A DNA stretch of 46,249 bases from Spirochaetes bacterium ADurb.Bin133 (GTDB lineage: Bacteria > Spirochaetota > GWE2-31-10 > MWDO01), in NCBI GenBank assembly GCA_002070605.1, contig MWDO01000022.1:1-46249 (forward strand). Reading direction: 5' to 3'. Shown here in pieces: positions 1-46,249 of the stretch; position 1 is the stretch's first letter; the number at the start of each line of letters is the position of its first letter. The position numbers were made by a program, and so were the translations under genes. The notes beneath the pieces were generated by a model. It was not told where the DNA came from and did not search any database. It was given only the letters and a program-made list of their open reading frames with translations.

Positions 1-2118
1 AACAATCTTTCATCGTACTTAACCAAACTTGGTTCAATTATAACCGCTTTAGCAGATTTAATCAATACTTTTACCTTAGCATCATATGCGTCGACTACGA
101 CTACAACAATTGAACCCACGACGACTACGGTAGAACCATCTACTACTACCACAACAACGACAATCGCTCCAACTACGACTACTATTGATCCAACAACTAT
201 TGGAGCTTATTTAAGAGGCAACTTCACAGGCTGGATTTTTGACAGTTCATATAAAATGACTTGTACAGATGCGGCGACCGGAACTTACGAATATACTTTA
301 ACTGGATTGGATTCCTACCCATATTTTAAAGTTATTGGAAACGACAAATATTGGAACGAGGCTCAATCGCTAAAACCTTACGACGAAATCAATTTGAACG
401 ATTTGGAAGAGGATTTGTTGAATACAGCAAATAATTATGTGTGGACTGTTACGGGCGTTACAGGCGTATATGATGCGGCGGGCGGAAAAGAGTGGGCTGC
501 AGGTATCGTCGGCGGAGCTATGAATAACTTCACATACAAGAGGATTGGTGGACAGTATAAAGTAACTGTTAAAGGGCTTGGAATAGATCCGATAAACAAT
601 AATTTCTTTCCTATGGATGCAGATAAGGGGATTATATATATAAAGCTTGACGAAATCGTTCCAGGGGCGGAAAGGATTGACGTATATGTATCCGATAACG
701 GCGTTAAACTAGGTATACCCGACGGGACGAGCGATTTTGATAGGGTAGGTATAGACGGCGGTTATCTGGAAAAAAGTTTTAATATCGTAAACGGTAGCGG
801 AGCTCAGATTAGCTTAAACGGCTCTCCGAGAGTCGCTATATCGGGAGACGACGCGGCGGACTTTACCGTTACTCAGACTCCGATGAGCGTAGTTCCGTCC
901 GGCAATCAGACGACATTTAAGATAAAATTCGCTCCTACAACTGCGGGAGTCAAGAGCGCTCTTGCAACTATACAATACGATACGACGAATAATCTGATTT
1001 TTAATCTTACCGGACGGGGAGCCGAAAAGGTTGCGAATCCTGCCTTTAGTCTGTCCGGCGGAGAGTCGAACGTTTATACGACGGCTCAATCTGTCGAGAT
1101 AACCTCGGCGACCGCCGGGGCGATAATAAGATATACTACCGATTGGACTATTCCGTCGAAAACAAACGGGACTCTGTATACCGGAGCGCTAAGTATATCG
1201 CAAACGACTACGATAAAAGCTATCGCATATATAGACGATACGTATCTGGATTCGGACGTAGTTGAGATATTATACTATTTTTCGCCCGTTTTTGCTATGG
1301 TCGACGTCCCGTCCGGCATTTTTAATATGAACGATAATTATCTTGTAGAGTTATCCGCGTTTAAGATGGGAAAATACGAGGTAACTTATGAGTTATGGTA
1401 TGAGGTAAAAACATGGGCTACAGCTAATGATTATACCTTTGCTAACTCCGGAGGAATGGGATACGGCGGAGGTAATACAAGTAGCAATCCTGTAACTTAT
1501 GTTAATTGGAGAGACTGTATAGTATGGTGCAACGCCTATACGGAGTATTACAATCTTACAAACGATCCGGATCTTACCCCCGTTTACTGGAGCGACTCCG
1601 GTTTTACGACTCTGTTGAAAAAGTCGACTAATACGGGTAGCGTTGATACTACCCCCGGTAGCGAGGATAAGCCCTATGTTAAGTGGTCTGCAGACGGATT
1701 TAGACTGCCTACCGAAGCGGAGTGGGAGTACGCAGCGCGTTATCAAGACGGGTCAAGCTGGACTCCTACAAACTACATGTCGGGCGCATCCGCCGATTGT
1801 GACGACACGGGGGCATGCGGCAAAGTAGCGTGGTATAGCGCTAACAGCGGTAGTAGAACTCATAACGTTGGAACAAAGAAGCCGAATCAGTTCGGTATAT
1901 ACGATATGTCCGGTAATGTCTACGAGTGGTGCTGGGACTGGTACGGAGAGCTACAGAGCGGAGTAATGGATCCGGTAGGTCCGGACGATGGGTCATACCG
2001 GCTTATTCGCGGCGGAGGCTGGGGCGGCGATGCTAACGATTGTCGAGTTGACTGCCGGTTCGACTACTACCCGTGGGACAGTGACCGCCAGCTTGGTTTT
2101 CGCCTTGTCAGGCGGTAG
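1..2118 (+). CDS. Multidomain surface protein with C-terminal SUMF/FGE-sulfatase (C-type-lectin-like) domain; 5' end outside window
   Basis: The frame is open from base 1, so this is the last 705 codons of a longer gene and the ATG at 256 is internal. Visible order: unknown start; a Thr-rich linker with repeated TTTT-I/V-x-P units (about residues 32-67); a carbohydrate-binding-like beta domain (about 68-165); a HYDIN/ASH-like beta domain rich in FKIKFAPTTAG-type sequence (about 255-345); a chitobiase C-terminal-like domain (about 345-425); and a SUMF domain (about 430-705) with RLPTEAEWEYAAR, MSGNVYEWCWDWYG and final LGFRLVRR. Of the two redox cysteines of true formylglycine-generating enzyme, the first aligns with G676 and the second with C681, so FGE activity is unlikely and a ligand-binding fold is more likely. 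Probably exported, but the signal peptide is not in view. The family's usual GGSW and P-D-x-R positions read GGGW and P-W-D-S, which fits a retroelement-diversified end. Confidence 0.85.
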   Translation, partial: NNLSSYLTKLGSIITALADLINTFTLASYASTTTTTIEPTTTTVEPSTTTTTTTIAPTTTTIDPTTIGAYLRGNFTGWIFDSSYKMTCTDAATGTYEYTLTGLDSYPYFKVIGNDKYWNEAQSLKPYDEINLNDLEEDLLNTANNYVWTVTGVTGVYDAAGGKEWAAGIVGGAMNNFTYKRIGGQYKVTVKGLGIDPINNNFFPMDADKGIIYIKLDEIVPGAERIDVYVSDNGVKLGIPDGTSDFDRVGIDGGYLEKSFNIVNGSGAQISLNGSPRVAISGDDAADFTVTQTPMSVVPSGNQTTFKIKFAPTTAGVKSALATIQYDTTNNLIFNLTGRGAEKVANPAFSLSGGESNVYTTAQSVEITSATAGAIIRYTTDWTIPSKTNGTLYTGALSISQTTTIKAIAYIDDTYLDSDVVEILYYFSPVFAMVDVPSGIFNMNDNYLVELSAFKMGKYEVTYELWYEVKTWATANDYTFANSGGMGYGGGNTSSNPVTYVNWRDCIVWCNAYTEYYNLTNDPDLTPVYWSDSGFTTLLKKSTNTGSVDTTPGSEDKPYVKWSADGFRLPTEAEWEYAARYQDGSSWTPTNYMSGASADCDDTGACGKVAWYSANSGSRTHNVGTKKPNQFGIYDMSGNVYEWCWDWYGELQSGVMDPVGPDDGSYRLIRGGGWGGDANDCRVDCRFDYYPWDSDRQLGFRLVRR
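2008..2118 (+). other. Candidate DGR variable region at the 3' end of the SUMF gene
   Basis: Between RGG (670-672) and LGFR (698-701), most positions that vary or are normally Asn/Asp/Ser/Arg are NNY codons, many ending in C (GGC, GGC, GAT, AAC, GAT, GAC, TGC, TTC, GAC, TAC, TAC, GAC, AGT, GAC, CGC). That is the pattern left by adenine-directed mutagenesis of AAY or AGY template codons. The gene end itself forms a 5-bp stem with a TGTC loop (2101-2114), and a larger hairpin begins ten bases after the stop. Diversity-generating retroelements acting on this fold are established in Treponema; the assignment here is inference, because no template repeat or reverse transcriptase lies in the window. 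Confidence 0.45.
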
Positions 2119-2127
2119 GGGGTACTT

Positions 2128-2174
2128 CTCGTCGGGTTTGCGTCCTTTAGGGCGCAGGGCGTAAACCCGACGAG
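2128..2174. repeat. Palindromic hairpin, copy 1 (just after SUMF stop)
   Basis: Perfect 12-bp arms CTCGTCGGGTTT (2128-2139) and AAACCCGACGAG (2163-2174) enclose an inner GCGTCC-TTTA-GGGCGC hairpin with one G-T pair. There is no downstream T-run, so it is not a typical intrinsic terminator. Bases 2128-2154 recur exactly at 2928-2954. It could be the cruciform needed next to a DGR target, or a REP-type palindrome. Confidence 0.8.
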
Positions 2175-2214
2175 GAACTGGGGGAGAGGCGGGGGAAAGG
2201 ACATATATTATATA

Positions 2215-2223
2215 GTTGTGCGC
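2215..2223 (+). repeat. Direct repeat GTTGTGCGC, copy 1
   Basis: The nonamer GTTGTGCGC occurs here and at 2671-2679, bracketing a single small ORF (2272-2574). The layout resembles an integron gene cassette, but the core differs at one position from the GTTRRRY consensus. Confidence 0.4.
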
Positions 2224-2271
2224 AATTTGGGCGAAGAATTGTAAGTATAATAATTTAAAAAGGAGAGTTAA

Positions 2272-2574
2272 ATGGGATATTTAAATTTAAATAGTGGAAC
2301 AATACAAAATTTTTCTGTTTCACAGGTAGCAGAGTCTTCAGATCTTATCGTTGTTCATGTAACAATAGATACAGATTTAGGTACAACTAAGTATCGAATT
2401 TGTGAAGATACTAGAGCAACAATAAAAGATATAATAAATGATTTTAATAATGGATTAAATACAGCAAAATCAAGCGATGCTGATTTTTATATTAATGAAT
2501 ATCAGGAACGTGATTATATTTTTGTAACTTTTCCTAATGGAGAGACAAAACAATATACAGCAAAAAGGATTTAA
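2272..2574 (+). CDS. Hypothetical 100-aa protein in a cassette-like unit
   Basis: ATG start preceded by AAAGGAGAG with good spacing. The 100-residue product has no signal peptide, membrane segment or recognised motif. It looks like a small soluble alpha/beta protein (a strand-rich start, a helix around residues 48-65, then strands). It is much more AT-rich than the GC-rich sequence on either side, and it lies alone between two GTTGTGCGC repeats with a 10-bp inverted repeat after its stop. That combination suggests a horizontally moved orphan gene. No function is proposed. Confidence 0.7.
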   Translation: MGYLNLNSGTIQNFSVSQVAESSDLIVVHVTIDTDLGTTKYRICEDTRATIKDIINDFNNGLNTAKSSDADFYINEYQERDYIFVTFPNGETKQYTAKRI

Positions 2575-2602
2575 AATATTTGGTCAGGGACTGTACATAA
2601 AA

Positions 2603-2665
2603 GCAAGTATGACTTCGCTTCCTATCGGTCGCTTTTCGGCAAAATGAGAAACATCTCATACTTGC
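2603..2665. repeat. Inverted repeat downstream of the orphan gene (possible attC-like site)
   Basis: GCAAGTATGA (2603-2612) and TCATACTTGC (2656-2665) are perfect 10-bp inverted arms separated by 43 bases with weaker internal pairing, followed at once by GTTGTGCGC. This is the general shape of an integron attC site, but the outer R-box symmetry is poor. Confidence 0.5.
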
Positions 2666-2670
2666 GAAAC

Positions 2671-2679
2671 GTTGTGCGC
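2671..2679 (+). repeat. Direct repeat GTTGTGCGC, copy 2
   Basis: Second copy of the nonamer at 2215-2223, 456 bases downstream, placed after the orphan gene's inverted repeat and just before the decayed frame at 2710. Confidence 0.4.
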
Positions 2680-2709
2680 CATTTTTCTTTTATAGTTTTA
2701 GGATAAAAT

Positions 2710-2904
2710 ATGTTTAACAAAAGTGATAATCTTATTTCTATATCTCTATATCAGATGAATATGATTTAAGGGAAGGATTTTATTTATTTAAAGATGATGG
2801 CGGGGCTGCAAAAAGGAACGGGAAGTTATACTTACGGCGATGAGGTTAGCGTCGCGGGGACTTCATACGGTAATGTAGTTATAGTTAAATACGGCGCGCC
2901 GTAA
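2710..2904 (+). pseudogene. Decayed small gene with in-frame stop and probable frameshifts
   Basis: From ATG 2710 the frame codes 19 residues and then hits TAA at 2767-2769. The same frame continues after the stop and encodes a plausible tail from about 2794, including SYTYGDEVSVAGTSYG, ending at TAA 2902-2904. The stretch 2751-2815 reads better in another frame (SDEYDLREGFYLFKDDGG). Switching frame near the CTATATC repeat and again at the A-run around 2810 would restore one protein of about 60 residues. It is followed by a second copy of the long hairpin. The family is unknown. An alternative is a short independent ORF at 2794-2904. Confidence 0.4.
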
Positions 2905-2928
2905 GGCGCGGTCCTTAGTCCTTAGTCC
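2891..2928. repeat. Perfect palindrome and short tandem repeat
   Basis: ACGGCGCGCCGT (2891-2902) is a perfect 12-bp palindrome overlapping the end of the decayed frame. It is followed by two tandem copies of GTCCTTA plus GTCC (2911-2928), directly abutting hairpin copy 2. Confidence 0.6.
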
Positions 2929-2967
2929 TCGTCGGGTTTGCGTCCTTTAGGGCGAAACCCGACGAGG
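2927..2967. repeat. Palindromic hairpin, copy 2
   Basis: Arms CCTCGTCGGGTTT (2927-2939) and AAACCCGACGAGG (2955-2967) continue inward through GCGTCC-TTTA-GGGCG, giving about 18 paired bases with one bulge and a TTTA loop. A 27-base core is identical to copy 1 near 2128. Confidence 0.8.
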
Positions 2968-2992
2968 AACCGGGAGATTTTATTAAGCGTCC

Positions 2993-3031
2993 CATATGTG
3001 TCAAATTTATTTTGACACATATGCGTTTTTT
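2993..3031. terminator. Terminator-like hairpin made from CATATG-family repeat
   Basis: CATATGTGTCAAA (2993-3005), loop TTTAT, TTTGACACATATG (3011-3023) form a perfect 13-bp stem followed by CG and a run of eight T. It could end transcription of the accessory region. Its arms belong to the dispersed CATATGYGTCAA repeat family. Confidence 0.55.
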
Positions 3032-3182
3032 TAACCTTCTCGTCTTCAGGATGAAAAGCGCTCGACCCCGCCGCGCGCTAGTCCATCCGCGGACGTCGGT
3101 CGGTTTTTTGCCCTCTTTGGTAAAAAAGTAAAAGCATATCCTTCTTATAATTATTATTTTTTTAAAGAAAACAACTATATAT

Positions 3183-3211
3183 TTGTAAATTATTAGATTT
3201 TGCGCTATTAT
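3183..3211 (+). promoter_or_regulatory. Probable promoter of the response regulator gene
   Basis: TTGTAA, 17-base spacer, TATTAT. The 15-mer ATTTTGCGCTATTAT here (3197-3211) is repeated exactly at 34917-34931 upstream of another gene. Confidence 0.4.
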
Positions 3212-3243
3212 TTATAAAAAATACCGATTAAGAGAGAGATATT

Positions 3244-3615
3244 ATGTATAATAATTCTTTTAAAAAAATATTAATTGTTGACGACGATTTGACTTTTTTA
3301 AAGCCGTTATGTAAATTCTTAACCCTTATGAAATTTCAAGTTAATATTGCTGAAAATGGATTTAGCGGATTGGATTTACATAACTATATTAAATTCGACT
3401 TAATAATTACCGACCTGAAAATGGAAGGAATGAACGGGATCGAGCTGATAAATTTTTTACTAACCAAATACCCGGAGACGAAAATAATAGTTATTTCCGG
3501 GCATATAGATTTAGAGGAATTTCAGGAAGTAAAAAACAACATATACGTAAAAGCTATATTTGAGAAACCGGTAGATTACGAACAACTTTTAAAAAAAATT
3601 AAAGAGATTATCTAA
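3244..3615 (+). CDS. Single-domain response regulator (CheY-like receiver)
   Basis: The 123-residue product is a complete receiver domain: acidic pocket D13-D15, phosphoacceptor D57 in IITDLKM, S85 in VISGH and K108 in FEKPV. There is no output domain, so it would act through protein contacts, as in phosphorelay or chemotaxis-type signalling. No histidine kinase lies next to it. The gene converges on the hydrolase gene, with stop codons nine bases apart. The start is the ATG after AGAGAGAT. Confidence 0.9.
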   Translation: MYNNSFKKILIVDDDLTFLKPLCKFLTLMKFQVNIAENGFSGLDLHNYIKFDLIITDLKMEGMNGIELINFLLTKYPETKIIVISGHIDLEEFQEVKNNIYVKAIFEKPVDYEQLLKKIKEII

Positions 3616-3624
3616 ATAAATTTG

Positions 3625-5109
3625 TTAGTTATTTTCCGAAACTATCGGATTAATTCGCCCTTCTAAAATTATTTTTACCATATCTGCGTATCGGAGTATT
3701 TGATGTTGAATATTGGATTTAGAATATAACTTAGAATAATCTTCTTCATATAGTCTGTAAAGTTCTTCATTCAGAAAGAATGAAATATTCAAATTTATAG
3801 CGTTTTTAAATTTTTCCTCGGTAGATTGACCGAATTTCAGATCAAAAAACAAGATATCAAAATCCCATCCGCCGGCTTTCATATACGAATCCTGATAAGA
3901 GTAAATCTGTATATGAGGAATCGTATAGTTTAGTTGATATTCCCGTCCGGGCGTACCCAGAGTTAAAAGTAACTGAACGAAATATCCGTCGTCTTTCAAC
4001 AAATTGGCTACTATTATCATAATATTGCCCCCGTGACTGTGTCCTACAAGATTAACGGGGATAGAATAAGTCGAGACGTTACGAGCCGCCGCTTCTTCAA
4101 AAATATAGGATTTAATATTGTGATAAAAAAGCAGGGCGGCGTCCGTTCTGGCTTTATCGTTATTTTCGCCTTTCCACCCCAAGAATATTCCTTTTTTTGA
4201 ATTTAGATAAGACGCTATTTTTTCGGCGTAGCCGTAGCTATCCGGTTTGCCTTTTTCAGAAAGAAAATATTTATCGATAGGCATTTTAAGAGACAAACGG
4301 GTCCCGTTTGTTACAAAAGTTAACGCCGAACGATCAAGCGAGGAAACGGCAGATTTTATCTCTTCTATTTTATCTTTAACTTCGGTTATCAAGGTCGGCA
4401 ACATATTTTTTTTTGTCTCTTTGTAATTATTTTTTACTCCGTCTTTATTACTCTTTATTTTTTCTTCTTCTTTCTCAAGGGCTTCGTTCATAGATATTTT
4501 TAGATTTTCTTCTTGAGTCTCTCTTTCATTTTTGATTTTTTTCTTATCCGATACGTAAGTTTTATATAATTTTCTTTTTTTATCTTTATACTGCTTTTCT
4601 TCTTCTTCAAGCGCTTTGATCTTGACCTTATAATCTCGTTTTAATATAGACAAGTTAAGTTTATAGTTCTCTTTGGCGGTATTTTTTCCATATTCTTTTT
4701 TTTCCCTGTAATAATTTTGTTTTGCCTCTTTTTTCGCAGCTTTATAATCGTTTTCAGATTGTTCGTAAGCCTCGTTAAAAGATTTTTCTATCTCCTCCTT
4801 CTCATTTTTATATATTTTATAAAGCGCTTTTTTTTGTCTCTTATAATCGGCTTTTAGAGCCGCTATTTCATTTTCAAGGTTATTATCCAGTTGCTCTTCC
4901 TTCATTTTTAATTCTTCTTTTAAACCTTTTGCGTCGGAAAAGTACGACTTGATAAGTTGAACTCTTTGCTCTTTTAACTCTTTTCTATATTCGTATTCTA
5001 GTTGCTTTATAATAGCGTCCGAAAAGGAATCGTTTGTCGAGTCGGATTGCGAGAACGCCTTAAAACAAAAAAGCGAAATAAATATTAAGTATCGGATATT
5101 TTTTAACAA
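3625..5109 (-). CDS. Secreted coiled-coil protein with C-terminal alpha/beta-hydrolase (lipase-like) domain
   Basis: 494 residues. The start is TTG with GAGGAG seven bases upstream and gives a typical signal peptide (hydrophobic core about 7-17, likely cut after AFS). Residues about 30-240 are an almost uninterrupted Lys/Glu/Tyr-rich coiled coil. Residues about 260-450 carry a hydrolase domain with the nucleophile elbow GHSHGG (S358) and a following LGTPGR strand-turn, as in triacylglycerol lipase or thioesterase-like enzymes. The catalytic Asp and His cannot be fixed by eye. It is probably periplasmic or surface exposed, with the coiled coil acting as a stalk or envelope spacer. The substrate is unknown. 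Confidence 0.7.
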   Translation of the reverse strand: MLKNIRYLIFISLFCFKAFSQSDSTNDSFSDAIIKQLEYEYRKELKEQRVQLIKSYFSDAKGLKEELKMKEEQLDNNLENEIAALKADYKRQKKALYKIYKNEKEEIEKSFNEAYEQSENDYKAAKKEAKQNYYREKKEYGKNTAKENYKLNLSILKRDYKVKIKALEEEEKQYKDKKRKLYKTYVSDKKKIKNERETQEENLKISMNEALEKEEEKIKSNKDGVKNNYKETKKNMLPTLITEVKDKIEEIKSAVSSLDRSALTFVTNGTRLSLKMPIDKYFLSEKGKPDSYGYAEKIASYLNSKKGIFLGWKGENNDKARTDAALLFYHNIKSYIFEEAAARNVSTYSIPVNLVGHSHGGNIMIIVANLLKDDGYFVQLLLTLGTPGREYQLNYTIPHIQIYSYQDSYMKAGGWDFDILFFDLKFGQSTEEKFKNAINLNISFFLNEELYRLYEEDYSKLYSKSNIQHQILRYADMVKIILEGRINPIVSENN

Positions 5110-5193
5110 GTCGTATCTCCTCGATTTTTAATAATATATTATATTTTATAACAATGTAAAATTGAAAAGCAAGTTTTTTATGGAAAATTTATA

Positions 5194-5222
5194 TTGAAAA
5201 TTTAACTTTTTTTATATATCAT
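5194..5222 (+). promoter_or_regulatory. Probable promoter for the PurF-like/hydrogenase operon
   Basis: TTGAAA, 17-base spacer, TATCAT, located 47 bases before the PurF-like start codon in the divergent intergenic region. Confidence 0.5.
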
Positions 5223-5268
5223 CTTTCTAATAAAAAAGGCGAATTTAGCGGCTTTCAAAGGAAAATAT

Positions 5269-6675
5269 ATGGGCGGTTTTTTTGGCGCGACTCTCAATAA
5301 AGACTGCGCCGTCGATTTGTTTTATGGGACAGATTACCATTCGCATTTAGGAACAAAAAGGGGCGGTTTGTCTATACTGGATGGCGATAATTTTATCAGA
5401 TTTATTCACGACATTACCAACGCTCAATTTAAAAGTAAATTTGAAGAAGACATAAACAAAATGCATGGTAAAAGCGGAATCGGCGTAATAAGCAACTGCG
5501 ATAATCAACCGCTAATCATCGGTTCTCATCTCGGAACTTATTCGATTGCTACGGTCGGGGCGGTTAAAAATATGGAAGAGATCGCCCAAAAAACTTTTAA
5601 AAAGAGGACTACCCATTTTTCTGAGATGAGCGGCGGCGAAATAAACTCGACCGAGCTTATTTCTACGATAATCAACCGCGGAGAAAGCTTTATCGAGGGG
5701 ATCAATAACGTTTATGAAACAATCGACGGCTCTTGTTCAATATTGATATTGACAAAAAAAGGAATTTACGCGGTAAGAGACAGATACGGTAGAACTCCGG
5801 TTGTCATAGGAAAAAGCGAATATGGATATTCGGTTGCAACCGAGAGCGCTTGTTTTCCGAATATCGGTTACGAAGTATATAAAGAGTTAGGTCCCGGCGA
5901 AACGGTGTTTATTACCAGCGAATCCGTTGAAACCGTTATCAAACCAAAGAATAAGTTGCAAATTTGCGCTTTTTTGTGGATATACTACGGTTATCCCTCC
6001 TCCTCGTACGAAGGAATTAATGTCGAGGAATCAAGGTATAATTGCGGAGCCGCGTTGGCTAGGAACGACAAAGTCGATATAGATTACGTAGCGGGTATTC
6101 CCGACTCGGGGACCGCTCACGCCATAGGATACTCGTTTGAAGCGAAAGTCCCTTTTAAACGGCCTTACGTTAAATATACGCCTTCGTGGTCCAGAAGTTT
6201 TATGCCTCAAAATCAGGAAGCCCGCGATCTTGTCGCAAAAATGAAGCTTATTCCTATAAGGGAACTAACCGCGGATAAAAGGATGCTATTTTGCGACGAC
6301 TCGATTGTAAGAGGGACTCAATTAAAAAACGCGTTTAAAAAATTATTCTATTTTGGAGCTAAAGAGATACATATGCGCATAGCTTGTCCGCCGCTTTTAT
6401 TTGCATGCAAATTCCTGAATTTCTCAAGGTCCGGTTCGGAAATGGATCTTGCCGCCAATAAAGCGATACGGCAGATTGAAGGGAAAGATATTACGGATAA
6501 AAGCGAATATCTCGATCCAAGAAGCGATAAATACTGTAAAATGATAGAAGCAATAAGGGGAAAAATCGGAGTTACGACTTTATCTTATCTATCGTTGCCG
6601 GATATGATAAAAGCGATCGGACTGCCCGAAGAAAGCGTATGTTCTTATTGTTGGAATGGGAAAGAATGTAAATAA
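5269..6675 (+). CDS. PurF-like amidophosphoribosyltransferase paralogue lacking the glutaminase nucleophile
   Basis: 468 residues, normal PurF length, with an N-terminal Ntn-glutaminase-like domain (about 1-230) and a phosphoribosyltransferase domain (about 240-420). The usual Met-Cys-Gly start reads MGGFFG, so the catalytic Cys is Gly and glutamine hydrolysis is not expected. The PRPP loop is intact (LFCDDSIVRGTQ, D343/D344). The cysteines that bind the [4Fe-4S] cluster in Bacillus-type PurF have counterparts at C233, C373 or C380, C458 and C461. A similar Met-Gly-Gly paralogue is recalled from Bacteroides. It lies 60 bases upstream of an [FeFe] hydrogenase with shared orientation, and no other purine genes are nearby. 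It may use free ammonia or have a redox or regulatory role. Start from ATG with AAAGGA upstream. Confidence 0.85.
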   Translation: MGGFFGATLNKDCAVDLFYGTDYHSHLGTKRGGLSILDGDNFIRFIHDITNAQFKSKFEEDINKMHGKSGIGVISNCDNQPLIIGSHLGTYSIATVGAVKNMEEIAQKTFKKRTTHFSEMSGGEINSTELISTIINRGESFIEGINNVYETIDGSCSILILTKKGIYAVRDRYGRTPVVIGKSEYGYSVATESACFPNIGYEVYKELGPGETVFITSESVETVIKPKNKLQICAFLWIYYGYPSSSYEGINVEESRYNCGAALARNDKVDIDYVAGIPDSGTAHAIGYSFEAKVPFKRPYVKYTPSWSRSFMPQNQEARDLVAKMKLIPIRELTADKRMLFCDDSIVRGTQLKNAFKKLFYFGAKEIHMRIACPPLLFACKFLNFSRSGSEMDLAANKAIRQIEGKDITDKSEYLDPRSDKYCKMIEAIRGKIGVTTLSYLSLPDMIKAIGLPEESVCSYCWNGKECK

Positions 6676-6735
6676 ACGATTGTAAATCTTTTTAGCGGTT
6701 TAATACAATTAGAATATTAACCCGGGGGGTTTTGT

Positions 6736-8172
6736 ATGTATCTGGATAACAAAACAACTTTTATTAAAAGAGATATTATAGCCCGCATTGCCAGGTTATA
6801 TTTTGAGGATACTCTAATCGAAGAGATTAATAAAATTCCCATTAAAATGATAAAAAACGAGGATACGCCGAATCGTTGCTGTATTTACAAAGACAGGGAG
6901 ATAATAAAATACCGCGCTATCGCAATAATGGGTTTCAGTTTAGAAAACGAATATGAAATTGACAACAATCTTTTATCCGATTACGCTAAAATAGCTCTCG
7001 AGCGGGAGAAACCCACGTTTCCTATTCTAACGTTCATCGACGACGCATGCCGTTCGTGCGTTAGAACAAATTACTTTATCACTAACGCTTGTAGAAACTG
7101 CGTAGCCAAACCGTGTATCGTCAATTGTCCTAAAAAGTCTATTTCAGTTGAAAACAATCAAGCGCAAATCGACGCCGCTACCTGCGTAAATTGCGGAGTG
7201 TGTATGAAAGTCTGCCCTTACCACGCGGTAGTGTACGTTCCCGTTCCGTGCGAAGAGTCCTGTCCCGTAGGCGCGATTATCAAAGACGATAAAGGCAAAG
7301 AGGATATAGACTATTCCAAATGTATCTTTTGCGGAAAGTGCGTAAGGGCTTGTCCCTTCGGCGCAATTATGGAGAAATCGCAGATTATCGACGTAATAAA
7401 ACATATAAAAAACGGTTCGACAATTGTCGCTATGATCGCTCCGTCAATTGTGGCGCAATTTGAGGTTAATTTGAACAAAATAGTCGACGCTATAAAGAAA
7501 CTCGGCTTTTCGTATGTCGTCGAATGCGCTCTTGGAGCGGATATTACCGCCGAAATCGAAGCGAAAGAATTCTTGGAGAGGATCGGCAAGGGGGATAAAC
7601 TGATGGGCACTTCCTGTTGTCCGGCCTATACCGAAGCGGTAAAAAAACACTCGACTGATTTTATCCCTTTTGTTTCTCATGCAAAAACCCCCATGCAATA
7701 TACCGCAGACTTAGTTAGCGAAGAGTATCCCGACTCTATCAAGGTTTTTATAGGTCCCTGTATCGCAAAAAAACACGAGGGGCTGGATTATAAAAATATT
7801 GATTACGCGTTGACTTACGAAGAGTTGTCGGCTCTTTTTATTGCCCGCGGTATCGATCCGGAAAGTTGCGTAGAAGCGCCGCTCGATTTAAAAGAGGCGA
7901 CGAATATCGGTCGGGGTTTTCCTTCTACCGGCGGAGTGTCGCAGGGCGTTGGAAAGTTGTTAAAGGGGGAAGAGGTCGAATTGAAACCGGTTATCATAGA
8001 CGGTTTTACAAGACAAAACGTCCGATTGTTAAACGTCTACGCCAAAGGCAACTGTCCGGGTAATCTTGTGGAGGTTATGTCCTGCGAGGGGGGGTGTATT
8101 GCCGGACCGGGCGTAATTATGAAATATTCGACTGCAAAAAAGAAACTTGAAGATTTTATAAAAAAACATTGA
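6736..8172 (+). CDS. Monomeric [FeFe] hydrogenase, group B-like, with multiple N-terminal Fe-S clusters
   Basis: 478 residues. It catalyses reversible proton reduction, normally disposing of fermentation electrons as H2, probably with ferredoxin. After about 100 residues of unknown fold comes a Cys-rich block with two clear ferredoxin motifs (CVNCGVCMKVCP and CIFCGKCVRACP) plus extra Cys sets (CRNC, CVAKPCIVNCP, CEESCP), suggesting three or four [4Fe-4S] clusters. The H-cluster motifs are present: TSCCP (292-296), GPCIAKK (C342) and EVMSCEGGC (C450, C454). L2 has GPC rather than MPC, and L3 has SCEGGC, as in group B rather than group A enzymes. It follows the PurF-like gene. The maturases HydE, HydF and HydG are not in the window. 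Confidence 0.9.
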   Translation: MYLDNKTTFIKRDIIARIARLYFEDTLIEEINKIPIKMIKNEDTPNRCCIYKDREIIKYRAIAIMGFSLENEYEIDNNLLSDYAKIALEREKPTFPILTFIDDACRSCVRTNYFITNACRNCVAKPCIVNCPKKSISVENNQAQIDAATCVNCGVCMKVCPYHAVVYVPVPCEESCPVGAIIKDDKGKEDIDYSKCIFCGKCVRACPFGAIMEKSQIIDVIKHIKNGSTIVAMIAPSIVAQFEVNLNKIVDAIKKLGFSYVVECALGADITAEIEAKEFLERIGKGDKLMGTSCCPAYTEAVKKHSTDFIPFVSHAKTPMQYTADLVSEEYPDSIKVFIGPCIAKKHEGLDYKNIDYALTYEELSALFIARGIDPESCVEAPLDLKEATNIGRGFPSTGGVSQGVGKLLKGEEVELKPVIIDGFTRQNVRLLNVYAKGNCPGNLVEVMSCEGGCIAGPGVIMKYSTAKKKLEDFIKKH

Positions 8173-8258
8173 TAATTTTTAAAATATTAAATACTATTAA
8201 ACAATAACCATAAAATTTTTAGCCGACTATCGAGCCGGCGATTTTAAAGGAGTTTGTA

Positions 8259-8612
8259 ATGTCAAGAGACGAAGCGTATTTATTAATCCTAGCCAATTTT
8301 GCTTATATCGACGGCGAAATTTCTAAAGAAGAAGCGGATAAAATCAAATCTATTCAAAAAAAATTAGGACTTATCGGAGACGTTGATAAGATTATAAAAG
8401 GAGTTGTAGAAAACCCAGCGGACGATGAAATCGAGAGATACGCCGGAGCGATAGCGTATTTATCTCAAAATTTAACAAAAAGCGAAAAAATGGATTTTCT
8501 TAAATATTGCTCCGAAATAATAACAGCCGACGGCAAAGTATTCGCAAATGAAATTGTAAAACTGGAATTACTCGCAAGGAACTGGGAATTAGAATTATCA
8601 AAAATATTGTGA
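8259..8612 (+). CDS. TerB-like small helical protein
   Basis: 117 residues, soluble and all-helical in appearance, with the acidic signature AYIDGEISKEEADK near the start and a second ITADGKV motif later, typical of the TerB/tellurite-resistance-like fold. Such domains bind metal and are found in stress-response and envelope-associated contexts. No Ter cluster partners are nearby, so no tellurite role should be assumed. AAAGGAGTTTGTA precedes the ATG. It lies 86 bases after the hydrogenase gene on the same strand and may be co-transcribed. Confidence 0.6.
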   Translation: MSRDEAYLLILANFAYIDGEISKEEADKIKSIQKKLGLIGDVDKIIKGVVENPADDEIERYAGAIAYLSQNLTKSEKMDFLKYCSEIITADGKVFANEIVKLELLARNWELELSKIL

Positions 8613-8766
8613 CGACGCCTGTTTTTGACTAAAGCGTTAATTCATCTTAAATATTTGTATCAAAGTTTTGCCGTAAAAATTTTAACGGGCGATTCGTCGG
8701 CTGAAGGCGTCGAAAAGATAAAGAAAAACAGTCGATTAAATTTTAACTATTTCGGGAGAATTTAAA

Positions 8767-9897
8767 ATGACGATTCAAGGAAAGTATAATTCCGCCGAGA
8801 TTTTTACGGACAATATAGACGAAGAATCGATAAAGCAGATACATAGTATACTCAATAATCCCGGATTTGCCGATTCGCAAATTCGTATAATGCCCGACGT
8901 CCACGCGGGTAAAGGGTCCGTCATAGGATTTACAATGACTTTCAACAATTACGTCGCCCCTACGATAGTCGGCGTCGATATCGGATGCGGTATGAACGCT
9001 TATAAAATAGGGAAGCGCGAAATAGACTTGAAATCTCTCGATAAATTCATTCATAAAGCTATCCCAGCGGGTAAAGAGGTTCGCTCAAGTCCCGTCGAAA
9101 ATCCGTTGCTCGAGTCGGAAGATTTGAAACGGTTAGTAAAAAAGGTTGCCGACGATGATTACGACAGAGTCGCCAGAAGTATAGGATCGCTTGGCGGCGG
9201 CAACCATTTTATCGAGCTTAATAGGGATACCGAGGATAATATCTGGTTGGCGACGCATAGCGGAAGCAGAAATCTTGGATTGAAAGTCTGCTCTTACCAT
9301 CAGAATAAAGCAAAAGAGTACATAAGGAAGAAATTTGGCGGAAGCGCCGCGTATAACAACGCCGAATTTATGCCGATGAACGACGGCGGTTCCGAGTATC
9401 TTGACGATATGAAACTTACTCAAGAATACGCTTTACAAAACAGATATACGATATGTACGATAATATTGGAAGAATTTTTCGGAGAAAAGATAAAAAATTG
9501 CGAATCTATAATAAGCGTCCATAATTATATTAATTTTAAAGATAAAATCGTTAGAAAAGGGGCTATATCGGCTCATGACGGCGAAAGAATAATAATACCG
9601 CTTAATATGAGGGACGGTTCTATTGTGGCGAGGGGGAAAGGCAACAAAAATTGGAACTATTCGGCGCCCCACGGAGCGGGTAGAATTCTTTCAAGAAGCG
9701 GAGCAAAGAAAACCGTATCGTTAGAGGAGTATATAAAGACTATGAAGAGCGTATATACCTCGAGCGTAAATAAATCTACTATCGATGAATCTCCTATGGC
9801 TTATAAACCTTCGAAAGAGATAATAAGATTGATCAAAGATACGGCGGATATTGATTTTGTAATGAAACCGATTTATAATTTTAAAAGTTGCGAATAA
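8767..9897 (+). CDS. rtcB: RNA-splicing ligase RtcB family
   Basis: 376 residues. RtcB joins RNA 2',3'-cyclic phosphate or 3'-phosphate ends to 5'-OH ends using GTP and Mn. Expected motifs are in order: [17 protein letters not shown] with metal ligand C74, GGGNHFIE (H147), HSGSR (H164) and SAPHGAGR (H302), the last matching the histidine that is guanylylated. The chain is shorter than the about 400-480 residues of Escherichia coli and archaeal RtcB but matches a common shorter bacterial subgroup. The next gene, a macro-domain protein, starts 35 bases after the stop, implying an RNA-repair operon. No archease or RtcA is visible. Confidence 0.92.
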
Positions 9898-9932
9898 GCA
9901 TTTCTCCGGGAATGCGATTTAAGGAGCGTCTA

Positions 9933-10472
9933 ATGAGAAAAATATTAATCGACGGTTGCGAGTTTGTTTTGAAAAAAGGGGATATTACGCTCGAGGAGGT
10001 CGACGCTATCGTTAACGCGGCTAATTCCTCCTTAATGGGGGGAGGAGGCGTGGACGGCGCTATTCATCGAGCCGGAGGAGGAGCGATACTCGAAGAGTGC
10101 AAAAAGATTATCAACTCTATCGGCTCTCTTGATACGGGAAAAGCTGTAATAACGACGGGGGGCAATCTAAAAGCTAAATATGTAATACATACCGTAGGTC
10201 CCGTATGGAGGGGCGGATCGAAAAACGAAGAAAAACTACTTAGCGACGCATATTATAACTCTTTGAAAATCGGAGAGCAATACGGAATCCAATCCGTCGC
10301 GTTTCCTTCTATAAGTACGGGAGTTTACGGTTATCCAAAAGAGAAAGCGTCGAAAACGGCTCATAAGACGGTTGTCGAGTATATTAGAAACGAAAATAAA
10401 AATTATAAGACGATATGTTTTATTGTGTTCAGCGACGGCGATTATCAGATTTATGAAAATTTATTTTCATAA
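9933..10472 (+). CDS. Macro-domain ADP-ribose-processing hydrolase (YmdB-like)
   Basis: 179 residues from the ATG at 9933, chosen because AAGGAG sits about eight bases upstream; an upstream in-frame codon at 9888 overlaps the rtcB end and has no ribosome site. It is a complete macro domain: [20 protein letters not shown] (substrate loop), VIHTVGPVW, and [10 protein letters not shown] (phosphate-binding loop). The family removes O-acetyl groups from O-acetyl-ADP-ribose, removes ADP-ribose from proteins or nucleic acids, or dephosphorylates ADP-ribose 1''-phosphate. Its placement directly after rtcB suggests a role in RNA end repair or in clearing ADP-ribose by-products; this is inference. Confidence 0.88.
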
Positions 10473-10486
10473 CATTAAACGCGTCT

Positions 10487-10630
10487 GTCGGTTTTTTTGA
10501 GGATGGGAAAATAAAAACATCTGTTTCATATGCGTCAATTTTATTCTTAACGTCATATGCGTCGAATTTTTCATCAAAGAGCGCTTGCGGCGCATATGTG
10601 TCATTTTTTCCCCAACCAAAAAACCGACGG
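10487..10630. mobile_element. MITE-like intergenic element with terminal inverted repeats
   Basis: GTCGGTTTTTT-type ends (10487-10498) are matched by AAAAAACCGAC (10618-10628). Between them lie three copies of CATATGYGTC (from about 10527, 10554 and 10593). It has no coding capacity. Related sequences occur at 3099-3110 and 18019-18084. Confidence 0.45.
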
Positions 10631-10691
10631 GGTACAAATTAAATATGAATTAATCTTGAATAAATAGGAAAAATTTTATATACAGATTCTT

Positions 10692-11453
10692 ATGATAAAC
10701 ATTTATAAGATTAACAATTTTCTGAAAAATTTACTCGATCCGGAATCAATGGCGGACGTCGCTATCAACGGAATTCAAGTCGATAATGACGGCTCGGAAG
10801 TGTCCAAAATAGCTTTTACTGTGGACGCTTCTTATGCGGCGATTGAAAAAGCGGCTGAAGAGAGGAGCAGTTTATTGATTACCCATCACGGTATATTTTG
10901 GGGGAAGGTAGAGCCGATAACCGGAGCTCATAGGAACAGAATCAAACGTCTCCTCGACGCTAATATCGGTTTGATCTCGTATCATCTTCCCCTCGACGCT
11001 CATTCGGAATACGGCAATAATATTCAGATAATTAAGAAACTAGGGGTAAAGTCGCCGGAAAAGTTTGCTCCGTATAAAGGCAATCAGATCGGTTATATCG
11101 GGAATCTTGATGAAACGTTGCGTATTGACGAGATTGCGTCTAAAATGGGCTTGGATTTGGGATCTAAAGGGGTAAACTATCTTGGATTCGGTATTAATGA
11201 TATAAAAAAGATCGCGGTCGTATCCGGCGGCGCGGGGGATAACGTATTCGACGCTATCAGATCGGACGCGGATTTATTCATAACGGGCGATTCTTGCCAC
11301 GAATTGTATCACGTTGCTCTTGAGAATAAAATAAACGTTTTGTTTGCGGGGCACTATTTTAGCGAAACATTCGGCGTAAAAGCTCTAATGAAAAAGATTG
11401 AAGAAGAATTTGGTTTACAAACGGCGTTTTTAGATATTCCAACGGGATTATAA
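10692..11453 (+). CDS. Nif3-like dinuclear metal centre protein (YbgI/GTP cyclohydrolase type 2 homologue)
   Basis: 253 residues, typical of the bacterial short form. Metal-site motifs: LLITHHGIFWG (paired His near residue 61), SYHLPLDAHSEYGNN, and the C-terminal FAGHYFSETFGVKAL. The family forms toroidal hexamers with a two-metal centre; the physiological reaction is not settled. It is the first gene after the intergenic repeat element at 10487-10630. The start is the ATG at 10692, and the ribosome site is weak. Confidence 0.9.
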   Translation: MINIYKINNFLKNLLDPESMADVAINGIQVDNDGSEVSKIAFTVDASYAAIEKAAEERSSLLITHHGIFWGKVEPITGAHRNRIKRLLDANIGLISYHLPLDAHSEYGNNIQIIKKLGVKSPEKFAPYKGNQIGYIGNLDETLRIDEIASKMGLDLGSKGVNYLGFGINDIKKIAVVSGGAGDNVFDAIRSDADLFITGDSCHELYHVALENKINVLFAGHYFSETFGVKALMKKIEEEFGLQTAFLDIPTGL

Positions 11454-11472
11454 ATAAAATTAGATAAAATTG

Positions 11473-13032
11473 ATGAGCAATAATTTAACTGTAAATATAG
11501 TAGGAAGCGGTCTTGGAGGGCTAATCAGCGGGGCTATTTTAGCGAAGCATGGATTTAAAGTCAACGTTTTTGAAGCTAGAATGAAGATAGGCGGTTACGC
11601 GACCTCTTGGAAGCGCAAAGACTACCTTTTTGATAGTTCCCTTCATGAATTTAACGGATTTTATCCCGACGATACCAAACTTTGTATTTTCCGTTTTCTC
11701 GATCTTTTTAAAAGGATCAAACTTATTAAAATATCTTCGCCTTATACTTCCGTTTTTAAAGATTTCCAATTTACCGTTCCCCATAATTTTGAAGAGTTAA
11801 AATCAAAATTAATAGAAGAATTTCCCGAGGATGAAAAAGGGATTGTTCAAGTTCTAGATCTTATAGAGAAGGCGTCGTTTGACTCAAACAATTTTATTAG
11901 AGAGAAAAACGTTGTTCTTGCTTATGTAAAAACTTTGTTTAAATATAGAACTTTGTCGAAATATATTTTTAAAAACACCTACGAAGTTATATGGAAAAGG
12001 ATAAAAAATCCCCGCGCGCGGACTATTATTGCGCAACTCTATTCTTATTACTCGGACGATCTGAAAAAATTAAACTTCCTTTTTTTTGCTAATCCTACAT
12101 ACTCTTATTTCATGGAATCTTTCTGGATATCGGGAACCTCTTCAACTTTATCGGAAGCGATGAAAAATATCATTGAAGAGAACGACGGGAAGGTATATAC
12201 GCGGAAAAAAATATCAAAAATTATTTTTAAAAATAAGAGAGCGGTAGGGGTGGTTGCAAATGGAACGGAAGAGTATTATTCGGATATAACTATCTGTAAT
12301 AGTCCGCTAAAATATACGATAGAGAATCTTATAGATAAAAAAAATATTCCGTATTTTGCGCGTCTAAAAGCGATGAATACTATCCCCTCCACTTCGCTTT
12401 TTTCTATATATCTTGGTATGAAAATAGATATTAAAGAACTCGGATTTACCGAATTTTGCTATATTATTAATGAAAAAGAGGATCTGGGCGATATTATTTC
12501 TAACGGCGAACTTATAGATATGTCGGAGCGTCCTATTTTTGCGGTGGGATACAATCTTGACGGTTCCCTTACGGCAAAGGGTAAAACGGTAGTAAACATT
12601 TGCGTTTCGGATAATATGAAACATTGGGATAAACTTAGAAATAACAGAGAAGAATATAAAAAGGAGAAAGAACGCGCGGCAAATTCTATTTTAAAAAGGG
12701 TGGAGGCAAAATTTCCGGGCTTTATCGATAATATAGAGGTTATGGAAATCGGAACGCCGATCACGATGCAAAAATACAGCAATAACCCCGACGGAGCCGT
12801 TTACGGAGCGTGTCAGAGAACTTCTCAATCGACCATATTTAGGTTTCCCAATCAGATAAAAAATAGGAATCTCTATTTCTCAAGCGCGTGGGTAAGCCCC
12901 GGCGGCGGTATTTCGGGAGTTATGATATCGGCGTATAAAACGGTTAATCTTATTTTAAAAAAATATAAAATACTAAATAAACTTGAGAATTTTAAAAAAC
13001 CGGATTATAAATTAAATCAAAAATTGGAGTAA
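11473..13032 (+). CDS. FAD-dependent phytoene desaturase/carotene isomerase-like oxidoreductase
   Basis: 519 residues from ATG 11473; a TTG directly before it is less likely. N-terminal dinucleotide-binding motif VGSGLGGLISG followed by the FEAR...GGYATSW stretch seen in CrtI, CrtISO and retinol-saturase-like proteins, and a C-terminal FAD segment around SSAWVSPGGGISGVM. No other carotenoid genes are present, so the substrate could be another polyprenoid or lipid. The gene runs directly into a DUF212 membrane protein three bases downstream, which supports a lipid-related role. Distinguishing desaturase from isomerase is not possible here. Confidence 0.75.
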   Translation: MSNNLTVNIVGSGLGGLISGAILAKHGFKVNVFEARMKIGGYATSWKRKDYLFDSSLHEFNGFYPDDTKLCIFRFLDLFKRIKLIKISSPYTSVFKDFQFTVPHNFEELKSKLIEEFPEDEKGIVQVLDLIEKASFDSNNFIREKNVVLAYVKTLFKYRTLSKYIFKNTYEVIWKRIKNPRARTIIAQLYSYYSDDLKKLNFLFFANPTYSYFMESFWISGTSSTLSEAMKNIIEENDGKVYTRKKISKIIFKNKRAVGVVANGTEEYYSDITICNSPLKYTIENLIDKKNIPYFARLKAMNTIPSTSLFSIYLGMKIDIKELGFTEFCYIINEKEDLGDIISNGELIDMSERPIFAVGYNLDGSLTAKGKTVVNICVSDNMKHWDKLRNNREEYKKEKERAANSILKRVEAKFPGFIDNIEVMEIGTPITMQKYSNNPDGAVYGACQRTSQSTIFRFPNQIKNRNLYFSSAWVSPGGGISGVMISAYKTVNLILKKYKILNKLENFKKPDYKLNQKLE

Positions 13033-13035
13033 TCA

Positions 13036-13536
13036 ATGAATATCGGACAAAATTTTGCGCTGCTAATCGAGCAAATTACCAAATTATTTACGGCGTTTTT
13101 CAATAAAACGTTGATTTTAGCTTGTTCGGCTCAATTAGCGTCGATGGTAGCCAAATTTATCATTAGTTCCATCAAAAACAGAAAAATTGCCGTAAAAGAG
13201 ATGGCGAGTTACGGCGGAATGCCGTCAAGTCATACGACTTTTATCATGGCTTACGTATTCGGCGTCGCTCTTGATCCTAAAATCGGCTGGACGAGCGAAA
13301 TTTTTACTTTTGGGATCGTCGTTTCGGCGATGATACTTATGGACGCTATAAGATTTCGCGGAACCGTCGATAAAATTAACGAGCAAACAAGAAAATTATT
13401 GGAGAGAACCGGAAATACCGATATAATTATGCCTAAATATATCGCTCATAAAGCGTCGGAAGTCGTCGGCGGGGTAATCTTTGCATTTCTCTATACTTTT
13501 ACTTTTTATCTGTTTTTTTATAATCTGTTTCCGTGA
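13036..13536 (+). CDS. DUF212 / divergent PAP2 family membrane protein
   Basis: 166 residues with about four hydrophobic segments. The signature GGMPSSHTTFIMAYVFG matches the phosphatase-like histidine motif of the divergent PAP2 family (YuiD-like), and HKASEVVGGVIFAFLYT supplies the second conserved His region. It is an inner-membrane protein, probably a lipid phosphatase relative. It starts three bases after the FAD enzyme stop, with TTGGAG embedded in that gene's end, so the two are probably translationally coupled. Confidence 0.8.
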   Translation: MNIGQNFALLIEQITKLFTAFFNKTLILACSAQLASMVAKFIISSIKNRKIAVKEMASYGGMPSSHTTFIMAYVFGVALDPKIGWTSEIFTFGIVVSAMILMDAIRFRGTVDKINEQTRKLLERTGNTDIIMPKYIAHKASEVVGGVIFAFLYTFTFYLFFYNLFP

Positions 13537-13544
13537 GGTAATAT

Positions 13545-14375
13545 TCATTTTCTCAAAAACTCCAAACTCTTCTTTAGCGCAGGGTAGGGGTTTGTCGCGA
13601 CTACGAGATGCCCTACGTCTTTTACCATAAAGAGTTCGCTATTTTTAAGTTTAGAATGAAAGTTTTTGAATCTTCCCTTGGAAATAAGAAAATCTATACG
13701 GCTTCCGACGAGCAATACGGGACAGTCGACGTTATCGAGAAGAGGTTCAAAATTTTCAAAAACTATCGATTTATAAAATTCTATCACAGCCTCGTGGTTG
13801 TTAAATAATACAACTTCGGCCGAAAGTTTATAATTCTCTTTTGTCAGATATTTATCTTTCAAGACCGGTATCGCGACGTCTACGATTGCAAACTTTAATC
13901 CGATTTTTAATATTCCTAAGAAAACGTTATAAAAAATCTTTTTAATAAAATTGTATGTAAAATAATATTCCGAATTTAAAAGAATAAGTTTTTCAACTTT
14001 AGCTCTGTTTCGTTCATAGAACATAAGCGAAACTATGCCGCCGAAACTGTAACCGTAAAGGTAAATTTTATCTATTGATAAATTTTCTAAAAGTTTTTCG
14101 ACCGTTTCAATAAAGTCGGGTATCGAAAACTTATCTTGTCCATAAGAATATCCGTGACCGGGATAATCTACGCAGAGAAAAGAGTAATACTTGCCCAATT
14201 CCTCGCCGACATACCTTAAATATTCGATATTTCCGGCAAATCCGTAGAAAAACAGGATTGTCTTTTTGTTTTTATCTTCTCCGTAAAATTTATAAGCGAT
14301 AGTCGTACTTTTATATTCAAAACGCTTGATGTTATCTTTTAGAGGTTGAGGGCTCCATAACTTTTTCTTTTTCAT
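13545..14375 (-). CDS. Alpha/beta hydrolase
   Basis: 276 residues, no signal peptide. It has an oxyanion-region motif FFYGFAGN, the segment DYPGHGYS, nucleophile elbow GYSFGG (S110), a likely acid in VGSRIDFL and the catalytic His in VKDVGHLV. It is a cytoplasmic esterase, lipase or C-C hydrolase type; the substrate cannot be read. It lies downstream of the hemolysin III gene on the same strand with an 18-base gap and converges on the DUF212 gene nine bases away. Confidence 0.85.
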   Translation of the reverse strand: MKKKKLWSPQPLKDNIKRFEYKSTTIAYKFYGEDKNKKTILFFYGFAGNIEYLRYVGEELGKYYSFLCVDYPGHGYSYGQDKFSIPDFIETVEKLLENLSIDKIYLYGYSFGGIVSLMFYERNRAKVEKLILLNSEYYFTYNFIKKIFYNVFLGILKIGLKFAIVDVAIPVLKDKYLTKENYKLSAEVVLFNNHEAVIEFYKSIVFENFEPLLDNVDCPVLLVGSRIDFLISKGRFKNFHSKLKNSELFMVKDVGHLVVATNPYPALKKSLEFLRK

Positions 14376-14393
14376 AATTATCCCGTTTTTGTC

Positions 14394-15074
14394 TTAATAA
14401 GGGAGAATGTAGATATACATTATCATAAAGTGAGAGAGAGCCCCAAGAATTACGAAAATATGCCATAATTCGTGGAAACCGAACTTTCCTTTCACAAAAT
14501 TCGGTCTCTCCGAATAAAATATAATCGATCCGACGGTATAAAAAACTCCTCCCAAAACCAACAGGGCTATCGGGAAAAAACCTAACGCTTTATAAAGCGG
14601 AACGGCTAAAACTCCTCCGATCCACCCCATACTGACGTATATCGTATTTGTAGTCCATTTAGGAATATTCGGGAATATCGCTTTTATAGTAATGCCCGCA
14701 ATAGCGAGTCCCCAGATAATTCCAAAGATGCTCCATCCTATCGCTCCTCTTAGCGGAACAAGACAAAGCGGCGTAAATGTGCCCGCTATAAGAGGGAATA
14801 TAGCAAAATAATCAAGCATTTTGAGCGCGTTTTCAATCTTTGGAGTAGAAACTATTCCGTGATGAATAGAACTGGCTAAAAAAAGAAGAACTAACGTCAA
14901 TCCGTAAATAGAGAAACTGACGATTTTCCACGCATTGGCTTGAGCGCTCGACTTAACGATTAACAACACAGCTCCGACTAAAGAAAATATAGCCGCGGCG
15001 AGGTGAGAAGACGAATTAAATATTTCGTCGGTTACAAAAACGCTACCGTCTTTACTTATTGTTCTGTTATTCAT
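14394..15074 (-). CDS. Hemolysin III (TrhA/YqfA) family membrane protein
   Basis: 226 residues with about seven transmembrane segments and the family's His motifs: EIFNSSSHLAAA near the N-terminus, SIHHGI in the middle and FHELWHIFVILGALSHF near the C-terminus. The fold is shared with PAQR/adiponectin-type receptors, which carry a zinc site; bacterial members influence membrane lipid homeostasis, and haemolysis is not a safe inference. First gene of a two-gene minus-strand unit with the alpha/beta hydrolase. Confidence 0.88.
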   Translation of the reverse strand: MNNRTISKDGSVFVTDEIFNSSSHLAAAIFSLVGAVLLIVKSSAQANAWKIVSFSIYGLTLVLLFLASSIHHGIVSTPKIENALKMLDYFAIFPLIAGTFTPLCLVPLRGAIGWSIFGIIWGLAIAGITIKAIFPNIPKWTTNTIYVSMGWIGGVLAVPLYKALGFFPIALLVLGGVFYTVGSIIFYSERPNFVKGKFGFHELWHIFVILGALSHFMIMYIYILPY

Positions 15075-15112
15075 TTTTCTCTTTTCTCGGAATATTTTGA
15101 TACAAAATTAAT

Positions 15113-15183
15113 CTGTCGGTGAAGGACTCGAACCCTCGCAATTGGAACCAGAATCCAAGGTGCTACCATTACACTAACCGACA
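15113..15183 (-). tRNA. tRNA-Gln (anticodon CTG)
   Basis: On the minus strand TGTCGGT at the 5' end pairs with ACCGACA at the 3' end. The anticodon arm is TTGGA-TTCTGGT-TCCAA with anticodon CTG, and the T arm has GGTTCGAGTCC. The discriminator base is G and CCA is not encoded. Confidence 0.93.
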
Positions 15184-15234
15184 ATAGAAGCCGCTTTCTT
15201 TCCTTTCCTATGGTATGAAACCGGTACGAAGGGT

Positions 15235-15263
15235 ATAATAAAATTATTTCTGAATTTTGTCAA
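15235..15263 (-). promoter_or_regulatory. Promoter of tRNA-Gln
   Basis: On the minus strand TTGACA (15263-15258), 17-base spacer, TATTAT (15240-15235), about 50 bases before the tRNA 5' end. Confidence 0.6.
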
Positions 15264-15282
15264 TTTAATTGATTAAAAATTG

Positions 15283-15309
15283 TTGACAAATTATTATTAT
15301 TTTTATAAA
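15283..15309 (+). promoter_or_regulatory. Promoter of tRNA-Leu
   Basis: TTGACA (15283-15288) and TATAAA (15304-15309) with a short 15-base spacer, 22 bases before the tRNA start. Confidence 0.5.
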
Positions 15310-15331
15310 AACTAGCGTAAATATCTACTTC

Positions 15332-15415
15332 GGGATGGTGGTGGAATTGGTAGACACGCAGGCTTGAGGTGCCTGTGAGCGAGAGCTTGTGTGGGTTCGA
15401 GTCCCATCTGTCCCA
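15332..15415 (+). tRNA. tRNA-Leu (anticodon GAG)
   Basis: Acceptor GGGATGG pairs with CTGTCCC through two wobble pairs. The anticodon arm is CAGGC-TTGAGGT-GCCTG with anticodon GAG. A long variable arm (GTGAGCGAGAGCTTGT region) marks a class II tRNA, and the T arm has GGTTCGAGTCC. Discriminator A; no encoded CCA; followed by a T-run. Confidence 0.95.
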
Positions 15416-15553
15416 TTTTTTAAAATCCTGTAGCGTAATTTTATAAATTTTCTTGACTTAAAAGGGCGATAGTTATAAACATACGATAACTTGGCGTCGT
15501 AGAGCAATTAATTATAGATAATTTATAATTTAAATTTAGCCGGATGGACGAAT

Positions 15554-16558
15554 ATGAAAAAAAATATAAGAATTAATGAAGAAATTATTAGCGAAGAAAG
15601 CGCCGCTTTTCTTATTGCCGAAATAGGATTAAACCACAATAAGGATTTAGACCTTACAAAGAAAATGATTTTATCCGCAAAGGAGAGCGGCGCTAATGCG
15701 GTAAAATTTCAAACTTATATAACGGAAAATCTTATCGTCGACGATTCGCCGGCTTTCGGGTTGTTTAAAGGGCTTGAACTTGACGAAAAACAATTTTCTG
15801 AAATATCGAATTATTGTAAAAATATCGGTATGATTTTTTTCTCTACTCCGTTTTGTTTTAAATCCGTCGACTTGTTAGAGAGAATTGGAGTTCCTTGCTA
15901 TAAAGTCGCTTCAATGGACGTAAATTATTATGATTTATTAAAATATATCGGGAATACCGGAAAACCGATATTTCTCTCAACCGGTATGTCGTCGTTATTC
16001 GAAATAGACAAGGCGGTTGAAACGATACTGAGCGCCGGTAACGATAACATAATAATTATGCATTGCATATCAAAATATCCGCCCGAAAACAGAGATATGA
16101 ATTTGAATTTTATTTCAAAACTTAGAGCCGTATATCCGGATTTCTATATAGGATTCTCAGACCATACCGGGGATTCCATTGGGGCGATAATAGCGCGGAC
16201 GCTGGGGGTATCGGTTATAGAGAAGCACTTTACGTTAGATAAAAATTTGTCCGGTCCCGATCATTCGATATCAAATTCTCCCGAAGAATTCAGAGAGTTG
16301 TATTTGAATTTAAAAAAGACGGACGAGGCTCTTTTTGCCAAAATAAGAAGCAGAGGGGACTTATCGATTGCGAAAGGGGCTAGAAGAAGTCTCTGCGCAA
16401 ACGGAGATTTGCCGGCCGGAACAGTTTTAAATAGCGATATGATAAAAATAGTCAGACCCGGCGGCGGGGTAGCTCCGGAGTATTTACCCCTATTTGTAGG
16501 AAAAACTTTAAAAGTAAACGTCAAAAAAAATCAATACATAGAATTAGATTTTGTTTAA
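15554..16558 (+). CDS. NeuB-family nonulosonate synthase (sialic/pseudaminic/legionaminic acid type)
   Basis: 334 residues: an N-terminal TIM-barrel synthase (AEIGLNHNKDLDLTKKMI, KFQTY, FFSTPF, KVASMD, STGMSS, GFSDHT, EKHFTLDK) and a C-terminal SAF/antifreeze-like domain from about residue 275 (SLCANGDLPAGTVL, VRPGGG). The family condenses phosphoenolpyruvate with a hexosamine to make nine-carbon sugars for surface glycans or flagellin. The following gene, nine bases away, is a CapD-like dehydratase, which supports a pseudaminic or legionaminic acid route. Which sugar is made cannot be told. Confidence 0.9.
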   Translation: MKKNIRINEEIISEESAAFLIAEIGLNHNKDLDLTKKMILSAKESGANAVKFQTYITENLIVDDSPAFGLFKGLELDEKQFSEISNYCKNIGMIFFSTPFCFKSVDLLERIGVPCYKVASMDVNYYDLLKYIGNTGKPIFLSTGMSSLFEIDKAVETILSAGNDNIIIMHCISKYPPENRDMNLNFISKLRAVYPDFYIGFSDHTGDSIGAIIARTLGVSVIEKHFTLDKNLSGPDHSISNSPEEFRELYLNLKKTDEALFAKIRSRGDLSIAKGARRSLCANGDLPAGTVLNSDMIKIVRPGGGVAPEYLPLFVGKTLKVNVKKNQYIELDFV

Positions 16559-16567
16559 GAAAAAGAT

Positions 16568-17989
16568 ATGAAAAAAAAAGTAATAATTATTGGAGCCGGC
16601 GAAGCCGGCAAGATGGTCTCAAACGATATTCTTAAAAACAAAAAAATAAACGACAAATACGAAATTATAGGTTTTCTTGACGACGATAAAAATAAGGACG
16701 TAGTAAATCATATACCGGTGCTCGGCGGTCTTGACGACGTCGGCAGGATATCCGGGCAATATAAAGCCGATGAAGTAATTATCGCTATACCTTCCGCCGA
16801 TAAAGAACTAATATCTTCCATTATAAGGAACGTCTCGGATTTGTCAATTAATATTAAAATCGTTCCGGGTATATACGATATTATACAGGGGGACGTCAAC
16901 TGGAAACAGATAAGAGACGTCAAGCCCGAAGATTTGCTGGGGCGGGAAGAGGTCGGAATTGAGACGGATAAAATAAAAAACGAGTATATTGATAAAACGG
17001 TCTTTATTACCGGCGCCGGAGGCTCGATAGGTTCGGAGATTGTCAGACATCTATTTAAGTTGCCGATTAAAAAATTAATAGCTTTTGGGCGCGGCGAAAA
17101 TTCTATTCACAATCTGATAGAAGAATTTCATTATGAAAAAAGATTTAATTACGTCGTCGGGGACGTTAGAGACGTTTCAAAACTTAATCATGAAATTAAG
17201 AAATACGCTCCCGATATTATTTTTCATGCGGCGGCTCATAAACATTTGCCATTAATGGAGGATTATCCCGACGAAGCCGTAAAAAATAATATTCTAGGGA
17301 CGCATAATCTTGTAACAGCCGCGCTTAATAACAAAGTCCCTAAAGTTCTTATTATATCCACAGATAAGGCGGTAAATCCTTCGTCGGTTATGGGAGCGAC
17401 CAAGCGAATTGCGGAAATTATCGCTCTTTCGTATAATAAATTTCAGTCGACTACAAAGTTCTCCGTCGTAAGATTTGGCAACGTCCTGGGATCGAGAGGA
17501 AGCGTAATACCGACCTTCAAAAAACGGATCGAGTCGGGCGGACCGATAAATCTTACGGACCCAAATATAGAAAGATTTTTCATGTCTATACCGGAAGCCG
17601 CCTGTTTGGTATTGAAGTCAATATCAATTCAAGAGGGTTCTATTTTTATTCTTGATATGGGCAGATCGATAAAAATAATGGATCTTGCAAAAAATTTAAT
17701 TAAACTTTCCGGTCGTAAAGAAGACGAAATAGCGATAAGGATTACCGGACTTCGAAAAGGAGAAAAATTATATGAAGAACTTTCATATAAAAAGGAAAAT
17801 TTAATAGTTTCTAAATTTGATAAAATACTAATCGCAAACGAATGGGAAGAAGTCGAAATAGATGAAAAATATTTAAATATGATGTTGGAAGAATTTAAAA
17901 TAGCGGCAAACAGTTACGATAGCGATAAAATAAAAATATTATTAAAGAGATATGTTCCGGAGTATAGCCGGTTCGACAAAAATAATTAA
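16568..17989 (+). CDS. CapD/FlaA1-like nucleotide-sugar 4,6-dehydratase, soluble form
   Basis: 473 residues. The N-terminal Rossmann domain starts VIIIGAGEAG (about 1-125) and is followed by the SDR-type epimerase/dehydratase domain (about 140-430) with FITGAGGSIGSEI, the HAAAHKHLPLME segment and STDKAVNPSSVMGATKR, where the WbpM/PseB-type proteins have Met-Gly-Ala-Thr-Lys in place of the usual Tyr-x-x-x-Lys. WbpM-type homologues have four N-terminal membrane helices; these are absent, so this version should be cytosolic. The likely reaction is dehydration of UDP-GlcNAc. Same operon as the NeuB-family gene. Confidence 0.85.
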   Translation: MKKKVIIIGAGEAGKMVSNDILKNKKINDKYEIIGFLDDDKNKDVVNHIPVLGGLDDVGRISGQYKADEVIIAIPSADKELISSIIRNVSDLSINIKIVPGIYDIIQGDVNWKQIRDVKPEDLLGREEVGIETDKIKNEYIDKTVFITGAGGSIGSEIVRHLFKLPIKKLIAFGRGENSIHNLIEEFHYEKRFNYVVGDVRDVSKLNHEIKKYAPDIIFHAAAHKHLPLMEDYPDEAVKNNILGTHNLVTAALNNKVPKVLIISTDKAVNPSSVMGATKRIAEIIALSYNKFQSTTKFSVVRFGNVLGSRGSVIPTFKKRIESGGPINLTDPNIERFFMSIPEAACLVLKSISIQEGSIFILDMGRSIKIMDLAKNLIKLSGRKEDEIAIRITGLRKGEKLYEELSYKKENLIVSKFDKILIANEWEEVEIDEKYLNMMLEEFKIAANSYDSDKIKILLKRYVPEYSRFDKNN

Positions 17990-18018
17990 TCTTATCCATG
18001 CGTTAAAGTTGGGAGCGC

Positions 18019-18084
18019 CATATGCGTCAATTTTATTCTTAATGTCGCATGTGTCGAATTTCTCCGCCTCTCCAAAAAACCGAC
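18019..18084. repeat. CATATG-family intergenic repeat, partial element
   Basis: CATATGCGTCAATTTTATTC at 18019 continues almost identically to the copy at 10527, then GCATGTGTCGAATTT, ending with AAAAAACCGAC (18074-18084), the same end as the element at 10487-10630. The left terminal repeat is missing. Confidence 0.6.
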
Positions 18085-18112
18085 GGATTACCCCGATAAT
18101 TTCTTACGCCCC

Positions 18113-18141
18113 TTGACAAATTATTGCTATTATATTAGATT
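18113..18141 (+). promoter_or_regulatory. Promoter of hicBA
   Basis: TTGACA, 17-base spacer, TAGATT, 22 bases before the HicB start codon. HicB-type autoregulation would act here if the small HicB can bind DNA. Confidence 0.55.
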
Positions 18142-18162
18142 ATAAAATACAAGGCGGAATTT

Positions 18163-18384
18163 ATGACAAAAAAGAATTTTACTGTAATTATTGAAAAGGA
18201 TGAAGATGACTTTTATATAGCGACAGTTCCGGAATTAAAGAGTTGTTATACTCAAGCAAAATCGATTGAAGAACTAATTCCAAGGATTAGAGAGGTTATT
18301 CAGTTATGTATTGACGTTCAGGGATATGAAATGTTATCAGAAAAAGTTTTTGTTGGCGTTCAGCAGATAGAGGTTGCGCTATAA
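18163..18384 (+). CDS. hicB: HicB-like antitoxin
   Basis: 73 residues forming the partial RNase H-like HicB domain: FTVIIEKDEDDFYIATVPEL with the CYTQAKSIEEL segment. It lacks the C-terminal ribbon-helix-helix or HTH domain of longer HicB proteins, so DNA binding would need another mechanism. It precedes and overlaps the hicA start by one base, so the antitoxin is translated first. It sits directly after an intergenic repeat element, consistent with an acquired module. Confidence 0.85.
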   Translation: MTKKNFTVIIEKDEDDFYIATVPELKSCYTQAKSIEELIPRIREVIQLCIDVQGYEMLSEKVFVGVQQIEVAL

Positions 18385-18620
18385 TGTCAAAATTCCCGAT
18401 AGTCGATGCCGACACGATAATAAGATTTTTAAAATACCTTGGATTTGTTGAAATAAGACAGAATGGCAGTCACAAATTTTTTAAACATTTTGATGAAAGA
18501 AGCGCAACTGTTCCTTATCACAAAGGCGAAGATATTGGTAGGGGTTTATTATTAAAAATTCTAAAAGATATAGAGATTGATAAAGAGACTTTTATTGAAT
18601 GGTTAACAAATAAATTATGA
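18384..18620 (+). CDS. hicA: HicA-like mRNA interferase toxin
   Basis: 78 residues with a double-stranded-RNA-binding-like fold. The catalytic His lies in NGSHKFF (H30), and TVPYHKGEDIGRGLLLKILKDI matches the family's C-terminal half. HicA cleaves mRNA when free from HicB. The ATG overlaps the hicB stop (TAATG). The pair lies between the CapD-like gene and dapB with no other link to either. Confidence 0.88.
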   Translation: MSKFPIVDADTIIRFLKYLGFVEIRQNGSHKFFKHFDERSATVPYHKGEDIGRGLLLKILKDIEIDKETFIEWLTNKL

Positions 18621-18678
18621 GTTGAGAGTTAAGAGTTTTTTGGCAATAAAAAAAATTAAGTATAAAAAAGGAAGTTTT

Positions 18679-19425
18679 ATGAAAGTCGCTATTATTGGTT
18701 ACGGAAAGATGGGTAAACAGATCGAGAAAGTTCTGAAAGATAAAAACATTAATGATTATGTAACGATAGACAAATTTAATCCGGAGGCTGATTTTAAAGA
18801 GTTCAACTTGGAGTCGATCAAGGGAGTCGACGTTGCGATTGATTTTTCTTTTCCCGATGCGGCGCCGGATAACATAAAAAAATCTGTCGATAACGGAGTT
18901 AATCTCGTTATGGGAACTACCGGTTGGTACGACAAACTCGACGAGGTAAAAAAAATCGTCGGCAATAAAATCGGCTTTATTTGGTCGGGCAATTTTTCTC
19001 TTGGAGTAAACATATTTTTTAGAATATTAAAAGACGCGTCAAAGAAATTTGATAAATTTAACGATATTTACGACGTTATGTCTTACGAACTTCATCATAA
19101 AGAAAAAAAAGATAGCCCTTCCGGAACCGAATTGATGATAGGCAATATTTTGAAGGAGAACCTTTCTAACAAAAACAGACTTGTCGAGGATAAACTCGAT
19201 AGAAAAATCGAAAACGACGAGATACATATCGCCTCTATCCGGGGCGGCTATATACCCGGAACTCATACGGTTTTGTTTGATTCCATAGCCGATACTATAG
19301 AGTTGACTCACAGAGTCAGAACAAGGGAAGGGTTGGCTACGGGAGCCGTTTTAGCGGCGCAATGGATCTATGGCAAAAAAGGATTCTTCAATATCGACGA
19401 TTTAATGAACGAATTGATCGGATAG
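18679..19425 (+). CDS. dapB: 4-hydroxy-tetrahydrodipicolinate reductase
   Basis: 248 residues from ATG 18679, chosen because AAAAAAGGAAG lies just upstream and the NAD(P)H motif IIGYGKMGKQ begins at once; an upstream TTG extension lacks support. GTTGWYDK, the substrate and catalytic segment ELHHKEKKDSPSGT and the RGGYIPGTHTV stretch are diagnostic. It reduces 4-hydroxy-tetrahydrodipicolinate in the lysine/diaminopimelate pathway. No other dap gene is adjacent, so the gene stands alone after hicBA. Confidence 0.93.
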   Translation: MKVAIIGYGKMGKQIEKVLKDKNINDYVTIDKFNPEADFKEFNLESIKGVDVAIDFSFPDAAPDNIKKSVDNGVNLVMGTTGWYDKLDEVKKIVGNKIGFIWSGNFSLGVNIFFRILKDASKKFDKFNDIYDVMSYELHHKEKKDSPSGTELMIGNILKENLSNKNRLVEDKLDRKIENDEIHIASIRGGYIPGTHTVLFDSIADTIELTHRVRTREGLATGAVLAAQWIYGKKGFFNIDDLMNELIG

Positions 19426-19710
19426 AATTACCCATTTGTTTAATTTTTCAACAAAATAGCCCGTTTTTTATACTGTTGTGTAATATATACACACATCTAT
19501 CGATAGCTCTTTTTATCCGGCGTTCTAATAAAGTTAGATTATTCATAATAAACGTTATATTTTAAAGAAATTTCAAAATAATATGAAAAATATTCTATAA
19601 TTTTGCCTATATTTCTTATAAATTGTTGTTTCCTTTATGATTCTAACAAATAGTAAAATTGGCGCGAATATTGCTTCAATGTATATGAGTAATTTTTAAG
19701 GAGGTTAAAT
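19426..19710. other. Noncoding stretch before the small heat-shock operon
   Basis: AT-rich, with no ORF with a ribosome site. TGTGTA-ATATA-TACACA (19477-19493) is a small perfect inverted repeat. No CIRCE-type operator or clear sigma-32-like promoter was seen. Confidence 0.4.
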
Positions 19711-20133
19711 ATGAGCAAAGAATTATTAAAAAGGGATTTTACCGATATTTTTCCGTCGTTTTTTAACGAAGGAGCAAAATGGTTGCGCGGATTTAATTCC
19801 GAGTTTGACAAGATCCTAAATGGAAAATGCGATTTTGAGGACAGGGATAACGAATACTATATCGAACTAGAAACTCCGGGAGTTGAGAAAAACGAAATAA
19901 ATATCAACTTTAAAAACGATAATCTGGTAGTAAATTGGAGCAGGACGAGGGAAGAGAAAAAAGGAAAAAGCGATAAGAGCAGATACGAACGATCTTCGGG
20001 AAGTTTTCAGAGAAGTTTTAACGTAGAAGGCGCAGATTTCGAAAAAATCGAAGCGGAATTGAAAAACGGAGTATTAAAAATAACTATTCCGAAACTGGAA
20101 AAAGTAAAAGCAAAACAGATAACCATTAAATAA
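19711..20133 (+). CDS. Small heat-shock protein, Hsp20/alpha-crystallin family (1 of 3)
   Basis: 140 residues: short variable N-terminus, alpha-crystallin domain from about residue 45 (YYIELETPGVEKNEINI) and the conserved AELKNGVLKITIPK end. An ATP-independent holdase that binds unfolding proteins as oligomers. AAGGAGG precedes the ATG. First of three tandem paralogues with gaps of 24 and 18 bases and a shared terminator. It lacks an obvious C-terminal Ile-x-Ile anchoring motif, ending in KQITIK. Confidence 0.93.
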   Translation: MSKELLKRDFTDIFPSFFNEGAKWLRGFNSEFDKILNGKCDFEDRDNEYYIELETPGVEKNEININFKNDNLVVNWSRTREEKKGKSDKSRYERSSGSFQRSFNVEGADFEKIEAELKNGVLKITIPKLEKVKAKQITIK

Positions 20134-20157
20134 CATTTAAAATTTAAGGAGGAAAAT

Positions 20158-20565
20158 ATGTACAGAACAATTTTTGACGATCTTTACAGATTAAACAGGG
20201 AGATGAACAGATTATTTACCGGTCCGGGAAAATATTCAAACAAAGCATATTGGCCGGAGGTAAATCTTTACGAGAATCAATCGGAATACGTCGCCGTAGT
20301 AAGCATTCCGGGGGTAGAAAAAGATAAGATTGCGATATCTTACAAGGACAACTCGCTAAAGATAAGCGGCGAAAAGGGCTCGGAAAATGAAGCTAAGACA
20401 AATTACCACTTAAAAGAACGAAAAACCGGTAAATTCGAAAGAAACATAATGTTTCAAGAGAAGGTCGAGGGGGGTAAGATTGGAGCGGAAATGAAAAACG
20501 GATTTTTACTTGTAAAAATTCCGAAATCGCCCGAAGCGAAGCCCGTTACAATCGCAATCAAATAA
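20158..20565 (+). CDS. Small heat-shock protein, Hsp20 family (2 of 3)
   Basis: 135 residues. The N-terminus (FDDLYRLNREMNRLF) is the classic bacterial Hsp20 class A start, followed by the alpha-crystallin domain with YVAVVSIPGVEKDKIAI and AEMKNGFLLVKIPK. This is the most canonical of the three and probably the ancestral-type copy. AAGGAGG lies before the ATG. Hetero-oligomers with its neighbours are plausible. Confidence 0.95.
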   Translation: MYRTIFDDLYRLNREMNRLFTGPGKYSNKAYWPEVNLYENQSEYVAVVSIPGVEKDKIAISYKDNSLKISGEKGSENEAKTNYHLKERKTGKFERNIMFQEKVEGGKIGAEMKNGFLLVKIPKSPEAKPVTIAIK

Positions 20566-20583
20566 AATTTTAAGGAGGATAAT

Positions 20584-20967
20584 ATGAACTTAAGGAAAAA
20601 TGAAAATATTCAGAACGTTGAAACGACAAGGGGATATTCGTACGTGGCGCCGGACTGCGATATTTTTGAAACAGACGGCGAATATAAAATAGTTTTTGAT
20701 ATACCCGGCGTAGAAAAAGACGATATAAATATAAAAGTTGAAAAAGAAGTCCTAACCGTTACGGCGGAGTGTAAAAAAGAACCCGTGGAGGGTTACGGAT
20801 GCGTAAACGACGAATTTGACCTGTCCGGCTATACGAGATCTTTCAATCTAAATAACGTCGTAGATACGACCAAAATCGAAGCGGACTATAAAAACGGAAC
20901 GCTGGAGCTTACTCTTCCCAAAAAAGAAGAGCAAAAAACAAAAGAGATAAAGATCAAAGTATCGTAA
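20584..20967 (+). CDS. Small heat-shock protein, Hsp20 family (3 of 3)
   Basis: 127 residues, with YKIVFDIPGVEKDDINI and ADYKNGTLELTLPK of the alpha-crystallin domain. The N-terminus is short and unlike the second copy, and it contains ECKKEPVEGYGCVNDEF, giving two cysteines the others lack. Strong AAGGAGG site. Last gene of the operon before a strong intrinsic terminator. Confidence 0.93.
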   Translation: MNLRKNENIQNVETTRGYSYVAPDCDIFETDGEYKIVFDIPGVEKDDINIKVEKEVLTVTAECKKEPVEGYGCVNDEFDLSGYTRSFNLNNVVDTTKIEADYKNGTLELTLPKKEEQKTKEIKIKVS

Positions 20968-20981
20968 TCTAAATTCCATTT

Positions 20982-21017
20982 AAAAAGCCGCCTCTTAAAT
21001 ACGAGGCGGCTTTTTTT
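20982..21017 (+). terminator. Intrinsic terminator of the Hsp20 operon
   Basis: AAAAAGCCGCCTC, 8-base loop, GAGGCGGC, then seven T: a GC-rich stem with flanking A and T runs. Confidence 0.9.
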
Positions 21018-21116
21018 ATTTAGAAGCTGTTGTTAAATTTTTGAGAGTTTATTGAAAGAAAAATAAGTTTTGGTTTAGATTAGTTCTAATAATTTACTGA
21101 TTAAAAATATTTGTCC

Positions 21117-21226
21117 CATATGCGACGCGTCGCTCCCCGATAGAAATTTGACACATATGGAGCTATACTCGCCGCGTCGCCGATAACGCCGCTCCCCGAT
21201 AGAAATTGACACATATGCGTCAATTT
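21117..21226. repeat. CATATG-family intergenic repeat, tandem units
   Basis: Two near-identical units reading CGCTCCCCGATAGAAATTT or close variants and running into GACACATATG lie at 21131-21159 and 21190-21217. The second continues into a near-perfect 24-base palindrome centred on CATATG (21203-21226). A further CATATG lies at 21117. Similar sequence occurs at 46159-46187. Confidence 0.7.
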
Positions 21227-21279
21227 TTTTCTCTCGCCCCCAAAAGACCGGCGAGTTAACATCCCAAATAACATAATAC

Positions 21280-21306
21280 TTGACATTTTTAATAATATAT
21301 TATAAA
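21280..21306 (+). promoter_or_regulatory. Probable ilvC promoter
   Basis: TTGACA (21280-21285) with TATAAA at 21301-21306. The 15-base spacer is short; overlapping TATTAT-like hexamers are alternatives. No leader peptide or T-box-like structure was seen. Confidence 0.45.
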
Positions 21307-21350
21307 AAATTATAAATTAGGTGTTATTTTATAAGCGCTATATATATTTT

Positions 21351-21355
21351 GGAGG
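21351..21355 (+). promoter_or_regulatory. Ribosome binding site that fixes the ilvC start
   Basis: GGAGG five bases before ATG 21361 rules out the in-frame TTG at 21349 that lies upstream of it. Confidence 0.8.
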
Positions 21356-21360
21356 ATATT

Positions 21361-22350
21361 ATGAGTGTTACTATTTACCATGACAAAGACGCGGATATGA
21401 AATATCTAAACGGGTTAACGGTGGCCGTTATAGGCTACGGTTCTCAAGGATGCGCTCAAGCTTTGTGTATGAGAGATTCGGGAGTTAAGGTTATCATAGG
21501 CGTTAGAAAAGACGGGCAGTCTTTTAAAAAAGCTCAAAAGGACGGTTTTGAAGTATTTAGCATATCTGAAGCCGCCGAAAAAGCGGATATTATTCATATA
21601 TTGTTGCCGGACGAACTTCAGGGGGAAGTTTATGAAAAAGAGATCAAAAATCACGTTAAAGCCGGTAAGATATTGTCTTGTTCGCACGGATTTAGTATTG
21701 TTTTCAAACAGATAGTTCCGCCGGAAAATGTGGACGTTATTATGGTTGCTCCAAAAGCTCCGGGAACGGAGGAGAGAAAAGCTTTTATCGCAGGATTTGG
21801 CGTTCCGGGATTGATAGCTGTACAAAAAAACGCTTCCGGAAAAGCTAAAGAGGTAGCTCTCGCAATGGCTAAATCTATGAGATTTACAAGAGTCGGCGTG
21901 TTGGAGTGTACTTTTGAAGAGGAGACTTACGAAGATTTGTTTGGCGAACAAGCTGTGCTTTGCGGCGGAGCAGTCCAATTAATTAAATACGGCTTTGAAA
22001 CGCTTACCGAAGCCGGGTATCCGCCGGAAATGGCGTATTTTGAATGTCTCCATGAATTGAAGCTTATCGTAGACTTGATTTACGAAGGCGGAATTCAAAG
22101 AATGAACGAAGTTGTATCTAATACTGCAGAGTGGGGCGAATACGTTTCCGGTCCGAGAATAATAGGTCCTGAAGTAAAAGCAGAGATGAAGAAGGTATTG
22201 AAAGAGATAGAAGACGGCACTTTTGCAAGAGAATGGCTTGAGGAATCTAAAAGCGGGGCTAAAAACTTAAAGAAGAACAGAGAAGCTTTGGGGAATCACG
22301 AGATAGAGATCGTCGGTAAAAAAATAAGAGCTCTATTTGAAAAGAAATAG
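21361..22350 (+). CDS. ilvC: Ketol-acid reductoisomerase
   Basis: 329 residues, class I length. The N-terminal NADPH domain (VAVIGYGSQGCAQAL, GVRK with a following Ser) is followed by the all-helical domain with metal ligands in LFGEQAVLCGG and FECLHELKLIVDLIYEGG, and SNTAEWGEY. It converts acetolactate or acetohydroxybutyrate to dihydroxy acids for valine, leucine and isoleucine. It stands alone, with its own promoter and terminator; ilvB, ilvN and ilvD are not in view. Confidence 0.96.
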   Translation: MSVTIYHDKDADMKYLNGLTVAVIGYGSQGCAQALCMRDSGVKVIIGVRKDGQSFKKAQKDGFEVFSISEAAEKADIIHILLPDELQGEVYEKEIKNHVKAGKILSCSHGFSIVFKQIVPPENVDVIMVAPKAPGTEERKAFIAGFGVPGLIAVQKNASGKAKEVALAMAKSMRFTRVGVLECTFEEETYEDLFGEQAVLCGGAVQLIKYGFETLTEAGYPPEMAYFECLHELKLIVDLIYEGGIQRMNEVVSNTAEWGEYVSGPRIIGPEVKAEMKKVLKEIEDGTFAREWLEESKSGAKNLKKNREALGNHEIEIVGKKIRALFEKK

Positions 22351-22371
22351 TAATTAAATTTGGTTATTATT

Positions 22372-22412
22372 AAACGGCGGTATTTGTTATCATGATTACC
22401 GCCGTTTTTTTT
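22372..22412 (+). terminator. Intrinsic terminator of ilvC
   Basis: AAACGGCGGTA (22372-22382) pairs with TACCGCCGTTT (22397-22407), followed by a T-run. Confidence 0.85.
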
Positions 22413-22516
22413 ATTTTGAAATAATGGTTGCCTTTTTTTGTTAAAATTATTAGATATAATATAAAAACAGTACAAAAATAAAAAAAACGTTTCGTTATTT
22501 TTCAATAATTCAACGA

Positions 22517-25369
22517 ATGGAAAAAAATATGGCGCTTGAAGGTAAAAAAATATTTAGAGTAAGATGGCAACTATTATTTGTTATACTTCCAATTTCAATT
22601 ATTCCATTAATAATTATAGTGTACGTCTCTTCAAACAGAATATATCGACACATAGCGTCGAAAGAGATAGAATTTTATTCTTCGGTAATTTCTCAAATAT
22701 CATATAACGCGGACGCTTTGATTAATCAAAGTTCTTTATCTATACATGAAATTTCTAATATGGACAATTTTAAGAAATTGTTAAACGCGCCCCCTTTTAA
22801 ATCTGCGATGGAAGAAGCCGAGTTTTACGGAGAAACAAGGGAATTTGAAGCCGACACTCCGCCGGGAAGTATAAGAAGAGCAATTTACACAAAATTAAAC
22901 GGCGATTTTTTTTATATAGAGCTGGACAGGAAATCTTTTTTAACAAATACGGATTATAAACTAAATTTTTTTAGTTTGACCTCGATTACGATAAACGTAC
23001 AAAATCTTATAAACGATCCTTTGTTTCTTGAACTAGATAAAAACCCCGATAAGAAATTCTCTATCGGGAAATTAAGCGATAGCTCCGCGGTAGGTTACGA
23101 TTCCGACAAGAGAGCCGCTATTATATTTCCATGCGCTTACGACAATAATAAAAGTATTACAAAATTCATCGTTTATATGTTTCATAAAAATAGTTTTGAG
23201 AATTTTTATAACGATATTGAAAATTTAAAAATCGGGACTCTGTTTTTCCTTGATAAAAACGACAAATTAATTCTAAAAAATCACCCCGATTCTAACGACG
23301 ATTACAATTACGATTACGATAAGAAAAGTTATATTTACGATAAAACCGTAACCGAAGAGGGCAATATGACTTTTAACGACTATCAGAATTTGTTGACGGA
23401 CGAAGAGGTATTAAAACAAACGGAAATATCAAGATTTCTTGATCCCGACAACTACGCGTATCGGGAAACATTTAGTTTCTTGTCGTATAATGATTTAAAA
23501 AGCAAAGTTATTAAATATAAAAATAAAAAGTATTTTGTCATTAATGAATTTTCTATAAATTCTGAATTCAAATATTTGTTTTTTCTGCCGATATATCATA
23601 CTCAAAAACCGATCTTTAGACTTATAATTTTTATAGTACTATTCACTTTTTTGTTAATCATAGTCGTTACTTATGCAAGTATCCTCCTTAGTAAATATAT
23701 AACCGATCCTATAAAAGAATTAATAATTGTGGCGCAAAAAATTGCGATGGGAAATTATAAGGTAAAACCAATCTACATTAAATCAAATAACGAAATACGA
23801 TTGTTGCAAATAGCTTTCAATAAGATGATCAAAGAGATAAATGAAAATACTGAAAATTTGGAGAAGAAGGTGTCGGAAAGAACAGAGGCTTTACAGATAG
23901 CAAATCAGGAGAAAACTCAATATTTTATTAATCTCACTCATGAAACTAAAACGCCGCTGACATTAATCAAAAATTATCTTGATAAATACATAAAATCCCA
24001 TTCGACCGACGAAGATATTATGGTAGTAAAGCAAAACGTCGATAAATTGCTTAGAGATATGATTAATCTACTCGACGTAGAAAAACTCTCAAGGAATCAG
24101 TTGTTTTACGACAACGAAACTTCTGTTAATATATCGGAAATAATTAATTACAAAATAAAAATTTTTAGCGAATACGCGTCCCAAAAACAGATAAGTCTAT
24201 CCGGAGAGGTTGAGCCTTCGTTATTTGCGAAGGGGGATCCGGCGGCGTTTGATAGAATTGCAAATAATTTGATAGAAAATTCTATAAAATATACCAATCC
24301 CAACGGCTCTATTTTTGTATCCGTCAAAAAAGAAGAGGATAAAATATTATTTACAGTTTCGGATACGGGTATTGGAATATCGGAAGATCAAATTAAGTTT
24401 TTATTTAAACCTTATCGTCAACTTTCTTCTTCCAAGAGAAACATTCAAGGAATAGGAATGGGATTATGTATAGTAAAAAAAATTGTCGAAAGTCTCGGCG
24501 GAGAAATATCGGTAGATTCCGAGTTGGGAAAGGGCTCTAAGTTTACGGTTAAATTAACGGAATGTTTGGGAAAAAATGTTACGATAGCCGATAATACGGC
24601 GATTTATAATAGCAAACCTGATTTTAATCAAGGGTATGGCGATTTATCGGAATATGAGTTTAATGAAAAAATGAAATCTATTTTAGTAGTAGACGACAAT
24701 AAAGATATATTAAAATTATTACAGACGAGCTTGTCGGATAAATATAACGTTTTATTGGCTACCGGCGGCGAAGAGGCGATACGAAAATTAGAGCGCTCCG
24801 TTAAACCGGAATTAATCATTTCGGACGTAATGATGGACGGTCTGAACGGCAACGAACTGCTTTCTAAGATAACGCTAAACGAAGAACTTAAAGATATTCC
24901 TTTTGTTTTTTTGACCGCCAAAACTTCGGGCGAAGAAAAAATAAAAGGCCTTGCGGCGGGCGCTTTGGATTATATTTTTAAACCCTTTGAAATGGACGAG
25001 GTCTGCGCAAAAGTAGATTCTATTATAAGGAATAAAGAGGCGCAAAATAAAAAAAACGTTAGAGAGTTTGAGAAAAAAATATCCTCAATGTTGTCAAACA
25101 ATAATCCCGTAGAACGGGAGATCGATATAGAAGCGGCGGTCGAGGGTAAAGATTTGAAATTAAAGTCTTTTGAAACGTTATGTCTGGATTATAAAATTTC
25201 AAATAAAGAAAAAGAAGTTATTAAACACATATTGAACGGTTTATATAACAAAGAAATAGCGGATATTTTAAACATTTCTTTGAAAACTGTGGAATTTCAT
25301 ATTCATAACATCTATAATAAACTTGATATTCACAATAGAATAGAATTAATTAAAATATTTAAAATTTGA
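22517..25369 (+). CDS. Membrane hybrid histidine kinase with receiver and C-terminal LuxR-type DNA-binding domain
   Basis: 950 residues. Order: TM1 (about 18-39), extracytoplasmic sensor of about 325 residues without a recognised ligand motif, TM2 (about 368-393), HAMP (to about 445), HisKA with H475 in INLTHETKTP, HATPase (NLIENSIKYTNPNG; SDTGIGIS; GIGMGLCIVKKI), receiver with D770 in IISDVMMDG and KPF lysine, and a LuxR/GerE HTH (about 890-950: SNKEKEVIKHILNGLYNKEIADILNI). All catalytic residues appear present. Sensor, kinase and transcription factor are in one chain, so it must bind DNA from the membrane or after proteolysis. The next gene is a lipoprotein with its own promoter, a candidate target. 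Confidence 0.9.
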   Translation: MEKNMALEGKKIFRVRWQLLFVILPISIIPLIIIVYVSSNRIYRHIASKEIEFYSSVISQISYNADALINQSSLSIHEISNMDNFKKLLNAPPFKSAMEEAEFYGETREFEADTPPGSIRRAIYTKLNGDFFYIELDRKSFLTNTDYKLNFFSLTSITINVQNLINDPLFLELDKNPDKKFSIGKLSDSSAVGYDSDKRAAIIFPCAYDNNKSITKFIVYMFHKNSFENFYNDIENLKIGTLFFLDKNDKLILKNHPDSNDDYNYDYDKKSYIYDKTVTEEGNMTFNDYQNLLTDEEVLKQTEISRFLDPDNYAYRETFSFLSYNDLKSKVIKYKNKKYFVINEFSINSEFKYLFFLPIYHTQKPIFRLIIFIVLFTFLLIIVVTYASILLSKYITDPIKELIIVAQKIAMGNYKVKPIYIKSNNEIRLLQIAFNKMIKEINENTENLEKKVSERTEALQIANQEKTQYFINLTHETKTPLTLIKNYLDKYIKSHSTDEDIMVVKQNVDKLLRDMINLLDVEKLSRNQLFYDNETSVNISEIINYKIKIFSEYASQKQISLSGEVEPSLFAKGDPAAFDRIANNLIENSIKYTNPNGSIFVSVKKEEDKILFTVSDTGIGISEDQIKFLFKPYRQLSSSKRNIQGIGMGLCIVKKIVESLGGEISVDSELGKGSKFTVKLTECLGKNVTIADNTAIYNSKPDFNQGYGDLSEYEFNEKMKSILVVDDNKDILKLLQTSLSDKYNVLLATGGEEAIRKLERSVKPELIISDVMMDGLNGNELLSKITLNEELKDIPFVFLTAKTSGEEKIKGLAAGALDYIFKPFEMDEVCAKVDSIIRNKEAQNKKNVREFEKKISSMLSNNNPVEREIDIEAAVEGKDLKLKSFETLCLDYKISNKEKEVIKHILNGLYNKEIADILNISLKTVEFHIHNIYNKLDIHNRIELIKIFKI

Positions 25370-25421
25370 GATTGTTTTTAAAGAGCTCGATTCTTTATAA
25401 CAAACTTTTTTTACAAAATAT

Positions 25422-25450
25422 TTGAATTCTTCCTTATAAAGAGATATAAT
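25422..25450 (+). promoter_or_regulatory. Promoter of the lipoprotein/outer-membrane protein operon
   Basis: TTGAAT, exactly 17 bases, TATAAT, 90 bases before the start codon; the leader is long enough to hold regulatory sites. Confidence 0.6.
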
Positions 25451-25539
25451 CAAACTTAATATCGACGGTATCTTAGAATACAGAGAGGAATTTAAACTCT
25501 GGGCGTTTGATTTTATTTTTTTAAGTAAAAGGAGTTTGT

Positions 25540-27735
25540 ATGTCGTTAAAAAAGTTAGCCGGTTTTGCGTCGCTTGTTATAACCGTATTGACAATTTTGT
25601 TTGGTTGCGCGATAGATAAAGTTATGCAAGTCGCAAAGAACCCTGTTTTACCTTCGTGGGAATGGCAGGTTATCGCTCCTATATTTCAAAAAGAATTAAG
25701 AATCAACCATTTGCTTTTTGATGAGAATAAAATAGATATAAAATCGATAATTAAAGACAGTTTTCCCGGCGGCGGGGCTGAGTTTAGAAGTAATCTGGAC
25801 GATGGAACTTATGAAATTTCGTTCAAATACGAATTTCCAAGTTACGAAGGATTATCGAGCGTCGATCTAAAAAGAGATATACTCAATACTTTTACTAACG
25901 AATCTTTTTCTTACGATAGTACTATTCCTCAGTATGAATACGCCGGGGCGTACTGGCCCGTCCCAAAAGATTTAGATAAAATAGACGATAATTCCGGCGA
26001 CGATAAAATTACATACAACCTCTTCTCGGAAAACAGTCTAATTGAAAATCTAACGATCGATCTAACAAAGGCTAGTATAGAAAAGGATATAAACGGCGAC
26101 GGCTCGGACGACATACTGTTTAAGGGGATTAAAGACGAACAGTCGAAAATTATCTTAAAATATTCATTAACTGAAAATAATAACGTAGTGTCCGGCGTTC
26201 TTGAAAACGGAGATATTTGCGAAATATATTTGCAAATGGAAGGTAAACCGATCGCTTTTGAGCTAAAAACTTCTCCGGACGATGCGAACGACGACGATTA
26301 TACTAAGTTTGATCTAAACGGTAAGACCGACGAACTGGTTTATGTCGGAAAGTTTCCATGTCCTTTATATTTTAACGGAGCCGCGGGAGATATTGATTAT
26401 AGCGAATATAAAATCGAAGACTTCTATTTTAGTTTGAATTGCGTAGATACGTCGAGCGACTCCATTTATCATACGAATAATGTTTTAAAACTCAGAATAA
26501 CTTCCGAAATTTGTTTCAGCGACAAGCTTGCGGTTATAGGGGTTTTTTATCCGATGACGTTTGATTTGGGATTTGATAATATGGACGAATTTAACGATTT
26601 GACCTCTTTTTTAGACAGGACCGTCGACGAGAACGCCTCCGAATTTGAAAAACTCCAAAACCAGCTCTTTTCGTCGATAAGCTTATTAGGATTGTCGATG
26701 AATCTCGACGTTACTAACGATCTTCCTTTTACAATCGATCTTACTAAGATGTTTGATAATACGTTGAACTTCAATAACCTGCCGACTTCTACCAATCAGT
26801 ACCCGATTAATAATATCCCCGACCCCTCGGCGGATACTACTAAAGAAGCCAATTCGGGAATATTCTCTTACTTTGATACCGACGGCGACGGGAAGGTAGA
26901 CTATTATAGCCCTCTATATCCAAAGAATGACGCTAATTTGATCGTCTCAAAAAAGGATGGAAAGACGCCGTCCCATTCAAGAATAGAGCTAAAAGAGGTG
27001 GGAGATTTTTTACAAATAGAGAATACCGATGGCTCAGGCTACGTTTTTGCTAAAAAAATGTTTTTTGGAAGAACGATCGATATACCCGGATCTAACGAGG
27101 AGATATTTTTGGACGTTTCTCAATTTTCAAGAAACGATATTGTTCAATTGGGAGCGGAGATAGTTATACCGTTTTCTATAAAACTTTTTGGAGATTACGA
27201 TACTTTTGATTTGGCTGAAGCTATGGGTATATCTTCAATACCTCAAGTCATAGACGTTAGCAAAAAACTGCCGTTTGAGAAACTGAAAGATATAACGCTC
27301 TATTTAGATATAGAAAACGCTCTTCCTATCGGGATGGAATTTGAAATGTATCTGATAACAGACGCGACTTTAGATACTCGAAAAGATATATCTTTAGCGA
27401 TGAATCAGGATAAAGTCGTAATACATAGCGGAAATCTGTCGTTAAAGCCGGGTAGCGATTCAGTTTATTACGTTACTTCTCGTTCCGATAACGCCGTTAG
27501 ATTTGGCGTGTCGTCGAATTTTACGTATAAAGACGTTAATGGAAATTCAAAAACATATAACGGAGATTTGCTCGCTCTATTAAAAGAATCCAAAACTCTG
27601 TCGATGTCTATGGAATTTAAGATCCGGAATTCGGAAGGGAAGATCGTAACTTTTTCGTCTAATGATTACTTAAAAGTAAACGTTTCTATCGACGGAAACT
27701 TTAAATTTAAAATTCCCGGGCAGGAAAAGGAATAA
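25540..27735 (+). CDS. Large lipoprotein with two calcium-loop-like motifs
   Basis: 731 residues. Lipoprotein signal with lipobox LFGC (C23) after a 20-residue hydrophobic stretch. The rest is Asp/Ser/Asn-rich and probably beta-structured. Two DxNGDGxDD or DxDGDGxxD loops (starting at D183 and D446) resemble EF-hand or thrombospondin type-3 calcium loops. No enzyme motif. AAAAGGAG precedes the ATG. The next gene, 49 bases on, encodes an outer-membrane barrel, so the two may form a surface complex. Family not recognised. Confidence 0.75.
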   Translation: MSLKKLAGFASLVITVLTILFGCAIDKVMQVAKNPVLPSWEWQVIAPIFQKELRINHLLFDENKIDIKSIIKDSFPGGGAEFRSNLDDGTYEISFKYEFPSYEGLSSVDLKRDILNTFTNESFSYDSTIPQYEYAGAYWPVPKDLDKIDDNSGDDKITYNLFSENSLIENLTIDLTKASIEKDINGDGSDDILFKGIKDEQSKIILKYSLTENNNVVSGVLENGDICEIYLQMEGKPIAFELKTSPDDANDDDYTKFDLNGKTDELVYVGKFPCPLYFNGAAGDIDYSEYKIEDFYFSLNCVDTSSDSIYHTNNVLKLRITSEICFSDKLAVIGVFYPMTFDLGFDNMDEFNDLTSFLDRTVDENASEFEKLQNQLFSSISLLGLSMNLDVTNDLPFTIDLTKMFDNTLNFNNLPTSTNQYPINNIPDPSADTTKEANSGIFSYFDTDGDGKVDYYSPLYPKNDANLIVSKKDGKTPSHSRIELKEVGDFLQIENTDGSGYVFAKKMFFGRTIDIPGSNEEIFLDVSQFSRNDIVQLGAEIVIPFSIKLFGDYDTFDLAEAMGISSIPQVIDVSKKLPFEKLKDITLYLDIENALPIGMEFEMYLITDATLDTRKDISLAMNQDKVVIHSGNLSLKPGSDSVYYVTSRSDNAVRFGVSSNFTYKDVNGNSKTYNGDLLALLKESKTLSMSMEFKIRNSEGKIVTFSSNDYLKVNVSIDGNFKFKIPGQEKE

Positions 27736-27784
27736 TAATCAGATTTTCTTATTGGATTTTTATATATAAAACAGAGGATTTAAA

Positions 27785-29266
27785 GTGAAATATAAGGTAT
27801 TATTTTTGTTAAGCGCGATAATGTGCGCCTCAAATTTACAATCAATCAGCTTTATTACAACCGCCGAGTCGATCAGCGGGAATGGGGCGTTCGCGTCGGT
27901 TTCGGAAGGATTTGAGTCAATGCTTTACAATCCTGCGGGGTTATTTTCAACTCCAAAGAAATTCGGTATTAACGTTTTGGGGTCGTACGGCGTCAGATAT
28001 TTTAACAATACGTTTTCAACCGACGATATTTTGAATATTTTTTCTATAGGAGACGTAACTGAAATTTTTAAGAAAAAATCCGAAGATATGAATAGTTATA
28101 ATACAAATTTCGATATGGGATTTGATCTAAGTCTCTTTAATATTTTTGCGTATAAGAAACTTAAAACTTTTAGTTTTGGTTTTTCAATTCAACTAAAATC
28201 AAGCTTTACGGTTACTCTGGGGAAAGAGTTATTCTCCGCTTTCACAAATAAACTTGATTTAACAAATTCTCTGTTTTTTAACGTAAGTTCGACCTTTTCT
28301 CAATATTTGGATCTAACGTATAGTATCTCTACAAGAGCAAAGTTTTTGGAGAAATATATAAAAATATTTGACGAAATTCACGTTGGAGCTACTGGGCACT
28401 TATATTTGCCTACTATTTTTTTAAATATGCAAGGAACGGGCGAGATTTATCATAAAGATCCAAATCCTTTAAGCGACGATTTTATACGGAACGTATATCC
28501 GTTTGGTATAAAAATAGCGTCAAATATTAGTTCTTCAGGGTTAGTTCAGAATGCTCTGGGGTCGTTTGGCTATGTTTTGGACGGAATGGAACGCGATGAA
28601 AAAATGAGTAATATTGCCAAATTATTAAAGCCGTTGCTGTTTAACGGTAAAGTTGGGGGCTTTGGTCTTGGAATTGATATGGGCTTTAGCTTTGTGTTTC
28701 TAAAAAAATTTACCGCCGGATTTGCTATAACAGATTTGGGATTTATTACTTTTCCAAAATCCGCCGCGGGAGAGATTAATTTTGACTTTGATATGACTAA
28801 ACTTTTTTCATCCGATTCTTCGTCCGATAATGAAAATTACAATATTAACGACGATATATCTTCAAACGTTTATCTAAATGAAAACGGCATTACTTGGATG
28901 ACGAATCTCACGATTAGAACCGGAATCGTATGGGAACCTTTTGATAACAAATATTTTGAATTTTTATTAGCTCTTGATTTATCGTTATCGGATTTTAACC
29001 GTCTCTTAAACCCCGGCGAATATATAACCTTTAACCTATCTACCGGAGTAGAATTTACGCCGAAAGTAGGTATAGTAAAATTTCCGTTAAGAAGCGCGTT
29101 TAGTTATAATACGCAAGCTAACGTTCCGTCGTTTTCTATGGGTATGGGCTTGTATGTGGGACCGGTAGAGATGGAAATAGGAATAAAAGGCTTGGAGGCG
29201 CTTATATTAGAATGGGGGGCAAAAGAAATTCAAATAGGTCTTGATTTTAAATTTGAATTTGATTAA
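27785..29266 (+). CDS. Outer-membrane beta-barrel protein (DUF5723/PorV-like)
   Basis: 493 residues from a GTG start. Signal peptide to about residue 20, then ESISGNGAFASVSEGFESMLYNPAGL, the N-terminal signature of FadL/PorV-like barrels in which a surface gene product meets an Asn-Pro-Ala-Gly-Leu turn. The body alternates amphipathic strands and ends in the aromatic strand IQIGLDFKFEFD, typical of barrel insertion signals. Probably partners the upstream lipoprotein; transported substrate unknown. Confidence 0.75.
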   Translation: MKYKVLFLLSAIMCASNLQSISFITTAESISGNGAFASVSEGFESMLYNPAGLFSTPKKFGINVLGSYGVRYFNNTFSTDDILNIFSIGDVTEIFKKKSEDMNSYNTNFDMGFDLSLFNIFAYKKLKTFSFGFSIQLKSSFTVTLGKELFSAFTNKLDLTNSLFFNVSSTFSQYLDLTYSISTRAKFLEKYIKIFDEIHVGATGHLYLPTIFLNMQGTGEIYHKDPNPLSDDFIRNVYPFGIKIASNISSSGLVQNALGSFGYVLDGMERDEKMSNIAKLLKPLLFNGKVGGFGLGIDMGFSFVFLKKFTAGFAITDLGFITFPKSAAGEINFDFDMTKLFSSDSSSDNENYNINDDISSNVYLNENGITWMTNLTIRTGIVWEPFDNKYFEFLLALDLSLSDFNRLLNPGEYITFNLSTGVEFTPKVGIVKFPLRSAFSYNTQANVPSFSMGMGLYVGPVEMEIGIKGLEALILEWGAKEIQIGLDFKFEFD

Positions 29267-29310
29267 AATACTAGAATCATTTTGTATTAAAAGTATATTT
29301 AGGAGGAGTT

Positions 29311-29727
29311 ATGGGAGTCGCAAGAGCGGGTTATTCGGTAAAAGTTCTTAGAGTAATACTCGGCATTTTTTTTATCTTTTTAGGTATAGCCGGAGTTAGC
29401 CCCGATATCGGAGAGGGCTCGTTTTTTCAGTTGTCAAGAAATCATAACGATTTAGAGGTAATTTTTGGTATAGTCGAGATTATATGCGGCGCTCTTCTAC
29501 TATTAGGACTTTTTTTGTTTTTAGGCGCAAACGTCGTAAAATTTGCCGGGGTTGTGGTGTTGATATTTTGGATGATTAGGATTATACTAACAAGATTTGT
29601 GTGGGGTATCAATTTTATATCTAACGGCAACATAAACGTTATTAATATGCTTGAGTGGTTTTTATATCTTAGTTGCGAGTTATTAATATTTACAGCTATA
29701 TGGATTGTTATTCAAAGATACGATTAA
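29311..29727 (+). CDS. DoxX-like small membrane protein
   Basis: 138 residues with four hydrophobic segments (about 8-24, 50-70, 72-92 and 115-135), starting with an Arg/Lys-flanked helix, the layout of DoxX-like proteins. The function of most DoxX relatives is unclear. Strong AGGAGGAG site. It lies 44 bases after the barrel gene on the same strand. Confidence 0.55.
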   Translation: MGVARAGYSVKVLRVILGIFFIFLGIAGVSPDIGEGSFFQLSRNHNDLEVIFGIVEIICGALLLLGLFLFLGANVVKFAGVVVLIFWMIRIILTRFVWGINFISNGNINVINMLEWFLYLSCELLIFTAIWIVIQRYD

Positions 29728-29761
29728 TATTTTAATAAATACGGATAAATTTATATATTAA

Positions 29762-30589
29762 ATGGGCGATTCAATGAAAATACTCTTAATTGGCGATGAA
29801 AAATCTTGCGAATTCTACTCCTTGTATTTAAGCAATAAAGGGGCTGAGGTTTTTAGTATGGTCGACGTTAATTCTACCGTAGATAAACCAAATTTTGTTC
29901 CCGAGATTGCTCTTATCGTAAGCAAGGCTTCAGTTTATTCGATTGTAGATATGATAGAATCTCTAAAATTACAATATCCTGAGTTGTTTATTATGCCCGT
30001 ACTGCAGGAAAAAAATGAAATGATTCTTGACTCTATGTTTCAATCCGGGGTAGAAAAAATATTATTTGACTTTAATCCGGATAGTATTTATAGAGAAATC
30101 CAAAAAATTTACAGTAAAAGAGATGCGTTTTTAGATAAAAAATCAAATAAAAAACTTTATATGATAAATTTCTATGAAAATAAAGATTCCTTCATTATAG
30201 ATATCACCGGTTCTTTGGAAAAAGAAAAAATCGGCGGTTTAAAGTTAATGTTTATGAATTACTTAAATAATAAAATTAATAAATTGAAAAGTATTATTTA
30301 TGTTTTTAATAACGCCGACGAAACCTCGGTAACTTTTCAACCTATATGGATGTTATTTAGGCTTTGGAAAAATTTAGGTATCTCTTATAACAAGATATAC
30401 TATTTAATGTCGTCCGATATGATAAAAGAGTCTATTAGAAATTACGCCTCATTTCTAGGGGTAAAAAACAGCCCAAATCTTATCGAGATAGTCAAAAAGG
30501 TGTACCCGGAAGAAGCTAAAAAAGGGGAGATGGAACTTTTCGACTTCGCCTCCGCCCTCCTGCAAGCTCAAGGCAGGAGAAAGAACTAA
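29762..30589 (+). CDS. Receiver-like domain fused to STAS-like domain
   Basis: 275 residues. The first about 120 residues have the beta-alpha pattern of a response-regulator receiver (MKILLIGDEKSCEFYSLYLSNKG), but the phosphoacceptor position reads ALIVSKAS, so no Asp is present. Residues about 135-245 look like a STAS domain (strand LYMINFYENKDSFIIDITGSL, then helix LKLMFMNYLNNKI). Such a protein would switch by partner binding. The start could be ATG 29762 or ATG 29774; neither has a strong ribosome site. Confidence 0.5.
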   Translation: MGDSMKILLIGDEKSCEFYSLYLSNKGAEVFSMVDVNSTVDKPNFVPEIALIVSKASVYSIVDMIESLKLQYPELFIMPVLQEKNEMILDSMFQSGVEKILFDFNPDSIYREIQKIYSKRDAFLDKKSNKKLYMINFYENKDSFIIDITGSLEKEKIGGLKLMFMNYLNNKINKLKSIIYVFNNADETSVTFQPIWMLFRLWKNLGISYNKIYYLMSSDMIKESIRNYASFLGVKNSPNLIEIVKKVYPEEAKKGEMELFDFASALLQAQGRRKN

Positions 30590-30642
30590 AACGAGAGCTT
30601 TTGACTATGCGACAAATTTGTCTGACAAAACGTTCGCTAAGC

Positions 30643-30792
30643 CTAACCGATGATATCGATATATTGCCCTACCATATCGTCTACGGCGTATACTACGGGT
30701 TCTTCAATCGTCGGAGAGACGGTATAGGCCGGTTCTACCGCTTCGGGATACGTAACGTTATGCGTTGATGAAGTAATTGTAGAAATATCCAT
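30643..30792 (-). CDS. 49-residue acidic small protein
   Basis: ATG preceded by GGAGGCGAAATT, a strong ribosome site. The peptide starts MDISTITSSTHNVTYPEA and is rich in Val, Ile, Tyr, Pro and Glu, with no basic residues apart from one His. It ends VGQYIDIIG. It fills most of an otherwise empty 263-base gap, 60 bases downstream of the murE-like gene on the same strand. No family recognised; its start recalls short motility-associated YjfB-like peptides only loosely. Confidence 0.6.
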   Translation of the reverse strand: MDISTITSSTHNVTYPEAVEPAYTVSPTIEEPVVYAVDDMVGQYIDIIG

Positions 30793-30852
30793 AATTTCGC
30801 CTCCATAATATAAAAGATAATACCGGTTTATTAAAAAGTCAAATTTTATGAG

Positions 30853-32445
30853 TTATTTTGCTAATTTAAGTTTTTCTAAAATAGAAATAACAGCCGTTTG
30901 ATCCGACCATTCGTATTCGGTCGTATTAAAGCACATAGTCTCCTCGTGCCCTTTACCGCAAATTACGACAATATCGCCCTCTTTAGCTTCAAATATTGCC
31001 GTTTCAATCGCCTTATATCTAGAATTGACGGAGAATTCCTGAAAAATTTTGATACGCCTATCCTCTTTTAAAAATTCGCAATAATTAATCTGTTTGAATT
31101 TATCAATTTCTTGTATTTCTATCCCCATTCCTTTTAAGATCTCAACGTTAATTAAACTCAAATCCTCTACTCTGGGATCTTCCGGGCATAAATAAATATA
31201 TTTTGAAAATTTGAAAGCGATTTTGCCCATATTTTCTCTTTTGCTTTTATCGCGCATTCCGGCGCACCCGAATACCGCTCTGATATTGCAATTCTCTCTT
31301 AGTTTTTCGGTTAGGGAAGAGAGAAGCTCGTTTAAGGCGTTTTCAGTATGAGCAAAATCGACGATAATTGAAAACGGTTTTTTCTGTAGAAACTCCATTC
31401 TCCCTTTTACTCCTGAAAAATCTGAAAGAATTGAATTTAACGGGATAGAAACCGGTCCGTCTTCAATAACGGAATTAACCGCTTCAATCGCCAAAGAGGC
31501 GTTTATTCTATTATAATCCGTATCAAATTCTTCCCTTAACGATATATTATTATATACCTGTTTGGAAAAAGTTTTGTATCTGATATTATTGTTTTTACAC
31601 AAAGATTCCAGTTTAACAAACGATCGTTTATCCATATCGTTGAGTATAACTTGACCTTTATCTTTTAGTCTTTCCGTAATTAATCTCGCTTTAGAGTTAA
31701 AATAGTTATCCCATGTTTTATGGTAGTCAAGATGCTCCGTAGTTATATTTGTTACTACGGCAATATCAAAAAAAGCCATAGCAAGTCTACCCATCGCTAA
31801 AGAGTGCGACGTGGTCTCGACGATAACGTAGTCTATATCTTTAAGTTCGTCTCTCGATAAGAGCTGATAGAGCTCTTGAGAACTAGGGGTAGTAGTATGG
31901 AAACCTGTGTCCGCAAATTTGCCGTTTGTCAACATTCCTAAAGTCGATATAGCCGCCGTTCTTTTGCCTAACTTTTTTAAGATATGATAAATAAGCGAAA
32001 CCGTCGTCGTTTTTCCGTCCGTGCCCGTTACCGCTATATATTTTTTTTTGTTCCAGTCTATTTTTGCTAAAGGTAAGAGATTGGAATTTAAAAAAGCGGA
32101 CTTTTCGTCAGAGGTCATTTTACCGGACAAATATTGTTTTATAAGTTCGTCGGTTAGACTCCCTACTTCATATATTAATATATTCTTGTCTTTAAAATAC
32201 GTTCGCTCGGGGTGATCCTCTCTGAAAGCGCTTGAATAAATATACAAATCGATTTTAGAAACGTCTATTTTTTGGGAAAATTCTAAAGCGCTATCTCCGG
32301 TTAAAATATTATTTTCTATTCCCAGCGCCTTTATTCTCTCGTTTAACGTCTTGTCTGTTCCATAAACTTCATTTCCCAAAGTTATATAATACTGCGCCAG
32401 AAGAGAAGCGCCTTGACCGCCAATTCCTGAAATAAAAACCTTCAT
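30853..32445 (-). CDS. Mur ligase with MurC-like N-terminal and MurE-like catalytic and C-terminal domains
   Basis: 530 residues from ATG 32445 (GGAG upstream; the in-frame TTG at 32460 is less likely). The N-terminal Rossmann domain (VFISGIGGQGASLLAQYY...VYGTD) resembles MurC/Mpl. Then comes a Mur ATP loop GTDGKTT (about 141-147), a MurE-type HTTTPSSQELY and VIVETTSHSL, and the C-terminal IIVDFAHTEN and CGKGHE motifs. The MurE specificity loop reads EDPR where DAP enzymes have DNPR. It should add the third peptide residue to UDP-MurNAc-Ala-Glu. The added amino acid (DAP, Lys or ornithine) is uncertain. Confidence 0.8.
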   Translation of the reverse strand: MKVFISGIGGQGASLLAQYYITLGNEVYGTDKTLNERIKALGIENNILTGDSALEFSQKIDVSKIDLYIYSSAFREDHPERTYFKDKNILIYEVGSLTDELIKQYLSGKMTSDEKSAFLNSNLLPLAKIDWNKKKYIAVTGTDGKTTTVSLIYHILKKLGKRTAAISTLGMLTNGKFADTGFHTTTPSSQELYQLLSRDELKDIDYVIVETTSHSLAMGRLAMAFFDIAVVTNITTEHLDYHKTWDNYFNSKARLITERLKDKGQVILNDMDKRSFVKLESLCKNNNIRYKTFSKQVYNNISLREEFDTDYNRINASLAIEAVNSVIEDGPVSIPLNSILSDFSGVKGRMEFLQKKPFSIIVDFAHTENALNELLSSLTEKLRENCNIRAVFGCAGMRDKSKRENMGKIAFKFSKYIYLCPEDPRVEDLSLINVEILKGMGIEIQEIDKFKQINYCEFLKEDRRIKIFQEFSVNSRYKAIETAIFEAKEGDIVVICGKGHEETMCFNTTEYEWSDQTAVISILEKLKLAK

Positions 32446-32480
32446 CTTGTAACGCTCCAAATGATTATAAAGGGGAAAGG

Positions 32481-34031
32481 TTAGTTTGTAAATTTCATTC
32501 TACCGTCGATGACAGGCTTGACAGTTTTTTTAGCGGCTAAATAATCGTATAGAACTTCGCGGGTTAAGGCGCAATAGTCGACAAACCCTTTTTTTTCTTT
32601 AAATAACTCGTAACCGTCGCCGCCTATAGCCAACCAAGAATTAATCGCTACTTTATAAGTCTTGTCTCTATTTAGTTGAGTTTTGTTGAGATATAATTCG
32701 TAAACTTCGCCGCTGGAGTTGTACATAAATTTTATACCTCCGACTTGAAGAAAACTTCCGTATCCTTTTCTGCTTATTGAATATTCTAGAATTTTGATAA
32801 TTTCCCTGCCGGTTAAATTCACAGTTACTACGGAGTTATCGTACGGCATCGCTTTATCAAGACTTGTTCTGTTAATTGAATTATCGATTGATTCTTTGTA
32901 ATTAATTCCTCCGGAGTTTTGGAGAACTACGTCGGCTTTTGTATAATCTAAAATTGCGTCGCATAATAGATTGCCGAATTCATTTTCCCGGGTCCTAATA
33001 GTTTTTAGATCGATCGAAGCGCCGTTTGTTATTGTAGCTATTTTTTTAGAAAGGATTCTATCTTTATTTTTCATCGCTTTTTCAATATTTGATAAGGTTT
33101 TTTCATCTTCGGATATTTTTTCTCCGACCAGAGTTCCGTTTACTTTAAAATTAACCGGATGATTTGCGTATTTATACGACTTAACTTTTTTATTCGTTAT
33201 CGTTAGATCTATCTCTCCAACATACAAGCCCCACTTCATAGTTTGAAAAATAGGAATTCCGTTAACGACTTCGGCGTCTGAAAAGTTTAAACCGGTTCTA
33301 CCGTCTATAATAAGATCGACTCCCTTAACGCTGTTTGCCAACGTCCGACTGCCGACGTTTGAGTCGTCGGGATAATAACCTAAATGCGTAAGACCGATGA
33401 TAATATCGACTTTCTGTTTTTTAAGCTCGTTGATAGCGTCTCTTGCCGCTTTGATCGGATCTGATATCAGATAATCGTTTTTATTTTCGGCAGGTATTAA
33501 ATTTCGAACGTCTTCGGTTATTACCGAGAAAATACCAACTTTTATCCCCTTGTATCCCCCAAATTTTTTTATATGATAGCCGTCGCTTAGGAGCTCTTCC
33601 CGCTTTGTTAACGTGAGCGTTGAGACGTTAGCGGAGAGGTAATAAAATTCGGCTCTATTATTTATAGCGTCAAAATCCGATCTGGAACGTTGCAATTCCG
33701 TGATACCGATAGCCGCCGCGTCGTATGGTATCGAATTATACCCGGCTATATCCGTCGCTCCGTTAAAAAGATTTGACTCGGGTCTTCCCGTAAATATACT
33801 TCCGGTATCTAATATCAGAACGTTGTTTTTTTTTCTGTTGCCCGCTAATTTTGATATGAGAGTAGCGCGCGCCGGAATTCCGCCTTGATCGTCCGCTTCC
33901 ATATTTCTGAATTTTAAAGGTCGTCCGTTGTTATCGCAGGTAAATAAAATCTTAAGATTTATTGTATTTGAAAATGTAAAATAATTTGTAAAGCAAAATA
34001 AACTAAAGAAAATTGCCGTTAATATTCTCAT
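32481..34031 (-). CDS. Secreted 5'-nucleotidase-family protein with degenerate metal site (predicted pseudoenzyme)
   Basis: 516 residues with a signal peptide (about 1-21), metallophosphatase-like domain (about 25-310) and 5'-nucleotidase C-terminal substrate domain (about 330-510, with NEFGNLLCDAIL, NSGGIN and AIGGDGYELF). Compared with UshA, the metal ligands read: TNDxHG as TCDNNG (D33 kept, His to N35 region), GGD as TGS (S78), GNHE as GITE (I110-T111), GGHSQ as DGRTG (R245); only LTHLG (H216) is intact. Hydrolysis is therefore unlikely, and the protein may be a nucleotide- or ligand-binding relic. Periplasmic. It lies upstream of the murE-like gene on the same strand, 35 bases apart. Confidence 0.85.
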   Translation of the reverse strand: MRILTAIFFSLFCFTNYFTFSNTINLKILFTCDNNGRPLKFRNMEADDQGGIPARATLISKLAGNRKKNNVLILDTGSIFTGRPESNLFNGATDIAGYNSIPYDAAAIGITELQRSRSDFDAINNRAEFYYLSANVSTLTLTKREELLSDGYHIKKFGGYKGIKVGIFSVITEDVRNLIPAENKNDYLISDPIKAARDAINELKKQKVDIIIGLTHLGYYPDDSNVGSRTLANSVKGVDLIIDGRTGLNFSDAEVVNGIPIFQTMKWGLYVGEIDLTITNKKVKSYKYANHPVNFKVNGTLVGEKISEDEKTLSNIEKAMKNKDRILSKKIATITNGASIDLKTIRTRENEFGNLLCDAILDYTKADVVLQNSGGINYKESIDNSINRTSLDKAMPYDNSVVTVNLTGREIIKILEYSISRKGYGSFLQVGGIKFMYNSSGEVYELYLNKTQLNRDKTYKVAINSWLAIGGDGYELFKEKKGFVDYCALTREVLYDYLAAKKTVKPVIDGRMKFTN

Positions 34032-34119
34032 TTTATCCCCATAATTGTATTAATTAAAAAAATCATTTTTATTATATATCGTAAAAAACAACGATTCAAA
34101 TTAACTTTATCTTCATTTT

Positions 34120-34860
34120 TTATTTAGATTTGTCTTTTATTTTACTTGTATTACTAATATTGGTTAGACTTTGATTTTTTTCAATAAATTTGTTTATTTT
34201 ATCATATCCGTCGAAAAAATCTCCCAAGTAAATAACCAGCGGAACGTTTGGAAATACGTCTAACTCTTTTGATATGTTAAAAAGGTTTTTTTTATTTTCC
34301 GCATATTCTAAAGGATAATAATAAAAAGTTGCGTTCATTTTTCGGGATAACTTCGATAACTCCTTAGAGGTTTCTAAACATTTATGGCAACTCCTAAAGG
34401 AAAACAGAGATATTATTCTGTTATCGTTTAAAGTTTTCTCGTCTAGAATTCTTTTAAAGATAAAAACTTCGTCGTCCGACTCTTTTTCGCTTGGAGATAA
34501 AACTTTCCCTTTTATTTGAAACAGTATTTTATCGCTATTATTGTCGTTAGTATATATATCCAGTTCTTTTGATATATCTCCTTTAAATTCTTTGGTCGAC
34601 ATTTCAAACCTAACCATTAGCGATTTGGAAGGATTTATAAAGACCTTTTTCATCGGCATAAAAATTGATTCGCAATTAGATCTGAACGTTATTTTAACGG
34701 TATCGGGGTCCAAATTCTCAAAAAATATTTCGCCGCTTACTATTTTACCTCCGCTAACTTCGCCGAAATCAAAAAACGGCGGCGTTACGGTAATTTTGGG
34801 TTGCGAAAAACAGCAAAAATTAAATAAAATAAAAACCGGTATTATAAATTTTTTTTTCAT
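34120..34860 (-). CDS. Exported DUF1573-like Ig domain fused to thioredoxin-like CxxC domain
   Basis: 246 residues. Signal peptide (about 1-19), a DUF1573/ASH-type beta domain (PPFFDFGEVSGGKIVSGEIFFEN..., about 22-120), then a thioredoxin-like segment with SCHKC (C158, C161) and a later FPNVPLVIYLGDFFDGYDKI, where VP resembles the cis-Pro loop. It probably acts as an envelope thiol-disulfide or redox-sensing protein. First gene of the minus-strand group, divergent from the barrel gene at 34956. Confidence 0.65.
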   Translation of the reverse strand: MKKKFIIPVFILFNFCCFSQPKITVTPPFFDFGEVSGGKIVSGEIFFENLDPDTVKITFRSNCESIFMPMKKVFINPSKSLMVRFEMSTKEFKGDISKELDIYTNDNNSDKILFQIKGKVLSPSEKESDDEVFIFKRILDEKTLNDNRIISLFSFRSCHKCLETSKELSKLSRKMNATFYYYPLEYAENKKNLFNISKELDVFPNVPLVIYLGDFFDGYDKINKFIEKNQSLTNISNTSKIKDKSK

Positions 34861-34903
34861 ATTTTTATAATAATATACAAAAAGTTTTTTTAAAAGAGAT
34901 TTA

Positions 34904-34931
34904 TTGATTTTTTAATATTTTGCGCTATTAT
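34904..34931 (+). promoter_or_regulatory. Promoter of the barrel/WG-repeat pair
   Basis: TTGATT, 16-base spacer, TATTAT. The -10 lies in ATTTTGCGCTATTAT, identical to 3197-3211. Confidence 0.45.
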
Positions 34932-34955
34932 AACGAAAAATAGTTGGAGATGCGC

Positions 34956-36071
34956 GTGAAAAAGATATTTGCTCTAATTCTCATTTTGACAATTGCTTTT
35001 AACGTCTTTTCCGAAGAGGGCGAGCAAATCGACAAGGGAGCTGAAAAGGTAAAAGATAAGGAGAATCCGGATATTAAATTGAAAGATTTATGTATTCCCG
35101 AGATATATTCGAAAACTTCGGCGGAATTCCGATTTTCCGACTCTTCAAACGATCCAACGCGTTTTGACTTTACTCCTATGAAAAATTCTCCCGTCTTTAA
35201 AGAGGAATTTGGCGCGTTTATAAAGCTTGATATTTTTAAAAATAAAAATGTTATTTTCGGTCCGTACGTTTATAGCGAACTGGGAGGTAAGATGGATAGA
35301 AGAGAGGCGAATAACGGCGGAAATACCTTTGTATTTGAAGAATTTAACGCGTTGGGCGAGACCGGAATAAAAGCGGGATTTGAGTTTGGAAATTATACGT
35401 TTACGGGCTCTTCTCTTGTTTTTTCAATTCCTCTGCATATAAAATTTGATATTAACGACAAAGACGACGTTTTGGCGCTTCCGGACGGCTCAAATCAGAT
35501 TGAATTTTATTCAAACCTAAACGTCGGGACGAATTTGGGAATTTTGTTAGAATTAAAAAGTAAGATTAATTATTTGAGTTTTATTCTTGAAAATTATTTG
35601 ATAGCGACCGCCGATTTGCTTTATGTAGATAACGCCTACGGGAAAACTCGAGCTTATATTGAAGAGAAAAATATTTTGGAATTTAACATAAAGCCGTTTA
35701 ATTTTATAAGCAAAATGATAGATATACAGCTTGCTATTAATAATAGAGCGATATTTTATTACGATTGCATTAATTTCGGCGTTAAGGAGAGAGCGTATTT
35801 TGAAATCGAGTGGGACGGATTTAAACATTTTGGCGTAAGCTATAAACCGATAATTTATAATTTTAGTTTAAAAATTCCAAAAACAAATATTTACGACGCG
35901 TACGATCAATTTCAGTCGCTATCGACTGAAGTCGAGGTCTTTTTTGGAAATAAAAATATTGAAGTTTCGTTGTCTTACGAACCGACATATTGGGCGTTAG
36001 ACAAAGCCAAAATTAATACGGACGATATAAGGTCGCATACTTTAAAAGGAGCTGTCGAATTAAAATTCTAA
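34956..36071 (+). CDS. Outer-membrane beta-barrel-like protein
   Basis: 371 residues from GTG 34956, chosen because GGAG lies seven bases upstream and a clean signal peptide (KKIFALILILTIAFNVFSEE) follows; upstream TTG and ATG codons overlap that ribosome site. The body alternates short polar and aromatic strands and ends HTLKGAVELKF, a barrel-type C-terminal strand. No channel family recognised. Its last codons overlap the start proposed for the WG-repeat gene. Confidence 0.6.
   Translation: MKKIFALILILTIAFNVFSEEGEQIDKGAEKVKDKENPDIKLKDLCIPEIYSKTSAEFRFSDSSNDPTRFDFTPMKNSPVFKEEFGAFIKLDIFKNKNVIFGPYVYSELGGKMDRREANNGGNTFVFEEFNALGETGIKAGFEFGNYTFTGSSLVFSIPLHIKFDINDKDDVLALPDGSNQIEFYSNLNVGTNLGILLELKSKINYLSFILENYLIATADLLYVDNAYGKTRAYIEEKNILEFNIKPFNFISKMIDIQLAINNRAIFYYDCINFGVKERAYFEIEWDGFKHFGVSYKPIIYNFSLKIPKTNIYDAYDQFQSLSTEVEVFFGNKNIEVSLSYEPTYWALDKAKINTDDIRSHTLKGAVELKF
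36044..36051 (+). promoter_or_regulatory. Ribosome binding site supporting an AUU start
   Basis: AAAAGGAG ends seven bases before ATT 36059. No ATG, GTG or TTG lies at a suitable distance that would keep the signal peptide. Confidence 0.55.
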
Positions 36072-37192
36072 TTGGCAAATCAATTCTTTTAACGTCGCTC
36101 TTTTTCTTTGCAAATATTAACGACTTATATTCGAATAATTTGTTATTGATTTATCAAGGCGGAAAATACGGATTCGCAGATATTTCCGGTGCCGTCGTTA
36201 TTCAGCCGAAATTTGATTTTGCAAAAGACTTCAAGGAGAATAGGGCTGAAATCGGGAAAATAAGCGAGCAGTCTCTAGATGCGCTAGCAAGCGGAGTTTC
36301 CATTAAATATGGATTTATAGATAATTTTGGGGAGTTCGCGGCGTTTCCCATATACGACGAAGTTAAAGCGTATAAAAACGGGTACGCCAGAGTAAGGATA
36401 GGTAAGAAATGGGGCTACATAGATTACGCCGGCAAGTTGGTTATACCCGCTATATACGACGATGCGTGGGATTTTTACGAAGAGAGGGCTTTAACGTATT
36501 TGAATAGGAAGTTTGGTTATATAGATAGAAGCGGAAATTTTGTAATACCGGCTATTTACGACGGAGGCGATCATTTTGGTTCGGGATTAGCCCCGGTGAA
36601 AAAAAACGGGAAGTGGGGGTATATTAATAAAAACGGCAAACCGGCGTCGCGATTTATGTTTAATAGGGCGAAGCGATTTAATTACGGTTTGGCTCGAATA
36701 AAAATAGATAAATATTGGGGATTTATAAACGAAAAATGCGCCGTCGTCGTCGAGCCGCAATTTTCAAAAGCTGAAGATTTTGACGGCGGTCGTTATTCTT
36801 TGGTTTATTATCATAAAAAATGGGGCGCGATAGACGCTAAAGGGGCGTATGTTATCCCTCCTATTTACGACGAAATAAAAAGTTACGGCGGCGGCTTGTT
36901 TCCCGTAAGATTGCGCAATAAGTGGGGATACGTTGATAATAAAAATGTTTTGAAGATACCGTTTTTATATGAAAAAGGAGAAACTTTTAGCGAGGGGCTT
37001 GCCGCCGTAAGAATAGATAAACTTTGGGGATTTGTCGACGCAGACGGAAATATTTCGATAACTCCCCGGTACGCTTACGTTAGTCGGTTCAAAAATGGCG
37101 CGGCTCGGATAGGAGAGAGCAAGGCTTTTGAAAGATATTTTGGATACGTTGATAAAAACGGAAAAATTATTTGGAAATTCGAAAATAAATAG
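36059..37192 (+). CDS. Exported WG-repeat (WG beta-rep) protein, probable AUU start
   Basis: 377 residues if translation starts at ATT 36059. That start gives a signal peptide (IKILIGKSILLTSLFFFANI, then NDLYSNN); starting at the first standard codon, TTG 36140, would remove it. The mature part is about ten WG repeats (KYGFAD, KYGFID, KWGYID, KFGYID, KWGYIN, YWGFIN, KWGAID, KWGYVD, LWGFVD, YFGYVD). WG repeats build interaction surfaces; no enzyme is implied. The 13-base overlap with the barrel gene suggests translational coupling. Confidence 0.75.
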   Translation: MKILIGKSILLTSLFFFANINDLYSNNLLLIYQGGKYGFADISGAVVIQPKFDFAKDFKENRAEIGKISEQSLDALASGVSIKYGFIDNFGEFAAFPIYDEVKAYKNGYARVRIGKKWGYIDYAGKLVIPAIYDDAWDFYEERALTYLNRKFGYIDRSGNFVIPAIYDGGDHFGSGLAPVKKNGKWGYINKNGKPASRFMFNRAKRFNYGLARIKIDKYWGFINEKCAVVVEPQFSKAEDFDGGRYSLVYYHKKWGAIDAKGAYVIPPIYDEIKSYGGGLFPVRLRNKWGYVDNKNVLKIPFLYEKGETFSEGLAAVRIDKLWGFVDADGNISITPRYAYVSRFKNGAARIGESKAFERYFGYVDKNGKIIWKFENK

Positions 37193-37265
37193 TTTTTTTA
37201 AAAATAGATTGATATAAAGTAAAAAAAGTAGTTTAATTAATATTAGAGGTATAAAAATATCTGTT

Positions 37266-38063
37266 ATGATAAACGAGAAGGTTGATAGCAATATTATACA
37301 TTTTTATCAAAAGGTTTTAGACAAAACTACCTTGATACGTTTTACTACCGATTTTACTTTAAGAATATTCGCTCTTTTTTATAGAAAACAGCACGACGGT
37401 TTGTTGGGAAGAGAATCGAATAAAATAATTCAGTCCATACAAGCTACGCTTTTTGCCCGTATTAATGACTATATAAAAGATATAGATATCTCTCCGCATA
37501 ATATAATAGAGATAAAATTTGAGAAAGATAACGCCATACCTTCCGTTTCGCTTCATCATGAAGAGAAAGAGTCCGATACCTTGCTGAACGTTTTCTTTAA
37601 GAAGATCAGTTGGGATGAAATAAACGAATTCCGAGTTTTTTTAGTAAGATATTTGCAATACTATTTATCAAAATTTCATTCGCCTTTTTTTAAAACCGAA
37701 GAACAGATAAAAAAGAACGTATCAAACTTGTCGTATATTATTCAGGAACTTTTACAAAATGCAAACGCGTACAGTTACGGACCTTACGATTACGAATTGG
37801 AACTGAAATATTCAAAAAATAAATTTTACGTAACGGTAAGTAATTTTGCGGATGAAAATAATGTTAAGATATTAAAGACTATTATCGACGAGATAAAATC
37901 TACAAAAGATATGAAAACCTTACTGCTAAAATATATGTTAAGCGAGGATAAACATTTAGGTATTATTTCTTGCGTTTTTAATTATAAAATAACGGATTTT
38001 AATTTTTCATATATTGATAATAAAATTGCTCATATTAATTTAACGATCGACGCCGAGAGTTAA
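37266..38063 (+). CDS. GHKL-type ATPase protein without phosphoacceptor domain (SiaB-like)
   Basis: 265 residues, soluble. Residues about 145-205 contain an N-box-like LSYIIQELLQNANAYSYG and following strands (YELELKYSKNKFYVTVSNF), as in anti-sigma or SiaB-type kinase ATPase domains. A clear G1 box (DxGxG) is not visible; NFADENN may replace it. The N-terminal half is helical and unassigned. It could phosphorylate or bind a STAS protein such as the product of 29762-30589. Moderately sure of the fold, not of the role. Confidence 0.5.
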   Translation: MINEKVDSNIIHFYQKVLDKTTLIRFTTDFTLRIFALFYRKQHDGLLGRESNKIIQSIQATLFARINDYIKDIDISPHNIIEIKFEKDNAIPSVSLHHEEKESDTLLNVFFKKISWDEINEFRVFLVRYLQYYLSKFHSPFFKTEEQIKKNVSNLSYIIQELLQNANAYSYGPYDYELELKYSKNKFYVTVSNFADENNVKILKTIIDEIKSTKDMKTLLLKYMLSEDKHLGIISCVFNYKITDFNFSYIDNKIAHINLTIDAES

Positions 38064-38201
38064 TTAGTATGTTTTAAAATACGGCTGTATTATGCCGAAA
38101 GATTTAAAAAAAATTGGGATTATCCAATAGTCCAAAGCTGCTAAGTTTTGAATTTTGGATCAGCTCAATTAATAATTATATTATAATTTTAGGAGAGTAA
38201 T

Positions 38202-38981
38202 ATGATGGAGAAAGAAGATTTGGTCTCGTTGTCAATCTCGGAGTTGAAGAAAATCGCTACCGGGATAGGAATCAAATTTGATCAAAAATCGAAAAAAAGC
38301 GAATTGGTCGAGATTTTATTAAAGAGCGGCGCAAATATTAAGCCCTTTGTTGAAAAAACCGAGTTAATTCAAGATGAATATTCTGGAAATTTATCGTCGA
38401 ATAATTTTAAAGACGACTACCGACCTAGCAAAGTATATAAAGAAAATTCAGAGCTTCCAAAAAGCTATGGAAAAAATAGATTGGTGTTTATGATAAGAGA
38501 TCCGTATTGGGCATTTGCATATTGGGAAATATCTAAAGAGGTTTTTGACCAATATCAATTAAGCGACAAGGAGATGTTCATAAGAGTTTACGATATCACT
38601 ACGACGGACAAGGTCGATTCTGCCGATTCGTTTTTTGATATGAAGATTGACAGCTCCGCGTCGAATTGGTATATCAAATTACCTCAACCCAATAGAAAGT
38701 ATGTGGCGGACTATGGTTTTTTTAAAGAAACCTATTATGTGTCTTTGTTGAGGTCTAACGTCGTTATGTCTCCCAGAGACGATATATCGGATCAGATCGA
38801 CGCGGAGTGGTCGTTAACGGAAGATCAATTCAGACAGATCCTTAAAGCAAGCGGAGCCGATCAGATGTTTGAACAGATAGGGAGTCAAGAATTAATGAAA
38901 TTTCTTGCGGGCAACGTATCGGATAACGAATCGAGCGATTCTTTGGCGTCGCCTAGTTCGCCGTTCGGACCTCTTAATTAG
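38202..38981 (+). CDS. DUF4912 protein with N-terminal SAP/Rho-like helix domain
   Basis: 259 residues. The N-terminal LSISELKKIATGIGIKFDQKSKKSELVEIL (written in part here as SELKKIATGIGI) is a Rho N-terminal or SAP-like fold. The DUF4912 region (about 85-210) carries VFMIRDPYWAFAYWEIS and VADYGFFKETYYVSLLRSN. The family has carbohydrate-associated, Ig-like features and regularly sits beside GH57 enzymes, as here with a 16-base gap. It probably helps glucan branching or glycogen handling. RBS TAGGAGAG. Confidence 0.85.
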   Translation: MMEKEDLVSLSISELKKIATGIGIKFDQKSKKSELVEILLKSGANIKPFVEKTELIQDEYSGNLSSNNFKDDYRPSKVYKENSELPKSYGKNRLVFMIRDPYWAFAYWEISKEVFDQYQLSDKEMFIRVYDITTTDKVDSADSFFDMKIDSSASNWYIKLPQPNRKYVADYGFFKETYYVSLLRSNVVMSPRDDISDQIDAEWSLTEDQFRQILKASGADQMFEQIGSQELMKFLAGNVSDNESSDSLASPSSPFGPLN

Positions 38982-38997
38982 AACATAGGGAGATAAA

Positions 38998-40605
38998 ATG
39001 TCAAGCGGATATTTATGTTTGCAACTTCACGCCCATTTGCCGTTTGTTAGGCATCCCGAGCATGAGTCTTTTTTAGAAGAGAGCTGGTTTTACGAGGCGA
39101 TAATAGAAACTTACATTCCTTTATTGCAAGTTTTTGAAAGTCTTACTGCGGATAATATTGATTTTAAATTAACAATGTCAATAACCCCTCCGTTAGCCGA
39201 AATGTTTTCGGACGAATTACTGCAAAACAGGTTTATAGATAAACTGAATCTTTTAATCGAGCTCTCTGAAAAAGAGCTATCTCGAACAAAAAATTCTGAA
39301 TTTTATCCGATAGTTTTGATGTATAATACCAAACTTATTCAATGCCGGAAAGTTTTTATCAACCAATATAATAAAAATCTATTGGCGGGATTTAAATATT
39401 TTCAGGACATAGGCAAACTGGAAATTATTACTTGCAGCGCCACTCACGGTTTTATGCCGCTAATGAGCGTTAATAAAAACGCCGTTAACGCTCAAATAGA
39501 AATAGCCGTTAAAAATTATCTCAAACATTTTGGTAAATATCCATCGGGGATGTGGAACGCGGAGTGCGCGTACTATCCGGGGCTTGAAGATTATCTAAAA
39601 AAATGGGGTATAAAATATTTTTTTACCGATACGCACGGAATTTTATATGCGGAGAAAAGACCGAAATATGGCATCTTCGCCCCATTGTTTTGTAAGAATG
39701 GGGTAGCCGCGTTTGGCAGAGACGTAGAGTCCAGCAAACAGGTTTGGTCCGCTCAGGAAGGGTATCCCGGAGATCCCGATTATAGAGATTTTTATAGAGA
39801 TATAGGGTTTGATCTTCCGTTTGATTATATAGAAAAATATATTCATTCGGACGGAATAAGGGTAATGACCGGATTGAAATATTATAAAATTACCGGAAGA
39901 AACGAGGAAAAACTGCCTTACGATAGAGAAGAGGCGATGAAAAAAGTTAGTTTGCACGCGGCAAATTTTAAATTTAACCGGGAAAAACAGGTAGAGTATC
40001 TGACGACTATTATGGATAGAGAGCCGATTATTATCGCTCCGTACGATGCGGAACTCTTTGGGCATTGGTGGTACGAGGGACCGGATTTTATTGACGCTCT
40101 ATGCAGGGAGATAAGTAAATCTAATATCGTAAAAATGATAACTCCGTCGGATTATCTAAAGAAATATCCGTTAAATCAAGTTTCTACTCCCTCTATGTCG
40201 AGCTGGGGAAATAAGGGATATATGGAAGTATGGTTAAACGGAGGAAACGATTGGATATATAGACACTACCATGAATGTTCCGAAAAAATGGCCGAATTGG
40301 CAAATCGTTATCCAAATACGAATGATACGAAAGTGAGACGAATTCTAAACCAGATGGCTCGCGAATTGCTCATAGCTCAAACTTCATGTTGGGCTTTTAT
40401 TATAACGACAAATACGACGGTAGAGTATGCGATGAAGAAAGTTAAAACTCACCTGAGTAATTTCCTGGAACTTTACGATATGGTCTCTTCCGGCAATATT
40501 AACGAAGAACTTCTATCGCAATGCGAATGGCGCGATACGATATTTCAAGAGATAGACTATATGGCTTATTCCGACGAGCATACTTACGGGCTTGGAGTTA
40601 ATTAG
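38998..40605 (+). CDS. GH57 glycoside hydrolase (DUF1957), probable 1,4-alpha-glucan branching enzyme
   Basis: 535 residues, the usual size for GH57 branching enzymes. Motifs: LHAHLPFVRHPEHESFLEE; nucleophile in GMWNAECAYYPG (E189); acid/base in PYDAELFGHWWYEGP (D350), close to the E183/D354 pair of the Thermococcus kodakarensis enzyme. A C-terminal helical DUF1957-type region follows (about 400-535). It introduces alpha-1,6 branches in glycogen. DUF4912 precedes it in the same operon, and its stop overlaps the convergent lipoprotein gene by four bases. Confidence 0.88.
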   Translation: MSSGYLCLQLHAHLPFVRHPEHESFLEESWFYEAIIETYIPLLQVFESLTADNIDFKLTMSITPPLAEMFSDELLQNRFIDKLNLLIELSEKELSRTKNSEFYPIVLMYNTKLIQCRKVFINQYNKNLLAGFKYFQDIGKLEIITCSATHGFMPLMSVNKNAVNAQIEIAVKNYLKHFGKYPSGMWNAECAYYPGLEDYLKKWGIKYFFTDTHGILYAEKRPKYGIFAPLFCKNGVAAFGRDVESSKQVWSAQEGYPGDPDYRDFYRDIGFDLPFDYIEKYIHSDGIRVMTGLKYYKITGRNEEKLPYDREEAMKKVSLHAANFKFNREKQVEYLTTIMDREPIIIAPYDAELFGHWWYEGPDFIDALCREISKSNIVKMITPSDYLKKYPLNQVSTPSMSSWGNKGYMEVWLNGGNDWIYRHYHECSEKMAELANRYPNTNDTKVRRILNQMARELLIAQTSCWAFIITTNTTVEYAMKKVKTHLSNFLELYDMVSSGNINEELLSQCEWRDTIFQEIDYMAYSDEHTYGLGVN

Positions 40606-41864
40606 AAAGAGTATTGATAAATAAACGATTCGGGAGCCACTTGATTTACGGATAGCCAGTCGTCTATGTTTAGCGATCGCGTAAATTTCTTTTTGGGTTT
40701 TAGAGAGGAGAATATCTCAAGAGCTCTGTTTTGGTCGCCGGTTTTGTACAATTGAAGAGCTTTATAGACCAAAACCAGATCGGCAAATCCCTCTGAAACG
40801 GTTTTTTTCATAAGGATTTCGCAAAAGCTGAAAAAATTATCGCTTGATACGTTTTTGCTAAGAATATCTAACGCCCATTCGGAAGCGGTATATCTCCAGT
40901 TTTTATCCAGCACTCCAAAATGACTGTATTGATCTCCCATTTTCAGTATAATATCGATTATGTATTTTTTTATTTTGTCGTACTCTTTTGTCCCTTCTTT
41001 TTCCAACGATAGTTTATCAAGAAGTATTTTTTCCAGTTTTACGATAGAATTTAATCCTCCGATCTGAGAATTATCAGACCTCTTCCAAAAATTTTGCGAT
41101 TGAATTAAAGATTCGTGGATTTTAATAGATTCGTCCAAAAAACCAAGTTTTTGATAAGAATCCGCTACTAAATTTTTAATAATTATAACTTCGTTTACAT
41201 TCCAATCGTAAGCTGAGGCGACGCGAAAGTAAGTGTCTTTATCCGTAGCTACATTTAATCCATATTTTGAAAGTTCAAGAGCTAATTTGTAATCCGTCGG
41301 ATAAAACCAACCGTCTGTTTGAAAATTATTCAGCAACATCGGGACGACGTTTTTGATTAATACTATTTTATCAGAATTAATTACGTCGCCTTTGTTTAAA
41401 ACGTAGTTTTTGAGATAGTGTTTGTCGCTAAAATAATACAAATTTTCATCTTCATTGTAATTTAACGATATGCCGTAACCGGTATTTATCCAACCAAACT
41501 CGTCGTTAATAGTTTTCACAAAGTAGAAATATTCTGAATTAAAATCGCTTTTAACGGGGAATAATATCTCGCCGAAATTTATTAAAATGTAGTTTTTGGG
41601 AATCTCCCCTATTTTAGCGGGTCTTTCTAAAAATAGAGGAACTTTGTTTCTTAAAACGTAGAACGGGTAACCGTTTTCTAGATTAATATAATTATTCTTG
41701 TATAAATTCTCATACCGGTTTTTCGTTCGAACGACTTCGTTTATAGATATCGAAGATTTTTTGTATGTCTTAATATAATCTTCTTCGACCTTGTTACAAG
41801 ATACGCTAAGCGCAAAAATAAGCGTTATTATAATAAGAGCGAAAGTTTTCAATATTTTGCTCAA
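40602..41864 (-). CDS. Lipoprotein with SH3-like and TPR-like regions
   Basis: 420 residues from a TTG start. Lipobox SVSC (C23). Residues about 60-150 have short strands and an FGWIN motif like bacterial SH3 domains; the C-terminal half is helical with ALQLYKTGDQNRALEIFSSL, a tetratricopeptide-type repeat, and YQKLGFLDESIKIHESLI as another. Probably an envelope scaffold. It follows the CAP-domain gene by six bases and is likely co-transcribed with it. No exact family recognised. Confidence 0.65.
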   Translation of the reverse strand: MSKILKTFALIIITLIFALSVSCNKVEEDYIKTYKKSSISINEVVRTKNRYENLYKNNYINLENGYPFYVLRNKVPLFLERPAKIGEIPKNYILINFGEILFPVKSDFNSEYFYFVKTINDEFGWINTGYGISLNYNEDENLYYFSDKHYLKNYVLNKGDVINSDKIVLIKNVVPMLLNNFQTDGWFYPTDYKLALELSKYGLNVATDKDTYFRVASAYDWNVNEVIIIKNLVADSYQKLGFLDESIKIHESLIQSQNFWKRSDNSQIGGLNSIVKLEKILLDKLSLEKEGTKEYDKIKKYIIDIILKMGDQYSHFGVLDKNWRYTASEWALDILSKNVSSDNFFSFCEILMKKTVSEGFADLVLVYKALQLYKTGDQNRALEIFSSLKPKKKFTRSLNIDDWLSVNQVAPESFIYQYSF

Positions 41865-41870
41865 AGACGC

Positions 41871-43475
41871 CTATTTTTTAGTCGTAAAACTCCAGCTAAA
41901 CGATTGAACTTCGTCGGTCGAACCGAGTTTTACCTCGACGTTAACCAAAAACGTTGAGTTTGCTTTTAGCGGAATTTTTGGAACTAACGAAACTGCGTTT
42001 ATCTTTTTTTCATTAATATCCGTTTGAGGACTAATAACAAAGCAGTCTATTAATACGTTGTCTGCGTCTGCAATCATAGCCTTTTCTACTTTACTTATCT
42101 GCTCTTTAAAAAGTATAGTAGCCAGCGCGCCTAGAGGTTTAACCGTTCCGCTTGGAAAAGGATCCGGATTTTCTATTCCATTCCAAGAGTAATTAATGTT
42201 AACCGCGCCGTCTTCAGGGTAAGCTATAAACGTCCAGTCCGAAGAAACGTCGCCTGATTCTTCCGAATAGCCGTAATTAAAGGTATGTATAGTGCTGTCA
42301 CCCGATTTGTAACAACCGTAGCCAAAAGTAGACATCAAAGGATCCATTAATCTTGTTCGATGATAAATAGAGTTGATAAAAAGCTCAACGGCGTCGGCGG
42401 TCAAATCAGACATACAAAACATTTCTCTTACTCTTCCCTCGTATCCGACCGCCTTCAATCTCTCTTCCAGCGTTACGCCGGTAAAAAAAGGATTGTTTAT
42501 ATCTTGTTCTCTTGTAAAAACGTTGTTTTTTACCATATATTTAGCGTGTCCTATTGCCGAGTTCGATAATCTGTCGTCTATTGTAAACGCGTTTAGTCCG
42601 CATGCGGCTCTAAATGCGTTTAGTTTGTTTAGGATCATTTGTTCCGAATATTTTTGAACTTCTTTATCTATCGAGGCAATTTGCTCTTCGAGAGCTTCGG
42701 ATCCGCCGGATATATAAATCTCCAGCTCGCCGTTTTTAACGGCAACATAATTGCTTATAAATGGATATAGCGATAATATTCCCGAATTAGCGGCGGTATA
42801 AGAAGTTTTTTCTCCGATCGGAAAATATTCAAGACTTTCGCCGTAAGAAGAACCGATGCTGCCGTAAAGTTTTCCCCAAGGTTCGCCGTTTGCGAGGAAG
42901 TCGTGCCCTTCGGCGCTTACCTCCGGATATACTCCGTCCCACATATTCCAGTAACCCATGGCGTAGATTTGTATAAAATCTCCGGAATTAACCAAAATAT
43001 TAGTAGATAAAAGCCCGTCTTTTGGATTGAATACAAATTTACGCATAGAAGAGGTAAGTTCGTTTTTGAAGTCTTCTATCGGAGTTCCGCCCGTTATCGT
43101 TACGCTAAGCTCTCCCGACTGATTTTCAATAAGATATTTGTCTTTATTGGGAAAAAGGTACAACACTCCTTCGTTCTGGCTTGAGATAGTAATCCCGTTT
43201 CCGATATAGAAAACTTTTCCCGCTCCTATTTTTCCGAGCAACGCTCCCCAGTTGCCAAGATCGTTAGCTTTATAGTCGTGCCCTTTGCCGTCTGCGAGAG
43301 AGTATTTATCCCACAAACTCCATTTTCCTGAAACGGATATAGTAACTTCGTCTCCCTGCCTAACGTACACTCCGCTGGATTGTTTTTTATTGATAGGTAA
43401 AACCTTGCATATAGATTCTGAATAGATAAAAACTGAAATTAATAAATAAAATATAATTGTAAAAATAAATTTCAT
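41871..43475 (-). CDS. Secreted protein: two LecA-like domains, CAP/SCP domain and C-terminal Ig-like domain
   Basis: 534 residues from ATG 43475 (GGAGG upstream; an upstream TTG is unlikely). Signal peptide (about 1-20). Two related domains of about 110 residues follow (GVYVRQGDEVTISVSGKWSLW...GHDY...WG, then ILVNSGDFIQIYAMGYWNMW...GHDF...WG), resembling the PA-IL/LecA galactose-binding lectin family. Residues about 270-390 form a CAP/PR-1 domain (LNKLNAFRAACGL, NSAIGHAKYM, HRTRLMDPLMSTFGYG). The C-terminal about 90 residues are Big_5/Ig-like (VEVKLGS...SFSWSFTTKK). It is a plausible surface adhesin or glycan-binding protein. Confidence 0.75.
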   Translation of the reverse strand: MKFIFTIIFYLLISVFIYSESICKVLPINKKQSSGVYVRQGDEVTISVSGKWSLWDKYSLADGKGHDYKANDLGNWGALLGKIGAGKVFYIGNGITISSQNEGVLYLFPNKDKYLIENQSGELSVTITGGTPIEDFKNELTSSMRKFVFNPKDGLLSTNILVNSGDFIQIYAMGYWNMWDGVYPEVSAEGHDFLANGEPWGKLYGSIGSSYGESLEYFPIGEKTSYTAANSGILSLYPFISNYVAVKNGELEIYISGGSEALEEQIASIDKEVQKYSEQMILNKLNAFRAACGLNAFTIDDRLSNSAIGHAKYMVKNNVFTREQDINNPFFTGVTLEERLKAVGYEGRVREMFCMSDLTADAVELFINSIYHRTRLMDPLMSTFGYGCYKSGDSTIHTFNYGYSEESGDVSSDWTFIAYPEDGAVNINYSWNGIENPDPFPSGTVKPLGALATILFKEQISKVEKAMIADADNVLIDCFVISPQTDINEKKINAVSLVPKIPLKANSTFLVNVEVKLGSTDEVQSFSWSFTTKK

Positions 43476-43645
43476 TTTAGCCTCCAAACATAATATCAGT
43501 TATTATATATGAAAAATTAAAAAAATAAAAGGAATTTTATTAAATTCAAAAGAACTATAAAATTTGAAAAATAATGAATAATTAATGTCTATAATAAAAT
43601 TTTTTTGATAGAATTGAATCGTTATAATTATAATTGGAGGACTTT

Positions 43646-45238
43646 ATGCATATACTATTTCCGGGAAGACATCATTTGTTGACCGATTATCAGTTCAAAT
43701 ATATTTATAGATTAATTCAAGCCGGATTGGACGGCGTCTTAGATATTAATGGGGAAACCATAAAGACAAATTCTAAAATAGAGGATATAATTTTTGCAGT
43801 TACTTCATGCAATCATTCTAACACTCGTAGAAATCCTATCCCGTTTTATATAAGAGCTATGGCGTTAAGCGATTTTTCAAGGGAATTTGACATTCCGATT
43901 TTTATAGCGGGTATAGACGACGTCGGTAAAATAGACAATTTTGCAGAGTATACTTTGAAAAAAATCGAACACGAACTGGACGGACGTTTTGATCTTACTC
44001 CGGAAAATACCGTCGTTATCTGTTCGACGCCGGTTTTGGAAGGATATGAAAAACTTGGTTTTAGGATATTGCCGGCGGAGTTAATCGATAGAAAAACGCG
44101 CGCTTATAAAACAGAACTACCGTGGGAATTGGTTGAAAAGATCGCGTATAGCGAAGAGGATTGGAAAAAAAACGGCGAGGTTCTTGAGAAAACTCATCCG
44201 TCGTCGTATTGGATATGGAAAAATTATAATATCGGCGAAAGGGTAAAAATATTATTCTGCGATTCTATGATAGGGGACGACGGCGACCTAACCGAGACAA
44301 GGGATTACAATACTTACGTTAGACAGATGGACGATATAGCTCTGCTGAAATATAATGAAACTTCTCCCTACATTAAACCCGGACGAATAGGAGATATAGG
44401 CTGCGCGGTAGGCTCGTGGATCAAACTGGCGTGTAACGAAAACAAATTTCACGAATCGGATTTTTATGGAATAGAGGTCGCGAGAGTTTTATACGATTTG
44501 TGCATCCAGAGGAAAAATAATAGAGAATTTTTAAATCCAAACGTTTTTTTCTCCCAAAAGAACGCGGTAACGGGATTAGTTTTTCAACCGAATTCAATGA
44601 ATACTATCCATACCTCTTCTTTGACTCACGAGATTGAATCTTACGGGGGAAGAGACGATCTCCTCAAATTTATTAAATTTCGTTATATGGAATTGAGTTT
44701 ACATGGGGTTTGGATCAATCGGGACGTAGTAGGACCGGAAAACAAAGAGAAATACGTTTTTATGAAACTTAATAAAGAAGACGGTCGTAATACGGATTAC
44801 GATAAGAAATTCGACGATAAATCAAAATTCAAGAGCTATCTTGACGAACTATCGACTTTTGGACGATTTTTAAGATTTGCAATAGATTTTAGGTCAAAAT
44901 ACGGATATAAACTTCAGTATAGCGTAAAAACCCTAAATGGAGTCGAATATGTATACTTGAACTTAAAAGACGCTTGCGAATTTATGTCGAGAAAAGATTA
45001 TACGGATAATTGGTCGAGCGAAATGAACGAAACATTTTGTTTTTGGAGCTTTAGCGAGTGGAAAGATAATATGGAAAAAGCCGGATTTATAATCGATCCG
45101 AGATCTAACGCTTATTGCAACCGGTGGATTGTAGAAAACAGATTTATAGGAAAAGTCGAGCTTTATACTTTAGACGAAGGAAAACTCAATAAAATGGAGT
45201 ATCCCGTTACTAATATGCTATTAATTGCCGAAAAATAA
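43646..45238 (+). CDS. Nucleotidyltransferase-like domain fused to class I methyltransferase
   Basis: 530 residues from ATG 43646 (GGAGG upstream; the TTG at 43634 is less likely). The N-terminal about 185 residues resemble an NMNAT-type nucleotidylyltransferase: ILFPGRHHLLTDYQFKYI with paired His, and a later SCNHSNTRRNPIPFYIRAMA with IFIAGIDDVG. A SAM-binding motif GRIGDIGCAVGSW (D250) begins the methyltransferase domain, followed by DFYGIEVA. A C-terminal part of about 150 residues is unassigned. The combined enzyme could make and modify a nucleotide-linked compound. Substrate unknown. Confidence 0.6.
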   Translation: MHILFPGRHHLLTDYQFKYIYRLIQAGLDGVLDINGETIKTNSKIEDIIFAVTSCNHSNTRRNPIPFYIRAMALSDFSREFDIPIFIAGIDDVGKIDNFAEYTLKKIEHELDGRFDLTPENTVVICSTPVLEGYEKLGFRILPAELIDRKTRAYKTELPWELVEKIAYSEEDWKKNGEVLEKTHPSSYWIWKNYNIGERVKILFCDSMIGDDGDLTETRDYNTYVRQMDDIALLKYNETSPYIKPGRIGDIGCAVGSWIKLACNENKFHESDFYGIEVARVLYDLCIQRKNNREFLNPNVFFSQKNAVTGLVFQPNSMNTIHTSSLTHEIESYGGRDDLLKFIKFRYMELSLHGVWINRDVVGPENKEKYVFMKLNKEDGRNTDYDKKFDDKSKFKSYLDELSTFGRFLRFAIDFRSKYGYKLQYSVKTLNGVEYVYLNLKDACEFMSRKDYTDNWSSEMNETFCFWSFSEWKDNMEKAGFIIDPRSNAYCNRWIVENRFIGKVELYTLDEGKLNKMEYPVTNMLLIAEK

Positions 45239-45255
45239 AGAATATTAAGCATATT

Positions 45256-46086
45256 ATGAAAATAGTCTATATATTGGCGCTTTTTAGTATTATTCTATCC
45301 GGTTGCGAACGAAAACATATAGTACCCGCGACAAAAGACGCCGCTTTATTAAGCGGCTACCCCGAAAGGAATTTTTCAGGCAAGAATTTAGACAAAGATT
45401 TAGGATACGGCGCGGTAAAAATTATCGGCGATAAAAAATTGACCTATCCTATTATGTATCTGGGATCGGGTAGTCCCGATTCGATAAAGGACTCTTTTGT
45501 TTTAGGCGGCTTTGATTTTAGAGCCATTTCGGATAAAACTATAACCAAAGCTTTTTTGAAATTCTACGTCAACTACGCTTCTTCAGATAGAAAAAATATT
45601 ATAGTATTCGTTAGACCTATTCTAAACGATTGGGACGAAGAGAAGGTTAATTATTACTCTTTTTACGAGACTAAGGATAGTTACTCCGATTTGAAAGATA
45701 ACGTGGAAAAAGATGAAAAGTTGTGTAAATTGATAGTATTCGATATTAAAAGTAACGAAGATAAAGATTTTGACGAAATACCCTATCCTAATTCTTATAG
45801 AGAAATCTCTATCAATATTACGGCAATAGTTAAATATTGGATTGCCAATCCCGATAAGAACTTTGGATTGTTGATCGATCCTATGTGGAAAACGGACTTG
45901 AGATATTGCGCGACAAATAGCGGAGGAGAATTATCGGATTTTGGAATTATCGAGGTAGCGACTTCGGAATGGTATGCTCTAAATAAAAAAGAAATATCGA
46001 GAAATGAGATGAAATATGAAGTTGTGAAGAATAAAGCTTATAAAAAAATAAAATATATCCCAAGAATCGAGTTAATTTATGATTAA
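45256..46086 (+). CDS. DNRLRE-domain lipoprotein
   Basis: 276 residues. Lipobox LSGC (C17). The mature region fits the DNRLRE beta-domain: DAALLSGYPERNFSGKNL, a later FLKFYVNY strand, LNDWDEEKVNYYSFYETK and ISINITAIVKYWIANPDKNFGLLID. This family is found in surface and extracellular proteins, often near polysaccharide-degrading modules. It lies 17 bases after the fusion gene and may be cotranscribed. A long hairpin begins immediately after the stop codon. Confidence 0.7.
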   Translation: MKIVYILALFSIILSGCERKHIVPATKDAALLSGYPERNFSGKNLDKDLGYGAVKIIGDKKLTYPIMYLGSGSPDSIKDSFVLGGFDFRAISDKTITKAFLKFYVNYASSDRKNIIVFVRPILNDWDEEKVNYYSFYETKDSYSDLKDNVEKDEKLCKLIVFDIKSNEDKDFDEIPYPNSYREISINITAIVKYWIANPDKNFGLLIDPMWKTDLRYCATNSGGELSDFGIIEVATSEWYALNKKEISRNEMKYEVVKNKAYKKIKYIPRIELIYD

Positions 46087-46140
46087 CTGAACCCTCGATT
46101 TCCCCTCGCATACGCGCGGGACGCGAAATCGAGGGTTCAG
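46087..46140. repeat. Long hairpin directly after the DNRLRE gene
   Basis: CTGAACCCTCGATTTC (46087-46102) and GAAATCGAGGGTTCAG (46125-46140) are perfect 16-bp arms with a 22-base loop. No T-run follows. It resembles the hairpins at 2128 and 2927 in size and in its position just after a stop codon. Confidence 0.8.
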
Positions 46141-46158
46141 CGCGACGTATAGCCTCCG

Positions 46159-46187
46159 CGTCGCTCCTCGATGAAAATTGACACATA
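46159..46187. repeat. CATATG-family repeat, diverged copy
   Basis: CGTCGCTCCTCGATGAAAAT, then TGACACATA, matches the units at 21131-21159 and 21190-21217 with small differences and lacks the final G of CATATG. Sequence after it to the window end is unassigned. Confidence 0.55.
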
Positions 46188-46249
46188 CTCCCTTCCAAGT
46201 GGAGATAAATTTAGATTTCGCCTGCGCATATTTTAAATATCCTTTGAAG

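What the first reader, a model, noticed from the sequence alone, without database searches (positions are those of the whole stretch)
2008..2174. Candidate diversity-generating retroelement target at the end of a SUMF/C-type-lectin surface protein
Seen: the codons between RGG and LGFR are mostly NNY with residues rarely seen at these positions in the SUMF family (GGGW for GGSW; P-W-D-S where P-D-x-R is usual; C685, F687, W692), all reachable by changing A in AAY, AGY or AAG codons. A 5-bp hairpin lies in the last codons and a long hairpin starts ten bases after the stop, matching the layout in which a DGR target region is followed by a cruciform. Known: in Treponema denticola a DGR diversifies TvpA, which has this fold. 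Inference: this is a (possibly remote) DGR target in this genome.
Basis: partly seen in the sequence, partly recalled or inferred. Interest (0 to 1): 0.75.

Follow-up and report, generated by a model that had tools for sequence, protein, structure and literature searches.

The report
Orphan hypervariable tail of spirochaete lipoprotein
The end of this surface-protein gene is a hypervariable patch of the kind that bacteria rewrite with a retroelement (as in Treponema TvpA), but the rewriting machinery was not found in this genome and this copy looks like a leftover cut off at its front by a mobile element, so it is a new member of a known kind.

Summary
The window is contig 22 of a draft spirochaete genome (3.0 Mb, 103 contigs, 95.6% complete). 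The gene ending at 2118 is a TvpA-like C-type-lectin/FGE protein: its best solved relative is Treponema denticola TvpA, E 3e-40, against about 1e-12 for formylglycine-generating enzymes. Three intact paralogous C-termini differ in a 24-codon core, mostly at codon positions 1 and 2 (30/48 columns variable, 89/466 upstream, p 8e-10), and variable codons are NNY in 55 of 57. A genome of the same genus carries a complete DGR (FGE target, HRDC protein, Avd, RT, TR). Its TR differs from its own VR at 21 adenines and nowhere else in 111 bases. Columns that are A in that TR vary in 30/42 cases among the window's paralogs, other columns in 16/69. So the DGR-target reading is well supported. The cassette was not found in this genome: the only RT is a Cas6-RT-Cas1 fusion, with no Avd or TR. 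The window copy lacks a start because its first ~90 bases are the end of a multicopy insertion element. A second copy is truncated and frameshifted. The best reading is leftover DGR targets, as in T. denticola strains that keep targets without cassette; a cassette lost in assembly remains possible.

The parts
1..92 (+). end of a multicopy insertion element, in frame by chance with the target gene; it truncates the gene's 5' end
   Evidence: 88-94 bases match more than 30 other places, nearly all at contig ends, with unrelated flanks; one copy (C39) lies about 0.5 kb past an ISNCY-type transposase C-terminus
93..2118 (+). 5'-truncated TvpA-like target gene: Thr-rich linker, chitobiase/Fn3-type domain, C-terminal FGE-sulfatase/C-type-lectin domain
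   Evidence: Pfam FGE-sulfatase E 4e-36, CHB_HEX_C_1 E 2e-12; TvpA 2y3c E 3e-40; no in-frame start before 256
2008..2022 (+). constant motif RGGGW at the 5' side of the variable core
   Evidence: GGxW kept in C1, C4 and C30; first residue R, C in C1
2023..2094 (+). variable region core (24 codons)
   Evidence: codon positions 1-2 variable in 30/48 columns among three paralogs; 55/57 variable codons NNY
2095..2118 (+). constant 3' end GFRLVRR-stop, IMH-like by position (inferred); contains a 5-bp stem-loop at 2101-2114
   Evidence: TTCGCCTTGTCAGGCGG identical in C1, 1 mismatch in C4 under the search pattern; fold
2128..2174 (+). long hairpin downstream of the target, cruciform-like by layout
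   Evidence: fold z -5.0; same hairpin after C1 and C4; strict pattern at only three places in the genome plus this variant
2923..2977 (+). further copy of the same hairpin, 800 bases downstream, not next to a variable region
   Evidence: the repeat finder D13/I24; fold z -4.7

Best explanation
The 3' end of the gene is the variable region of a TvpA-type DGR target. In the working system, shown here by a complete cassette in a same-genus genome, an RNA copy of an adenine-rich template repeat is reverse transcribed by a DGR RT with Avd (and an HRDC protein). Adenines are misread, and the cDNA replaces the target's 3' end, anchored at the constant GFR end and helped by the hairpin, so that ligand-face residues of a surface lipoprotein change while the lectin fold stays. 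In this genome the window copy is most likely a leftover target: the cassette is absent from the assembly, the copy has lost its start to an insertion element, and its present sequence records past rewriting. Shown: fold family by sequence, adenine-column variation, cassette in the relative, absence from the assembly. Inferred: retrohoming as the past cause here, loss rather than missed assembly, the role of the hairpin, surface location of the window copy.
For: TvpA (2y3c) is the best PDB hit, E 3e-40 against about 1e-12 for FGE enzymes. Variation concentrated in the VR core at codon positions 1-2, OR 7.1, p 8e-10, while position 3 is at background. NNY 55/57. Same-genus DGR: FGE target, HRDC, Avd (NCBIfam DivGenRetAVD, above cut-off), RT, TR; TR/VR differ at 21 of 42 A and 0 of 69 non-A columns. 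A columns of that TR vary in 30/42 cases in this genome, non-A 16/69, p 1e-6; restricted to positions 1-2 of the core 27/33 against 3/15, p 7e-5; an order-level TR gives 25/34 against 21/77. Cassette not found: RVT_1 finds only Cas6-RT-Cas1, while the same search finds the sister's DGR RT; sister RT against own genome nothing; bAvd nothing credible; no TR. Damage: insertion-element end at 1-92; C30 copy truncated and frameshifted. Precedent: 8 of 17 T. denticola strains keep 2-6 targets without RT or TR (PMC4891356).
Against: No TR from this species, so adenine specificity is tested only through relatives' templates. The assembly is 95.6% complete in 103 contigs, so the cassette may simply be missing. 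Two targets (C1, C4) are intact with lipoprotein-like leaders, as expected if they still serve a function. Residues chosen by selection would fall in the same codons as adenines of a related template, so part of the signal could be selection on inherited variable sites.
Confidence: 0.68

Rival explanations
1. An active DGR whose cassette lies in the part of the genome missing from the assembly (or on an unbinned element) still rewrites C1, C4 and possibly the window copy as remote targets.
For: 95.6% completeness and 103 contigs; C1 and C4 intact; same-genus and same-order genomes have cassettes; a T. denticola strain with cassette shows a similar mix, 38 of 56 variable columns at A (PMC4891356), against 30 of 46 here.
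Against: A single missing locus is improbable a priori at this completeness; RT, Avd and TR are all absent; non-A columns differ at the background rate (16/69 against 20% upstream), unlike the sister's core VR, which matches its TR at all 69 non-A columns.
Confidence: 0.2
2. The variability was produced by ordinary duplication, gene conversion and diversifying selection on a lectin binding face, without a DGR.
For: Paralogs differ along their whole length (20% of columns upstream); no cassette in this genome.
Against: Position-3 changes are not raised while positions 1-2 are, variable codons are almost all NNY, the variable columns coincide with adenines of two relatives' templates, and the nearest solved relative is itself a DGR target.
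Confidence: 0.08
3. The gene end is an ordinary FGE/SUMF enzyme C-terminus and the hairpin is only a terminator or dispersed repeat.
For: Two ordinary FGE-type paralogs exist (C58, C2), one with 18/24 NNY codons. A hairpin copy lies away from any VR (2923-2977), and related hairpins lie away from VRs in the sister genome.
Against: Much higher similarity to TvpA than to FGE enzymes, paralog hypervariation confined to the TvpA-like VR, and the hairpin found after the stops of all three intact C-termini.
Confidence: 0.03

Closest known systems
Treponema denticola DGR target TvpA (PDB 2Y3C) and its paralogs
   Same: FGE-type C-type-lectin fold, variable region at the extreme C-terminus between RGGxW and LGFR, lipoprotein-type paralogs, several targets scattered in one genome, strains that keep targets without RT or TR (PMC4891356)
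   Different: another spirochaete lineage; different N-terminal domains (Thr-rich linkers, chitobiase/Fn3, Flg_new repeats); a long hairpin after the stop; the window copy is 5'-truncated by an insertion element
DGR of the same-genus genome (Spirochaetes bacterium Go_SlDig_bin_318, JAGOCL010000050.1)
   Same: FGE target with the same length and register of the VR; a remote second target on another contig; hairpin downstream of the VR
   Different: has RT, Avd, HRDC protein and TR next to the core target; that target's VR matches its TR at every non-A column
Bordetella phage BPP-1 DGR target (Mtd; hairpin/cruciform after the VR)
   Same: layout: VR at the gene end, constant 3' end, hairpin just downstream (PMC3240598)
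   Different: in phage DGRs 7-10 bp stems with a GRNA loop, 4-34 bp after the VR; here about 19 pairs with a TAAA or longer loop, function untested

Membership tests
DGR target (TvpA-type variable protein) | C-type lectin/FGE fold with the variable region at the C-terminus | tested here: met
   Pfam FGE-sulfatase E 4e-36; TvpA E 3e-40 by sequence; no structure was predicted
DGR target (TvpA-type variable protein) | variation concentrated in the VR and at codon positions 1-2 of AAY-derived codons | tested here: met
   30/48 against 89/466 columns; NNY 55/57
DGR target (TvpA-type variable protein) | differences from its own template only at template adenines | tested here: inconclusive
   no own template found; relatives' templates predict the variable columns (30/42 against 16/69; 25/34 against 21/77)
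DGR target (TvpA-type variable protein) | hairpin/cruciform just downstream of the VR | tested here: inconclusive
   strong hairpin 9-10 bases after the stop, shared by three paralogs, but the loop is not GRNA and other copies lie away from VRs
complete DGR in this genome | DGR-clade reverse transcriptase | tested here: not met
   only Cas6-RT-Cas1 in the assembly; assembly 95.6% complete
complete DGR in this genome | template repeat | tested here: not met
   blastn and pattern searches find only the four VRs; the best other pattern hits (C23, C48) were read and are not templates
complete DGR in this genome | accessory protein (Avd) | tested here: not met
   Avd: only sub-threshold hits with stops, in a glgC-like gene (C4) and beside a nucleotidyltransferase-like locus (C45)
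active diversification | population-level variation at template adenines | not testable with these tools
   no reads or second strain available

The most novel reading that the evidence does not exclude
The intact targets C1 and C4 are kept as a set of receptors that a DGR carried elsewhere (another replicon, phage or strain) can rewrite in trans after horizontal arrival of the cassette, the target-side hairpin and constant 3' end being maintained for that purpose.
Probability: 0.07. Interest if true: 0.6.

Novelty: new member of a known kind. Interest (0 to 1): 0.3.

Why it matters
It extends TvpA-type DGR targets to another spirochaete lineage, from which one relative (a MAG titled Go_SlDig_bin_318) carries the full cassette and this one only the targets. 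The pair would let one ask how hypervariable lipoproteins fare after the mutator is gone: whether binding sequences freeze, decay or are kept by selection. It also shows that target genes alone, without RT in the assembly, can be recognised by paralog comparison plus a relative's template. The kind itself, including target-only strains, was described in T. denticola in 2016, so the surprise is limited.

Tried and rejected
A first run of the codon statistics used one paralog out of frame and is void; one search replaces it. Avd-like hits at C4:92087 and C45:22022 have internal stops and lie in a glgC-like gene and beside a nucleotidyltransferase-like locus. Pattern hits resembling a template at C23 and C48 are unrelated sequence. 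I first took the contig ends beside three of the four targets as a sign of unassembled extra copies; rejected for the window, because the break is the multicopy insertion element; the C1 end carries a short tandem repeat and the C30 end repeats shared with other contigs. Viral contigs gave only distant FGE proteins (best hits 36-53% identity). The DGR RTs listed from phage records are about 40% identical or less to the sister RT; none gave this species' cassette. The C34 hit is a short tail remnant (...GFRIVRRDN, stop, hairpin), not a fifth target or a template. No structure was predicted, since the sequence match to TvpA already settles the fold family.

Full report
What was checked. The window is contig 22 of a draft genome (G000; 2,985,136 bases, 103 contigs, 95.6% complete). 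The relative of the same genus (G001) is a MAG titled Spirochaetes bacterium Go_SlDig_bin_318, so the window comes from that lineage. Pfam gives an FGE-sulfatase domain (E 4e-36) preceded by a chitobiase/Fn3-type domain. Against solved structures the best hit is T. denticola variable protein TvpA, 2y3c, E 3e-40 over residues 6-268 of the 270 given; formylglycine-generating enzymes follow at about 1e-12.

Paralogs. The genome holds three close relatives of the C-terminal domain: C1 (351 aa, lipoprotein-like leader), C4 (987 aa, lipoprotein-like leader) and C30 (truncated and frameshifted). Two ordinary FGE-type proteins (C58, C2) are more distant. The ends read: window GGGWGGDANDCRVDCRFDYYPWDSDRQLGFRLVRR, C1 GGGWNYNASNCRVGYRLSYYPWFSSNNIGFRLVRR, C4 GGGWNCNPFDCRIGYRDYGIPWYIYYAVGFRVVRR.

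Is it more than chance? In the 24-codon core, codon positions 1+2 are variable in 30 of 48 columns against 89 of 466 upstream in the same domain (odds ratio 7.1, p 8e-10). Position 3 is not raised (8/24 against 72/233, p 0.8). At codons that change the residue, 55 of 57 are NNY against 140 of 210 upstream (p 1e-6). NNY content of the window copy alone (19/24) is not decisive, since the ordinary FGE gene on C2 has 18/24. W692 is invariant and so is not a diversified codon.

A working cassette in the same genus. G001 contig C160 carries, in order, an FGE target, an HRDC protein, Avd (Pfam bAvd E 2e-21; NCBIfam DivGenRetAVD, above its cut-off; PHROG 'Avd protein of DGR'), a 328-aa RT and a template repeat. 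Template and core VR differ at 21 of 42 adenine columns and at none of 69 others. A second, remote target on C391 differs at 19 A and 17 non-A columns. A same-order genome (G007) has FGE target, HRDC, TR and RT, with adenine-only differences in the 130 bases printed; G002 of the same family has a DGR with another kind of target.

Using the relatives' templates as predictors. Template and window VR have the same length and register. Columns that are A in the G001 template vary among the three G000 copies in 30 of 42 cases, other columns in 16 of 69 (p 1e-6). Within core positions 1-2 the numbers are 27/33 and 3/15 (p 7e-5). With the G007 template they are 25/34 and 21/77 (p 8e-6). Non-A columns vary at 23%, like the upstream background of 20%. 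In T. denticola ATCC 35405, which has a cassette, 38 of 56 variable columns are at template adenines (PMC4891356); here it is 30 of 46. So this mix does not by itself separate active from leftover targets.

The cassette in this genome. The only RVT_1 match is a 977-aa protein with Cas6, RT and Cas1 parts. The same search finds the sister's DGR RT, which serves as a positive control. The sister RT has no match in the genome. Avd hits are sub-threshold, with stops, and lie elsewhere. No template was found by blastn or by pattern.

The window copy is damaged. Its first 88-94 bases match more than 30 places in the genome, nearly all at contig ends, with unrelated sequence beyond a common ...CATATG end. 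One copy lies about 0.5 kb past an ISNCY-type transposase C-terminus. The ORF is open to the window's edge only because this element end is in frame; the first start codon in frame is at 256, inside the protein. The gene's own leader is therefore missing from this contig. Whether it lies beyond the element is unknown.

Hairpins. The long hairpin (about 2128-2174) folds far better than shuffles and is repeated after C1 and C4. Strict copies occur only after C1, after C4 and at window 2923-2977, plus the variant at the window VR. The sister's core VR is followed by a different hairpin (z -5.9). In BPP-1 a hairpin downstream of the VR is needed for efficient retrohoming, with 7-10 bp stems and a GRNA loop in phage DGRs (PMC3240598). 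The layout agrees, but stem length and loop do not, and a copy away from any VR exists, so its role is inferred only.

Verdict. Member of the TvpA kind of DGR target: well supported (about 0.88). Leftover without cassette rather than active with a missed cassette: more likely than not. The reasons are the absence of RT, Avd and TR at 95.6% completeness, two damaged copies of four, and the precedent of 8 of 17 T. denticola strains with targets but no RT or TR. A finished genome or reads would decide.

Noticed in passing
window 1-92; over 30 other contig ends of G000 (e.g. L202-L234): End of a multicopy insertion element with a shared ...ACTTTTACCTTAGCATCATATG boundary; it explains many of the assembly's contig breaks. 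A copy on C39 lies about 0.5 kb past an ISNCY-type transposase C-terminus.
   Followed up: partly
L022 6361-9294 (G000:C37): Cas6-RT-Cas1 fusion protein beside type III-like CRISPR genes: RNA-to-DNA spacer acquisition is likely. It is the only reverse transcriptase found in this genome.
   Followed up: partly
L094 1460-1600 (G000:C34, minus strand): Short remnant ending GFRIVRRDN-stop, followed at once by a different hairpin: probably the tail of a lost target-like gene, next to a glutamate-dehydrogenase-like gene.
   Followed up: partly
L021 3971-4980 (G000:C30, minus strand): Fourth target copy: 5'-truncated, frameshifted, without the hairpin, its end running into a Thr-rich linker before a 415-aa ORF.
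   Followed up: partly
window 2993-3013, 10527-10572, 18019-18064, 21187-21232 and elsewhere: Short dispersed repeats like CATATGYGTCAAWTT, often near CCAAAAAACCGACGG, are scattered in intergenic regions of the genome; function unknown.
   Followed up: no
L059 (G002:C115): Same-family genome with a DGR (RT, Avd, TR) whose target ends ...SSSYSNSTAWYQSFYSGDQNYDYKHGRGSVRAVRAF, a different kind of target from FGE; TR/VR differences at adenines.
   Followed up: partly
window 22517-25369: Single protein with HAMP, histidine-kinase ATPase, response-regulator and LuxR-type DNA-binding domains: a one-piece two-component system.
   Followed up: no
window 19711-20967: Three adjacent small ORFs sharing a 3' repeat (D1); the first is an Hsp20 protein, so probably a tandem Hsp20 set.
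   Followed up: no
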